This document shows, piece by piece, positions 1 to 41,659 of a stretch of 41,659 nucleotides of DNA (its first letter is position 1; each line of letters begins with the position of its first letter). The stretch is taken from contig JANINR010000056.1 in NCBI GenBank assembly GCA_024508915.1, forward strand, positions 1-41,659, read 5' to 3'. The notes beneath the pieces were generated by a model. That model was not told the DNA's origin. It searched no databases and worked only from the letters and a program-made list of their open reading frames with translations. Position numbers and translations under genes: made by a program. This DNA comes from Lysobacteraceae bacterium. GTDB taxonomy: Bacteria; Pseudomonadota; Gammaproteobacteria; Xanthomonadales; Xanthomonadaceae.

Positions 1-2
1 CG

Positions 3-713
3 GCGGGCGCGCCCGTGCCGATCTTCGTCGTCGGGCTGCACGCGCCCGCGATCGCCGGGCTCGGCGCGCTGCTCGCGCGCCACCCGCAGGTGGGCGACCT
101 CGGCGAAACGCGCGCGTTCGTGCAGCAGCTGCGCTGGTGCGCCGACGCGTTCGGCGCGCCGCGCCTGGACCTCGACCTCGCGCAGCGCGCGGAGACGGTG
201 GACTTCGGAACGCTGGGCGAACGCTATCTCGCGCACAGCGCCTGGCGCGCGCCGGGCAAGGCCGCGATGCTCGACCGCAACCGCGCCAACTTCGCCAACG
301 TCGCGTACATCGCCCGCGCGCTGCCGCAGGCGCGCATCCTGCATCTCGCGGCCGCGCCGATGGACACCTGCTTCGCGGCGCTGTCCACGTGGACCGACGC
401 CGGCGCGGCGTGGAGCCACGACCAGGCCGAAACCGCCGCCTATTACCGCGGTTACCGGCGCCTGATGGCGCACTGGCGCAGCCTCTTCCCGGAGCGCGTG
501 CTCGACGTGCGCCAGGACGAACTCCTGTCCGATCCCGCCGCGACGCTCGGCGAGGTGCTGCGCTTCTGCGGGCTGGACGACGGTGCCGCGCCGGAACTGG
601 CGGCCGGCGTGCCGGCGCTGCTGGGCGAAGGCCGCGCGGCGCCGCAGCGCTGGCGGCGCTACGAGGCGCAGCTCGCGCCGCTCAAGGCGGGCCTGGGCGC
701 GCTCGCCTACTGA
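3..713 (+). CDS. Sulfotransferase-like protein, C-terminal part (5' end outside window)
   Basis: The reading frame is open to the left edge, so this is the C-terminal ~236 residues of a longer protein, probably the sulfotransferase domain that follows TPR repeats in the common TPR-sulfotransferase family (inference). The visible part begins PIFVVGL, where family members usually continue PRSGTT, the 5'-phosphosulfate loop for PAPS. Here it reads HAPAIAG. The 3'-phosphate motif, usually RDPLDTC, reads AAAPMDTC, so the arginine is missing too. The rest of the fold, including GERYL, the DRNRANFANV stretch and the closing FCGLD segment, is recognisable. Both cofactor motifs being lost suggests a non-catalytic member. 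The stop overlaps the convergent ChaN-like gene by 7 bases. Confidence 0.7.
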   Translation, partial: AGAPVPIFVVGLHAPAIAGLGALLARHPQVGDLGETRAFVQQLRWCADAFGAPRLDLDLAQRAETVDFGTLGERYLAHSAWRAPGKAAMLDRNRANFANVAYIARALPQARILHLAAAPMDTCFAALSTWTDAGAAWSHDQAETAAYYRGYRRLMAHWRSLFPERVLDVRQDELLSDPAATLGEVLRFCGLDDGAAPELAAGVPALLGEGRAAPQRWRRYEAQLAPLKAGLGALAY

Positions 714-1564
714 CCGGCGCCGCCGTCGGCCGGTGCGGTCATGGCCTTCGCCGGCGCCTTGAACTTCGCGCAGGGGTCGGGACGTTCGTGCGGCGGCACG
801 GTGTCGGCGCTGTCGAAGTGCGCGGCCTCGGCAGGATCCTCGACGAAACCGATCGATTCCGACGCGATGCCGCGCGCGCGCAGCCAAGCGGGCACGGCGA
901 AGTCGCGGCGCACGTGGCCGTTGCCGGCGACCAGCACGACGCCGCCGACCCCGGGCGCCGCCAGCGCGTCGGCGATGACGTCGGCCATCGCGATGTCGCG
1001 CGCGACCTGCGCCGTCGCCATCGGCGCCAGCATCTCCTCCGGCAGCGCGCCGCAATGGCCGGCGCGGACTTCCTCGACCTGCGGCCGGAGGATGTCGGCG
1101 GGAACCGGCTTGCCGTCCGGCGTCTCGTAGCCGTGCTCGACGATCCTGCCCGCGTCCGCGCGCGACAGGTTGGCGGCGAACAGCGGCAGGTGTTCCCGCA
1201 GCGCCAGCTCGATCACGGGCGCGTAGTACTCCCAGGTCCAGCCGGCCTTCGCCGGCGCCGCCATCGCGACGACGCAGGCGGCGTCGCGGCATTCGCGCTG
1301 CGCGCGGTCGAGGTCGGCCTGCCGTTCGCGGTCGAACTGCTCCATCGCGATCGCGGGGCGCCAGCCGGCGGCGACGCGCGCCTGCAGCAGTTCGAAGCGG
1401 GCGCGGTGGCCGTCGGGGTTGTCGTGCACCTCGCCGAGCAGCAGCACCTTCGGTGCGGCCTGGGCGGCCTGCGCGCGGGCGGGGGCCGGCGGCAGCGCCG
1501 CCAGGACGGCGCTGGCGAGCAGCGCGGCGGACAAGGCGGCGGGCAGGGACGTCCGGAGGGCCAT
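707..1564 (-). CDS. ChaN-family (haem-binding uptake, DUF399-type) exported protein
   Basis: 285 residues. An N-terminal signal peptide (hydrophobic stretch about 8-25, ending ARA-QA) is followed by the ChaN-type core: [12 protein letters not shown] near residue 42, AMEQFDRE near 74 and [11 protein letters not shown] towards the end. ChaN-family proteins are periplasmic or outer-membrane-facing and have been linked to haem/iron binding; many are lipoproteins, but no lipobox cysteine is seen here, so this one is probably cleaved by signal peptidase I. It runs convergent to the sulfotransferase-like gene and divergent from icmF, with a 68-base gap. The function in this organism is inferred from family only. 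Confidence 0.8.
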
Positions 1565-1620
1565 CGCAAGGCTCGGGTGGCGCGCCGTCGCGGCGCCGGG
1601 CCAGCCTAGCAGGCCGGCGC

Positions 1621-1626
1621 TACAAT
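1621..1626 (+). promoter_or_regulatory. -10-like TACAAT placed for a leaderless icmF transcript
   Basis: TACAAT ends exactly six bases before the icmF ATG at 1633. A transcript from this element would start at or next to the start codon. No convincing Shine-Dalgarno precedes the ATG. The same hexamer and spacing recur at 17569. No clear -35 box is visible. Confidence 0.5.
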
Positions 1627-1632
1627 CGGCGG

Positions 1633-4600
1633 ATGACCACGAAATCCAATGCCCAGGCCGCTTCGGCCACCCCCCAGGCCGAATCCGCCACGCCGCTGCG
1701 CTTCGTCACCGCCGCCAGCCTGTTCGACGGCCACGACGCCGCGATCAACATCATGCGCCGCCTGATCCAGGCGCAGGGCGCGGAAGTCGTGCACCTCGGC
1801 CACAACCGCTCGGTCGAGGACGTTGTGCGCGCCGCGCTGCAGGAGGACGCCGACGGCATCGCGCTGTCCTCGTACCAGGGCGGCCACGTCGAATACCTCA
1901 AGTACATGGTGGACATGCTGCGCGAGCGCGGCGCCGGCCACATCAAGGTCTTCGCCGGCGGCGGCGGCACGATCACGCCGGAGGAGATCCGCGAGCTCGA
2001 GGCCTACGGCGTCGAGCGCATCTACCACCCCAACGACGGCATGCACATGGGGCTGGTGGCGATGATCGAAGACGTCGTGCGCCGCGCGGAATCCGCGCGC
2101 CTGCCCGTCGAGACGCCGCACAAGGTTGCGTTCTCCGACGAGATCGAGATCGGCCGCATGCTGTCGGCGATCGAGGAGGGCGCGCTGCCCGAAGCCGAGC
2201 TCGCGCGCCTGCGCAAGGAATGGCAGCTGGCCGGCGGCCGCACGCCGGTGGTCGGCATCACCGGCACGGGCGGCGCGGGCAAGTCCTCCGTCACCGACGA
2301 GTTGCTCAACCGCTTCCTGGCCTCGTTCCCGGACATGCGGATGGCGGTGATTTCCGTGGACCCGACGCGGCGCCGCACCGGCGGCGCGCTGCTGGGCGAC
2401 CGCATCCGCATGAATTCGCTACGGTCGAAGCGCGTATTCATGCGCTCGATGGCCACGCGTCGCCAGCACGCCGCCACGAACGTGGTGCTGCAGGACTGCA
2501 TCGCGTTCCTGAAGTCGCTGGGCTACGACCTGGTGATCGTCGAGACCGCCGGCATCGGCCAGAGCGACTCGGAGATCGTCGACCTGGTCGACTTCCCGAT
2601 GTACGTCATGACGTCGGACTTCGGCGCGCCGAGCCAGCTCGAGAAGATCGACATGCTCGACTTCGCCGAGCTCGTCGTCCTGAACAAGTTCGACAAGCGC
2701 GGGGCCGAGGACGCGCTGCGCGACGTGCGCAAGCAGTGGAAGCGCAACCACGTCAAGTTCCAGGTGAAGGACGAGGACGTGCCGGTCTACCCGACGATCG
2801 CGTCGCAGTTCAACGACCCTGGCATTTCGTGGATGTTCGCGAACCTGTGCCGGCTGCTGCGCGAAAAGCTGGAGCTGCCGGCCGACAAGTGGACCCCGTC
2901 GGTCGACACGTCGCTGAAGGAGCCGCGCGCGACGGTGCTGATCCCCGGCGCGCGCGTCCGCTACCTCGCCGAGATCGCGGAGCAGGGGCGCGCGATCAAC
3001 GCGCGCATCGAGTCGCAGGCCGAAGTCGCCGACCGCGCGCAGTCGTACTGGCAGTCGCTGCAGGACCTCGGCGACGCCGCGCTGCCGCCCGCGCTCGGCC
3101 TGTACGACGCGAGCGCGCTGACCGACGGCGACGCCGACAAGTCGCTGCGCACCCTGCGCCAGCGCTACCAGGACGCCGTCCAGTCGCTCGACTCCGAGGC
3201 CCTGAAGCTGCTGCGCGAGTGGCCGGCGCGGCTGAAGTCGATCACCGAGGACGTCAACGAGTACCAGGTGCGCGACAGGACGATCCGCGTCGAGAACTAC
3301 CGCGAGTCGCTGTCGCACCAGAAGATCCCGAAGATCGCCGCGCCGTCGTACCGGTCGTGGGGCGAGCTGCTGGTGTTCCTGCAGAAGGAGAACCTGCCCG
3401 GCGCGTATCCCTACACCGGCGGCGTGTACCCGTACCGCCGCACCGGCGAGGACCCGATTCGCATGTTCGCGGGCGAGGGCACGCCCGAGCGCACCAACCG
3501 CCGCTTCCACTACCTGAGCGTCGGCCAGCCGGCCGCGCGCCTGTCCACCGCCTTCGACAGCGTCACGCTGTACGGCGAGGACCCGGCGGAGCGCCCGGAC
3601 ATCTACGGCAAGATCGGCAACTCCGGCGTCAACATCGCCACGCTCGACGACATGAAGAAGCTGTACTCCGGCTTCGACCTGTGCGCGCCGACGACCAGCG
3701 TGTCCATGACGATCAACGGTCCGGCGCCGATGATCCTGGCGATGTTCATGAACACCGCGGTCGACCAGCAGGTGGAGAAGTACCTGCGCGCCGACCAGCA
3801 GCGCTGGGACGCGGCGGCGGCGAAGATCGCCAAGCTCTTCGAGGGCCGCAAGCGGCCCGAGTACAGCGGCATGCTGCCCGAAGGCAACGACGGCCTCGGC
3901 CTCGGGCTGCTCGGCGTGACCGGCGACCAACTGGTCGAGCCCGAGGTGTACGCGCGCATCAAGGCCGAGACGCTGAAGACCGTGCGCGGCACCGTGCAGG
4001 CCGACATCCTCAAGGAGGACCAGGCCCAGAACACCTGCATCTTCAGCACCGAGTTCGCGCTGCGGATGATGGGCGACATCCAGCAGTACTTCGTCGACCA
4101 CGGCGTCCGCAACTTCTATTCGGTCTCGATCTCGGGCTACCACATCGCCGAGGCCGGCGCGAACCCGATCTCGCAGCTCGCGTTCACCCTGTCCAATGGT
4201 TTTACCATCGTCGAGTACTACCTCGCGCGCGGCATGAAGGTGGACGACTTCGCGCCCAACCTGTCGTTCTTCTTCAGCAACGGCATGGACCCGGAGTACA
4301 CCGTCATCGGCCGCGTCGCCCGCCGCATCTGGGCGCGCGCCATGCGCGAGCGCTACGGCGCCTCCGCGCGCAGCCAGATGATGAAGTACCACATCCAGAC
4401 GTCCGGCCGTTCGCTGCACGCGCAGGAGATCCAGTTCAACGACATCCGCACCACGCTGCAGGCCCTGTACGCGCTGTTCGACAACTGCAACTCGCTGCAC
4501 ACCAACGCCTACGACGAAGCGATCACCACGCCGACCGAGGAAAGCGTGCGCCGCGCCGTCGCGATCCAGATGATCATCAACAAGGAACTGGGCCTCAACT

Positions 4601-5115
4601 TCATCGAGAACCCCTGGCAGGGCAGCTTCGCGGTGGAGTACCTCACCGACCTGGTCGAGGAGGCCGTGTACAAGGAGTTCGAGGCCATCAGCGAGCGCGG
4701 CGGCGTGCTCGGCGCCATGGACACCATGTACCAGCGCGGCAAGATCCAGGAAGAATCGCTGTACTACGAGCACAAGAAGCACGACGGCTCGCTGCCGCTG
4801 GTGGGCGTCAACACGTTCCTGCCCAAGGACCACGGCGGCGACATCGTCACCGAGATCGAGCTGATCCGCTCGACCCCCGAGGAGAAGGCCCAGCAGATCC
4901 GCAACGTCGAGGCCTTCCGCGCCCGCGGCCAGGACGAAGCCGACGTCGTCGGCGCACACCTGCAGGCCGCGACCAGCCTGTCGGCGCTACAGGCGACCGC
5001 GCGCGACCGCAAGAACGTGTTCGCCGCGTTGATGGAAGCGGTGAAGACGCATTCGCTGGGGCAGATCAGCCATGCGCTGTACGAAGTCGGCGGCGAATAT
5101 CGCCGCAACATGTAA
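1633..5115 (+). CDS. icmF: Fused isobutyryl-CoA mutase IcmF (B12-binding, G-protein chaperone and mutase domains)
   Basis: 1160 residues in the known IcmF order. The adenosylcobalamin-binding domain is about residues 25-160, with D32-G-H34 (DGHDAAIN variant of DxHxxG). A MeaB-like GTPase domain is about 205-410, with a Walker A GTGGAGKS around K217 and NKFD for guanine specificity. The mutase barrel runs from about 560 to the end. IcmF interconverts isobutyryl-CoA and n-butyryl-CoA, with some isovaleryl/pivalyl-CoA activity in studied members; the GTPase domain guards cofactor loading. Q799 in DILKEDQAQ lies where methylmalonyl-CoA mutase has its CoA-site arginine, supporting the Icm rather than Mcm type. 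The ATG is chosen because family homology starts shortly after it and it follows a TACAAT element. A decayed copy of its last ~73 codons lies at 10240-10456. Confidence 0.95.
5040..5069 (+). repeat. 30-base direct repeat, copy 1 (inside icmF 3' end)
   Basis: These 30 bases, encoding about [10 protein letters not shown], are identical to 10385-10414. The flanking sequence on both sides of the second copy is also recognisably icmF but diverged. This copy is in the intact gene, 46 bases before its stop codon. Confidence 0.95.
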
Positions 5116-5124
5116 GGGAACCGG

Positions 5125-5721
5125 ATGGAGATTTCACAGAAGCGCGGTGGTGCAAGCACCCGCTATGTCTTCCATGACGATCGCGTGGAATATGCGTTCA
5201 AGGACAGCTCGGTCAGTCGCACTTTCAGCGTGCCGTACACCGACATCAGCCGGGACCGCGAGGGTCTGACGGAGCGCAACGTCTGGTTCCGCAACGTCGG
5301 TTACTTCTGGCTCGGGCTGGGCGTGCTCCTGCTGGTGGTTTCCTGGCGGGAGGGCGAAATCGGCCACGGTGCTCTCTGGGCCGTGCTCGGAGCGGGTTGC
5401 CTGGCCACGTACTACGGCTACCCGACGCGCTATCGCATCATTCCCAGCAACAAGGGCAACCTGCTGATCCTCGACCACGACGAATCAGCCGACAGGATCG
5501 AATCGGAGATCGTGGAGCGCCGCGCCGCGCAGTTCCGTGACGAGTACGACTTCTTTCCCGAGGGCGAGAGCCCGCAGCAACTTCGCAACCGCTTCAACTG
5601 GCTGCACCGCGAAGGCGCGCTCAGCGACGAGGAGTTGCAAGAGCGATTGGCCCGCATCGAAGCGGGCGAACAGGCAACGGATGTGGCGGTTCATATCCCG
5701 GAGAACCGGACGCTCAACTGA
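5125..5721 (+). CDS. Membrane protein with SHOCT-like C-terminus, unknown function
   Basis: 198 residues, not recognised as a named family. The N-terminal ~60 residues look like a small beta-rich (PH-like) domain. Two membrane segments follow, about residues 65-80 (FWLGLGVLLLVVS) and 88-103. The C-terminal stretch FNWLHREGALSDEELQERLARI resembles the SHOCT pattern of a short helix pair seen at the ends of many bacterial membrane proteins. It starts 9 bases after the icmF stop and so may be co-transcribed with it. It is convergent with the Mrr-like nuclease gene, 32 bases away. Base composition is somewhat lower in GC than icmF, so it may be an accessory gene. The SHOCT and PH comparisons are by eye only. 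Confidence 0.7.
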   Translation: MEISQKRGGASTRYVFHDDRVEYAFKDSSVSRTFSVPYTDISRDREGLTERNVWFRNVGYFWLGLGVLLLVVSWREGEIGHGALWAVLGAGCLATYYGYPTRYRIIPSNKGNLLILDHDESADRIESEIVERRAAQFRDEYDFFPEGESPQQLRNRFNWLHREGALSDEELQERLARIEAGEQATDVAVHIPENRTLN

Positions 5722-5753
5722 GATCGGCAACCCGCCGCCGGGTCGGTCGTTCC

Positions 5754-6563
5754 CTACGCCGGCAGCGTACCGCGGCAATGAGGATAGGACCGGCAACCCC
5801 AAAACTGTTCGCCGGTCCGTCTGTTGGCGCGCATCACCATGCTCTCCCCGCATTTCGGACACGGCCTCGGAGCGGCTGACGCTCCACTCGTTTCGCTGGC
5901 CGCTGGCGATACGGGCTGCGGCGCCGCCTGTACGGACCGGATCAGCGCCAGCAAGGACTCTCCCGTCACGAGCTCGATCGGCTTGTCTGCCGCAAATGCC
6001 GCTGCATCAGGGGTAAAGACGCCGGCGCAGACGATCTTCGCGCCAGCGGCCTTGTGATGCGAGACAAGGCCCCACATCTCGCGGACAACCGAGACGCTGA
6101 CCTGTCGCGAGCGCCATTGCTTGCATTGCACGAGTTCTGAACGGCCATCCCTCCGGAGGATTAGGTCGATGCCCCCATCCGCGCCCCCGAGCCCGGTCTC
6201 TTCGACCAGGTAGCCTTGCCGCCGATAGGCCTCGCCAACCAGCATCTCGAACTCGCGCCAGGACATTGCCTTGATGCTGTGGATGTCTGACTGCACCTCG
6301 AGGAGATGTCGGCGTTTGCGGCTGCGAAAGAAGGACGCGGCAGCCGCTATCCAGCACATCGCGAGCGCCATCCAGGCGAGCGGAGCGATGGATTCGCCGA
6401 ATTGGCTGCTCATTGCGCGCAGGATCGGGCCACCCGCACCCGCAAGGTAGTGCCCTATGCCGTAACGGATGCCCAGGTACGCGAGGATGCCGATGGCGAC
6501 ACCCATGGGCCACGGCAGCGAAGCCACCACGTCCATACCGCTTTCCCTGCGTCGTCGTCCCAT
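5754..6563 (-). CDS. Membrane-anchored Mrr-type restriction endonuclease with topoisomerase-like zinc ribbon
   Basis: 269 residues. Two membrane segments lie near the N-terminus (about 20-42 and 60-79), then a basic patch (RSRKRR). An Mrr-type nuclease domain spans about 98-212, showing the PD-(D/E)xK signature as D133 in GGIDLIL and Q146-C-K148 in LVQCKQW. After a low-complexity linker comes a four-cysteine zinc ribbon (C235, C238, C257, C263; PCPKCG ... WGCRSYPHC) of the type found at the end of topoisomerase I. The start has a strong GGAGGGAGGG ribosome-binding site. Relatives are thought to cleave modified or foreign DNA, but many membrane-tethered members are uncharacterised. No methyltransferase is nearby, so it is not a classical restriction-modification pair. 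Confidence 0.85.
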   Translation of the reverse strand: MGRRRRESGMDVVASLPWPMGVAIGILAYLGIRYGIGHYLAGAGGPILRAMSSQFGESIAPLAWMALAMCWIAAAASFFRSRKRRHLLEVQSDIHSIKAMSWREFEMLVGEAYRRQGYLVEETGLGGADGGIDLILRRDGRSELVQCKQWRSRQVSVSVVREMWGLVSHHKAAGAKIVCAGVFTPDAAAFAADKPIELVTGESLLALIRSVQAAPQPVSPAASETSGASAAPRPCPKCGESMVMRANRRTGEQFWGCRSYPHCRGTLPA

Positions 6564-6671
6564 GCGTCCCTCCCTCCGCGCGGAGCCAGCTGGAGTGTAC
6601 GCCGCGGCGCTTCACCGCGCCGGAACGTAGCACTTGGCAACATGGGTCTCCCCGCCTGAGGAGTCCATTCC

Positions 6672-7193
6672 ATGGCCAAGCGCATCGCCATCCTCGCCAC
6701 CGACGGCTTCGAGCAGTCCGAACTGATGGAGCCGCGGCGCCTGCTCAAGGAGGCCGGTTTCCAGGTCGACGTGGTCTCGCCGAAGGAAGGCGAGATCCGC
6801 GGCTGGAAGCACAAGGAGTGGGGCGATACCGTGCCCGTGGACGTGCCGCTGTCGAGCGCGTCGCCGGACGACTACGACGCGCTGGTGCTGCCCGGCGGCC
6901 AGATGAACCCGGACATCCTGCGCACCAAGCCCGAGGCGGTGGACTTCGTCCGCGCCTTCGCCGGCGGCGACAAGCCGCTGGCGGCGATCTGCCACGGGCC
7001 GTGGCTGCTGGTCGAAGCGGGCGCCGCGAAGGGCCGGCAGGTGACCTCGTGGCCGTCGCTGAAGACCGACCTGGGCAACGCCGGCGCGCAATGGCAGGAC
7101 GCGCCCGTCGTCACCGACGGCAACCTGATCACCAGCCGCAAGCCGGACGACATCCCGCAGTTCACCGACGCGGTGATTCGAGCCCTTCAGTAG
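6672..7193 (+). CDS. DJ-1/PfpI-family protein (YhbO-like glutamine amidotransferase fold)
   Basis: 173 residues, the usual size for single-domain PfpI/YhbO proteins. The nucleophile elbow reads AAICHGPW, with the cysteine followed by histidine. The glutamate partner is in DGFEQSEL near residue 14, and LVLPGGQMNPD is the typical loop before the active site. Members are described as general stress proteins with protease, chaperone or deglycase activities, which remain debated. A GAGGAG ribosome-binding site lies about 8 bases before the ATG. It is transcribed divergently from the Mrr-like gene and stands just before the YehS-type gene, which has its own -10-like element. Confidence 0.88.
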   Translation: MAKRIAILATDGFEQSELMEPRRLLKEAGFQVDVVSPKEGEIRGWKHKEWGDTVPVDVPLSSASPDDYDALVLPGGQMNPDILRTKPEAVDFVRAFAGGDKPLAAICHGPWLLVEAGAAKGRQVTSWPSLKTDLGNAGAQWQDAPVVTDGNLITSRKPDDIPQFTDAVIRALQ

Positions 7194-7230
7194 CCGCGCC
7201 CTCCAATAGGAGCGACGGGCCGGGTTCCCT

Positions 7231-7236
7231 TATCCT
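7231..7236 (+). promoter_or_regulatory. -10-like TATCCT six bases before an ATG
   Basis: TATCCT is followed by six bases and then the ATG at 7243, the same geometry as at icmF (1621) and the LLM gene (17569). No Shine-Dalgarno sits in between. It is consistent with a leaderless message, though the hexamer is a weaker match than TACAAT. Confidence 0.35.
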
Positions 7237-7242
7237 GCGCCC

Positions 7243-7740
7243 ATGATCAATAACGACGTCCTCCGCAGCATCCGCTACATGCTCGACCTGAGCGACCAGA
7301 AGGTGGTCGACATCGCGAAGCTGGCGGATCCCGCCTTCGCCCTCGACAAGGCGCAGGTGCATGCCTTCCTGCTGCGGGACGACGAGCCGGGCTACCTGGA
7401 CTGCAGCGATGCGGTGCTGGCGCACTTCCTCGACGGGCTGATCGTGCATCGGCGCGGACGCGACGACAGCCTGCCGCCGCGGCCGGTCGAAAAGCGCATC
7501 AGCAACAACCTTGTGCTGAAGAAGCTGCGGGTGGCCTTCGAGCTGCGGGATGCGGACCTGCATGCGATCTTCGCGGCGGCCGGGTTCCCGGTGTCCAAGC
7601 CGGAGCTGTCGGCCTTGTTCCGCCTGCCGGGGCACAAGAACTTCCGCCGCTGCGGCGACCAGCTGCTGCGCAACTTCCTCAAGGGGCTGACGCTGCGCGT
7701 GCGCGGCGACTCGCCGGGTGGGGCGTCGCTCAGGGCCTGA
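7243..7740 (+). CDS. DUF1456 family protein (YehS-like)
   Basis: 165 residues made of two copies of the DUF1456 repeat: NNDVLRSIRYMLDLSD near residue 3 and NNLVLKKLRVAFELRD near 87. Each is followed by a helix and a [FL]xxFLxGL closing segment (LAHFLDGLI, LRNFLKGLT). The two-repeat arrangement and length match E. coli YehS. The biochemical role of the family is not established. The 3' end overlaps the convergent hydrolase gene by 11 bases, leaving no room for a conventional terminator between them. Confidence 0.88.
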   Translation: MINNDVLRSIRYMLDLSDQKVVDIAKLADPAFALDKAQVHAFLLRDDEPGYLDCSDAVLAHFLDGLIVHRRGRDDSLPPRPVEKRISNNLVLKKLRVAFELRDADLHAIFAAAGFPVSKPELSALFRLPGHKNFRRCGDQLLRNFLKGLTLRVRGDSPGGASLRA

Positions 7741-8842
7741 ACGCCCAGTAGTCCCCGTCGTGGTGGTGCCTGCCCACCAGCATGGCGCGAGCTTCGGGCC
7801 GGACGCCCCTGAACATGTAGAACATGTCCGACAGGATCGACTGTTCGTCGCCGTAATAGGAGTGGCCCAGCAGTCCGGTGTCCACCGCGCTCGCATCGAT
7901 CGTGTCCACGCCGCGCACGACCACGAGGCCGTCGCCGGACTGGCCCGCCCTCGGGTAGCCGCCGTAGAACTGCTGCGCCGCGCGCAGCGCCAGGTCGCCG
8001 GACGAGGCGTACAGCGTGATCGGCGCATGCAGTTCCGCCAGCGCCGGCGCGATCTGGGTCCGGAAGACGGCCGCGTCCACATCTGGCGCGGCCAGCACCA
8101 CCTGCTTCAACCGCGTCCGGATGCGCGGTTCCTGTCGCGCGGCGTTGATGATGGCGCGGGTGACGGCGCGATTGCCCATGCTGTGGGCCACGAGGTAGAC
8201 GTTGTCCGCCTGCGAACGGCGGAAGAAGTCCACCAGGAACCGCTCCATGTTCGCCTGCGACCACTCGATGTTGCGGGCGTCCGCGGCGTAACCCTGGAAC
8301 GATCCGGCCGAAGGCCAGCTGTAGAACACCGGCGCGCCGTCGAACCCGAGGTCGTAGGCCATCTGCGCTGTCCGGCGTGCCGCCTCGGCGAACGTGACGT
8401 TGTACCCGTGCACGAACACCAATGCGTTGCGCCCCGTCGTGTCGCGGATCCGTGCCGAGAGATGCTGGAAGAACACGTCCGACGGCATGACGTCCGCGGA
8501 CAGCAGGACGATGTGGCGGCTCGGATCCTCGCGGGTGATCCACGACAGGAACGGCCGTTCAATTTCTCCCATCCGATGATCGCGCGGGATGCTGACCGTC
8601 GCGACGCCGTAGCGGAGGGTGTCGGGCTGCTTGCCGAACGCCTCGTTGGGTTCGGCGGTGGCGACGTAGTTGCGATCCGTCGCGAAGAAGGTCGTGATGC
8701 GGGTGAACTCCTCGCCGTCCGGTTCCGGCTCCGGGACGGGCGCCGGAGGCGGGGGTGGCGCCGCCCCGACCTCGACGGACGATGCGCATCCGCCCAGGGC
8801 GGCCACGACCAGGAGCGCCAGCGCGCAGCTTCGGATACCCAT
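7730..8842 (-). CDS. Lipoprotein alpha/beta hydrolase (DUF900 type)
   Basis: 370 residues. The start at 8842 gives a clean lipoprotein signal (MGIRSCALALLVVAALGGC, lipobox LGGC) preceded by GAGGCG. A proline-rich spacer follows, then a DUF900-type hydrolase domain beginning RITTFFATDRNY. The nucleophile elbow is VAHSMGNRAV, FVHGYNVTF is the oxyanion-hole strand, and a late GHSYYGDE may carry the catalytic histidine. Such proteins are predicted lipases or esterases held at the envelope; the substrate is unknown. It converges on the DUF1456 gene. A longer upstream reading frame exists but it would hide the lipoprotein signal and overlap the kinase gene, so it was not used. Confidence 0.88.
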   Translation of the reverse strand: MGIRSCALALLVVAALGGCASSVEVGAAPPPPPAPVPEPEPDGEEFTRITTFFATDRNYVATAEPNEAFGKQPDTLRYGVATVSIPRDHRMGEIERPFLSWITREDPSRHIVLLSADVMPSDVFFQHLSARIRDTTGRNALVFVHGYNVTFAEAARRTAQMAYDLGFDGAPVFYSWPSAGSFQGYAADARNIEWSQANMERFLVDFFRRSQADNVYLVAHSMGNRAVTRAIINAARQEPRIRTRLKQVVLAAPDVDAAVFRTQIAPALAELHAPITLYASSGDLALRAAQQFYGGYPRAGQSGDGLVVVRGVDTIDASAVDTGLLGHSYYGDEQSILSDMFYMFRGVRPEARAMLVGRHHHDGDYWAFRP

Positions 8843-8934
8843 ATCGCCTCCCCGCGGGCCGGCTGAGGTTCCGGCCTCACTTCCAGAAACGGGGATCGGG
8901 AGCGGACCGGGCCAAGGCCCGCCCTGCGCGGACT

Positions 8935-10140
8935 TCAGCCGCCCAGGTCGAACGTGAACGTCGCGCCCTTGCCGGGCTCGCCCTGCGCCTCGATCTGGCC
9001 GCCGTGGCGCTCGATGATCCGCTGCACGACGGCCAGCCCGACGCCGGTGCCGCTGAATTCGGAGGCCTTGTGCAGGCGCTCGAACGGCCGGAAGAGCCGA
9101 CCCGCGTCCGCCGCCTCGAAACCGGCGCCGTTGTCGCGGACGAAGAAGCGCGTGCGGCCGTCCGCGGTCGTGGCGCCGACGGCGATGTGCGCGTGGGCGA
9201 CGCGCGAGGAGTATTTCCACGCGTTGCCCAGCAGGTTTTCCATCACCGAGCGCAGCAGCCCGCGATCGGCGCGGCATGCCAGGCCCGGGGCGATGTCCAC
9301 CGTGGCCTCGCGTTCGGGTGCCAGGCGGCGCAGGTCCGCCATGATCTCCGCCGCCATCGCCGACAGGTCGACGTCGGTGCGTTCGAGCGCGGCGCCGCCG
9401 ACGTGCGCCAGCGCGAGCAGGTCGTCGACGAGTTGGGTCATGTGGTCGACGGAGCGCTGCAGGCGCTCCAGGTGCTCGCCGAACTTCGGCGGCAGCGGCA
9501 CGCTCTGGTCCATCGCCATCACCTGGCAGGTCATGGCGATCACCTGCAGGGGCGCGCGCAGGTCGTGGCTGACCATCGCGTTGAACGCCTCGACGTCGCG
9601 CAGCGTGCGCTCGATCGTGCGGGTGCGCTCGGCGACGCGCCGCTCGAGGTCGCGGTTGAGCTCCAGCACCTGGGCCTCGGCGCGCTTCTGCTCAGTGATG
9701 TCCTGGCAGACGCCGAGCAGCCGCACCAGCTTGCCGTCGTCGTCGAGCACCGGGTGCGCCCAGGTGTGCAGGTAGCGCATCGACCCGTCCGGCAGCAGGA
9801 TGCGCTCGTCGTGCGAATAGGGCACGTGCTCGTGGAAGACGCGGTTGGTGGCGTCCATCACCCGCTGGCGGTCGTCCGGATGGACCATCGCCAGGTAGTT
9901 CTCATAGGTCGGCGTGTAGCTGTCCGGGCTCAGCCCGTAGATGCGGTAGAGCTCGGCCGACCAGGTGGCCGTCGGCTCACTGATGTCCCACTCCCAGGTC
10001 CCCAGGTGGGCCACGCCCTGGGTGTCGACCATGAGCTGCTCGAGGCGGCGCAGGCGCTGCTCGAGGCGCTTGAGCGCGCCGGGGTCCGAGGCGGGCGGGG
10101 TGGGAGCGGGCGGGGCCGGAACGTCCATGCCCCGCATCAT
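8935..10140 (-). CDS. PAS-domain sensor histidine kinase, orphan
   Basis: 401 residues, with no membrane segment and so probably cytosolic. One PAS domain (PAS_3-like, about 43-150, ending GVCQDITEQKRAEA) is followed by a coiled linker, a HisKA domain with H192 in VSHDLRAPL, and an HATPase domain with N-box ENLLGNAWKY, DNGAGF and GTGVGLAVV. The pattern SHDLRAPLQVI is typical of phytochrome-type and related kinases. No response regulator is encoded next to it, so its partner is elsewhere. The start could be 10140 (ATGATG) or 10128; neither has a clear ribosome-binding site. Confidence 0.9.
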   Translation of the reverse strand: MMRGMDVPAPPAPTPPASDPGALKRLEQRLRRLEQLMVDTQGVAHLGTWEWDISEPTATWSAELYRIYGLSPDSYTPTYENYLAMVHPDDRQRVMDATNRVFHEHVPYSHDERILLPDGSMRYLHTWAHPVLDDDGKLVRLLGVCQDITEQKRAEAQVLELNRDLERRVAERTRTIERTLRDVEAFNAMVSHDLRAPLQVIAMTCQVMAMDQSVPLPPKFGEHLERLQRSVDHMTQLVDDLLALAHVGGAALERTDVDLSAMAAEIMADLRRLAPEREATVDIAPGLACRADRGLLRSVMENLLGNAWKYSSRVAHAHIAVGATTADGRTRFFVRDNGAGFEAADAGRLFRPFERLHKASEFSGTGVGLAVVQRIIERHGGQIEAQGEPGKGATFTFDLGG

Positions 10141-10239
10141 ACGGCCAGGCCGAGGGCGTCACGGGCGGGTTGGCAAGGGAGGTCTGCCGATTTGAGCTGC
10201 CCGGAGGCTATGCTCGGATCATGACATTACATGGCACCG

Positions 10240-10456
10240 GCAGATCCGCAACGTCTAGGCCTCTTGTGCGCGCGGCTACGAAGAGCCGACGTCGCAGGTA
10301 CCTGGCTGCAACCGGGACTAGCCTCTCCGCGCCGCATGCGGCTGTCTGTGACCGCAGGAACGGCTTCGCAACGTTGTTGGGGGTGGTGAAGACGCATTCG
10401 CTGGGGCAGATCAGTCCGCGCCCTACGAAATGGGTGGGGAGTACCGCCGCAACATG
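10240..10456 (+). pseudogene. Decayed second copy of the icmF 3' end
   Basis: About 217 bases align with 4893-5112 of icmF, the last ~73 codons without the stop. A 16-base exact match opens it (10240-10255), then an in-frame TAG (10256-10258) replaces a glutamate codon, small indels break the frame, and a 30-base exact match follows at 10385-10414. The tail still encodes [11 protein letters not shown] against [11 protein letters not shown] in the live gene, but with different synonymous codons (GAG TAC for GAA TAT), pointing to a diverged allele rather than a recent local copy. The stop codon is gone and an AT-rich gene starts 14 bases later, much as the gene at 5125 starts close behind intact icmF. 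No homology to icmF is visible upstream of 10240. Confidence 0.88.
10385..10414 (+). repeat. 30-base direct repeat, copy 2 (in icmF remnant)
   Basis: Identical to 5040-5069 inside icmF. The surrounding remnant is clearly less similar, so this block stands out either as a conserved recombination site or as a chance run within a diverged copy. Confidence 0.95.
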
Positions 10457-10470
10457 GCGAGGGGGAAGGA

Positions 10471-11013
10471 ATGAATCAGGCACAGATTGAAGATCTCATT
10501 AAATTGGTTGCTACTCCTTTTTGGGCACGCGCCGATTTTTGGATCTCCTTCGTGATAGGCCTTCTCGGGTTGTACCTTTCATTCCGAGCATTTAGAGAAG
10601 CAAAAGCAGCTCGTAAAGCAGCTGTTGCTGCGGGCCGAACGGTAAAAATTCAAACCGTAACGATCGAATTGAGTGAGGTATCTCAGCGGCTCGACGCGAT
10701 TAGCGAAAATATTAGCTTCACAGAAGCGAGAAATTTGCTCGCGGAGATAAGTCGTAAGCTCCGCCGCGTCCTTTCCCCATTTTCTGAAGATGAAAGCTTT
10801 AAGGAGGCAATCGAATCTCTAAGGCTAGGCTTGGAAGCCGCGAAGGAAGCGCTGACGTCGGTTAGACCAACGCATGAGAACGATGCTCAGGGTGCAGCTG
10901 CCGGAGTGGTTTATTTTGGTGTTGAGAGCGAATTTTCAAATATAAATAATCTAATTGCGGATGTTATTGGATTGCTAGAGCGCGGATTGATGCGCCAAGG
11001 CGGAGGTCAATAG
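10471..11013 (+). CDS. AT-rich cassette gene 1: single-pass membrane protein with long helical cytosolic domain
   Basis: 180 residues, not recognised. One membrane segment lies at about 22-40 (FWISFVIGLLGLYLSF), followed at once by a basic helix (REAKAARKAAVAAG). A predicted mostly helical, coiled-coil-prone domain spans about 60-130 and ends in a less structured tail. By the positive-inside rule the large domain should be cytosolic. Composition is unlike the neighbours: hand counts of 60-base lines starting at 10501 and 10921 give 29 and 19 G+C. Codons such as AAT, ATA and AAA, rare elsewhere here, are common. GAGGGGGAAGGA precedes the ATG. It is coupled to the next gene (3-base gap). Likely horizontally acquired; a defence or toxin-like role is only a guess. 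Confidence 0.75.
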   Translation: MNQAQIEDLIKLVATPFWARADFWISFVIGLLGLYLSFRAFREAKAARKAAVAAGRTVKIQTVTIELSEVSQRLDAISENISFTEARNLLAEISRKLRRVLSPFSEDESFKEAIESLRLGLEAAKEALTSVRPTHENDAQGAAAGVVYFGVESEFSNINNLIADVIGLLERGLMRQGGGQ

Positions 11014-11016
11014 AAA

Positions 11017-11382
11017 ATGGATTCCAATGAACGAGAGGCCTTTAACGAGATCGTCCGCGACATGGTTGAGAGCACAAACTCTGGCGCAATGATCTGGAAA
11101 AGGATTAATCCGACGGCTTACTCTTGGACCGACAGTGGCGGCCAAATTTTGTTGCAGCAGGTTAAGAAGACAATCAGGTTGAATGCTGGTGCAACTCGCG
11201 AGGTTCGAGGTTACTTTATCCAAGTTCTAGATTCGACTATGGGTCAGCAACTTGCGGTTAATAGCACCGAAGAGAAAGAAGCCCACGATATTCTGAGCGA
11301 GCTTTACGAAGCGATTGGCGCAAGCTTTACGAAGAAGGGTGTCGATTTTTTGAAGAGTTTGGTTTCAGCCGCTAAGAAGTGA
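11017..11382 (+). CDS. AT-rich cassette gene 2: small soluble protein, unknown function
   Basis: 121 residues with no signal peptide, membrane segment or recognised motif. The N-terminus is acidic and helical (NEREAFNEIVRDMVES). A central part looks beta-rich (TAYSWTDSGGQILLQQVKKTIRL ... REVRGYFIQVLD), and the C-terminus is helical and lysine-ended. It starts 3 bases after gene 1 stops, with GGAGG inside the end of gene 1 as its ribosome-binding site, so the two are almost certainly translated together. The line starting 11161 has 27 G+C in 60. The tight pairing of a membrane protein with a small soluble partner suggests a two-component functional unit. Confidence 0.72.
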   Translation: MDSNEREAFNEIVRDMVESTNSGAMIWKRINPTAYSWTDSGGQILLQQVKKTIRLNAGATREVRGYFIQVLDSTMGQQLAVNSTEEKEAHDILSELYEAIGASFTKKGVDFLKSLVSAAKK

Positions 11383-11410
11383 GCCGACATTTTCTATGTT
11401 TGTTAGTAGT

Positions 11411-11449
11411 CGTCGTTATCGACGGTCTTGCTGCGACGCGTTCGCGTCG
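11411..11449. other. Two short hairpins after the AT-rich cassette
   Basis: CGTCG-TTAT-CGACG (11411-11424) and CGACGCG-TT-CGCGTCG (11434-11449) are perfect inverted repeats just downstream of the cassette. No T-run follows, so they are not textbook terminators, but they sit where the cassette transcript should end. Confidence 0.4.
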
Positions 11450-11494
11450 GGGATTTACTTAGTTGCAGCCCTAAGCGGTATGCCAATCGACCTA

Positions 11495-11522
11495 TTGTTT
11501 AGGTGTTATACATCACTACAAT
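11495..11522 (+). promoter_or_regulatory. Predicted sigma-70 promoter for the ABC exporter operon
   Basis: TTGTTT (11495-11500), a 16-base spacer and TACAAT (11517-11522), about 32 bases upstream of the ATG at 11555. It lies in the AT-rich region after the cassette. Confidence 0.5.
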
Positions 11523-11554
11523 ACCAACTCATCTAGGCGACCGCGGCGGATGGG

Positions 11555-12442
11555 ATGGCTCTCGAATTGGCTTTGGAATCAGTCGGTTACCGCTACCGCG
11601 GTGGCCATGAGGCGGTCGCCGGCGTCGATCTGGCGCTAACGCCGGGCATCGTCGGCCTTCTGGGGCCGAACGGGGCGGGAAAATCGACCCTGATGCGGGT
11701 CCTGTCCACCCTGGCGAAGGCCACGGCCGGCCGGGTGACCTGGCGCGGCGAGGACATCGCCCGCAAGCCGGACGCGCTGCGCCGGGAGCTGGGCTATCTG
11801 CCGCAGGACTTCGGGGTGTACGAGGCGCTGTCCGCGCGCGAGTTCCTCGCGTTCCTCGCGGCGGTGAAGGGGCTGCCGGCGCGCACGGTCGCACAGCGCG
11901 TCGACGCATGCCTCGCGACGGTCGGCCTCGACGACGTCGCCGACAAGCGCCTGGGCGGCTATTCGGGCGGCATGCGCCAGCGCGTCGGCATCGCGCAGGC
12001 GCTGCTCAACGACCCGAAGCTGCTGATCGTGGACGAGCCGACGGTCGGGCTGGATCCGGAGGAGCGCGTGCGCTTCCGCCACCTGCTGGCGGAGCTGGCC
12101 GGCGAGCGGCTGGTGATCCTGTCGACGCACATCGTGTCCGACATCGAGGCCAGCGCCGGCACGCTGGCGGTGATGGCGGGCGGCAGGCTGCGCTTCCACG
12201 GCGCGCCGGAAACGCTGATGGCCGCGGCGGAAGGGCAGGTGTGGCAGTGGACGCTGCCGGCCGAGCGGCTCGCCGAAGCGCGCACGCGCCTGAAGATCAG
12301 CCGCGCGCAGCGGCGCGCGTACGGCGTGGAGGTGCGCGTGGTGGGCGACAAACCGTCGGAGGACGCACAACGCGTTGCGCCCGACCTCGAGGACGCCTAC
12401 CTGTGGCTGCTGCATCGCAGCGGCGAAGCGGCGGCCGCATGA
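11555..12442 (+). CDS. ABC transporter ATP-binding protein (ABC-2 exporter type)
   Basis: 295 residues. Walker A is LLGPNGAGKST near residue 33, the signature is YSGGMRQRVGIAQA, Walker B is LLIVDEPTVGLDP, and the switch histidine is in LSTHIVSD. The C-terminal ~80 residues are the usual accessory extension of exporter-type ATPases. It is transcribed with the following permease (ATGA overlap), together forming an ABC-2-like exporter. The predicted promoter at 11495 is close. The substrate cannot be told from sequence. The GC content returns to the chromosomal norm here, marking the end of the AT-rich patch. Confidence 0.92.
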   Translation: MALELALESVGYRYRGGHEAVAGVDLALTPGIVGLLGPNGAGKSTLMRVLSTLAKATAGRVTWRGEDIARKPDALRRELGYLPQDFGVYEALSAREFLAFLAAVKGLPARTVAQRVDACLATVGLDDVADKRLGGYSGGMRQRVGIAQALLNDPKLLIVDEPTVGLDPEERVRFRHLLAELAGERLVILSTHIVSDIEASAGTLAVMAGGRLRFHGAPETLMAAAEGQVWQWTLPAERLAEARTRLKISRAQRRAYGVEVRVVGDKPSEDAQRVAPDLEDAYLWLLHRSGEAAAA

Positions 12443-13995
12443 GCGTGCCGCGCGCCATCGCCGCGGTGCTGGTCGCCGACCTGCGCCAGCGCCTGCGTGC
12501 GCCGCGGACCTGGGTCGTCGTCGTCGGCCTGGCGGCGGCGATGTGGTGGTGCTTCCCGGCGTTTGAGACGCACTACCTCACGGTGTCCATCGACGGCATG
12601 CGCGGCCGCTACTCCAGCGCTTGGATCGGCATGATCGAGGCGCTGATCTACAGCGCGTCGCTGTCGCTGTTCGGCTTCTTCCTGGTGCGCGGCACGCTGG
12701 TGCGCGACTTCGAGACACGCACCTGGCAGCTGCTCGTGGCGACGACGATGAGCCGCAGCGCCTATCTCTTCGCGAAGTGGCTCAGCCACATGGCGCTGTT
12801 CGCGATGGTCGTCGGGGCGGGACTCGCGCTCGGCCTCGGTGCGCAGTGGGTGCGGGCCGAGGACCGCCACATTGACCTGATCGAACTGATCAAGCCGGCG
12901 CTGCTGCTCACGATGCCGACGCTGGCGCTGACCGCGGCGCTGGCGGTGTGGTTCGACATGGTGCCGTGGTTGCGGCGCAGCGCGGGGAACGTATTGTTTT
13001 TCGTGCTGTGGGTGACGCTGTTGAGCGTCAACACCTCGCAGGCCTCGCATTCGTCGTCCATGCCGACGCCGTGGCCGGGCGATCCGCACGGGCTGCTGGT
13101 CGCCGAGCACGACCTGGGCCGCGACTGGCCGGTGCCCGCGCCGAAGGGCGAGGATCGCGGCATCAACATCGGCGCGCAGGTGATGAAGGACGGCGAGCAG
13201 GCCATCCTCGTCGACTGGACGCACTGGCGCGTCGACGCGGGCGCGCTGCACGCGCGCGGCTTCTGGCTCGGGCTCGCTCTCGGATTGCTGGCGCTCGCGG
13301 TGCCGCTTCTGGATCGTTGCGCGGCGCATGTCGGCAAGCCGGGTCGTTCGACCGGCTCCGGCGCGACGCTGCGCTGGCTCGACCGGCTGCTCCGGCCGCT
13401 CGAGCGCCTGCCGGGCGGCGCGCTGGCGGCCGCCGAGCTGCGGCTGATCCTGCGCGGCCGCCGCTGGTGGTGGTGGCTAGCGATGCTCGTGCTGCTCGGC
13501 ATGCAGGCTTTCGCGGTGCCGGCGGCGATGGCGACGTCCGCGATCCTGGCCTGGGTGCTGCTGATCGACGTGTTCGCGCGCCTGGTGCTGCGCGAGCAGG
13601 AGACGCGCACCGGCGGGCTGGTGTTCACCGCGCCCGCCGCGCAGCGACGCCTGGTGCTCACGCGGGTGCTCGTGTCGCTCGGCCTGGCCTGGGCCGTGAC
13701 GTTGCCGGCGACGTTGCGGCTGATCGGATCGCAGCCGACGGTCGCCTTCGCGATCCTGGCCGTCGGCGCTTCGTTCGCGCTCTGGGGCATGGCGACCAGC
13801 GCGCTGGCGCGCAACGGCCGCCTGTTCGAGCTGATCGCGTTGTCGGTGGCCTACGCGGGCCTGCAGCACGGCGCGCTCTCCTACGTCCTCGTGGCACCCG
13901 AGACCACGCTGCGCTGGCATCTCGTGGCGCTGCCGATGGCCTTGGCCCTGCTGTTCGTGGCCCACTGGAAGCTGCTACCGTCGAGTCGTTCCTGA
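12439..13995 (+). CDS. ABC-2-type membrane permease
   Basis: 518 residues with about 11-12 predicted membrane segments, the first at about 22-38 and the last near the C-terminus (LVALPMALALLFVAHW). A central extracytoplasmic region with conserved-looking VNTSQASHSSSMPTPWPGDPHGLL lies between the two halves, and GALAAAELRLILRGRRWWWWLAML begins the second half. The start codon overlaps the ATPase stop (ATGA), giving translational coupling. The two-halves architecture fits a single-polypeptide ABC-2 permease. The permease itself is not close to a named subfamily I can recognise, so the exported compound is unknown. Confidence 0.88.
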   Translation: MSVPRAIAAVLVADLRQRLRAPRTWVVVVGLAAAMWWCFPAFETHYLTVSIDGMRGRYSSAWIGMIEALIYSASLSLFGFFLVRGTLVRDFETRTWQLLVATTMSRSAYLFAKWLSHMALFAMVVGAGLALGLGAQWVRAEDRHIDLIELIKPALLLTMPTLALTAALAVWFDMVPWLRRSAGNVLFFVLWVTLLSVNTSQASHSSSMPTPWPGDPHGLLVAEHDLGRDWPVPAPKGEDRGINIGAQVMKDGEQAILVDWTHWRVDAGALHARGFWLGLALGLLALAVPLLDRCAAHVGKPGRSTGSGATLRWLDRLLRPLERLPGGALAAAELRLILRGRRWWWWLAMLVLLGMQAFAVPAAMATSAILAWVLLIDVFARLVLREQETRTGGLVFTAPAAQRRLVLTRVLVSLGLAWAVTLPATLRLIGSQPTVAFAILAVGASFALWGMATSALARNGRLFELIALSVAYAGLQHGALSYVLVAPETTLRWHLVALPMALALLFVAHWKLLPSSRS

Positions 13996-14011
13996 CCTGA
14001 AGTGGGTGGGC

Positions 14012-14695
14012 ATGTCCGCACCGGCCTTCTCGTTCGACGCGCTCGAAACCCATCTCGCCGCCATTCCGGATGGCCCGGCGAGCGTGTTCAATACCTCTCG
14101 CTGGCAAGTGCGTATCAACCGGATTGGCTGGGCGGGGGCTCTGATCGCTCTGCTGCCGAGCCTGCTGATCCAGTTTATGGATCCTGCGGTCTGGATGGTC
14201 TGGACGGCGCGGATCGGTCTGGGGGTCGAAATTGCTGGGTTCTTTCCGGCGTTCGTACGGTCGGCCGCTGTGCTCGGGATTTCCTTCCGGCATTGGCGTC
14301 GCGAACAGGTGCGCCAGCTGGACCATGACTTCGAGCAGTTCCGGCAACTTCGAGCCTGGCTGTCACAGTGTTCGACCGACTCGCGCGAGGAAGCTCTCCG
14401 TTTCGTGCGCGGGAGCCGCGAGCGGCTCGGATCGAAACTGCATCTCCTCGTGGGGGGCATCGATAAGCTCGGTGTCTTGCCGGTCGCCGTCGCCGTCGCG
14501 CTTCAGTGGAAGGAATTCAGCGGTGAGTCGGCCGACATTTCGCTGTGGTGGGTCCTCGTCGCGCTCTTCCTGCTGCTCCTCTATGCCATCGGCTTCGTGA
14601 CCTCGCTCATGCGGATCCGCCTGGAGTTGTACGAAATGGTCCTGTCCGATTCCATCGAATCCCGTAGCGTCCAGGCGCCGACGCCGGCCGGCTGA
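14012..14695 (+). CDS. Membrane protein of unknown function downstream of ABC exporter
   Basis: 227 residues from the ATG at 14012; an in-frame GTG at 14006 is possible. Membrane segments are seen at about 39-57 and 62-85 (two near the N-terminus) and at about 180-205 near the C-terminus, with a charged helical cytosolic stretch between (RHWRREQVRQLDHDFEQFRQL ...). It starts 16 bases after the permease stop and could be the third gene of that operon. No family was recognised. The arrangement of two membrane pairs around a helical middle resembles many small sensory or accessory membrane proteins, but no motif supports a function. Confidence 0.7.
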   Translation: MSAPAFSFDALETHLAAIPDGPASVFNTSRWQVRINRIGWAGALIALLPSLLIQFMDPAVWMVWTARIGLGVEIAGFFPAFVRSAAVLGISFRHWRREQVRQLDHDFEQFRQLRAWLSQCSTDSREEALRFVRGSRERLGSKLHLLVGGIDKLGVLPVAVAVALQWKEFSGESADISLWWVLVALFLLLLYAIGFVTSLMRIRLELYEMVLSDSIESRSVQAPTPAG

Positions 14696-14730
14696 ACCGC
14701 GACAGGGCGACCGGACGGTGGCGGGGGCCC

Positions 14731-14755
14731 AAAGCGCGCATAATTGCGCGCCTTT
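14731..14755. other. Near-perfect palindrome upstream of histidine kinase gene
   Basis: AAAGCGCGCA-TAAT-TGCGCGCCTTT forms an inverted repeat with one bulged base. It lies 35 bases after the preceding gene and 20 before the kinase start, and contains CATAAT, a possible -10. It could be a weak terminator for the gene before, an operator, or both. No T-run follows beyond CTTT. Confidence 0.45.
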
Positions 14756-14775
14756 GCCCCCGCCCGAGCGCTGCG

Positions 14776-16365
14776 TTGCTCACCTACGACGACCTCTTCC
14801 AGCGCTCCCCCAACGCCTACATGGTCCTGGACCGCGAGTTCCGGTACCTGGAGGCGAACCGTGCCTACGAGCAGCTGACCGGCCTCAGCCGGGCGGAACT
14901 GCTCGGGCGGGGCCTGTTCGACCTGTTCCCCGGCGCCGACAACGAGGACGGCACGTCCCAGGCGGCCGTGCTCCGGGCGTCCCTCGAGCGTGCCTTCGCG
15001 ACGGGCGAGCGCGACGTGCTCGCGTTGATTCCCTACGCCATCACGACCGACACGCCGGACGGGCCGGTCGTCGCGATGCGCTACTGGAGCGCGACGCACA
15101 CGCCGCTGCGCGATACGGAGGGGCAGGTCTACGCCGTGCTCCAGCACACGACCGACGTCACCGACCTGCAGCGCCTGCGCGAAGAGGTTCGCCTCACCCG
15201 CGCGGCCACCGGCCTGACCATCGAGCAACTGCAGGAAGGCGTCCTGTCGCGCGCGGCCGCGGTGCAGCAACGGGTCCAGGCGCTGTCCGCGGAACACCGC
15301 TTCCTGACCGACCTGTTCGAGCAGGCGCCGGGCTTCGTCGCGGTGCTGCGCGGGCCGCGGCACATCTACACCCTGGTCAACGAAGCCTACGAACGCCTGG
15401 CCGATCGGAGCGGCTTCGTCGGGCTCGAGGTCCGGGAAGCGCTGCCGGACCTCGCGGACCAGGGCTTCTTCGAGCTGCTCGACACGGTGTTCGAAAGCGG
15501 CGAGCCGTACGTCGGCACGGGCGTCCCGGTGGTCTTCGGCGGCGCCGACGGCGGGGTGACCCGCTTCGTGGACTTCGTCTACCAGCCGATCCGCGACGCC
15601 GCGGGCAAGGTCGAGGGCATCTTCGTCCAGGGATCCGACGTGACGGACCGGCACGTCGCGCTGGACGCGCTGCGCGCGGCCGACCGGCAGAAGGACCAGT
15701 TCCTCGCCACGCTGGCCCACGAGCTGCGCAATCCGCTGTCGCCGATCTCGATGGCGGCGGAACTGCTGCGCCGTTCGCCGGATCCGGCGACCGTGGCCCG
15801 TGCGGCCGAGATCGTCGGCCGCCAGGCCGAGCACATGCGCCACCTGGTCGAGGACCTCGTCGACGTGTCGCGCGTGACCCGCGGCCTGGTGACCATCGAA
15901 CCGCGACCGATCCCGCTGGCGACGATCGTCGCCGCCGCGGTCGAGCAGACCGCGCCCGCGGCGGAACAGCGCGGGCACCGCCTCGACATCGACGACGCGG
16001 CGCCGGGACTGGTGGTCGACGCCGATGCCGTGCGCCTGACCCAGGTGGTCGCGAACCTGCTCAGCAACGCCGCGAAGTACACGCCGCCCGGCGGGCACAT
16101 CCAGCTGTCGATCGCGCGCGAGGGCAACGAAGCCGTGCTGCGCGTGCGCGACAACGGCATCGGCATGGACGCGGCGCTGCTGCCGCGGGTGTTCGAGCTG
16201 TTCGCTCAGGCCGAGGTCACGCCGGCGCGTCGCGTCGGCGGCCTCGGTGTCGGCCTGGCGCTGGCGCTGAGCATGGCGCGCATGCACGGCGGCAGCCTGC
16301 AGGCCTTCAGCGACGGGCTGGGGAAGGGTTCGCTGTTCGAACTGCGCCTGCCGGCCTCGGCCTAG
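14776..16365 (+). CDS. Sensor histidine kinase with two PAS domains, orphan
   Basis: 529 residues. A PAS domain (about 5-130, opening DDLFQRSPNAYMVLDREFRYLEAN) is followed by a coiled coil, a second PAS domain (about 175-292, ending QGSDVTDRHVALDAL), a HisKA domain with H315 in LAHELRNPLSP, and an HATPase domain with VANLLSNAAKY, DNGIGM and GGLGVGLALALSMA. No membrane segment is present. The start appears to be TTG at 14776, since the PAS homology begins immediately and no ATG or GTG lies close; the exact start is uncertain. No response regulator is adjacent. LAHELRNPLSPI is typical of hybrid-like kinases that pair with separate CheY-type receivers. Confidence 0.88.
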   Translation: MLTYDDLFQRSPNAYMVLDREFRYLEANRAYEQLTGLSRAELLGRGLFDLFPGADNEDGTSQAAVLRASLERAFATGERDVLALIPYAITTDTPDGPVVAMRYWSATHTPLRDTEGQVYAVLQHTTDVTDLQRLREEVRLTRAATGLTIEQLQEGVLSRAAAVQQRVQALSAEHRFLTDLFEQAPGFVAVLRGPRHIYTLVNEAYERLADRSGFVGLEVREALPDLADQGFFELLDTVFESGEPYVGTGVPVVFGGADGGVTRFVDFVYQPIRDAAGKVEGIFVQGSDVTDRHVALDALRAADRQKDQFLATLAHELRNPLSPISMAAELLRRSPDPATVARAAEIVGRQAEHMRHLVEDLVDVSRVTRGLVTIEPRPIPLATIVAAAVEQTAPAAEQRGHRLDIDDAAPGLVVDADAVRLTQVVANLLSNAAKYTPPGGHIQLSIAREGNEAVLRVRDNGIGMDAALLPRVFELFAQAEVTPARRVGGLGVGLALALSMARMHGGSLQAFSDGLGKGSLFELRLPASA

Positions 16366-16377
16366 GCCCAGGCCCGG

Positions 16378-16590
16378 CTAGCGCGAGGCGACTTTCTTCG
16401 GGACGGGGGACGGGCGCTTGCGCTTGTCGGCGTCGGACCGGAACGCGGTCGGCGGCTTGGTGCGCAGCGGGGTGTTGCCGAGGACTTCGATGCGGCCGCC
16501 GCGCTTGCGGAAGGCGGCGATGTCGGCGGTGATGCTCTGGTGGGTCAGGCTCTGGGACTGGTCGTTGGCGGGTGACGGCTTGCGGGCCAT
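16378..16590 (-). CDS. Small basic protein with GGRIEVLG motif (paralog A)
   Basis: 70 residues, highly charged, with no membrane segment. The core TADIAAFR..GGRIEVLG (residues about 21-44) is shared with the protein at 38934-39182; 20 of 25 aligned residues are identical. The tail is very basic and proline-containing (DADKRKRPSPVPKK). AAGGAGAG lies 6 bases before the ATG and a good sigma-70 promoter is upstream (16626-16655). The FxxxGGxIxxL pattern faintly recalls the core of the RNA-polymerase-binding protein SutA of Pseudomonas, but the flanks differ, so this is only a suggestion. It is divergent from the RIO kinase gene. Confidence 0.75.
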   Translation of the reverse strand: MARKPSPANDQSQSLTHQSITADIAAFRKRGGRIEVLGNTPLRTKPPTAFRSDADKRKRPSPVPKKVASR

Positions 16591-16625
16591 GCCTCTCCTT
16601 AGCGGTGACGTGGACGTGATTCACA

Positions 16626-16655
16626 ATTATATTACAAATCAAAGAGTTAAAGCAA
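16626..16655 (-). promoter_or_regulatory. Predicted promoter for small GGRIEVLG protein
   Basis: On the minus strand, TTGCTT (16655-16650), an 18-base spacer and TATAAT (16631-16626). The -10 is a perfect consensus. The intergenic region is strikingly AT-rich for this genome and must also serve the divergent RIO kinase gene, for which TATATT on the plus strand is a possible -10. Confidence 0.65.
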
Positions 16656-16663
16656 CCCAACCC

Positions 16664-17524
16664 ATGAAGACCCCGCAGGCCCTCCAGGCCCTCATCGACG
16701 ACGGCCTGATCGACCAGGTCCTGCGCCCGCTCAAGAGCGGCAAGGAGGCGGCCGTGTACGTCGTCCACGGCGGCGGCGAGGTGCGCTGCGCGAAGGTCTA
16801 CAAGGACATGGCCCAGCGCAGCTTCCAGCAGCGCGTGCAGTACCAGGAAGGCCGCAAGGTGCGCGGCAGCCGCGAGGCGCGCGCGATCGGCAAGGCCACG
16901 CGCTACGGCCGCCGGCAGCAGGAAGAGCAGTGGAAGAACACCGAGGTGGACGCGCTGTACCGCCTGCGCGATGCCGGGGTGCGCGTGCCCGAGCCGCACG
17001 GCTTCTTCCACGGCGTGCTGGTGATGGAGATGGTGACGGATGCCGAGGGCCACGCCGCGCCGCGGCTCGGCGAGTACGCGCCGACGCCGGAGGAGGCGCG
17101 GGCATTCCACGCGATCCTGGTGCGGCAGGTCGTGCGCATGCTGTGCTGCGGCCTGATCCACGGCGACCTGTCGCCGTACAACGTGCTGGTCGGGCCGGAC
17201 GGCCCGGTGCTGATCGATTTCCCGCAGGTCGTCAGCGCCGGCGGCAACAACGCGGCGCGGCAGATGCTGCTGCGCGACGTCAACACGCTCACCGCCTACC
17301 TCGGGCGCTGGGCGCCGGAATTGCTCGACACCTGGTACGGCGAGGAGATGTGGGCGCTGTTCGAGACCGGCAGCCTGCAACCGGACACCGAGCTCAGCGG
17401 GACATTCGTGCATGACGAGCACGTCGCCGACGTCGGCAGCGTGCGCGAGGCGATCGAGGAGGCGCGGCAGGAAGCGCTGATCCGCCAGCAGGGCCGCGAA
17501 GCCGCCGAAGCGGACGAGCGCTAG
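16664..17524 (+). CDS. RIO1-like serine protein kinase (PA4780 type)
   Basis: 286 residues. [12 protein letters not shown] near residue 24 forms the nucleotide loop, CAKVYKD carries the ATP-binding lysine, and the RIO catalytic loop is [11 protein letters not shown] with metal-binding LIDFPQVV, the DFPQ-type motif of RIO kinases. A long charged insert ([27 protein letters not shown]) and C-terminal acidic helices complete the family layout. Archaeal and eukaryotic RIO1 act in ribosome maturation; the role of bacterial PA4780-like members is less clear. The ATG at 16664 is chosen because homology starts there. It is divergent from the small GGRIEVLG protein. Confidence 0.9.
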
Positions 17525-17568
17525 GGCCGCACTCACGGGCGGGTCACGCCGGGCGGGATCGCGACGCC

Positions 17569-17574
17569 TACAAT
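17569..17574 (+). promoter_or_regulatory. -10-like TACAAT placed for a leaderless transcript
   Basis: TACAAT, six bases, then ATG at 17581. Sequence and spacing match the icmF start region (TACAATCGGCGGATG against TACAATCGCGCGATG). No Shine-Dalgarno is present. Confidence 0.5.
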
Positions 17575-17580
17575 CGCGCG

Positions 17581-18585
17581 ATGATCCCGCTGTCGATCCT
17601 CGATCTCGCGCCCGTCGGCGAGGGCCGCACGCCCGCCGACACCTTCGCCCACATGCTCGACCTCGCGCGGCTGGGCGAGTCGCTGGGCTATCGGCGCTTC
17701 TGGCTCGCCGAGCACCACAACATGCCGGGCATCGCCAGCGCCGCGACGGCGGTGCTGATCGCGCATGTCGCCGCCCACACGCGCACGATCCGCGTCGGCG
17801 CGGGCGGGGTGATGCTGCCCAACCACGCGCCGCTGCAGGTGGCGGAGCAGTTCGCCACGCTCGGCACGCTGCATCCGGGCCGCATCGACCTCGGGCTCGG
17901 GCGCGCGCCGGGCACCGACCAGGCCGCGACGCGCGCGCTGCGCCGCTACTACAGCGCGGCCGACGAATTCCCCGCCGACGTGGTCGAGCTGCTGTCGTAC
18001 TTCGAACCGGTACAGCCGGGCCAGGACGTGCAGGCGGTGCCGGGGCCCGGCGTCGAGGTCGAAGCCTGGATCCTGGGGTCCAGCCTGTTCGGTGCGCGGC
18101 TCGCGGCGATGCTCGGCTTGCCCTACGCCTTCGCCTCGCACTTCGCGCCGGCGATGCTCGAGGAGGCGCTCGCGCTGTACCGCGCGGAATTCCGCCCCTC
18201 GCCGCGGCTCGCGCGGCCGCACGCGATGCTGGCGATCAATGTCGTCGTCGCCGACACGGACGCGGAAGCGCAACGCCTGTTCACCACGCAGCAGCAGGCC
18301 TTCGCCAATTTGCGCCGCGGGCGGCCGGGACTGGTGCCCGCGCCGCTGGCGTCGGCCGAGGCGGTGCGGTCGCGCTACGACGCGCGGCTGCTCGCGACCG
18401 TGGACGAGGCGCTCGCGTGCGCCGCGGTCGGCGGCGTCGAGTCGGTGCGCTCGCAGCTGGCCGCGTTCGTCGCGCGCCATCGGCCGGACGAGCTGATCCT
18501 CACCGCGAACATCCACGATCCCGCGGCGCGCCTGCGGTCGTTCGAACTGGCCATGGAAGCCGCGCGCGGCATCGGTGGCGGCTAG
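17581..18585 (+). CDS. LLM-class flavin-dependent oxidoreductase (luciferase-like monooxygenase)
   Basis: 334 residues, the usual size for the MsnO8/YhbW group of the luciferase-like family. Key segments are [12 protein letters not shown] at the start, [55 protein letters not shown] and a late SRYDARL-like region. These bind reduced flavin supplied by a separate reductase; the physiological substrate of this subgroup is mostly unknown. It overlaps the convergent TrmY-like gene by 4 bases. A TACAAT element six bases before the ATG suggests a leaderless mRNA. Confidence 0.92.
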
Positions 18586-19175
18586 CGTTCGTCGAGCGCG
18601 TGGTGGATCAGCACCACGCACTGCGAGGCGAACAGCATCCGCGAGCCGAGCGTGATCTTCTTCGCGCCGAGGCGCTCGAGGCTGCCGAAGGTCTTCTTCG
18701 GCATCGGGATGTGGTCGGTGAGCAGGAAGCAGGGGGCGTCGCCGAAGGCCTGTTCCCGGATCGGCGCGCCCTTGCGGTCCATCACGAACAGCTGGTGATC
18801 CGCGGCGAGCTCCTGCACGAGGCGCTCGAACGCGATCGTGCGCACGGTGACGCCGGATTCCACCGCGCGTTCCTCTTCCTTGCCCATGCCGCGCGAGGCG
18901 TCGAGCGCCTTGGCGACCTTGCCGAGCAGGGCGCGCTCGTCGAAGCCGCCGATGTCGTGCATCGCGCCGGCCTCGAAGCGGATCGCGCGCGAGAAGTCGG
19001 CGGTGCTTTCCAGCACCAGGTACACGACGACGTCGGGGCGATGCGACTGCGCGACGAAGATCGCGTTCATCAGCGTGTGCGCCAGGATCTCGGGATGCGC
19101 CTCCTGGCCGACGGCCGCGAGCAGCTTCGAGCCGTCGGTGGGCGCGGCGCGGGCTCTCAACACAAAGGTTCGCAT
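18582..19175 (-). CDS. TrmY-like SPOUT RNA methyltransferase (pseudouridine N1-type, COG1901)
   Basis: 197 residues. It starts [13 protein letters not shown], with [24 protein letters not shown] in the first third and a C-terminal SPOUT knot region ([20 protein letters not shown] ... [23 protein letters not shown]). Archaeal TrmY methylates N1 of pseudouridine 54 in tRNA using S-adenosylmethionine. Bacterial tRNAs carry 5-methyluridine at position 54, so the substrate of bacterial homologs is unclear. Family assignment rests on recalled patterns and fits well in length. It is divergent from the MFS gene and overlaps the LLM gene by 4 bases at its end. Confidence 0.8.
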
Positions 19176-19185
19176 CGGGGGTCCG

Positions 19186-19191
19186 TAGAAT
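19186..19191 (+). promoter_or_regulatory. -10-like TAGAAT upstream of MFS exporter
   Basis: TAGAAT overlaps a possible in-frame ATG at 19190. If it is the -10, transcription would begin near 19198 and the real start codon must be further down, at 19235 or 19244. No clear -35 was found. Confidence 0.35.
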
Positions 19192-19234
19192 GGGGCGCGG
19201 CGCAGCTACTTTCTCATATCCCCGACGGCCACCG

Positions 19235-20533
19235 ATGCAAGGCATGTTCCATTCACTGCGGAGCCGCAACTACCGTCTCTGGGCGGCCGGCGCGCTGGTG
19301 TCGAACCTGGGCACGTGGATGCAGCGCATCGGCCAGGACTGGCTGGTGCTGGCGGTGCTCACCGACCACAGCGCGACGGCGGTGGGCTGGGTGATGGCCC
19401 TGCAGTTCGGACCGTCGCTGCTGCTGCTGCCGCTGTCGGGGCACGCCGCCGACCACATGGATCGGCGCAGGCTGCTGCTGCTCACGCAGGGCGCGGCGGG
19501 GCTGCTCGCGCTGGGCCTGGGCATCGTCACGCTGGCGGGCGTCGTCCAGCTCTGGCACGTGTATGGCTTCGCGCTGCTGCTGGGCTGCGTCACCGCGTTC
19601 GACGCGCCGGTGCGGCAGGCGTTCGTGTCCGACCTGGTGCGCGACAGCCTGGCCAACGCGGTGGCGCTCAACTCGGCCTCGTTCAACGCGGCGCGCATGG
19701 TGGGCCCCGCGATCGCGGGCCTGCTGATCGCGGCGGTGGGCGAGGGCTGGCTGTTCCTCGTCAACGCGGCCTCGTACGCGGCGGTGCTGGTGTCGCTGGG
19801 CTGGCTGCGCGTGCACGAGCTGCATCCGCATCCGCCGCCGGAGCGTGCCCACGGCGGCCTGCTTGCGGGCCTGCATTACGTGCGGCAGCGGCCGGACCTG
19901 GTCGCGGTCCTGGTGATGCTGGCGCTGATCGGGACGTTCGGTTTCAACTTCGCGATCTTCATCTCGACCATGTCGCTGACGGTCTTCCACGGCGACGCAA
20001 GCCAGTACGGCCTGCTGACCTCGGCGATGGCGGTGGGCACGATGGGCGGCGCGCTGCTGTCCGCGCGCCGGCCGTTCCCAGGGATGGTGCTGATGGGCGG
20101 CGCCGCGGCGGTGTTCGGCGTCACCCTGGCGCTGGCCGCCGTCATGCCGGGGCCGTGGTCGTTCGCGGTCTTGCTGTTCGTCGTCGGGCTGGCGGCACTG
20201 ACGTTCATGACCGCGAGCAATTCGATGATGCAGCTCACCACCGAGCGCGGCATGCGCGGACGCGTGCTGGCGCTGCGCATCGCGGTGGTGATGGGCGGCA
20301 CGCCGATCGGCGCGCCGCTGGTGGGCTGGGTGGTCGACCGGTTCGGTGCGCGCTGGGCGCTGGGCGTGGGTGCGCTGTCGGGCATCGCGGCCGCGGGCGT
20401 CGCGCTCGCGTACCTGGTCCGCCACCGCAACCTGCGCGTGCACCGCGTGGGCGGGCGGCTTCGGCTGTCGCTCCAGCCCGCGCCCGGCGAAACGGCGGGA
20501 ACCGCGGTGGCGGCCGGCGAACGCGTGACCTGA
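19235..20533 (+). CDS. MFS transporter (EntS/DHA3-like exporter)
   Basis: 432 residues from ATG 19235, or 429 from 19244. It begins FHSLRSRNYRLWAAGALVSNLGTWMQRIGQDWLVL, the typical opening of the EntS-like DHA3 group. The loop 2-3 signature reads GHAADHMDRRRLLLLTQ. About 11-12 membrane segments are visible. TSFxAARMVGP-like NSASFNAARMVGPAIAG in the fifth segment is a strong family mark. Members export siderophores, drugs or macrolides; nothing nearby indicates the cargo. Divergent from the TrmY-like gene. Confidence 0.9.
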   Translation: MQGMFHSLRSRNYRLWAAGALVSNLGTWMQRIGQDWLVLAVLTDHSATAVGWVMALQFGPSLLLLPLSGHAADHMDRRRLLLLTQGAAGLLALGLGIVTLAGVVQLWHVYGFALLLGCVTAFDAPVRQAFVSDLVRDSLANAVALNSASFNAARMVGPAIAGLLIAAVGEGWLFLVNAASYAAVLVSLGWLRVHELHPHPPPERAHGGLLAGLHYVRQRPDLVAVLVMLALIGTFGFNFAIFISTMSLTVFHGDASQYGLLTSAMAVGTMGGALLSARRPFPGMVLMGGAAAVFGVTLALAAVMPGPWSFAVLLFVVGLAALTFMTASNSMMQLTTERGMRGRVLALRIAVVMGGTPIGAPLVGWVVDRFGARWALGVGALSGIAAAGVALAYLVRHRNLRVHRVGGRLRLSLQPAPGETAGTAVAAGERVT

Positions 20534-20582
20534 GCCCGTTGCGACAGGATTCCGGCACGGAACGCCCGTTGCCCGATGCGAT

Positions 20583-21239
20583 TCAGCCCGGCGTGCCAGC
20601 CGCCTCGAAGACGGCGCGCTGCGCAGCGAACGCGCGCTGGTAGGCCGGCCTTGCCTCGCCCCGGGCCACGTAGGCGGCGAGGCTCGGCTCGGCGTCCACC
20701 AGGCCCGACGCGCGCAGCCGCTGCAGCACGGAGATCATCAGCAGGTCGCCCGCGCTGAATGCGCCGTCCAGCCATTCGCGGCCGTCCAGGTGCGCCGCCA
20801 GCTGGGCCAGGCGCGTGCGCACGCGCGCTTCGAGCATCGGCTGCCGCTGCTCGAACCATGGCTCGTCGCGCTCGACGATCGTGGGCATCGTGAACTCGAG
20901 GATCGGCGGCTCGACGGTGCTGAGCGCCGCGAACATCCACATCACGGCGCGTGCCCGCGCGTCCACGTCGGTCGGCAGCAGCACGCCGGGATGGCGTTCG
21001 GCGAGGTGCATCAGGATCCCGCCCGACTCGAACAGCACCAGCGACCCCGCCTCGTACGTCGGGATCTGCCCGAAGGGATTGCGCGCCAGGTGGCCCGGCT
21101 GCTTCATCGCTTCGAACGAGAGCAGGCGCACGTCGTAGGGCTGGCCGATCTCCTCCAGCGCCCAGCGCACCCGCATGTCGCGGGCGAGGCCGCGGCCGCG
21201 GTCGGGGGAGCGCTCGAAGGCAGTGATGGTCGGGGTCAT
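20583..21239 (-). CDS. Glutathione S-transferase family protein
   Basis: 218 residues. A thioredoxin-like N-terminal domain (about 1-85) has the conserved cis-proline segment NPFGQIPTYEAG and the glutathione-contact pair LFESGGIL. It is followed by the all-helical domain with EWLDGAFSAGDLLMISVLQRL, the N-capping box. The N-terminus lacks an obvious cysteine active site (FERSPDRGRGLARDMR), so a serine or arginine in that loop may do the work. Soluble; the substrate is unknown. The ATG at 21239 was chosen because the domain starts there; the longer upstream frame has no homology. Confidence 0.88.
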   Translation of the reverse strand: MTPTITAFERSPDRGRGLARDMRVRWALEEIGQPYDVRLLSFEAMKQPGHLARNPFGQIPTYEAGSLVLFESGGILMHLAERHPGVLLPTDVDARARAVMWMFAALSTVEPPILEFTMPTIVERDEPWFEQRQPMLEARVRTRLAQLAAHLDGREWLDGAFSAGDLLMISVLQRLRASGLVDAEPSLAAYVARGEARPAYQRAFAAQRAVFEAAGTPG

Positions 21240-21390
21240 GTCGGTCCGGGCTCCCTGGTCGGATGCGTGAAGAGGTGGGGCCGATGCGCAACGGCGCATT
21301 GCCCGGCGCTGTGGCACTCTGCCACGTTCCCGGCGCGCCGCGGCGCGGCCCAGAGGCGCCGGAGCCATGCACACGAACCGGAGGATCCCC

Positions 21391-21831
21391 ATGAAGATCG
21401 TCACCAGCCTCAGCTTCCGCGGCCAGTGCCGCGAGGCCTTCGAGTTCTACGCGAAGGTGCTCGGCGGCAAGGTCACGGCCGCCTTCCCGTACGGCGACAT
21501 GCCGCCCGGCTCGCCGATGGCCGATGCGAAATACCGCGACTGGCTCATGCACTGCTGGCTCGAAGTCGGCGACCAGGCGCTCATGGGCGCGGACATGGAC
21601 GAGGCGTGGGCGCCGAACATCGGCAAGCCGAAGAACGGTTTCGACGTCACCCTGCACACCACCGACGCCGCCGAGGCGCGCCGCTGGTTCGATGCGCTGA
21701 AGGAAGGCGGCACGGTGGTGATGGACTTCGCCGAAACCTTCTGGTCGCCGGGCTTCGGCAGCCTGGTCGACCGCTTCGGCGTGCCGTGGATGGTCAACAC
21801 CAATCCCGCGCAGGACGAAACGACCCGCTAG
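21391..21831 (+). CDS. VOC-family protein (PhnB-like)
   Basis: 146 residues. Begins MKIVTSLSFRGQCREAFEFYAKVLGG, the standard opening of the PhnB/3-demethylubiquinone methyltransferase-like branch of the vicinal oxygen chelate superfamily, and closes with WSPGFGSLVDRFGVPWMVN. Function in most members is unknown. GGAGG lies 8 bases before the ATG at 21391, so this start is preferred over the in-frame ATG at 21367. It is followed by a second VOC protein on the opposite strand, only 19 bases away. The 151 bases before it (21240-21390) show nothing clear. Confidence 0.88.
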   Translation: MKIVTSLSFRGQCREAFEFYAKVLGGKVTAAFPYGDMPPGSPMADAKYRDWLMHCWLEVGDQALMGADMDEAWAPNIGKPKNGFDVTLHTTDAAEARRWFDALKEGGTVVMDFAETFWSPGFGSLVDRFGVPWMVNTNPAQDETTR

Positions 21832-21850
21832 ACGCGGAGGCCGCGCCGGG

Positions 21851-22330
21851 TCAGCCCCGGAACGCGGCCTCGATCTTCGCGACGTCGATCTTCGTCATCT
21901 CCATCATCGCGTCGAAGGCGCGCTTGGCCGCGGCGCGGTCGGGGCTGGTGAACGCTTCGGTGAGCACGCGCGGCGTGATCTGCCACGACACGCCCCACTT
22001 GTCCTTGCACCAGCCGCATGCGCTTTCCCGGCCGCCGTTGCCGACGATCGCGTTCCAGTAGCGGTCGGTTTCTTCCTGGTCGTCGGTGGCGACCTGGAAG
22101 GAGAACGCTTCGGTCTGCCTGAACGCCGGGCCGCCGTTCAGGCCGGCGCAGGGGATGCCCATCACCGTGAACTCGACCACGAGGATGTCGCCCTGCCTGC
22201 CGTCCGGGAAGTCGCCCGGCGCGCGGTGCACCGCGCCGACCGTCGTGTCCGGGAAGGTGCGGGCGTAGAACTCGGCGGCCTCGAGGGCGTCGCGGTCGTA
22301 CCACAGGACGGCGGTGTTCTTGGGGATCAT
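21851..22330 (-). CDS. VOC-family protein (PhnB-like), second member
   Basis: 159 residues. Opening NTAVLWYDRDALEAAEFYARTFPDTTVG and central GIPCAGLNGGPAFRQTEAFSFQV are typical of the subgroup annotated as 3-demethylubiquinone-9 3-methyltransferase-like. The segment SACGWCKDKWGVSWQITPRVL is the characteristic second half. A late MMEMTKIDVAKIEAAF helix is also family-typical. No biochemical role is established. Convergent with the preceding VOC gene and divergent from the CPBP-like membrane gene. The two VOC proteins are only distantly similar, so they are not a recent duplication. Confidence 0.88.
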   Translation of the reverse strand: MIPKNTAVLWYDRDALEAAEFYARTFPDTTVGAVHRAPGDFPDGRQGDILVVEFTVMGIPCAGLNGGPAFRQTEAFSFQVATDDQEETDRYWNAIVGNGGRESACGWCKDKWGVSWQITPRVLTEAFTSPDRAAAKRAFDAMMEMTKIDVAKIEAAFRG

Positions 22331-22399
22331 GCGGCGTCTCCTCGGGCGTGGGCCGGGAGTAGACTTTGCAGCCGTTCGCGCCTCCTGGGAAGCCTCCGC

Positions 22400-23194
22400 A
22401 TGCGATCCGCCGCCATCGCCGCCTGGCTCGCCGGCTTCCTGCTGCTGGACCTCTACGCGAACCTCGTGCCGAAGTGGGTCGGCTTCGCCATCCCGGCATG
22501 GCTGGGGTACGTGGCTGGGTTCTTCGTGCTCGCGTTCCTGGTGTGCCGCCACGGGCTGGGCCTGCGCCGCGCGGCGGACGTCGGGCTCGGCCGCGAGCGC
22601 GGCTGGCTGCGGCAGCTGGCGTTCGGCTTCGCGGTGGGCTTCGGGATCTGGGCGGTGAAGAATCTCGTGTTCGCGGCCATGGGCAAGTTCGAATTGGCGG
22701 GCTGGCGCGACCTGGGCTACGTCGTGCCGCTGCTCGCGCAGGCGCTGGTCGGGATGTTCCTCGCGTCGGCCATCAACGACCTGATGATCCGCGGCTACGG
22801 CCTGGCGTTCTGCCGCCGCTTCGGGCTGATGGCGTGGTACCTGCTCCTGACCAGCGTCGTCTACGCGCTCGACGATGCGTGGAACGAAGGATTCGAGTTC
22901 GGCAACCTGGCCTTCTCGCTCGTGCTCGGTGCGTCGCTCGCGTACACCGTGGTGAAGACGGGCGCGATCTGGATGAGCATCGGCATCCACTGGGGCGGGA
23001 ACATGTGCTTCCGGGCGATGTCCGGCTTCGACGGCAACGGCGTCGTGCGACTGGAGCACGTGATCGACGGCCCGCGCTTCGAGTACGCGGGCATCGCGGT
23101 GACGGCGCTGATGTTCCCGTTGCTGGTGTTCGCGTTGCGGCGCTGCGCGCCGCCGGATCAGCGCAGGTCGACGTCGCCCACCTTGTCCTTGTAG
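22400..23194 (+). CDS. CPBP-family intramembrane protein, catalytic motif degenerate
   Basis: 264 residues, with about seven or eight membrane segments. The CPBP (type II CAAX-protease/bacteriocin-processing) core is in the middle: motif 1, usually EExxxR, reads NDLMIRGYG, and motif 3 reads IGIHWGGNM with the HxxxN pair intact. The loss of both glutamates (N and D instead) makes protease activity doubtful. The weak segment YALDDAWNEGFEF sits where motif 2 would be. The 3' end overlaps the convergent PNPOx-like gene by 37 bases, a long overlap. Upstream TAGACT near 22353 may be a -10. Confidence 0.78.
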   Translation: MRSAAIAAWLAGFLLLDLYANLVPKWVGFAIPAWLGYVAGFFVLAFLVCRHGLGLRRAADVGLGRERGWLRQLAFGFAVGFGIWAVKNLVFAAMGKFELAGWRDLGYVVPLLAQALVGMFLASAINDLMIRGYGLAFCRRFGLMAWYLLLTSVVYALDDAWNEGFEFGNLAFSLVLGASLAYTVVKTGAIWMSIGIHWGGNMCFRAMSGFDGNGVVRLEHVIDGPRFEYAGIAVTALMFPLLVFALRRCAPPDQRRSTSPTLSL

Positions 23195-23637
23195 TCCTGC
23201 TTCGGGTCGCTGCCGAGCAGCAGCTTCACGCCCGCCAGCAGGCTGTTCTCGTTGAGCCAGACGTGCGCTTCGGCCGCGTCCATGCGCAGCAGGCGCAGCT
23301 TGGGATCGTCCTTGCCTTCGAACCAGGCGGCGATGAAGGGATTCCAGAGGCGGTCGATGACGGCGCGGTCGTTGTCGGCCACGAGCGGGCCGGTGACGGT
23401 GGCGAACACATCATGGCCCTTCGCGGCGAAGCTGGCGGTGCCGGTGATGCCGGAGGACGCCTCGAGCGCCTTGCCCAGGTCGGTCTCGGAGGAGGTGAAG
23501 AACCACAGCGGCGCGCGGTCGTCCTCGGCGATCGCGGTCATCGGCCGCGGCGCGATGCCGTCGGCGCCGAGCATGAGCGTGCGGTCGTCGTTGAGGTGCT
23601 TCCAGAAGCGCGCTTCGAGTTCGCGGGTGTCGGCCAT
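23158..23637 (-). CDS. Pyridoxamine 5'-phosphate oxidase-like (general stress protein 26 type)
   Basis: 159 residues. The split-barrel flavin-binding fold is suggested by RPMTAIAEDDRAPLWFFTSSETD, VFATVTGPLVADNDRAVIDRLWNPFIAAWFEGKDDPKLRLLRM and AHVWLNENS. This matches the general-stress-protein branch of the PNPOx-like family, where members bind FMN or FAD without being true PNP oxidases. It is followed 4 bases before its own promoter-proximal neighbour at 23651-23941, which lies upstream on the same strand, so the two form a likely operon. Overlaps the CPBP gene by 37 bases. Confidence 0.88.
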   Translation of the reverse strand: MADTRELEARFWKHLNDDRTLMLGADGIAPRPMTAIAEDDRAPLWFFTSSETDLGKALEASSGITGTASFAAKGHDVFATVTGPLVADNDRAVIDRLWNPFIAAWFEGKDDPKLRLLRMDAAEAHVWLNENSLLAGVKLLLGSDPKQDYKDKVGDVDLR

Positions 23638-23650
23638 GGCGTCTTTGCTC

Positions 23651-23941
23651 CTAGTGTTGGTCCGGCGTGCCTTGGGCGGGATCGGCGGCGCGGTAAGCGC
23701 GGTATTCCGCGTCGTGGAGGTGGCGCAGCGCCTCCTGCATCGGGGGCGGCAGGCGCGCGTAGTCGAGGATGACCTTGTCGTCGTGCACGTCGCGCACGGC
23801 GTCGGCGGCCACGGTGAAGTCGCCGCCGTTCTCGATGTTGATCACGGCGTGATCCGCATCCCTGATCTCGCGCACGGCGCCGGCGGGGTCGTTGCCGTCG
23901 GCGAGGAACACCATGAAGCCGGGTTCGATGGCCTGGGGCAT
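23651..23941 (-). CDS. Small conserved protein, possibly PRC-barrel/DUF2171-like
   Basis: 96 residues, acidic and soluble. The stretch GFMVFLADGNDPAGAVREIRD followed by FTVAADAVRDVHDDKVILDY resembles the beta-rich DUF2171/PRC-barrel pattern, in which a short domain is used in stress-related proteins. The similarity is by eye only. It is upstream of the PNPOx-like gene on the same strand, 13 bases apart. Its start is 82 bases from the FNR-like palindrome at 24023-24036, which lies in the divergent gap with the cupin gene. Confidence 0.6.
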   Translation of the reverse strand: MPQAIEPGFMVFLADGNDPAGAVREIRDADHAVINIENGGDFTVAADAVRDVHDDKVILDYARLPPPMQEALRHLHDAEYRAYRAADPAQGTPDQH

Positions 23942-24090
23942 GGCGGGATCTCCTGGACGGGAACGACAGGATCGCCGCGGCACGGTCGCGGCGGGGTGAA
24001 CCACCCTGGCGCCGTCCGCGGCTTGATCCTGGTCAATACCGTCTCCGCGGTGCGTGGCAGGCTGGTCCTGTCTGCCACGCGAGGTGACCC
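23942..24090. promoter_or_regulatory. Divergent regulatory region between 23941 (minus) and 24091 (plus) genes
   Basis: 149 bases with no gene. It contains the FNR-like palindrome at 24023-24036. The cupin gene has GAGGTGA as ribosome-binding site 4-10 bases before its ATG. Confidence 0.5.
24023..24036. promoter_or_regulatory. FNR/ANR-like box TTGAT-CCTG-GTCAA
   Basis: TTGAT-N4-GTCAA matches the CRP/FNR-family consensus TTGAT-N4-ATCAA at 9 of 10 defined bases. Its centre lies about 61 bases before the cupin ATG and about 88 bases before the start of the divergent gene at 23941. If used as a class II site for the cupin gene, transcription would start near 24071. Confidence 0.6.
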
Positions 24091-24474
24091 ATGGACGCCG
24101 CCAACGAATCGATCCGCGAACTTGCGAAGGAAAACAGGGACTTCCGGCGCGTCGTCGCCACCGGGCCGCACGCGCAGGTCGTGCTGATGTGCCTGCGGCG
24201 CGGCGAAGCCATCGGTGCCGAGGTGCACGAGGACACCGACCAGGTCTTCATCGTCGCCAAGGGCAGCGGCGAGGCGGTGGTTGCGGGCGCGACCCAGCCG
24301 TTGCAGAAGGGCTCGGTGCTGCTGGTGCCGGCGGGCACGCGCCACGACATCCGCAACACCGGCGAGAAGCGCCTGCGACTGGTCACGATCTACGCGCCGC
24401 CGCACCATCCGCCCGGCACGGTGCACGCGACCCGCGACGACGCGGTGCGCGCGGAGGCCGCGGCGCATGCATGA
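24091..24474 (+). CDS. Cupin-domain protein
   Basis: 127 residues, a single cupin barrel. Motif 1 reads GAEVHEDTDQVFIVAKGSGEAVV and motif 2 reads GSVLLVPAGTRHDIRNTG; the histidines H in VHEDTD and RHDIRN, with D and Q, are candidate metal ligands. Small stand-alone cupins of this type are often annotated as mannose-6-phosphate isomerase-like without known activity. The FNR-like box upstream and the overlap with the SpoIIAA-like gene (8 bases) place it first in a two-gene operon, perhaps three with the DUF3228 gene. Confidence 0.88.
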   Translation: MDAANESIRELAKENRDFRRVVATGPHAQVVLMCLRRGEAIGAEVHEDTDQVFIVAKGSGEAVVAGATQPLQKGSVLLVPAGTRHDIRNTGEKRLRLVTIYAPPHHPPGTVHATRDDAVRAEAAAHA

Positions 24475-24847
24475 CTTCATCGCCGCTGCCGGCGACGTCG
24501 TCGCCGTGACCGTGTCGGACAAGCTCAGCAGCGCCGATCTCTCGGCGATGATGGACCGCATCGAAGCGGCGATGGCGGCGCACGAGGTGATCCACGTGTA
24601 CGTCGAAACCCGGTCGCTCGACGGCATCGAGATCGCCGGCTTCGGTGCCCACGTCGCCCGCGCGATGCCCATGCTCGGCAAGCTCCGGCGTTTCGGGCGC
24701 GTGGCCGTGGTCGCCGACCAGGCCTGGGTGCGCGAGGGCTCGAGGCTCGAGAGCGCGCTGCTGCCGGGCGTGAGCTACCGCGTCTTCCTGCCGTCCGAAC
24801 GCAACGAGGCGCTGGCCTGGGTGCGGGGCGGGAGCCGCGCGGCGTAG
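24467..24847 (+). CDS. SpoIIAA-like STAS protein (DUF3478 family)
   Basis: 126 residues. The fold pattern is that of the SpoIIAA-like family: an initial strand VVAVTVSDKLSSADLSAMMDRIEAAM, HVYVETRSLDGIE, then LRRFGRVAVVADQAWVREGSRLESALLPGVSYRVFLPSERNEALAWV. These proteins have an anti-sigma-antagonist-like fold and are predicted lipid- or partner-binding, with no established reaction. The ATG at 24467 overlaps the cupin stop by 8 bases, so translation is coupled. An alternative ATG at 24471 is in a different frame. Confidence 0.82.
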   Translation: MHDFIAAAGDVVAVTVSDKLSSADLSAMMDRIEAAMAAHEVIHVYVETRSLDGIEIAGFGAHVARAMPMLGKLRRFGRVAVVADQAWVREGSRLESALLPGVSYRVFLPSERNEALAWVRGGSRAA

Positions 24848-24868
24848 CGTCGAGACGCGGCGGGCTGG

Positions 24869-24874
24869 CATAGT
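24869..24874 (+). promoter_or_regulatory. -10-like CATAGT six bases before ATG
   Basis: CATAGT, six bases, ATG at 24881: the same spacing as at 1621, 7231 and 17569. GCGGGG lies in the spacer and could instead act as a weak ribosome-binding site, so a leaderless reading is tentative. Confidence 0.3.
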
Positions 24875-24880
24875 GCGGGG

Positions 24881-25435
24881 ATGCGCATCGTCCTCACCGA
24901 ATTCGCCCGCAGCCGCCTGTTTCGCGACGGGCGCCGCAACACCATCCAGGACATCACGCCGGAGGCGTTCGAGCGCCATCTCAACACCGTCGAGCCGGTG
25001 AAGGTGCTCGACGGCTACGCGCCGTTCTGCAAGCTGCACGTGCATCGCAACTGGACGTCGACCCGCTGCCTGGCGGTGCCGATCACCGCCGGGAACCGCC
25101 ACCTGCTGCGCTCCGACTACGAGGCGCGGACGCCCGACGAGCTGCCCGTGCTGGTGCGCTGGTTCGAGGGGCTGGAACCGCCGGTTGCCGATTACCTGGT
25201 CGTGATCCTCTACGACCGCGCCCAGCTCGCGAAGGAAGGCACGGCGATCGACGGCGACTGGGGCGTGGTCGGATGCATGTACACGGCCGAGCCGGTGGAA
25301 ACGCCGATGGCGCCGATCACGATGCTGCGCAATGCGCTGGGCGTGGAGGAGGGCGGCTCGGGCGTGCCGATCGACCGCGAGGCGTACCGGCGCGCGGTCG
25401 AGTTCTGGCGCACGCACGCCAACTGGCGCGGCTGA
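24881..25435 (+). CDS. DUF3228 family protein
   Basis: 184 residues. Opening RIVLTEFARSRLFRDGRRNTIQDITPEAFERHLN and the internal FCKLHVHRNWTSTRCLAVPI and DLVVILYDR-like YLVVILYDRAQLAKEG segments are characteristic of DUF3228, as is the late APITMLRNALGVEEGGSGVPIDREAYRRAVEFW. Soluble; function unknown. It stands 33 bases downstream of the SpoIIAA-like gene and may be read through from it or use its own -10-like element. Convergent with the DUF1579 gene. The 35-base gap to that gene contains a GC-rich inverted repeat that could slow both transcripts. Confidence 0.85.
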   Translation: MRIVLTEFARSRLFRDGRRNTIQDITPEAFERHLNTVEPVKVLDGYAPFCKLHVHRNWTSTRCLAVPITAGNRHLLRSDYEARTPDELPVLVRWFEGLEPPVADYLVVILYDRAQLAKEGTAIDGDWGVVGCMYTAEPVETPMAPITMLRNALGVEEGGSGVPIDREAYRRAVEFWRTHANWRG

Positions 25436-25470
25436 TCGGCCGCGCCGCAAGCCGGTGCGGCCGGGGCCGT

Positions 25471-26073
25471 TCAGCGCCTGGTGTAGGTCATCTCCATCAT
25501 CTTGAATTCCTTGCCGTCGGGGGCCGGGCCGTACATTTCGAACACTTCGGTCGTCGGATTGCTCCAGCGCGTCGTGAAGCGCGCCGCGACCGGGCGCTTC
25601 GAAACCGGGTCGTTCCAGCTGCCGTGGAAGGTGCAGGCGCCCGCGTCGTCGCATTCGCCCTCGCTCAGCATCACGCCGGTGGACATGCTGTCGTTCCAGG
25701 TGCTCCACCACTTGCCGCTGACGTTGTCGTAGCCGGTCATGCCGTGGCCGTCGAAGGGCTGGCCGTGCATCTTCGAGGATACCTGCTCGACGAGCACGCG
25801 GCCGCCGAGCGCCATCGCGCGGGTGGCGGTGCCGGTTTCGTCGCTGGGCGGTGCGCCGGGCGCGTCCCAGCTGCGCACCACGAGGTCGTAGTCGCCGGCA
25901 GTCGAGGCGAGCTGCGCGTGCTGCTTGCCCGGGGTGCCGGCCGCGACATAGGCCTGCATCATCGCGGCCTGGTCGGCCGACTGGTCCGGCGGGGCCTGCT
26001 GCGCGAACGCGGGCAGGGACAGGCTCGAGGCGGCGAGTGCGGCGGCGAGCGTGGAGACGACGATCCGGAGCAT
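25471..26073 (-). CDS. Secreted DUF1579-family protein
   Basis: 200 residues. A signal peptide (about 1-24, ending FAQQ) is followed by the DUF1579 core: HAQLASTAGDYDLVVRSW, GTATRAMALGGRVLVEQVSSKMHGQPFDGHGMTGYDNVSGKWWSTWNDSMSTGVM and the closing EFKMMEMTYTRR. DUF1579 proteins are periplasmic or secreted beta-barrel-like proteins of unknown role. The ATG at 26073 is supported by the signal peptide and a GGAGGAA-like site upstream. Same strand as the DUF6522-like/azurin pair, with a 47-base gap, so it may be the last gene of that transcript. Confidence 0.85.
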   Translation of the reverse strand: MLRIVVSTLAAALAASSLSLPAFAQQAPPDQSADQAAMMQAYVAAGTPGKQHAQLASTAGDYDLVVRSWDAPGAPPSDETGTATRAMALGGRVLVEQVSSKMHGQPFDGHGMTGYDNVSGKWWSTWNDSMSTGVMLSEGECDDAGACTFHGSWNDPVSKRPVAARFTTRWSNPTTEVFEMYGPAPDGKEFKMMEMTYTRR

Positions 26074-26120
26074 GGCGTGTTCCTCCCTGGCGGCGCCCGC
26101 AGGGGCGCGGTGCGAGGACT

Positions 26121-26420
26121 CTAGGCCTGCGGCCCGGGAAGCGCCAGCGCCGGCGGCGACGGTCCGACGACCGGCGTCCCGTCCCCGTCCACGACGAGGC
26201 GCAGGCGCTTGCCGGCGTAGTAGAAGGTCGCGCGGTACCGGCCTTCGTCCTCTCCGGTGCCGCGCTCGCACAGCACGGTGACCTTGCGCTGCTCCATCAG
26301 CCTGCGGAAGGCCTCGACCTCGAGGCCGAGGCCGCGCGCCACCAGCGCGCCGTCGATCTCGACGGCGCGCGCGGGGTCCAGCGCCAGCGGAATCGACTTC
26401 GGCAAGGCCCGGTGCGTCAT
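26121..26420 (-). CDS. DUF6522-like small protein
   Basis: 99 residues. The pattern PLALDPARAVEIDGALVARGLGLEVEAFRRLMEQRKVTVLCERGTGEDEGRYRATFYYAGKRLRLVVDGDG fits my recollection of DUF6522, a short family often near copper and denitrification-type genes; this is a moderate-confidence match. The start overlaps the azurin stop by 4 bases (ATGA), so it is translationally coupled to azurin and may act with it. No signal peptide, so cytosolic. The role is unknown. Confidence 0.65.
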   Translation of the reverse strand: MTHRALPKSIPLALDPARAVEIDGALVARGLGLEVEAFRRLMEQRKVTVLCERGTGEDEGRYRATFYYAGKRLRLVVDGDGTPVVGPSPPALALPGPQA

Positions 26421-27019
26421 CCGACGGTGATCGTGCCCTTCATGATCGCCGCGTGCCCCGGGAACGAGCAGAAGAACTCGTACGGGCCGCCGGCCTTCAG
26501 CTTGCTCACCGGGAAGCTCACGGTGTCGGACTGGCCGCCGCCGACGAGTTTCGTGTGCGCGACGACGCGCGGATCGCCCGGCTTGACGTAGTCGTTGGCC
26601 GCGCCGGCCGCGATGCCGTCGGTCTCGATGCCCTGCATGTCCGACGCCGCGGCGATGACGAGGTTGTGGCCCATCACCGTGACCGGCTGCTTGCCGGTGT
26701 GCTTGAGCGTGATCTTGAACTCGGTGCACGAAGCGGGGATCGCGATCGAGCCGACGTTGAACTGCATCGCGTCGTTGCCTTCGACTTCGGTGGCGCAGTT
26801 GGCGACGACGGCGGCGGGCTTGTCGCTGCCGGCGGGCGCGGTGGCAGCCGGCGCGGGCGTCGCCGCGGGCGCTTCGGCGGCCGGGGTCGCCGCAGGGGTG
26901 GCCTCGGCGGTCGGCGCGGGCGTGGCGCCCACGGCAGTGTCGGCGGCGCTGCGGTCGCCGCCGCACGCGGCAAGCGCGAACGCACAGGCGACAGCGAGGA
27001 GGGTGGGCGCGGTTGTCAT
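26417..27019 (-). CDS. Azurin (lipoprotein form)
   Basis: 200 residues. A lipoprotein signal with lipobox LAAC (C19) is followed by an alanine/proline/threonine-rich linker to about residue 65 and the azurin domain. Copper ligands are all present: G117-H118 (MGHNL), C184 and H189 (FFCSFPGH) and M193 (AIMKG); C75 and C98 correspond to the azurin disulfide. Azurin is a blue copper electron carrier, here probably tethered to a membrane by lipidation and a flexible arm. It is coupled to the DUF6522-like gene. An FNR-like box lies 93 bases upstream; azurin is ANR-regulated in Pseudomonas. Confidence 0.93.
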   Translation of the reverse strand: MTTAPTLLAVACAFALAACGGDRSAADTAVGATPAPTAEATPAATPAAEAPAATPAPAATAPAGSDKPAAVVANCATEVEGNDAMQFNVGSIAIPASCTEFKITLKHTGKQPVTVMGHNLVIAAASDMQGIETDGIAAGAANDYVKPGDPRVVAHTKLVGGGQSDTVSFPVSKLKAGGPYEFFCSFPGHAAIMKGTITVG

Positions 27020-27111
27020 GACGGACTCCTGGGAGTGGGGGAAAGCCGCCGGCCATTATTCGCCAATCCGGGCGGGGTGGCGGTGAAAGCCCGCGGCCTC
27101 CGCGCCGCCGC

Positions 27112-27125
27112 TTGACGCAGGTCAA
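27112..27125. promoter_or_regulatory. FNR/ANR-like box TTGAC-GCAG-GTCAA
   Basis: A perfect palindrome, TTGAC-N4-GTCAA, in the 175-base divergent gap between azurin (27019, minus) and the CCGHCG protein (27195, plus). Its centre is about 76 bases before the plus-strand ATG and about 99 before the azurin ATG. It fits FNR/DNR/NnrR-type sites better than the CRP/Clp site TGTGA-N6-TCACA. No other motif in the gap is clear apart from a possible minus-strand -10 AATAAT near 27055. Confidence 0.6.
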
Positions 27126-27194
27126 GCGCGCGCGCGTTTCCGCCTCGCATCATGGCGCGCCGGCGTGCGCCGGCCACCCCACGAGGACACCGCC

Positions 27195-27434
27195 ATGCAG
27201 TTCGAACTCTCCACCCGCAACCCCGATGCCGCGGTGCTCGCCGCTGCGATGAAGGCGCTCGACCCCGGTGCGCGCATCGCGCTCGACGCCGCGCGCGGGC
27301 GGCTCGAGGTGCTGACCTCCGCGACCACGGTGGAGGTGCTGAACGCGCTCGAATCGATCGGCTGGGTGGCGCGTCCGCTGCTGCAGGAAGTGCACATCAG
27401 CGGCGGCAGTACCTGCTGCGGCCACTGCGGCTAG
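27195..27434 (+). CDS. Small metal-domain-like protein with CCGHCG C-terminus
   Basis: 79 residues. The first ~65 residues have the alternating pattern of a ferredoxin-like heavy-metal-associated (HMA) domain (MQFELSTRNPDAAVLAAAMKAL ... LEVLTSATTVEVLNALESIGW) but lack the usual CxxC. Instead the protein ends STCCGHCG, with three cysteines and a histidine packed at the C-terminus. This suggests a metallochaperone or a redox-metal sensor (inference). GAGGA precedes the ATG. The FNR-like palindrome lies about 70 bases upstream. Located between two azurin genes, it may help with copper, but no direct evidence exists. Confidence 0.72.
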   Translation: MQFELSTRNPDAAVLAAAMKALDPGARIALDAARGRLEVLTSATTVEVLNALESIGWVARPLLQEVHISGGSTCCGHCG

Positions 27435-27436
27435 CG

Positions 27437-28141
27437 TCAGTATTCGTCCGAGCCCTGCACCCAGAGGAAGGACTGGATGTCGATCATGTCGCGCGGCCCG
27501 AAGTCGGCGAGGTCGCGTTCGACGAGCGCGCAGAACGCCAGCAGCGCCGCATACGTGTCCCAGGACGGGCGAGGGCGATACGGCAGCTCGTATCCATAGG
27601 CGCGGGCGGCCGCGCGGATCGTGTTCGGCTTCAGGAACATGTGGCGACCGGGTTGCGCGATGAACCCGAACACCGTCGCCAGCGGCCAGGTCAGGACGCG
27701 CGTCTGCCTGCGGGGCAGGCAATCGATGGCGGCGATCCAGGCCTCGAACCGGGCGGCCATGGCACCGCGTCCATGGAGGAATTCGTACAGCCCGGTCGCG
27801 AACACGCGCGCTCCCTCCGACGTGCGCAGGGCGTCGCGCAGCGCCATCTTCTCGAAGGAGAACAGCATGGCGTGGCGCGAGCGCTGCTCGACGCGGACCG
27901 CGCGCGCGGCGGCCTCGGTAAATTCGCCCGCTTCGAGCAGGCGGCCGAATTCGCCGCGCGGCAGTGCGGCCCGCCAGCGCAGGTGCGTCTCCCATTTGTA
28001 GTCGCGCTCCCAGTCGAGGTAGGTGGGGTCGCGGAAGCCGCCCGGGAACTGGCGCAGGAACTTGCGGCGGCAGCGCAGCGCGCCCTTCAGCCCGGAGGGC
28101 GGGGCCGGCGGCGGTGACGTGGGTGTACGGCGGCGGGGCAT
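27437..28141 (-). CDS. Conserved hypothetical protein, about 234 residues
   Basis: Not recognised by name. From ATG 28141 it starts PRRRTPTSPPPAPPSG, then a soluble mixed helical domain with FPGGFRDPTYLDWERDYKWETHLRW near residue 30, HAMLFSFEKMALRDAL, an internal RRQTRVLTWPLATVFGFIAQPGRHMFLKP segment and the ending DMIDIQSFLWVQGSDEY. Several tryptophan and histidine-containing motifs look conserved, suggesting a real enzyme or binding protein. No signal peptide or membrane segment. Its stop is 2 bases from the CCGHCG gene's stop (convergent), and the 120-base gap upstream to 28262 shows nothing I can interpret. Confidence 0.65.
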   Translation of the reverse strand: MPRRRTPTSPPPAPPSGLKGALRCRRKFLRQFPGGFRDPTYLDWERDYKWETHLRWRAALPRGEFGRLLEAGEFTEAAARAVRVEQRSRHAMLFSFEKMALRDALRTSEGARVFATGLYEFLHGRGAMAARFEAWIAAIDCLPRRQTRVLTWPLATVFGFIAQPGRHMFLKPNTIRAAARAYGYELPYRPRPSWDTYAALLAFCALVERDLADFGPRDMIDIQSFLWVQGSDEY

Positions 28142-28261
28142 GCCGGGCTTGTAGCAGCGCGGGACGGACGACGGCGTCGAGGCGCCGTGCGCCGCGCCTG
28201 CATGCGGCGCACACATCGCGCCGGGCAGACTTCGCGGACCTGCACGCCGCGCCCGCCCGCC

Positions 28262-28570
28262 ATGGTCCTGATCCAGCTGTTCCTGCCCCTGCGCGACAAT
28301 GCGGGCGTGCCGTTCCCGCCGACGATGTTCGCGGCGGTGCGCGCCGGCCTGGCCGACGCCTTCGGCGGCGTGACCGCCTACCAGCGGGCGCCGGCCACCG
28401 GCTTGTGGGAGGACGGCAGCAACGGCATCCAGCGCGACGACCTGCTCCTGTTCGAGGTGATGGCGCCGACGCTCGACCGCACCTGGTGGAAGAGTTATTC
28501 GGCGGCCCTGGCCGATCGTTTCCGCCAGCAGGAGGTGCTGGTGCGCGCGCTGCCCTGCGAGTGGCTGTGA
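28262..28570 (+). CDS. Small conserved hypothetical protein (102 residues)
   Basis: Soluble, probably an alpha/beta dimeric-barrel-type fold: an opening strand LIQLFLPLRDN, a helix FPPTMFAAVRAGLADAFGG, a strand TAYQRAPATGLWE, then LLLFEVMAPTLDRTWWKSYSAALADRF and LVRALPCEWL. Family name not recalled; proteins of this kind are common in proteobacteria without function. Its stop overlaps the GTG start of the DUF72 gene (GTGA), so the two are co-translated. Confidence 0.65.
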   Translation: MVLIQLFLPLRDNAGVPFPPTMFAAVRAGLADAFGGVTAYQRAPATGLWEDGSNGIQRDDLLLFEVMAPTLDRTWWKSYSAALADRFRQQEVLVRALPCEWL

Positions 28571-29349
28571 GCCCGCGCGTGCCCGCAGCGACGCCGGCGC
28601 GGGCGCCGCTTCCGCGCGTGCGCGTCGGCTGCGCAGGCTGGTCGATCCCCTCGCGCCACGCGCCGCTGTTCGGCGACGGCGACAGCCACCTCGCGCGCTA
28701 TGCGACGCGTTTCGACGTGGCCGAGATCAATTCGACCTTCTACCGGCCGCACCAGGCGCGCACGTTCGAGCGCTGGGCGGCGAGCGTGCCGGCGCGATTC
28801 CGCTTCTGCGCGAAGCTGCCGAAGGCGATCACCCACGACGCGCGCCTGCAGGGCACCGGCGATGCGCTGACGGCCTTCTTCGATGCGCTGGCGGGCCTCG
28901 GCGCGAAGCTGGGCGGCGTCCTGGTGCAGTTGCCGCCGGGACTCGCGTTCGAGGCGAGGGTGGCGGACCGCTTCTTCGCGATGCTGCGGCGGCGCAGCGG
29001 GACGCGCGTCGCCTGCGAGCCGCGGCACGCGAGCTGGTTCACGCCCGCCGCAGACGCCGTGCTGCTGCGCCACGCGGTGGCGCGTGCCGCCGCCGACCCG
29101 GCGCGCGTGCCCGAAGCGACCGTGCCGGGCGGCGCCGGCCAGGTCGCGCGCTGGAGCTACTGGCGCTGGCACGGCGCGCCGCGCATCTACTACAGCCGCT
29201 ACGACGATGCGGCCCTGCGCGCGCTGGCGGAGGCGCTCGCAGGCGCGGGCAGTGCGCGCGCGCCGGCGTGGTGCATCCTCGACAACACCGCGCACGGCCA
29301 CGCGATGGACGACGCGGCCCGCCTGCAGGCGTTCCTCAACCGACGCTGA
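28567..29349 (+). CDS. DUF72 family protein
   Basis: 260 residues from a GTG at 28567 that overlaps the previous stop (GTGA). The DUF72 TIM-barrel-like core is clear: VRVGCAGWSIPSRHAPLFGDGDSHLARYATRFDVAEINSTFYRPHQ, FRFCAKLPKAITHD, VLVQLPPGLAF, VACEPRHASWF, and SYWRWHGAPRIYYSRYDD, ending WCILDNTAHGHAMDDAARLQAF. DUF72 is widespread with no settled function. It overlaps the end of the convergent azurin 2 gene by 14 bases. The start choice is supported by the coupling; a later in-frame start would lose part of the first strand. Confidence 0.88.
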   Translation: MSPRVPAATPARAPLPRVRVGCAGWSIPSRHAPLFGDGDSHLARYATRFDVAEINSTFYRPHQARTFERWAASVPARFRFCAKLPKAITHDARLQGTGDALTAFFDALAGLGAKLGGVLVQLPPGLAFEARVADRFFAMLRRRSGTRVACEPRHASWFTPAADAVLLRHAVARAAADPARVPEATVPGGAGQVARWSYWRWHGAPRIYYSRYDDAALRALAEALAGAGSARAPAWCILDNTAHGHAMDDAARLQAFLNRR

Positions 29350-29851
29350 TCGTGCCCTTCATCAGGACCGAGTGGCCGGGGAACGAGCAGAAGAACACGA
29401 ACGGCCCGCCGCTCTTCAGCCGTGCCACCGGAATGCCGACCGTGTCGGACTGGCCGCCGCCGACGAGCTTCGTGTGCGCGATGACGCGCGCATCGCCGGG
29501 CTTGAGGTAGTTGGCGGCGGCGCCGGCGTTCATGCCGTCGGTGGCGATGCCGGCCATGTCGGCGGCGCGCGCCACGACCAGGTCGTGGCCCATCGCGGTC
29601 ACCGGGAGCTTGCCGACGTGCTTCAGGGTAATCCGGAACGTGCCGCAGGACGCCGGGATCGCGATCGAGCCGACGTCGAACTGCATCATGTCGTTGGCTT
29701 CCACCTGCGTGGCGCAGTTCGCGACCTTGGCGGCCGGCTTGTCCCCGGACGGGGACGGTGGGGCTGAGCGCGCGGGGGCAGGCGCGGCGGCGGCAGCGGC
29801 GCAGAGGGCCAGCGCGCACGCGGCGGCAAGGAGATTCGGGACGGTGCTCAC
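29336..29851 (-). CDS. Azurin (soluble periplasmic form)
   Basis: 171 residues. A signal peptide (about 1-22) has no lipobox, so the mature protein should be free in the periplasm after a short proline-rich linker. Copper ligands are present as G88-H89 (MGHDL), C155 and H160 (FFCSFPGH) and M164 (VLMKG), with C46 and C69 as the disulfide pair. It is a paralog of the lipoprotein azurin at 26417: many segments, such as VGSIAIPASC and HTKLVGGGQSDTV, are identical, while the leader and linker differ. No FNR-like box is visible in its upstream gap (29852-29942). Confidence 0.93.
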   Translation of the reverse strand: MSTVPNLLAAACALALCAAAAAAPAPARSAPPSPSGDKPAAKVANCATQVEANDMMQFDVGSIAIPASCGTFRITLKHVGKLPVTAMGHDLVVARAADMAGIATDGMNAGAAANYLKPGDARVIAHTKLVGGGQSDTVGIPVARLKSGGPFVFFCSFPGHSVLMKGTISVG

Positions 29852-29942
29852 ATGGGTGCCTCCTCGGGCGGATTACGGCGTAGGTACCTGCGTCGCGCCG
29901 GGAAGTTGCGCTAGGCTGCGGATTCCAGTCGGGGGAGAGACG

Positions 29943-31514
29943 ATGCATTCAGCCTGGTCGCGACGCGAATTCCTCGGTGCGCTGGCGGCCGGGACCGCCA
30001 CCGCCCTGGCCCCGTCGGTGCTGCGGGCACGCACGCAGGCGTCCGGAGGCGCCGCGGGATGGGTGCTGCGCGACGTGCGCCTGGTCGACGGCACGGGCGC
30101 GCCGGCGCGTGCCGCCGACGTGCTGGTGCGCGGCGACCGGATCGAGCGCATCGGCGCGATCGCCGCCGGCGAGGCCCGCGGCCTGCGCGAGGTCGCGGGC
30201 GGCGGGCGCGTGCTCGCACCCGGCTTCATCGACCTGCACACGCACGGCGACCCGCTGCAGGACGCGTACACGCAATACCTGGCGATGGGCGTCACCACCA
30301 TCGTGCTCGGGCAGGACGGCGGCAGCCCCTCGCTGCCCAACGTGCGCCGCGCGCCGGACAGCCTGCCGGCGTGGATGGACGCGGTCGCGCACGCGACCCC
30401 GGACGTGAACGTCGCGACGCTGTCCGGCCACGGAACGCTGCGACGCCGCGCCGGCATCGACGACGGGACCCGCCGGCCGTCGGACGCGCAGCTCGAGCGC
30501 ATGCAGGCGATCCTCGAGCGCGACCTGCGCGCGGGCGCCTTCGGCATGTCGACCGGCCTGGAGTACGTGCCGGGCCGCTATGCGGAAACGCGCGAGCTCG
30601 CCAGCCTCGGGCCCGTGATCGCGCGCCACGGCGGCGTCGAGATGAGCCACATGCGCTCGGAGGACGCCGACGACGTGCGCGCCTCGATCCGCGAACTGAT
30701 GGCCGCCGCCGGCCCGGCGCGCGCGCACGTGTCGCACATCAAGATGGTGTACGGGAAGGGCGAGCAGGCGGCCGAGGACCTGCTCGCGTTCCTGCGCGGA
30801 CTGCGCGGCCACGGCAGTTCGCCGACCGCGGATTGCTATCCGTACGAGGCGAGCTACACCGGCGTGGGCATCGTGTTCCCCGAGTGGGCGCTGCCGCCCA
30901 CGGATTACGCGCAGGTCGTGGCCGCGCGGCGCGACGAGCTGCGCGCCTACCTGCAGCAGCGCGTGGAGAAGCGCAACGGCCCCGGCGCGCTGCTGTTCGG
31001 CACCGGCCCCCACGCCGGCAGGACGCTGGAGCAGGTCGCGGCGGAGCAGGGCAGGCCGTTCGCGGACGTGCTCGTCGACATCGGCCCCGGCGGCGGCGAA
31101 GCGGCGCATTTCGTGATGGACAAGGCGCTGCAGGACCGGCTGCTGCTGGATCCGATGGTCGCGCTGTGCACCGACGGCTCGCCGGGCGGCAGCCATCCGC
31201 GCTCGGCCGGCAGCTACGCGAAGTTCATCGAGGAATTCGCGGTGCGCACGTCCCGGCTGTCGCTCGAGGAGGCGGTGCGCAAGGCGACGTCGTTCCCGGC
31301 GTCGATCCTGGGGCTGGCCGACCGCGGCACGATCCGAGAGGGTGCGCGCGCCGACCTGCTGCTGTTCGATCCGGCGAAGGTGCATGCGCACGCCGACTAC
31401 GTGCACCCGTCGCGCCAGGCCGAGGGCTTCGACCTGGTGCTGGTGAACGGGCAGCCGGCCTTCGAAGCGGGCGAGCGCAGCGCGCGCGCCGGCCGGATGC
31501 TGCGCCGCGCCTGA
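29943..31514 (+). CDS. Tat-exported amidohydrolase (D-aminoacylase-like)
   Basis: 523 residues. A twin-arginine signal, SRREFLGALAAG with R7-R8, predicts folded export. The amidohydrolase core shows APGFIDLHTHGDPLQD (HxH metal site), SGHGTLR, MSHMRSED, HVSHIKMV and CTDGSPGGSHPRSAGSYAKFIEEF, the last with the catalytic aspartate. This is the N-acyl-D-amino-acid deacylase/D-aminoacylase branch, which hydrolyses N-acyl-D-amino acids. The end VLVNGQPAFEAGERSARAGRMLRRA is typical. GGGGGAGAG precedes the ATG. It converges on the S41 peptidase gene. Confidence 0.9.
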   Translation: MHSAWSRREFLGALAAGTATALAPSVLRARTQASGGAAGWVLRDVRLVDGTGAPARAADVLVRGDRIERIGAIAAGEARGLREVAGGGRVLAPGFIDLHTHGDPLQDAYTQYLAMGVTTIVLGQDGGSPSLPNVRRAPDSLPAWMDAVAHATPDVNVATLSGHGTLRRRAGIDDGTRRPSDAQLERMQAILERDLRAGAFGMSTGLEYVPGRYAETRELASLGPVIARHGGVEMSHMRSEDADDVRASIRELMAAAGPARAHVSHIKMVYGKGEQAAEDLLAFLRGLRGHGSSPTADCYPYEASYTGVGIVFPEWALPPTDYAQVVAARRDELRAYLQQRVEKRNGPGALLFGTGPHAGRTLEQVAAEQGRPFADVLVDIGPGGGEAAHFVMDKALQDRLLLDPMVALCTDGSPGGSHPRSAGSYAKFIEEFAVRTSRLSLEEAVRKATSFPASILGLADRGTIREGARADLLLFDPAKVHAHADYVHPSRQAEGFDLVLVNGQPAFEAGERSARAGRMLRRA

Positions 31515-31532
31515 CGTGCGCGCGGCCGCCGG

Positions 31533-33179
31533 TCAGCGCGCGATCAGCGCGAGCGCGGTCTCCAGCACGGTGTCGCGCCCCGCGAGGTAGTCCGCGACGG
31601 TCGGCGATGCCTTGACCTGCGGCTGGATGCCGACGCCGACGAAGGCGCGCCCATCGGGATAGGTGTCGCGCTTGGTGCACACGCGTGCCGTGCCGCCGCC
31701 GGGCAGGTCGAAGATCAGCGGCTGGCCGGTGCTGCCGCCGGTCGGCTCGCCGACGATGCGGCCGCGCTGCATCGCGTCGAACGCGACCACGAAATCCTCC
31801 GCTGCCGAGTAGGTGCGCGCGCTGGTGAGCAACAGCACCGGCCCCGCATAGTGGCGCTCCCCGTCGGGCTGCATCGTCGACGCCTCTTCCGCATGGCTGC
31901 CCTCGGGGCGGCCCCACGCGCGGTAGGTGGGCAGGTAGTCGCGCGTCTGCCAGCGCGAGCCGCGGAACGGACGGTCGGTGAGCATCGCGAGGATCTTGTA
32001 ACCCTCGCCGCTGTTGCCGCCGCCGTTCTCGCGCACGTCCAGCACCAGCGCCTTCGCCGCCGCGATCTCGCCGAAATGCTCGCGGAAGCCGTCGGCCGCG
32101 CGGCTGTCGCCGAAATGCAGGATCCGCACATAGGCGACGTCGCCCGGCAGCATCCGCAGCTCGAACACCGGGCCGCCCCAGTACGCGGCCTCGAAGTCGC
32201 GCGCGTGCATGCGCGGCAGCGCGAGCGTGCGCTGGCGGCCGCCGGCGTCTCGCACGGTGACGCGCGCCGGCCGGTCGTACGGGCCGGAGAGCAGCGCGCG
32301 CTCGTACGTGCGCGCGGCGAGGTCCTGCGGCGTGGACGCCGGCTGGTACGGCGCGATGCGGGCCTGCGCCCAGTCGCGCACGGGCTCGCCTTCGATCGCC
32401 GTGATTTCCATGCCGGGCGCGATGCCGGTCGCCGCCAGCGCCGGATCGAGCAGGCCGGTCACGAAGACGCGGCCTTCGACCAGGGCCGTGCGCACGCCGG
32501 GTTGCGCGTCGAGGCGGTCGGCGACCTCGGCCGGCGGGCGCACGCTGCTGTGCCCGTCGCGCAGTTGCGCGATGAAGCGGCGCAGCACGCGGTAGTAGTC
32601 CTCGGTCGTCGTCGCGGCGCGCACCTCCGGCAGCGTGGCGAGGTACAGCGCGTCCCAGTCGAGGCCGGGCACCAGGTCGAAGTTCGCGAAGTTGAACTTC
32701 GCCTCGGACCACAGCCGCGAGAGGCCGGCGACGCGCGCGTCCTCGCCGAGGGTCGGCTGGTAGGGCGTCTTCCACGCCGGGTTGTTCCAGAGCCGGGCGC
32801 CGGCCTCGTTCGCGCGCGCGACGTCCGCCAGCAGCGCGTCGAAGCGCGGATCGGCGTGCAGCGACGCGAGGTCGGTGTCGGCGCGGATCGCTTCGACCTT
32901 CGTGTAGCCCGCCGCGGTCGCCTTGCGCAGCAGGTCGATCGCGTCCTCGCGGCGGCCGGCGAGGGCCGACGCGCAGGCGGCGTTGTAGAACAGGGCCGGG
33001 TCGTCGCCGCCCGCCGCGATGGCCGCGCGCCAGGCGTCCGCGCTGGCCGCGTAGTCCTTCGCTTCGTAGGCCGCGGTCGCCTGGCGCACGAGTTGCTGCA
33101 GGTCGGCGGGCGCCGCGGCGGCGACGCCGGTCAGGGCGGCAAGCAGCAACGGCAGGAGCAGTCGGGCGGTGCGCGACAT
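31533..33179 (-). CDS. Exported S41-family peptidase with TPR-like N-terminus
   Basis: 548 residues. A signal peptide (about 1-22) is followed by TPR-like helices (about 25-125; YEAKDYAASADAWRAAIAAGGDDPALFYNAACASALAG), then a PDZ-like region (about 230-320) and the S41 peptidase domain. The likely nucleophile is S458 in SARTYSAAEDF, with LDVRENGGGNSGEGY as the substrate/oxyanion segment. The lysine of the classical Ser-Lys dyad is not evident, as in the interphotoreceptor-retinoid-binding-protein-like subgroup. Periplasmic or secreted. Same strand as the GST/serine hydrolase/ABC genes, but a 78-base gap separates it. Confidence 0.88.
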   Translation of the reverse strand: MSRTARLLLPLLLAALTGVAAAAPADLQQLVRQATAAYEAKDYAASADAWRAAIAAGGDDPALFYNAACASALAGRREDAIDLLRKATAAGYTKVEAIRADTDLASLHADPRFDALLADVARANEAGARLWNNPAWKTPYQPTLGEDARVAGLSRLWSEAKFNFANFDLVPGLDWDALYLATLPEVRAATTTEDYYRVLRRFIAQLRDGHSSVRPPAEVADRLDAQPGVRTALVEGRVFVTGLLDPALAATGIAPGMEITAIEGEPVRDWAQARIAPYQPASTPQDLAARTYERALLSGPYDRPARVTVRDAGGRQRTLALPRMHARDFEAAYWGGPVFELRMLPGDVAYVRILHFGDSRAADGFREHFGEIAAAKALVLDVRENGGGNSGEGYKILAMLTDRPFRGSRWQTRDYLPTYRAWGRPEGSHAEEASTMQPDGERHYAGPVLLLTSARTYSAAEDFVVAFDAMQRGRIVGEPTGGSTGQPLIFDLPGGGTARVCTKRDTYPDGRAFVGVGIQPQVKASPTVADYLAGRDTVLETALALIAR

Positions 33180-33257
33180 GGCGGGTTTTCCGGGAGGGAA
33201 GCGGGCAGCGGCGATTCTAGGGCGGTCCCTGCGGGGTTGCCCCTGCCATCCGTCCCG

Positions 33258-33920
33258 TCAGTCGCGGTCGGGCGCGCCCAGCGGGAAATACGGGCGGAAG
33301 GGCCGCGCCTCGTCCACCGCCCGCTTGAACGACGGCCGCGCGAGCAGCCGGGCGCGGTAGGCGCGCACGTTCGCGAACCGCGCCTCGATCGGATGGGTCC
33401 AGTCGGCGTAGAAGAGGAAGGGCGCGGCGGCGCAGTCGGCGAGGCTGAAGGCCGCGCCCGCGGCCCACTCGCGGCCGGCGATGCGCGCGTCGAGCCAGGC
33501 GTAGGCGGCCTCGAGCATCGCGCGCGCCTCGGCGACGCCGAAGGGATCCCGGTCCGCTTCGGCGCGCAGCCGGTCGAACACGACCTTCTGCTGCGGCGTG
33601 GAGACGTAGTTGTCGAAGAAGCGGTCGAGCATGCGCACTTCGATCGCTGCATCGGGAGCTTCGGGCAGCAGCCGCACCGATCCGGGATGATGCACGCCGA
33701 GGTACTCGATGATGCAGGTCGCCTCCAGCACCGTCCGCCCGCCGTCGACCAGGACCGGGAAACGCCGCAGCGGCCAGAGCGCCGTCAGCTCGGCGTTCGC
33801 GGCCGGATCCTCGAGGTTGCGGTACTCGAACGGCGTGCCGTTCTCGTACAGCGCCACCAGTACCTTCTGGCAGTAGGACGAGAACGGATGGGCGTACAGT
33901 CGGGGCAGGGCGGCGTTCAA
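33258..33920 (-). CDS. Glutathione S-transferase family protein (TTG start)
   Basis: 220 residues. The N-terminal domain begins PRLYAHPFSSYCQKVLVALYENGTPFEYR; the cysteine in SSYCQK is the likely active-site residue. LRRFPVLVDGGRTVLEATCIIEYL holds the cis-proline and glutathione-contact residues. The helical domain includes FSLADCAAAPFLFYAD. It starts with TTG at 33920, overlapping the stop of the serine hydrolase gene (TTGA) and so coupled to it. No better start is in reach. Substrate unknown. Confidence 0.85.
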   Translation of the reverse strand: MNAALPRLYAHPFSSYCQKVLVALYENGTPFEYRNLEDPAANAELTALWPLRRFPVLVDGGRTVLEATCIIEYLGVHHPGSVRLLPEAPDAAIEVRMLDRFFDNYVSTPQQKVVFDRLRAEADRDPFGVAEARAMLEAAYAWLDARIAGREWAAGAAFSLADCAAAPFLFYADWTHPIEARFANVRAYRARLLARPSFKRAVDEARPFRPYFPLGAPDRD

Positions 33921-35119
33921 TGCGCGAGGCCTTCTTCGACCGCGCTGAAGGCCGAACGTCCGCCGAGGCGCTCGTCCGGCATGCCGGTCGCGAACCACAC
34001 GACGCCGGTGCCGGCATCGCGGTCGAGCCACAGCCCCGATTGCAGGCCGTAGGCGGAGCCCGAATGCCCCACGCGCGCGACGCCGTCGCCGAACGGATCG
34101 TCGCGGCAGCCCTCGACCGGCGTCGCGAGCGTCTGCATCGCCATGCCGTAGCGGCAGAAGAAGCCGTCGCCGAGGTCGCCGGTGTCCTCCTCGTAGGTGA
34201 GGCCGCGGCCCGGCGCGTATTGCCACAGCGGCGTCGCGATCGCGCGCACCGACGCCGGCGAGAGGATGCGCACGCCGTCGAGCTCGCCTTCGCGCAGCAG
34301 CATCCGCCCGATCCGCGCCAGTCCGTTCATCGAGATGCGCAGGCCGCCCTGCGGCGAGAACAGGCCGCCGTTCTCGCCCGCGCGCCACTGCGCGAGGTCG
34401 CAACTGCCGTCTTCGGCTGCGTTGACCGGGCAATCGGGCCGCCGCCCGTGCAGGTCGTCCTTCGCCGGCTTGCCGTCGCCGTCGTAGATCACGACCGCGC
34501 GCGCCACGGCCGCGTCGTTGCAGAGCGCCCAGTTGAAGCAGCCCTCGATGCCGAGCGGACGCAGCACCAGGCGGTCCATCAGCCGGTCGAAGCGCTCGCC
34601 GGTCGCGCGCTCCATCGCCTGCGCGACCAGCGGGAAGTTGAGGTTGGTGTAGCGGAACCAGGTGCCGGGCGCATGCCCGGAATCCCACGCCTTCGGGTCG
34701 GCGAGGAGATCGCGCAACCGTCCGTCCAGCGGCGTCTGCCAGTAGCCAGCGGCATCGGTCAGGCTGGAGCGGTGCGAGAGCAGCAGGCGCAGGGTGATCG
34801 GCGTGTCGGGGAACGCGGGATTGCGCAGCGGGAAGCCCAGCGCGCCGGAGACGTCCGCATCGAGGTCGAGCTTGCCTGCTTCCACCAGGCGCATGGCGCC
34901 GATGGTGGTGACGAGCTTGGAGATCGAGGCCACGCGCACCGGGTCGCCGGCCGTGACCGTGCGACCGGCATCGCGGTCGGCGAAGCCTGCGGTGCGCGTG
35001 GCGGTGATGCCGTCGCGATCGAAGGCCACGCGCACGGTGGCGACCGGCTCGCCGGCGTGGGCCGCCGGGGCCAGGGTGGCCGCGGCGAGGAGGAGGGCGC
35101 TCAGCAGTGTCCTGGTCAT
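33917..35119 (-). CDS. Exported serine hydrolase, class C beta-lactamase/D-aminopeptidase fold
   Basis: 400 residues. A signal peptide (about 1-22) precedes the beta-lactamase-related domain. The catalytic motifs are S65-I-S-K68 (SxxK), Y157-T-N159 (YxN) and GHSGSAYG near residue 340 (the HSG-type third motif). Cysteines in EGCFNWALCN and RPDCPVNAAEDGSCD may form disulfides. Such proteins are esterases or D-aminopeptidases acting in the periplasm rather than true antibiotic-inactivating enzymes in most cases. It follows the ABC permease gene by 37 bases and is coupled to the GST gene, so it may belong to the ABC operon. Confidence 0.9.
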   Translation of the reverse strand: MTRTLLSALLLAAATLAPAAHAGEPVATVRVAFDRDGITATRTAGFADRDAGRTVTAGDPVRVASISKLVTTIGAMRLVEAGKLDLDADVSGALGFPLRNPAFPDTPITLRLLLSHRSSLTDAAGYWQTPLDGRLRDLLADPKAWDSGHAPGTWFRYTNLNFPLVAQAMERATGERFDRLMDRLVLRPLGIEGCFNWALCNDAAVARAVVIYDGDGKPAKDDLHGRRPDCPVNAAEDGSCDLAQWRAGENGGLFSPQGGLRISMNGLARIGRMLLREGELDGVRILSPASVRAIATPLWQYAPGRGLTYEEDTGDLGDGFFCRYGMAMQTLATPVEGCRDDPFGDGVARVGHSGSAYGLQSGLWLDRDAGTGVVWFATGMPDERLGGRSAFSAVEEGLAH

Positions 35120-35156
35120 GCCGCGATCGTAACCGCTCGACCGCGCAGGCGTGCGG

Positions 35157-35909
35157 CTATGCGAGCACTTCGCGCTTGCCCATCCGCCACAGCATCAGCA
35201 CGAAGACGAGGGCGCCGCCGGCGCAGCCCAGCACGAGGGTAAGGTCCGCGCGCGTCGCGTCGGCGGCGAGCTGGTTCACCGGGATCTGCCACGGCAGGAA
35301 CATGCCCGCCTTCGCCGACGTCGCGACCACCGCGAAGAACGTGCCGCCGATGCCGGTGGCGAGCGCGGGCACGAAGCTCGCATGGCGCAGCGCGATCCAC
35401 AGCTGCACGGCGACCAGCAGCCAGGCGGCGACGAAGATGCGGGCGAGCACCAGGGCGAGCCCGCCGATGTCCGGCGTGCCGGCGGCCGCGACCGCGGGCT
35501 TGACCCAGCCGGCCAGCCGCACCGAACACACGGACGCCAGCGCGAGCAGCACCGTCATCCCGGCGACGACGCCGAGCACGCACAGCGCCTTGGCGGCGTA
35601 CAGGTGCCAGCGCGGCAGCGGCAGCGCGCGCAGGTGGTCCCACGAGCGCGGCCCGTGCTCGGCGTGGGCGACGAGCGCCGTGAGCGCGGTGACGCTCATC
35701 GGCAGCATGAAGAAGGCCCAGATCCCGGCCGCCGACATCAGCGCGATGTCCCACGACATCGGCTGCTTCATCCGCAGCACGTTGAAGAACAGGAAGACGG
35801 CGATCAGCAGCGGCGCCACCGCGGCCAGCAGCAGCGCGAGCGAGCGGCGCAGCTTGTAGGCCTCGACGGCGAGGGCGGTGGCGAAGCGCGGGGAGGGTGT
35901 CGGGATCAT
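35157..35909 (-). CDS. ABC-2-type permease of the divergent exporter
   Basis: 250 residues with six membrane segments: about 28-45, 58-78, 105-130, 146-170, 185-205 and 225-242. The opening RFATALAVEAYKLRRSLALLLA and the size match the lantibiotic-immunity-like ABC-2 permeases (MutE/EpiE group), which also occur away from bacteriocin genes. It lies 35 bases after the ATPase gene on the same strand. It and the ATPase should form an exporter whose cargo is unknown. No bacteriocin precursor is visible nearby. Confidence 0.88.
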   Translation of the reverse strand: MIPTPSPRFATALAVEAYKLRRSLALLLAAVAPLLIAVFLFFNVLRMKQPMSWDIALMSAAGIWAFFMLPMSVTALTALVAHAEHGPRSWDHLRALPLPRWHLYAAKALCVLGVVAGMTVLLALASVCSVRLAGWVKPAVAAAGTPDIGGLALVLARIFVAAWLLVAVQLWIALRHASFVPALATGIGGTFFAVVATSAKAGMFLPWQIPVNQLAADATRADLTLVLGCAGGALVFVLMLWRMGKREVLA

Positions 35910-35944
35910 GGCGGCGGTTCCGTGGGAGCGGGGCGTATGCGGGA

Positions 35945-36865
35945 TCAGGCGAGCGCCGCGGGCGCGGACTGGCGGTACAGCGTCTCCAGCGAGCGCCGGC
36001 GCGGCGCCAGCGCGTGCACGCGGACGCCGGCGGTGCACAGCACCCGGTTCAGCGCGGCGGCCGCGCCGTCGGCGTCCTCGTGCGCGGCGAAGCGCGCCAC
36101 CAGTTCGCCATCGCGCTCGTCGATATCGAAACCGTGGGAGCGCGCGAGTTCGGCGGCGCGTGCGGGCGCATCGGTGCCGATCGCGACTTCGCTCGCGAGC
36201 CCGGCCTTCAGCGCGGCGAGGGCGCCTTCCAGCACGAGCCTGCCCTGGCTGAGGATGCCGACATGGGTGGCGGTGCGTTCGATCTCGTCGAGCAGATGGC
36301 TCGACAGCAGCACCGTCGCGCCCGTGCGCGCAGGCAGTTCGCGCAGGAACCGGCGCATGTCGGCGATGCCCTCGGGATCGAGGCCGTTGGTCGGCTCGTC
36401 GAGGACGAGCACCGGCGGCGCGCCCAGCATCGCGCGCGCCAGGCCGAGGCGCTGGCGCATCCCGAGCGAATAGTCGGCGACGCGGCGGCGGCCGTGCGCG
36501 GTCATTTCCGCCACGTCGAGCACGCGCTCCACTTCGCGCGCGGGCAGGTCGAGCAGGCGGCAGGTGAGGGCGAGGTTCTCGCGACCGGTGAGGTGCCCGT
36601 AGAAGCCCTGCGCCTCGAGCAGTGCCCCGACCTTGCGGGCCGCGCCGAGGCGATCGGCGGCGACGTCGATCCCGGCGATCCGGGCCTGGCCGCCGTCGGC
36701 CGCCAGCAGCCCGAGCAGCAGCTTGATGGTGGTCGTCTTGCCGGCGCCGTTGCGGCCGAGGAAGCCGTAGATGCTGCGCTCGGGGACGGTCATGGAGACC
36801 CGGTCGACCGCGACGCGATCGCCGAAGCGGCGGGTGAGGTCCAGGGTTTCGATCGCGGCGGCCAT
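35945..36865 (-). CDS. ABC transporter ATP-binding protein of the divergent exporter
   Basis: 306 residues from ATG 36865; a TTG at 36883 would give 312 but leaves only a ~14-base leader from the predicted promoter. Walker A is FLGRNGAGKTTT, the signature is YSLGMRQRLGLARAM, Walker B is VLVLDEPTNGLDP and the switch is SSHLLDEI. The C-terminal extension is the usual exporter accessory domain. A strong promoter (36904-36932) is just upstream. First gene of a transcript that probably includes the permease and perhaps the serine hydrolase and GST. Confidence 0.92.
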   Translation of the reverse strand: MAAAIETLDLTRRFGDRVAVDRVSMTVPERSIYGFLGRNGAGKTTTIKLLLGLLAADGGQARIAGIDVAADRLGAARKVGALLEAQGFYGHLTGRENLALTCRLLDLPAREVERVLDVAEMTAHGRRRVADYSLGMRQRLGLARAMLGAPPVLVLDEPTNGLDPEGIADMRRFLRELPARTGATVLLSSHLLDEIERTATHVGILSQGRLVLEGALAALKAGLASEVAIGTDAPARAAELARSHGFDIDERDGELVARFAAHEDADGAAAALNRVLCTAGVRVHALAPRRRSLETLYRQSAPAALA

Positions 36866-36886
36866 TGGCGGTGCGGTTCCCAAAGT

Positions 36887-36939
36887 TTTAAGTCTGGGAT
36901 AAAGTTATAGGCCGGCAAAAACTTTAAGTCAAGCTTAAA
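36887..36939. promoter_or_regulatory. Candidate operator: repeated TTTAAGTC boxes
   Basis: TTTAAGTC occurs at 36887-36894 and 36923-36930, 36 bases apart. The second box also forms an inverted repeat with CTTAAA (TTTAAG-N5-CTTAAA, 36923-36939). AAAGTT is repeated at 36882 and 36901. The second box overlaps the minus-strand -35 and the first lies just downstream of the -10, positions where a repressor would block transcription. The divergent XRE protein is the obvious candidate binder. Confidence 0.5.
36904..36932 (-). promoter_or_regulatory. Strong predicted promoter for the ABC exporter operon
   Basis: On the minus strand TTGACT (36932-36927), a 17-base spacer and TATAAC (36909-36904). Both hexamers are within one base of the sigma-70 consensus. 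Transcription should start near 36897, about 32 bases before the ATG at 36865. Confidence 0.75.
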
Positions 36940-36961
36940 AACCCCATCCCTGCCATCCGTC

Positions 36962-37471
36962 ATGCCCGAGGGTCGCCCGATGCCCGCTCCCGACCGCTTC
37001 CGCAGCCAGTGCCGCCTGTTGCGCGCCGCCACCCTGGTGGTCTTCGCCGGGTTCTGCCTGGTGCTCGGCCTCGTGGCCGCGGTGCTGCCGTGGCGGATGT
37101 CGACCGACCCCGGCGGCGATGCCGCGACCCAGGCGCTCCTGCTCGTGGTGCGCCTGTTGCCGGGCGTCGGCTACCTGTGGGCGCTGTGGGCGGTGCAACG
37201 CGCGCTGGGCGAGCTTGCGTCGGGCGCGATCTTCCATCCGGCGGTCGCGCGCGCGATGCGCCACATCGGCATCGGCGTGCTCGCCGGTGCGCTGTTCAAC
37301 GTGTTCGCGGTCACCAACCTGTCGCGCTGGATCGCCGGCGGGAAGGGCGGCTATCTCTACTTCGACCTGTCGGGGATCGTGCTCGGCGTGGTCGGCGCGG
37401 CGCTGGTGCTGCTCGCGCGCCTCGTCGACCAAGCGCGCGCGCTGCAGGCCGAGCTGGACGACTTCCTCTGA
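36962..37471 (+). CDS. DUF2975 membrane protein, partner of XRE regulator
   Basis: 169 residues from 36962 (alternative ATG 36980). Four membrane segments, about 22-45, 62-85, 100-122 and 133-155, match the DUF2975 layout, with LSGIVLGVVGAALVLLARLVDQARALQAELDDF at the end as the typical signature. DUF2975 proteins are almost always encoded right before a small YozG-type XRE regulator, as here. They are suspected membrane sensors or regulators of that partner; the mechanism is unknown. It is transcribed divergently from the ABC exporter, separated by 96 bases of AT-rich regulatory sequence. Confidence 0.85.
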   Translation: MPEGRPMPAPDRFRSQCRLLRAATLVVFAGFCLVLGLVAAVLPWRMSTDPGGDAATQALLLVVRLLPGVGYLWALWAVQRALGELASGAIFHPAVARAMRHIGIGVLAGALFNVFAVTNLSRWIAGGKGGYLYFDLSGIVLGVVGAALVLLARLVDQARALQAELDDFL

Positions 37472-37710
37472 TGCCGATCCGGGTCACCCTCGACGAGATG
37501 CTCGCGCGCCGCGGCATGAAGGCGCGCGAGCTCGCCGCGGCCGTCGGCATCAGCGAGACCCAGCTGTCGCTGTTCCGCAGCGGCAAGGTCAAGGGCATCC
37601 GCTTCCGCACGCTCGCGAAACTGTGCGCCGTGCTCGGCTGCGTGCCGGGCGACCTGCTGGGCTACGACGCCGACGCGGCCGACCTGCAGGCGCCCGACGA
37701 AGGCGACTGA
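37471..37710 (+). CDS. Small XRE-family (YozG-like) transcriptional regulator
   Basis: 79 residues, a single helix-turn-helix domain: RVTLDEMLARRGMKARELAAAVGISETQLSLFRSGKVKGIRFRTLAKLCAVLGCVPGDLLGY. The IxxTxLSxxRxGKxKxIRFxTLxKLCxxLxCxPGDLL pattern is characteristic of the YozG/YdzF group. The start overlaps the DUF2975 stop by one base (TGATG), so it is coupled. A clear terminator follows. It likely controls its own operon and perhaps the divergent ABC exporter through the TTTAAGTC boxes (inference). Confidence 0.9.
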   Translation: MPIRVTLDEMLARRGMKARELAAAVGISETQLSLFRSGKVKGIRFRTLAKLCAVLGCVPGDLLGYDADAADLQAPDEGD

Positions 37711-37735
37711 GCCGCAGGCCCTACTGCGGCTTTTT
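37711..37735 (+). terminator. Rho-independent terminator after the XRE gene
   Basis: GCCGCAG-GCCCTA-CTGCGGC followed by TTTTT. A 7-bp GC-rich perfect stem with a 6-base loop and a T-run, immediately after the stop codon. The stop codon of the convergent gene (37721-37723, TAG on the minus strand) lies in its loop. Confidence 0.9.
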
Positions 37736-38578
37736 CGCTTCCGGCAGCGGGAACTCCACCACCGCCGGCACGGCGAGCAGCATCTTCGAACGGTACTGGC
37801 CGTTGAACACGTCTTCTTCCTTGACGACGACGCGGCGCGCCTTGTCGATCCAGAAGCGCTGGAAGTTGCCCGAGCCCGGCCGGCCGCTTTCGGTTTCGAC
37901 CAGCCAGCAGGCGTACTCGCTGCCGTCGGCGCCGCGCAGCGTGCGCTCGCCGACGACCGTGTAGTCGACGTCCATCGGCGCGGGCATGCCGACGTCGAAC
38001 AGGTGCACCCGCAGCGTGCCGCCCTTTTCGTAGGGCAGCAGCGGCAGCAGGGCGAGGTCGGAGTGCCAGTTGAACCACCAGCCGTCCTTCATCGTCGCGA
38101 AGCCGGCCTGCATGCGTTCGCGCGCCGCGTCGGGCAACTCGCCGTCGATCGTGCCGCGGCCTTCGCGCGGCACCACCGTAGTCGTGATGCTGGCCGTCGG
38201 CCGCTTCCACGACGACGTCTGCGACAGCGTCGCGAGGTCGGCCGCCGCATGCACGGTACGCGCGACGTGCATCGTGCCGGTCTCGTCTTCCCAGTGCTGC
38301 TCGATGACCCAGGCGTCGGCGCCGTCGACGCGTTCGCGCTTCACTTCCGAGGTCGCGAGCATCGCGCGCGAGAGGCCGGTGCCGGGCGCGCCGTGCATGT
38401 AGACGAGCCAGGTCGCGGTGCCGGGCCGCAAGCGGTCGAGGTGCATGTTCGCCGGGGAGACGCGCGTGACGCGACCGGCATCGGCCGCGCGCGCTTGCGC
38501 CGCGGTTTGCGCGTGCGACGCCGGGGCGACGCAGGCGAGGGCGACGAGGACGGGAAGCAGCAGGCGCGAAGGGGTCAC
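37721..38578 (-). CDS. Exported protein, possibly outer-membrane-lipoprotein-sorting (DUF3108-like), unknown function
   Basis: 285 residues from GTG 38578, which has GGAG upstream and gives a tidy signal peptide (SRLLLPVLVALACVAPASHAQ); an ATG at 38608 is possible. The mature part is beta-rich: TWLVYMHGAPGTGLSRAML, WVIEQHWEDETGTMHVARTV, YTVVGERTL, YACWLVETESGRPGSGNFQRFWIDKARRVVVKEEDVFNGQYRSKMLL. This alternation resembles DUF3108/LolA-like periplasmic proteins, in which a modified substrate value is read on a barrel, but the match is by eye. Its stop codon lies in the loop of the terminator at 37711-37735. Confidence 0.65.
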   Translation of the reverse strand: MTPSRLLLPVLVALACVAPASHAQTAAQARAADAGRVTRVSPANMHLDRLRPGTATWLVYMHGAPGTGLSRAMLATSEVKRERVDGADAWVIEQHWEDETGTMHVARTVHAAADLATLSQTSSWKRPTASITTTVVPREGRGTIDGELPDAARERMQAGFATMKDGWWFNWHSDLALLPLLPYEKGGTLRVHLFDVGMPAPMDVDYTVVGERTLRGADGSEYACWLVETESGRPGSGNFQRFWIDKARRVVVKEEDVFNGQYRSKMLLAVPAVVEFPLPEAKKPQ

Positions 38579-38675
38579 GGGCGGTCTCCGGCAGGAGCCC
38601 GCATTCAAGCGTCGATGCGGGACCGGCGGGAGTGCCTCAGGGCACGGTGACCACGGTCACGCGCGCTGCGGCGCG

Positions 38676-38915
38676 TCAGTCGCCGGTCGGAACGCGGCGA
38701 TGGATCCGCGGCCCGTCGACGGTCGGCTCGCCGGTGCCCTGCGCGTCGGCGGCCGGGGCCGCTTCGGGTGCGGACGACGCGGCGTCCGCCGTGGTGGCGT
38801 CGGTGCCGGTGACGGCGCTCCGCGCTTCGCGCTTGCGCGCGTTCTTCTCGTCCTGCTTCTTCTTCTTCGCCAGCTCCCGCTGGCGTTTCTCGAAACCGTA
38901 GTTGGGCTTGGCCAA
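38676..38915 (-). CDS. Small lysine-rich protein (TTG start)
   Basis: 79 residues. Begins AKPNYGFEKRQRELAKKKKQ, then an alanine/glutamate-rich acidic tail, with a short positively charged helix that may bind nucleic acid or ribosomes (inference). Similar proteins starting MAKPNY.FEKRQRELAKKKK are common in xanthomonads with no known function. TTG at 38915 is preferred: GAGGAGG lies 9 bases before it. The ATG at 38922 is in another frame and too close to that site. It lies 18 bases downstream of the second GGRIEVLG gene, probably co-transcribed. Confidence 0.72.
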   Translation of the reverse strand: MAKPNYGFEKRQRELAKKKKQDEKNARKREARSAVTGTDATTADAASSAPEAAPAADAQGTGEPTVDGPRIHRRVPTGD

Positions 38916-38933
38916 TCTGCATTCCTCCTCGGG

Positions 38934-39182
38934 TCAACGTCGCGTGCGGGTGGGCGAAGGATTCGCGGGCACCGGCGGTGCGGCGTCCTCGCCGTCGCGG
39001 CCGATGCGCAGCAGCGAACGGGTCACGCCCAGCACCTCGATCCGGCCGCCGGCCTCGCGGAAGGCCGCGATGTCGGCGGTCAGGCTTTCGTGCGTGACCT
39101 CGGGGCGCTCCTTCGATTTGCGCCCCGAGAACAGGTGCGCCGTCTTCGAAGCGGCTGGCGGGTCTTTCCTGGTCCGCGACAC
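38934..39182 (-). CDS. Small basic protein with GGRIEVLG motif (paralog B)
   Basis: 82 residues from GTG 39182 (alternative ATG 39203). The core is THESLTADIAAFREAGGRIEVLG, matching paralog A (16378-16590) at 20 of 25 aligned residues. The N-terminus is basic (SRTRKDPPAASKTAHLF) and the C-terminus is proline/arginine-rich. No membrane segment. It is followed by the lysine-rich gene on the same strand. The retained core and differing tails suggest a functional module, possibly a small RNA-polymerase or nucleic-acid binder. Function unknown. Confidence 0.7.
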   Translation of the reverse strand: MSRTRKDPPAASKTAHLFSGRKSKERPEVTHESLTADIAAFREAGGRIEVLGVTRSLLRIGRDGEDAAPPVPANPSPTRTRR

Positions 39183-39346
39183 GGGCGCTCCCGGTAGGGG
39201 CATCGCTCCGGCGAACCGGCCGCGAGGCGTGGAGGGGAGCGCAGCGAGCGACGGTGGAGGCTGCCGGACGTGACGCAGGTGGCAACGCACTGCCGGTCCA
39301 TCGTACGCGATATTAGACTTGCGTGCTCCGAGCAGGGAATCCAGCC

Positions 39347-40312
39347 ATGAACCACACCCCCGACGCCTATCCCATCGGCACCGCCGGCCAGCCGTGGACC
39401 GCGGCGGACAAGGCCGCGTGGCGCGCGCGCCAGCAGGTGCGGCGCAGCTACCGGGACGACGTGGTCTGCGTGCTCGACGCCTTCCGCGATCGCTACGACG
39501 TCGTGCAGTACGGCGAACTCGATTACGGCGCCGACGGCCGTTTCCCGCTGCATGCGGTGCGCAACCGCGGCTGGCGCGAGGACCTGCCGGTGATGCTGGT
39601 CACCGGCGGCGTGCACGGCTACGAGACCAGCGGCGTGCACGGTGCGCTGCGCTTCATCGACGAACACCTGGACGAGCATGCCGGGCGCGCCAACCTGCTG
39701 GTGGCGCCGTGCGTGAGCCCCTGGGGCTACGAGCGCATCCAGCGCTGGAACGCGGAGGCCCTCGACCCCAACCGCAACTTCCGCGCCGGCAGCCCGGCGC
39801 AGGAATCGGCCGCGCTGCTGCGCCTGGTCGAGCCGCTGCGCGGCCGCTTCGCGATGCACATCGACCTGCACGAGACGACCGACAGCGACGAATCGGAGTT
39901 CCGGCCGGCGCTGGCCGCGCGCGACGGCAAGCCGTTCGTGCCGGGCACCATTCCCGACGGCTTCTACCTCGTCGACGATTCGGCGAATCCGCAGCCGGCG
40001 TTCCAGCAGGCGATCATCGACGCGGTGGCGAAGGTCACGCACATCGCGCCGGCCGATCCGGACGGCACCATCATCGGCTCGGAGGTGGTGTCGCCGGGGG
40101 TGATCCGCTACGCGCTGGTCGAGCTCGGGCTGTGCGCGGGCATCACCGGCGCGCGCTACACGACCACGACCGAGGTCTACCCGGACAGCCCGCGCGCGAC
40201 GCCGGAGCAGTGCAATGCGGCGCAGGTGGCCGCGGCGCGCGCGGCGGTCGCCTTCGCGCTCGCCCATCCCCGAGCCGGGGGGCTTTGCAGCGGCTCCCGG
40301 TCCGGCGGATGA
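39347..40312 (+). CDS. M14/succinylglutamate-desuccinylase-like metallohydrolase
   Basis: 321 residues. Zinc-site motif GGVHGYETSGVHGAL provides HxxE, and HIDLHETTDSDESEF gives the second histidine with the catalytic region. LDPNRNFRAGSPAQES is the DPNRNF-type substrate segment. This belongs to the M14 carboxypeptidase/AspA-AstE superfamily; the substrate is probably a peptide or N-acyl amino acid but cannot be fixed from sequence. No signal peptide, so cytosolic. GGGAAT and TAGACT are upstream elements. The C-terminal ~15 residues are low-complexity. It precedes a membrane protein gene by 39 bases. Confidence 0.85.
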   Translation: MNHTPDAYPIGTAGQPWTAADKAAWRARQQVRRSYRDDVVCVLDAFRDRYDVVQYGELDYGADGRFPLHAVRNRGWREDLPVMLVTGGVHGYETSGVHGALRFIDEHLDEHAGRANLLVAPCVSPWGYERIQRWNAEALDPNRNFRAGSPAQESAALLRLVEPLRGRFAMHIDLHETTDSDESEFRPALAARDGKPFVPGTIPDGFYLVDDSANPQPAFQQAIIDAVAKVTHIAPADPDGTIIGSEVVSPGVIRYALVELGLCAGITGARYTTTTEVYPDSPRATPEQCNAAQVAAARAAVAFALAHPRAGGLCSGSRSGG

Positions 40313-40351
40313 TGCGGGGGAACCGCCGGGGGGCGGCAAGGGGAATCGACG

Positions 40352-40720
40352 ATGGGCGCGACCGCATTCCAACGCACGGGCGTGGTGTTCCTGCTCGTGG
40401 GGCTGTGCCTGGGCATGCGCATGGGCATGACCGAGGACTTTTCGCTGACGCCGGTGCACACGCACCTCAACCTCGCCGGCGGCGTGCTGATGTTCGTCGC
40501 CGGGCTGTTCTACGCGCAGCGGCCGGAAATCCCGCGATGGGCCGTGACGCTGCACTACTGGCTGCACCTCGTGGGCGGGCTGCTGCTGGTCGCCGGCATC
40601 TACGGCGCGGTGACCCACGCGCCCTGGTACGGGCCGGTCGTCGGCATCGGCGCGGTCGGCGTGCTGCTGGCGATGCTGGTGTTCGCCTGGAACGTCTTCC
40701 GCAAGCATGGAGCCATGTGA
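40352..40720 (+). CDS. Small four-pass membrane protein with HTHLNLAG motif
   Basis: 122 residues, four membrane segments (about 8-25, 38-55, 66-83 and 88-112). Histidines cluster in and next to the membrane: VHTHLNLAGG near residue 36, LHYWLHLVGG near 70. HTHLN-type motifs recall the haem-ligand region of haem-copper oxidase subunit I and NorB fragments, and small proteins of this family occur near respiratory genes, so a haem or copper-binding role is possible (inference). The next gene starts 1 base after its stop, forming a tight operon with the lipoprotein and YceI genes. Confidence 0.78.
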   Translation: MGATAFQRTGVVFLLVGLCLGMRMGMTEDFSLTPVHTHLNLAGGVLMFVAGLFYAQRPEIPRWAVTLHYWLHLVGGLLLVAGIYGAVTHAPWYGPVVGIGAVGVLLAMLVFAWNVFRKHGAM

Positions 40721-40721
40721 G

Positions 40722-40946
40722 ATGCGCCTGTCCTTCCTGATCGTCCTCGCGCTCGCGGCCGCCGGCTGCGCCACCCTCCACGATCGCGGCTGGCAGGGCA
40801 GCGGCGCCGAGCCGTTCGACGGCGCGAAGGCCGCGTGCGAGGCCGAAGCCGCGGCGAAGCCCGAAGGCGCGGCGAAGCCCGAAGGCGCGGCCCGCACCGA
40901 AGCCTTCGAGGCCTGCATGGCCGCGAAGGGCTGGCGGCGGCCGTGA
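40722..40946 (+). CDS. Small lipoprotein with AAKPEG repeat
   Basis: 74 residues. Lipoprotein signal with lipobox AAGC near residue 15 (MRLSFLIVLALAAAGC). The mature part is short and charged and contains two exact copies of the hexapeptide AAKPEG from an 18-base tandem repeat. Two later cysteines (AACEAEA, FEACMAAKG) flank the repeat and may be disulfide-bonded. Its stop overlaps the GTG start of the YceI gene (GTGA). No function recognised. Confidence 0.72.
   Translation: MRLSFLIVLALAAAGCATLHDRGWQGSGAEPFDGAKAACEAEAAAKPEGAAKPEGAARTEAFEACMAAKGWRRP
40851..40886 (+). repeat. Perfect tandem duplication, 2 x 18 bases
   Basis: The unit is 18 bases and encodes AAKPEG. Two identical copies sit inside the lipoprotein gene, a likely slippage-prone site that could vary in length between strains. 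Confidence 0.9.
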
Positions 40947-41551
40947 GGCGCGTCCCGGCCATGGTCGCGCGCCTGGGCCCGTCCCTCGCCATCGCGGCGG
41001 GCGCCGCCTTCGCGATGCCCGCGGCGCAGGCGCAGTCGGTCGCCTACACCATCGAGCCCGGGCACACCTTCCCGGCCTTCGAGGCGGACCACATGGGCAT
41101 GTCGCTGTTCCGCGGCAAGTTCGACCGCAGCAGCGGGCACATCGTGCTGGACAAGGCCGCGGGCACCGGCACCGTGTCGGTGGACATCGAGCTGGACAGC
41201 ATCCACTTCGGCAACGGCGAACTCGAGCGGCTGATGGCGGGGCCGGACTACTTCGACACGGCGAAGCAGCCGACCGCGCACTACGAGGGGACGCTCGTCG
41301 ACTTCGTGGACGGCAGGCCGACGCGCGTGGACGGGCGGCTGACCCTGCGCGGCGTGACCCTGCCGGTGCCGCTGGAGATCCGCGCGTTCAAGTGCATGCC
41401 GCATCCGGTGACCCGCGTCGACTGGTGCGGTGCCGACGCGTACGGCCGGTTCGACCGCGCCGACTTCGGCATCACCGCCGGCAGGGACTGGGGCTTCTCG
41501 ATGGAGACCGCGCTGCGGATCCAGGTCGAGGCGCTCGCGGACGCGAAGTGA
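40943..41551 (+). CDS. YceI-family periplasmic lipocalin-like protein
   Basis: 202 residues from GTG 40943 (196 from ATG 40961). A signal peptide ends AAQAQ near residue 31. The YceI barrel shows AYTIEPGHTFPAFEADHMGMSLFRGKF, GTVSVDIELDSIHFGN, DYFDTAKQPTAHYEGTLVDF, VDGRLTLRGVTLPVPLEI and the closing DFGITAGRDWGFSMETALRIQVEA. YceI proteins bind isoprenoid chains such as polyprenyl or quinone precursors. The GTG overlaps the lipoprotein stop by 4 bases, so it is likely co-translated. Confidence 0.9.
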   Translation: MRRVPAMVARLGPSLAIAAGAAFAMPAAQAQSVAYTIEPGHTFPAFEADHMGMSLFRGKFDRSSGHIVLDKAAGTGTVSVDIELDSIHFGNGELERLMAGPDYFDTAKQPTAHYEGTLVDFVDGRPTRVDGRLTLRGVTLPVPLEIRAFKCMPHPVTRVDWCGADAYGRFDRADFGITAGRDWGFSMETALRIQVEALADAK

Positions 41552-41556
41552 AACGC

Positions 41557-41659
41557 ATGGACCGTCGCAGTTTCCTCCAGGGCTCGCTGGGCGCCGCCAT
41601 CGCGGCCGCGGCGCCGTCGGCGCTCGCGCAGTCCGCGGCCACGGGCGCGGCGGCCCGCG
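41557..41659 (+). CDS. Tat-signal protein, truncated by right edge
   Basis: Only the first ~34 residues are in the window: MDRRSFLQGSLGAAIAAAAP then SALAQSAATGAAAR. This is a twin-arginine signal (RRSFLQG) with a hydrophobic run and an ALAQ cleavage site, so a folded cofactor-containing periplasmic protein is expected. The start lies 6 bases after the YceI stop, in the same operon. Nothing downstream can be judged. Confidence 0.65.
   Translation, partial: MDRRSFLQGSLGAAIAAAAPSALAQSAATGAAAR

What the first reader, a model, noticed from the sequence alone, without database searches (positions are those of the whole stretch)
10240..10456. Decayed, diverged second copy of the icmF 3' end, 5.3 kb from the intact gene
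About 217 bases match the last ~73 codons of icmF but carry a TAG stop, small indels, and synonymous differences (GGT GGG GAG TAC against GGC GGC GAA TAT). This pattern looks like the end of a different icmF allele that arrived with neighbouring DNA and decayed. In both copies a non-IcmF gene starts within 10-14 bases of the last icmF codon, so the site just after icmF may be a repeated insertion spot for accessory genes.
Basis: partly seen in the sequence, partly recalled or inferred. Interest (0 to 1): 0.7.

Follow-up and report, generated by a model that had tools for sequence, protein, structure and literature searches.

The report
Gene-tail scar at a defence hotspot
A decayed copy of the end of a metabolic gene is a scar that arrived with two foreign genes, and it leads to a spot right behind that gene where related bacteria repeatedly acquire different foreign genes, many of phage-defence type, with no integrase gene close by.

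Summary
In detail: 10237-10456 is a broken copy (76% identity over 223 columns, TAG stop, one-base indels) of the last 73 codons of icmF, 5.1 kb behind the intact gene. It is not a lone duplication. In 18 other genomes of the family (13 genera) and one of another family, extra icmF 3' ends lie just downstream of icmF on the same strand; 17 of 21 copies lose homology at the stop codon, while their left ends differ. AT-rich genes, many of defence families, start a median 32 nt after such tails. A synonymously recoded icmF tail of about 42 nt goes with AT-rich cargo (P=9e-5). The second gene of the window's AT-rich pair has one relative in the order genomes searched; there both genes directly follow an intact icmF with that tail. 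Remnant and pair lie in a 1.35-kb stretch absent from a congener. No tyrosine integrase lies near icmF in 15 of 15 genomes checked. Best mechanism (inferred): recombination homologous on one side, illegitimate on the other. A Y1 transposase clusters at the locus; its role is untested.

The parts
1453..5115 (+). intact icmF, fused isobutyryl-CoA mutase (1220 aa), with a native-type 3' end (1 of 8 recoded positions)
   Evidence: NCBIfam NF045497 above cut-off; Pfam domains; tail score
10142..11490 (.). stretch inserted between histidine kinase and ABC gene, absent from congener G002, which has 51 unmatched nt there
10237..10456 (+). decayed icmF 3' end (TAG stop, one-base indels), ending at the last icmF codon
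10415..10456 (+). partly recoded tail of the remnant (42 nt), the part that corresponds to the tag shared with other cargo-bearing loci
   Evidence: right half of the remnant closest to congener G003
10471..11013 (+). AT-rich gene 1 (180 aa, GC 0.48), no Pfam, PADLOC or above-cut-off NCBIfam family
   Evidence: 51% identical homologue behind icmF in G531
11017..11382 (+). AT-rich gene 2 (121 aa, GC 0.47), no Pfam or NCBIfam family
   Evidence: 39% identical homologue behind icmF in G531
8935..10140 (-). left flank of the insertion: PAS histidine kinase
   Evidence: 90% DNA identity to G002 over 8931-10141
11555..12442 (+). right flank of the insertion: ABC transporter ATPase
   Evidence: homology to G002 resumes at 11491
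5125..5721 (+). 198-aa gene that starts 9 nt behind the icmF stop; no family
   Evidence: homologue also near icmF in G003
5754..6563 (-). Mrr-type restriction endonuclease gene with zinc ribbon, second gene behind icmF
   Evidence: Pfam Mrr_cat

Best explanation
The 3' end of icmF is the fixed left anchor of a hotspot for foreign genes, many of defence type, across the Lysobacterales. Units made of an icmF 3' end plus one to several AT-rich genes pass between related bacteria. The best-supported route is uptake of a linear fragment that recombines homologously on one side (usually in icmF) and is joined illegitimately on the other. If the illegitimate joint falls downstream of icmF, the old cargo is replaced; if it falls inside icmF, the old icmF 3' end is pushed downstream, with its old cargo still attached, as a scar. 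Shown: recurrent copies, loss of homology at the stop codon, differing left ends, tail-cargo association, defence families among the cargo, no tyrosine integrase nearby. Inferred: the recombination route. In the window the simplest single event is that a fragment holding an icmF 3' end, the AT-rich pair and the start of the ABC gene, from a congener-like donor, recombined homologously on the ABC side and was joined illegitimately in the gap upstream of it; the icmF end, no longer needed, then decayed (inferred).
For: Extra icmF 3' ends downstream of icmF in 18 other family genomes, 13 genera, plus G100. 17 of 21 copies lose homology 0-8 nt after the last codon; 19 left ends examined run from 83 to 716 nt before the stop, with no shared motif by eye. 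Copies are closest to their own genome's icmF in the nine cases tested but one (G206), and in 16 of 20 copies that differ from icmF more than half of the differences are at codon position 3. 24 of 47 recoded tails against 3 of 33 native tails are followed by an AT-rich gene (P=9e-5). The same cargo pairs follow tails in different genera, among them the window's pair in G531. No PF00589 gene within 100 kb of icmF on its contig in 15 of 15 genomes (some of these contigs are shorter than that). Remnant and pair are absent together from G002.
Against: The recoded signature is confined to about the last 14 codons, sharper than expected for plain homologous exchange. So many different cargos start so close behind the stop (median 32 nt) that a recognised site is suggested. 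Y1 transposase genes are strongly clustered here. The empty site rests on a single congener. No congener carrying the pair behind icmF was found. Microhomology at the joints was not tested.
Confidence: 0.55

Rival explanations
1. Site-specific integration: the recoded tail of about 42 nt is an attachment site, elements restore the gene's end with their own copy, and a recombinase supplied in trans or since lost moves them.
For: Sharp limit of the recoded stretch, cargo close behind the stop, homology of copies ending at the stop, shared tail DNA in many genera.
Against: No tyrosine integrase near icmF in 15 of 15 genomes. The motif scan found a second tail only in loci with a known copy and, at weak scores, in G059, G388, G350 and G264, so most single-cargo loci show no second attachment site within the stretch held. 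Copies are far longer than 42 nt and have differing left ends. Serine recombinases and other transposases were not sought genome-wide.
Confidence: 0.2
2. A Y1 (HUH) single-strand transposase that sits at the locus moves the units or makes one of their ends at its flanking repeats.
For: 16 of 102 listed Y1_Tnp genes lie within 15 kb downstream of icmF, 0.44 expected; in five genomes the only copy lies there (genomes chosen for having one near icmF). 8 of 10 copies have inverted repeats on both sides. A variant of the repeat abuts the icmF copy in G161.
Against: The repeats are no denser behind icmF (1.27 per 10 kb) than in six further stretches from the same genus (13 in 103 kb), and only weakly enriched at cargo ends (8 of 38 against 24 of 244, P=0.054). 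Many cargo genomes have no Y1 gene near icmF: a Y1-like gene lay in 9 of 81 loci, and the window's genome has none at all.
Confidence: 0.1
3. Plain old duplication: the remnant is an in-situ duplicate of the window's own icmF end, unconnected with the AT-rich pair.
For: As a whole the remnant is closer to the window's own icmF (0.768) than to any of 160 others.
Against: The pair follows an icmF end in another family too; AT-rich cargo follows copies in many genera; G002 lacks remnant and pair together; 28 of 51 differences are at codon position 3.
Confidence: 0.05

Closest known systems
Hotspots without mobility genes exchanged by recombination at flanking core genes (Oliveira et al. 2017, PMC5635113; abstract and found passages seen)
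   Same: A fixed core gene beside fast-changing foreign genes, with no integrase nearby
   Different: That model is a clean double exchange; here displaced pieces of the anchor gene stay behind, and a recoded gene tail is shared across genera
Homology-facilitated illegitimate recombination (PMC3240628; start of abstract seen in the listing)
   Same: One homologous and one illegitimate joint predicts one fixed and one differing end, as seen
   Different: Described as an experimental process; here inferred from junctions in many species
Integrative elements that target the 3' end of a protein gene and restore it (general knowledge; SGI1 at trmE, PMC8409611, start of abstract seen)
   Same: Insertion at a gene's end, gene kept intact, synonymously different gene end
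   Different: No integrase near icmF, and displaced copies far longer than a usual core, with differing left ends
Integron gene cassettes and pdif modules (recalled, no call)
   Same: Recombinase-free gene units that stack in the same orientation behind one site
   Different: No integron-type or dif-type site was shown; the tag is part of a coding gene
REP-associated tyrosine transposases (PMC6006769; found passages seen)
   Same: Y1 gene between inverted repeats, present at some of these loci
   Different: Repeat here is GGGGTCAG or GTGTCAGGGACA, not the GTAG/GTGG-tagged palindromes of the passages seen

Membership tests
IcmF (fused isobutyryl-CoA mutase), source of the remnant | homology to the C-terminal end of an IcmF equivalog gene | tested here: met
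   76% DNA identity to 4890-5112; icmF itself above the NF045497 cut-off
Site-specific integrative element at a gene 3' end | tyrosine recombinase gene in or beside the element | tested here: not met
   No PF00589 gene within 100 kb of icmF on its contig in 15 of 15 cargo genomes; serine recombinases not tested
Site-specific integrative element at a gene 3' end | direct repeat of the core at the far end of the insert | tested here: inconclusive
   Present in loci with icmF copies, not found in most single-cargo loci within the stretch held
Mobility-gene-free hotspot driven by homologous recombination | diverse genes between conserved neighbours without integrase | tested here: met
   Different cargos behind icmF; in eight loci of two genera the same neighbour gene follows the variable part
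Mobility-gene-free hotspot driven by homologous recombination | excess recombination in the flanking core gene | not tested
   Needs many strains of one species
Homology-facilitated illegitimate recombination | one homologous and one illegitimate junction | tested here: inconclusive
   Fixed right ends and differing left ends fit; microhomology at the joint not tested
Anti-phage defence island | known defence families among the inserted genes | tested here: met
   NACHT, GmrSD, OLD/Gabija-like, DruA, HamA, Schlafen and others; 12 of the 40 proteins scanned singly had no Pfam match
Anti-phage defence island | the window's own pair protects against phages | not testable with these tools
   No family for the pair
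REP-associated tyrosine transposase unit | Y1 gene with inverted cognate repeats | tested here: inconclusive
   Met for 8 of 10 Y1 copies at the locus in other genomes; the window's genome has no Y1 gene

The most novel reading that the evidence does not exclude
The recoded icmF tail of about 42 nt is the docking site of an undescribed cassette system: integrase-less units, many carrying defence genes, are recognised at the tail and inserted exactly behind it by a factor encoded elsewhere or by the Y1 transposase that clusters at the locus, giving an integron-like array built on the end of a metabolic gene.
Probability: 0.2. Interest if true: 0.85.

Novelty: new variant of a known kind. Interest (0 to 1): 0.62.

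Why it matters
How defence genes without mobility genes move between chromosomes is an open question. Here displaced pieces of the anchor gene record successive insertions, and a short DNA tag marks the place across an order of bacteria, so the route can be read from junctions and tested in the laboratory. The tag is also a practical handle: it finds the spot in unannotated genomes and points to candidate defence genes, among them the window's uncharacterised pair.

Tried and rejected
Considered and set aside. (1) Chance match: excluded by score and shuffles. (2) Type VI secretion icmF: wrong family. (3) Local codon drift next to AT-rich DNA as the cause of the recoded tail: the tail keeps G-ending codons such as GGG, GAG and CGG and is nearly the same DNA in many genera. 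(4) A phage-borne element: no exact tail in IMG/VR; no match of AT-rich gene 1 in the plasmid records or of gene 2 in the phage records; the two converse searches were not made. (5) A precise right-hand junction: in eight loci of two genera, homology on the right begins at the end of a neighbouring gene, with no motif seen by eye. (6) A shared motif at the left ends of the copies: none seen by eye in 19. (7) A XerCD dif-like site: compared by eye from recall only, no convincing match. (8) A known structure or family for the pair: a PDB match of E 0.44 for gene 1, a far sub-threshold NCBIfam match for gene 1 and none for gene 2, no PDB match for gene 2. Gene 1 also has weak partial matches (26% and 37% identity) inside frames of about 1000 residues in G024 and G139, not followed up. 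No structure was predicted.

Limits. The loci compared were taken from search hits and not at random: one search took 20 genomes known to have extra copies, a mixed set, mainly high-ranking hits. In one search the two groups were defined by codons -9 to -2, so the difference there is by construction; codons -14, -13 and -11 are the independent evidence. One search left out L119 and six intermediate tails. L119 was placed in the wrong frame and corrected, which dropped one locus as too short. Only 150 Y1 matches were printed; 102 of them, in genomes whose icmF place I had, entered, and the genome size of 3.5 Mb in its expectation is a round figure. The grouped family scans printed only the first 25 families, so absence of a recombinase is firm only for the 40 proteins scanned singly. 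The pairs leave out matches above 97% identity, taken as the same genome seen twice. ORF calls in scripts are mechanical. Whether the window's assembly is from an isolate or a metagenome is not known.

Full report
Observation. The stretch 10237-10456 aligns to the last 73 codons of icmF (4890-5112) at 75.8% identity over 223 columns, with a TAG stop and one-base indels. Shuffled controls reach a score of at most 42 against 224. A search of the genome found no further copy. icmF is the fused isobutyryl-CoA mutase. Of 51 substitutions, 28 are at third codon positions (P=0.001), so the copy diverged partly as a coding sequence and then decayed.

What surrounds it. The remnant is followed after 14 nt by two AT-rich genes (GC 0.48 and 0.47) without a known family (gene 1 also without a PADLOC match). 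In the congener G002 the histidine kinase on the left and the ABC gene on the right are adjacent; homology to the window ends at 10141 and resumes at 11491, with 51 unmatched nt in G002. So remnant and pair lie in one inserted stretch of about 1.35 kb. Of the eight other genomes of the genus only G002 has this ABC gene at high identity (92% over 910 nt), so the empty arrangement rests on one genome.

Recurrence. The last 79 residues of icmF were sought in 395 genomes of the family; 282 have a match. Besides the window's genome, 23 have more than one. Of these, 18, in 13 genera, have clean extra 3' ends downstream on the same strand, 0.4 to 6.2 kb away; G322 has a more complex arrangement with inverted pieces, G416 lies on a short contig, and G159, G162 and G351 gave weak, distant or split matches that I do not count. 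G100, of another family in the order, has one too. Homology of copy to intact gene stops 0 to 8 nt after the last codon in 17 of 21 copies; the others stop at +15, +40, +82 and -24. In 19 copies examined, left ends lie 83 to 716 nt before the stop, with no shared motif by eye. In G161 the two copies are identical over 562 nt up to the stop codon and differ after it. G314 holds three tails in a row, the third found only by the 28-nt motif with 5 mismatches, and AT-rich genes follow each of the two downstream ones. L196 shows a tail of about 30 nt behind unrelated sequence.

Cargo. Behind icmF or a copy, AT-rich genes on the same strand start a median 32 nt after the stop (27 intact-icmF loci, range 6 to 329). 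Of 40 such proteins scanned one by one, 28 match Pfam at E 0.001 or better, many in families known from defence: NACHT, GmrSD, AAA_21/OLD ATPases, Druantia DruA, Schlafen AlbA_2, DNA methyltransferases, a DEAD helicase with an Mrr domain, a phosphoesterase-STAND protein, ORC-CDC6-like, and a remote, below-cut-off reverse transcriptase; 12 have no match. Among 75 scanned together, 7 match the Old/Gabija/AriA group of PADLOC, and Pfam adds HamA in 1 and RelA/SpoT in 2. No recombinase appears among the 40. The same cargo pair follows icmF tails in different genera: G161 and G371 (83% and 76%), G271 and Lysobacter chinensis (72% and 55%), and the window and Rhodanobacter sp. B05 (51% and 39%). The last record (L186) gives the same identities as G531 and is probably the same genome.

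The recoded tail. In icmF genes of many genera the last 14 codons are nearly the same unusual DNA; codons further upstream show no such difference. The groups were defined on codons -9 to -2, so codons -14, -13 and -11 carry the independent weight. Using eight synonymous positions, 24 of 47 recoded tails and 3 of 33 native tails (G003, G373, G059) have an AT-rich first gene (Fisher P=9e-5). Across 80 loci the tail score falls with the GC of the DNA behind it (rho -0.47); genus means give rho -0.50 (P=0.006, 29 genera) and a within-genus permutation gives P=0.025. The 23 recoded tails without AT-rich cargo may be scars of lost cargo; that is inference. Of 81 places in the 80 loci returned, 80 lie at the end of icmF sequence (intact gene or copy) and one (L196) does not; by my count of the printed table 64 of 81 have GC of 0.58 or less in the DNA behind, measured on up to 2 kb and on less near contig ends. 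The titles that name a genus known to me as such are nearly all Lysobacterales; a few metagenome bins are labelled otherwise, such as Rhizobium or Chloroflexi. None was found in IMG/VR. Of 395 family genomes 204 have the tail within two mismatches; the reversed control pattern shows 0 in the rows printed.

The window's pair. Among 398 genomes of the order the only one besides the window's own with a relative of the second gene is G531, of another family, and there both genes follow an intact icmF with the recoded tail. The remnant itself is not from that lineage: as a whole it is closest to the window's own icmF (0.768, best of 161), its right half to congener G003 (0.836), and it is only 0.618 identical to G531. 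A congener-like donor is likely; it was not found.

Mechanism. Tyrosine integrases exist in all 15 cargo genomes checked, but none within 100 kb of icmF on its contig, some of these contigs being shorter than that. Other recombinases were not sought genome-wide. Fixed right ends, differing left ends, and copies that look like diverged functional alleles fit integration by homology on one side and illegitimate joining on the other (process described in PMC3240628, start of abstract seen), and the broader idea of integrase-less hotspots driven by recombination in flanking core genes (PMC5635113, abstract and passages seen). Against this stand the sharp limit of the recoded tail and the close fit of so many cargos behind the stop, which look like a recognised site. 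A Y1 transposase gene is strongly clustered here: 16 of 102 listed copies lie within 15 kb downstream of icmF against 0.44 expected, and one lies upstream; 8 of 10 copies checked have inverted flanking repeats, one has a repeat on one side only and one has none. A variant of the repeat ends the insert in G161, but the repeat is no denser behind icmF than in six further stretches from the same genus, is only weakly enriched at cargo ends (8 of 38 against 24 of 244, P=0.054), and the window's genome has no Y1 gene. It is a lead, not a demonstrated cause.

Literature. Searches for isobutyryl-CoA mutase with integration site or genomic island, methylmalonyl-CoA mutase with defence hotspot, Xanthomonas defence islands, REP transposase with defence, RAYT with Stenotrophomonas, IcmF with Xanthomonas, and Lysobacter with defence hotspot showed no paper on this site among the titles listed. 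The main text of a Stenotrophomonas defence-island paper (PMC11680222, passages seen) has no word beginning with mutase. The library holds open-licence papers only.

Noticed in passing
L068, L042, L121, L071, L087, L109, L107, L117, L106 (G059, G071, G271, G116, G349, G244, G088, G284, G366) and L244 (G531), 2-8 kb behind icmF: Y1 (HUH) transposase genes, rare in these genomes, cluster behind icmF, mostly between inverted GGGGTCAG or GTGTCAGGGACA repeats.
   Followed up: partly
window 10471-11382: Two-gene AT-rich pair without known family, conserved as a pair behind icmF in Rhodanobacter-like G531; candidate defence system.
   Followed up: partly
window 5125-6563: A 198-aa gene without family and an Mrr-type endonuclease follow the intact icmF; homologous genes also lie behind icmF in other genera, e.g. 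G075 and G046.
   Followed up: no
L069:5552-8692: 1047-aa protein directly behind icmF in G058 with a remote, below-cut-off reverse-transcriptase match.
   Followed up: no
G073:C13:90089-90181 and G453:C80:129-158: Exact or near-exact tails on other contigs than the genome's icmF; not fetched, so it is open whether they are ectopic copies or contig breaks.
   Followed up: no
L049 (G322), 216-965 nt behind icmF: Inverted and direct pieces of the icmF end are shuffled together behind icmF.
   Followed up: no
L046 (G161), between icmF and its copy: Two icmF 3' ends identical over 562 nt flank a two-gene AT-rich cargo, suggesting a recent event and possible excision.
   Followed up: no
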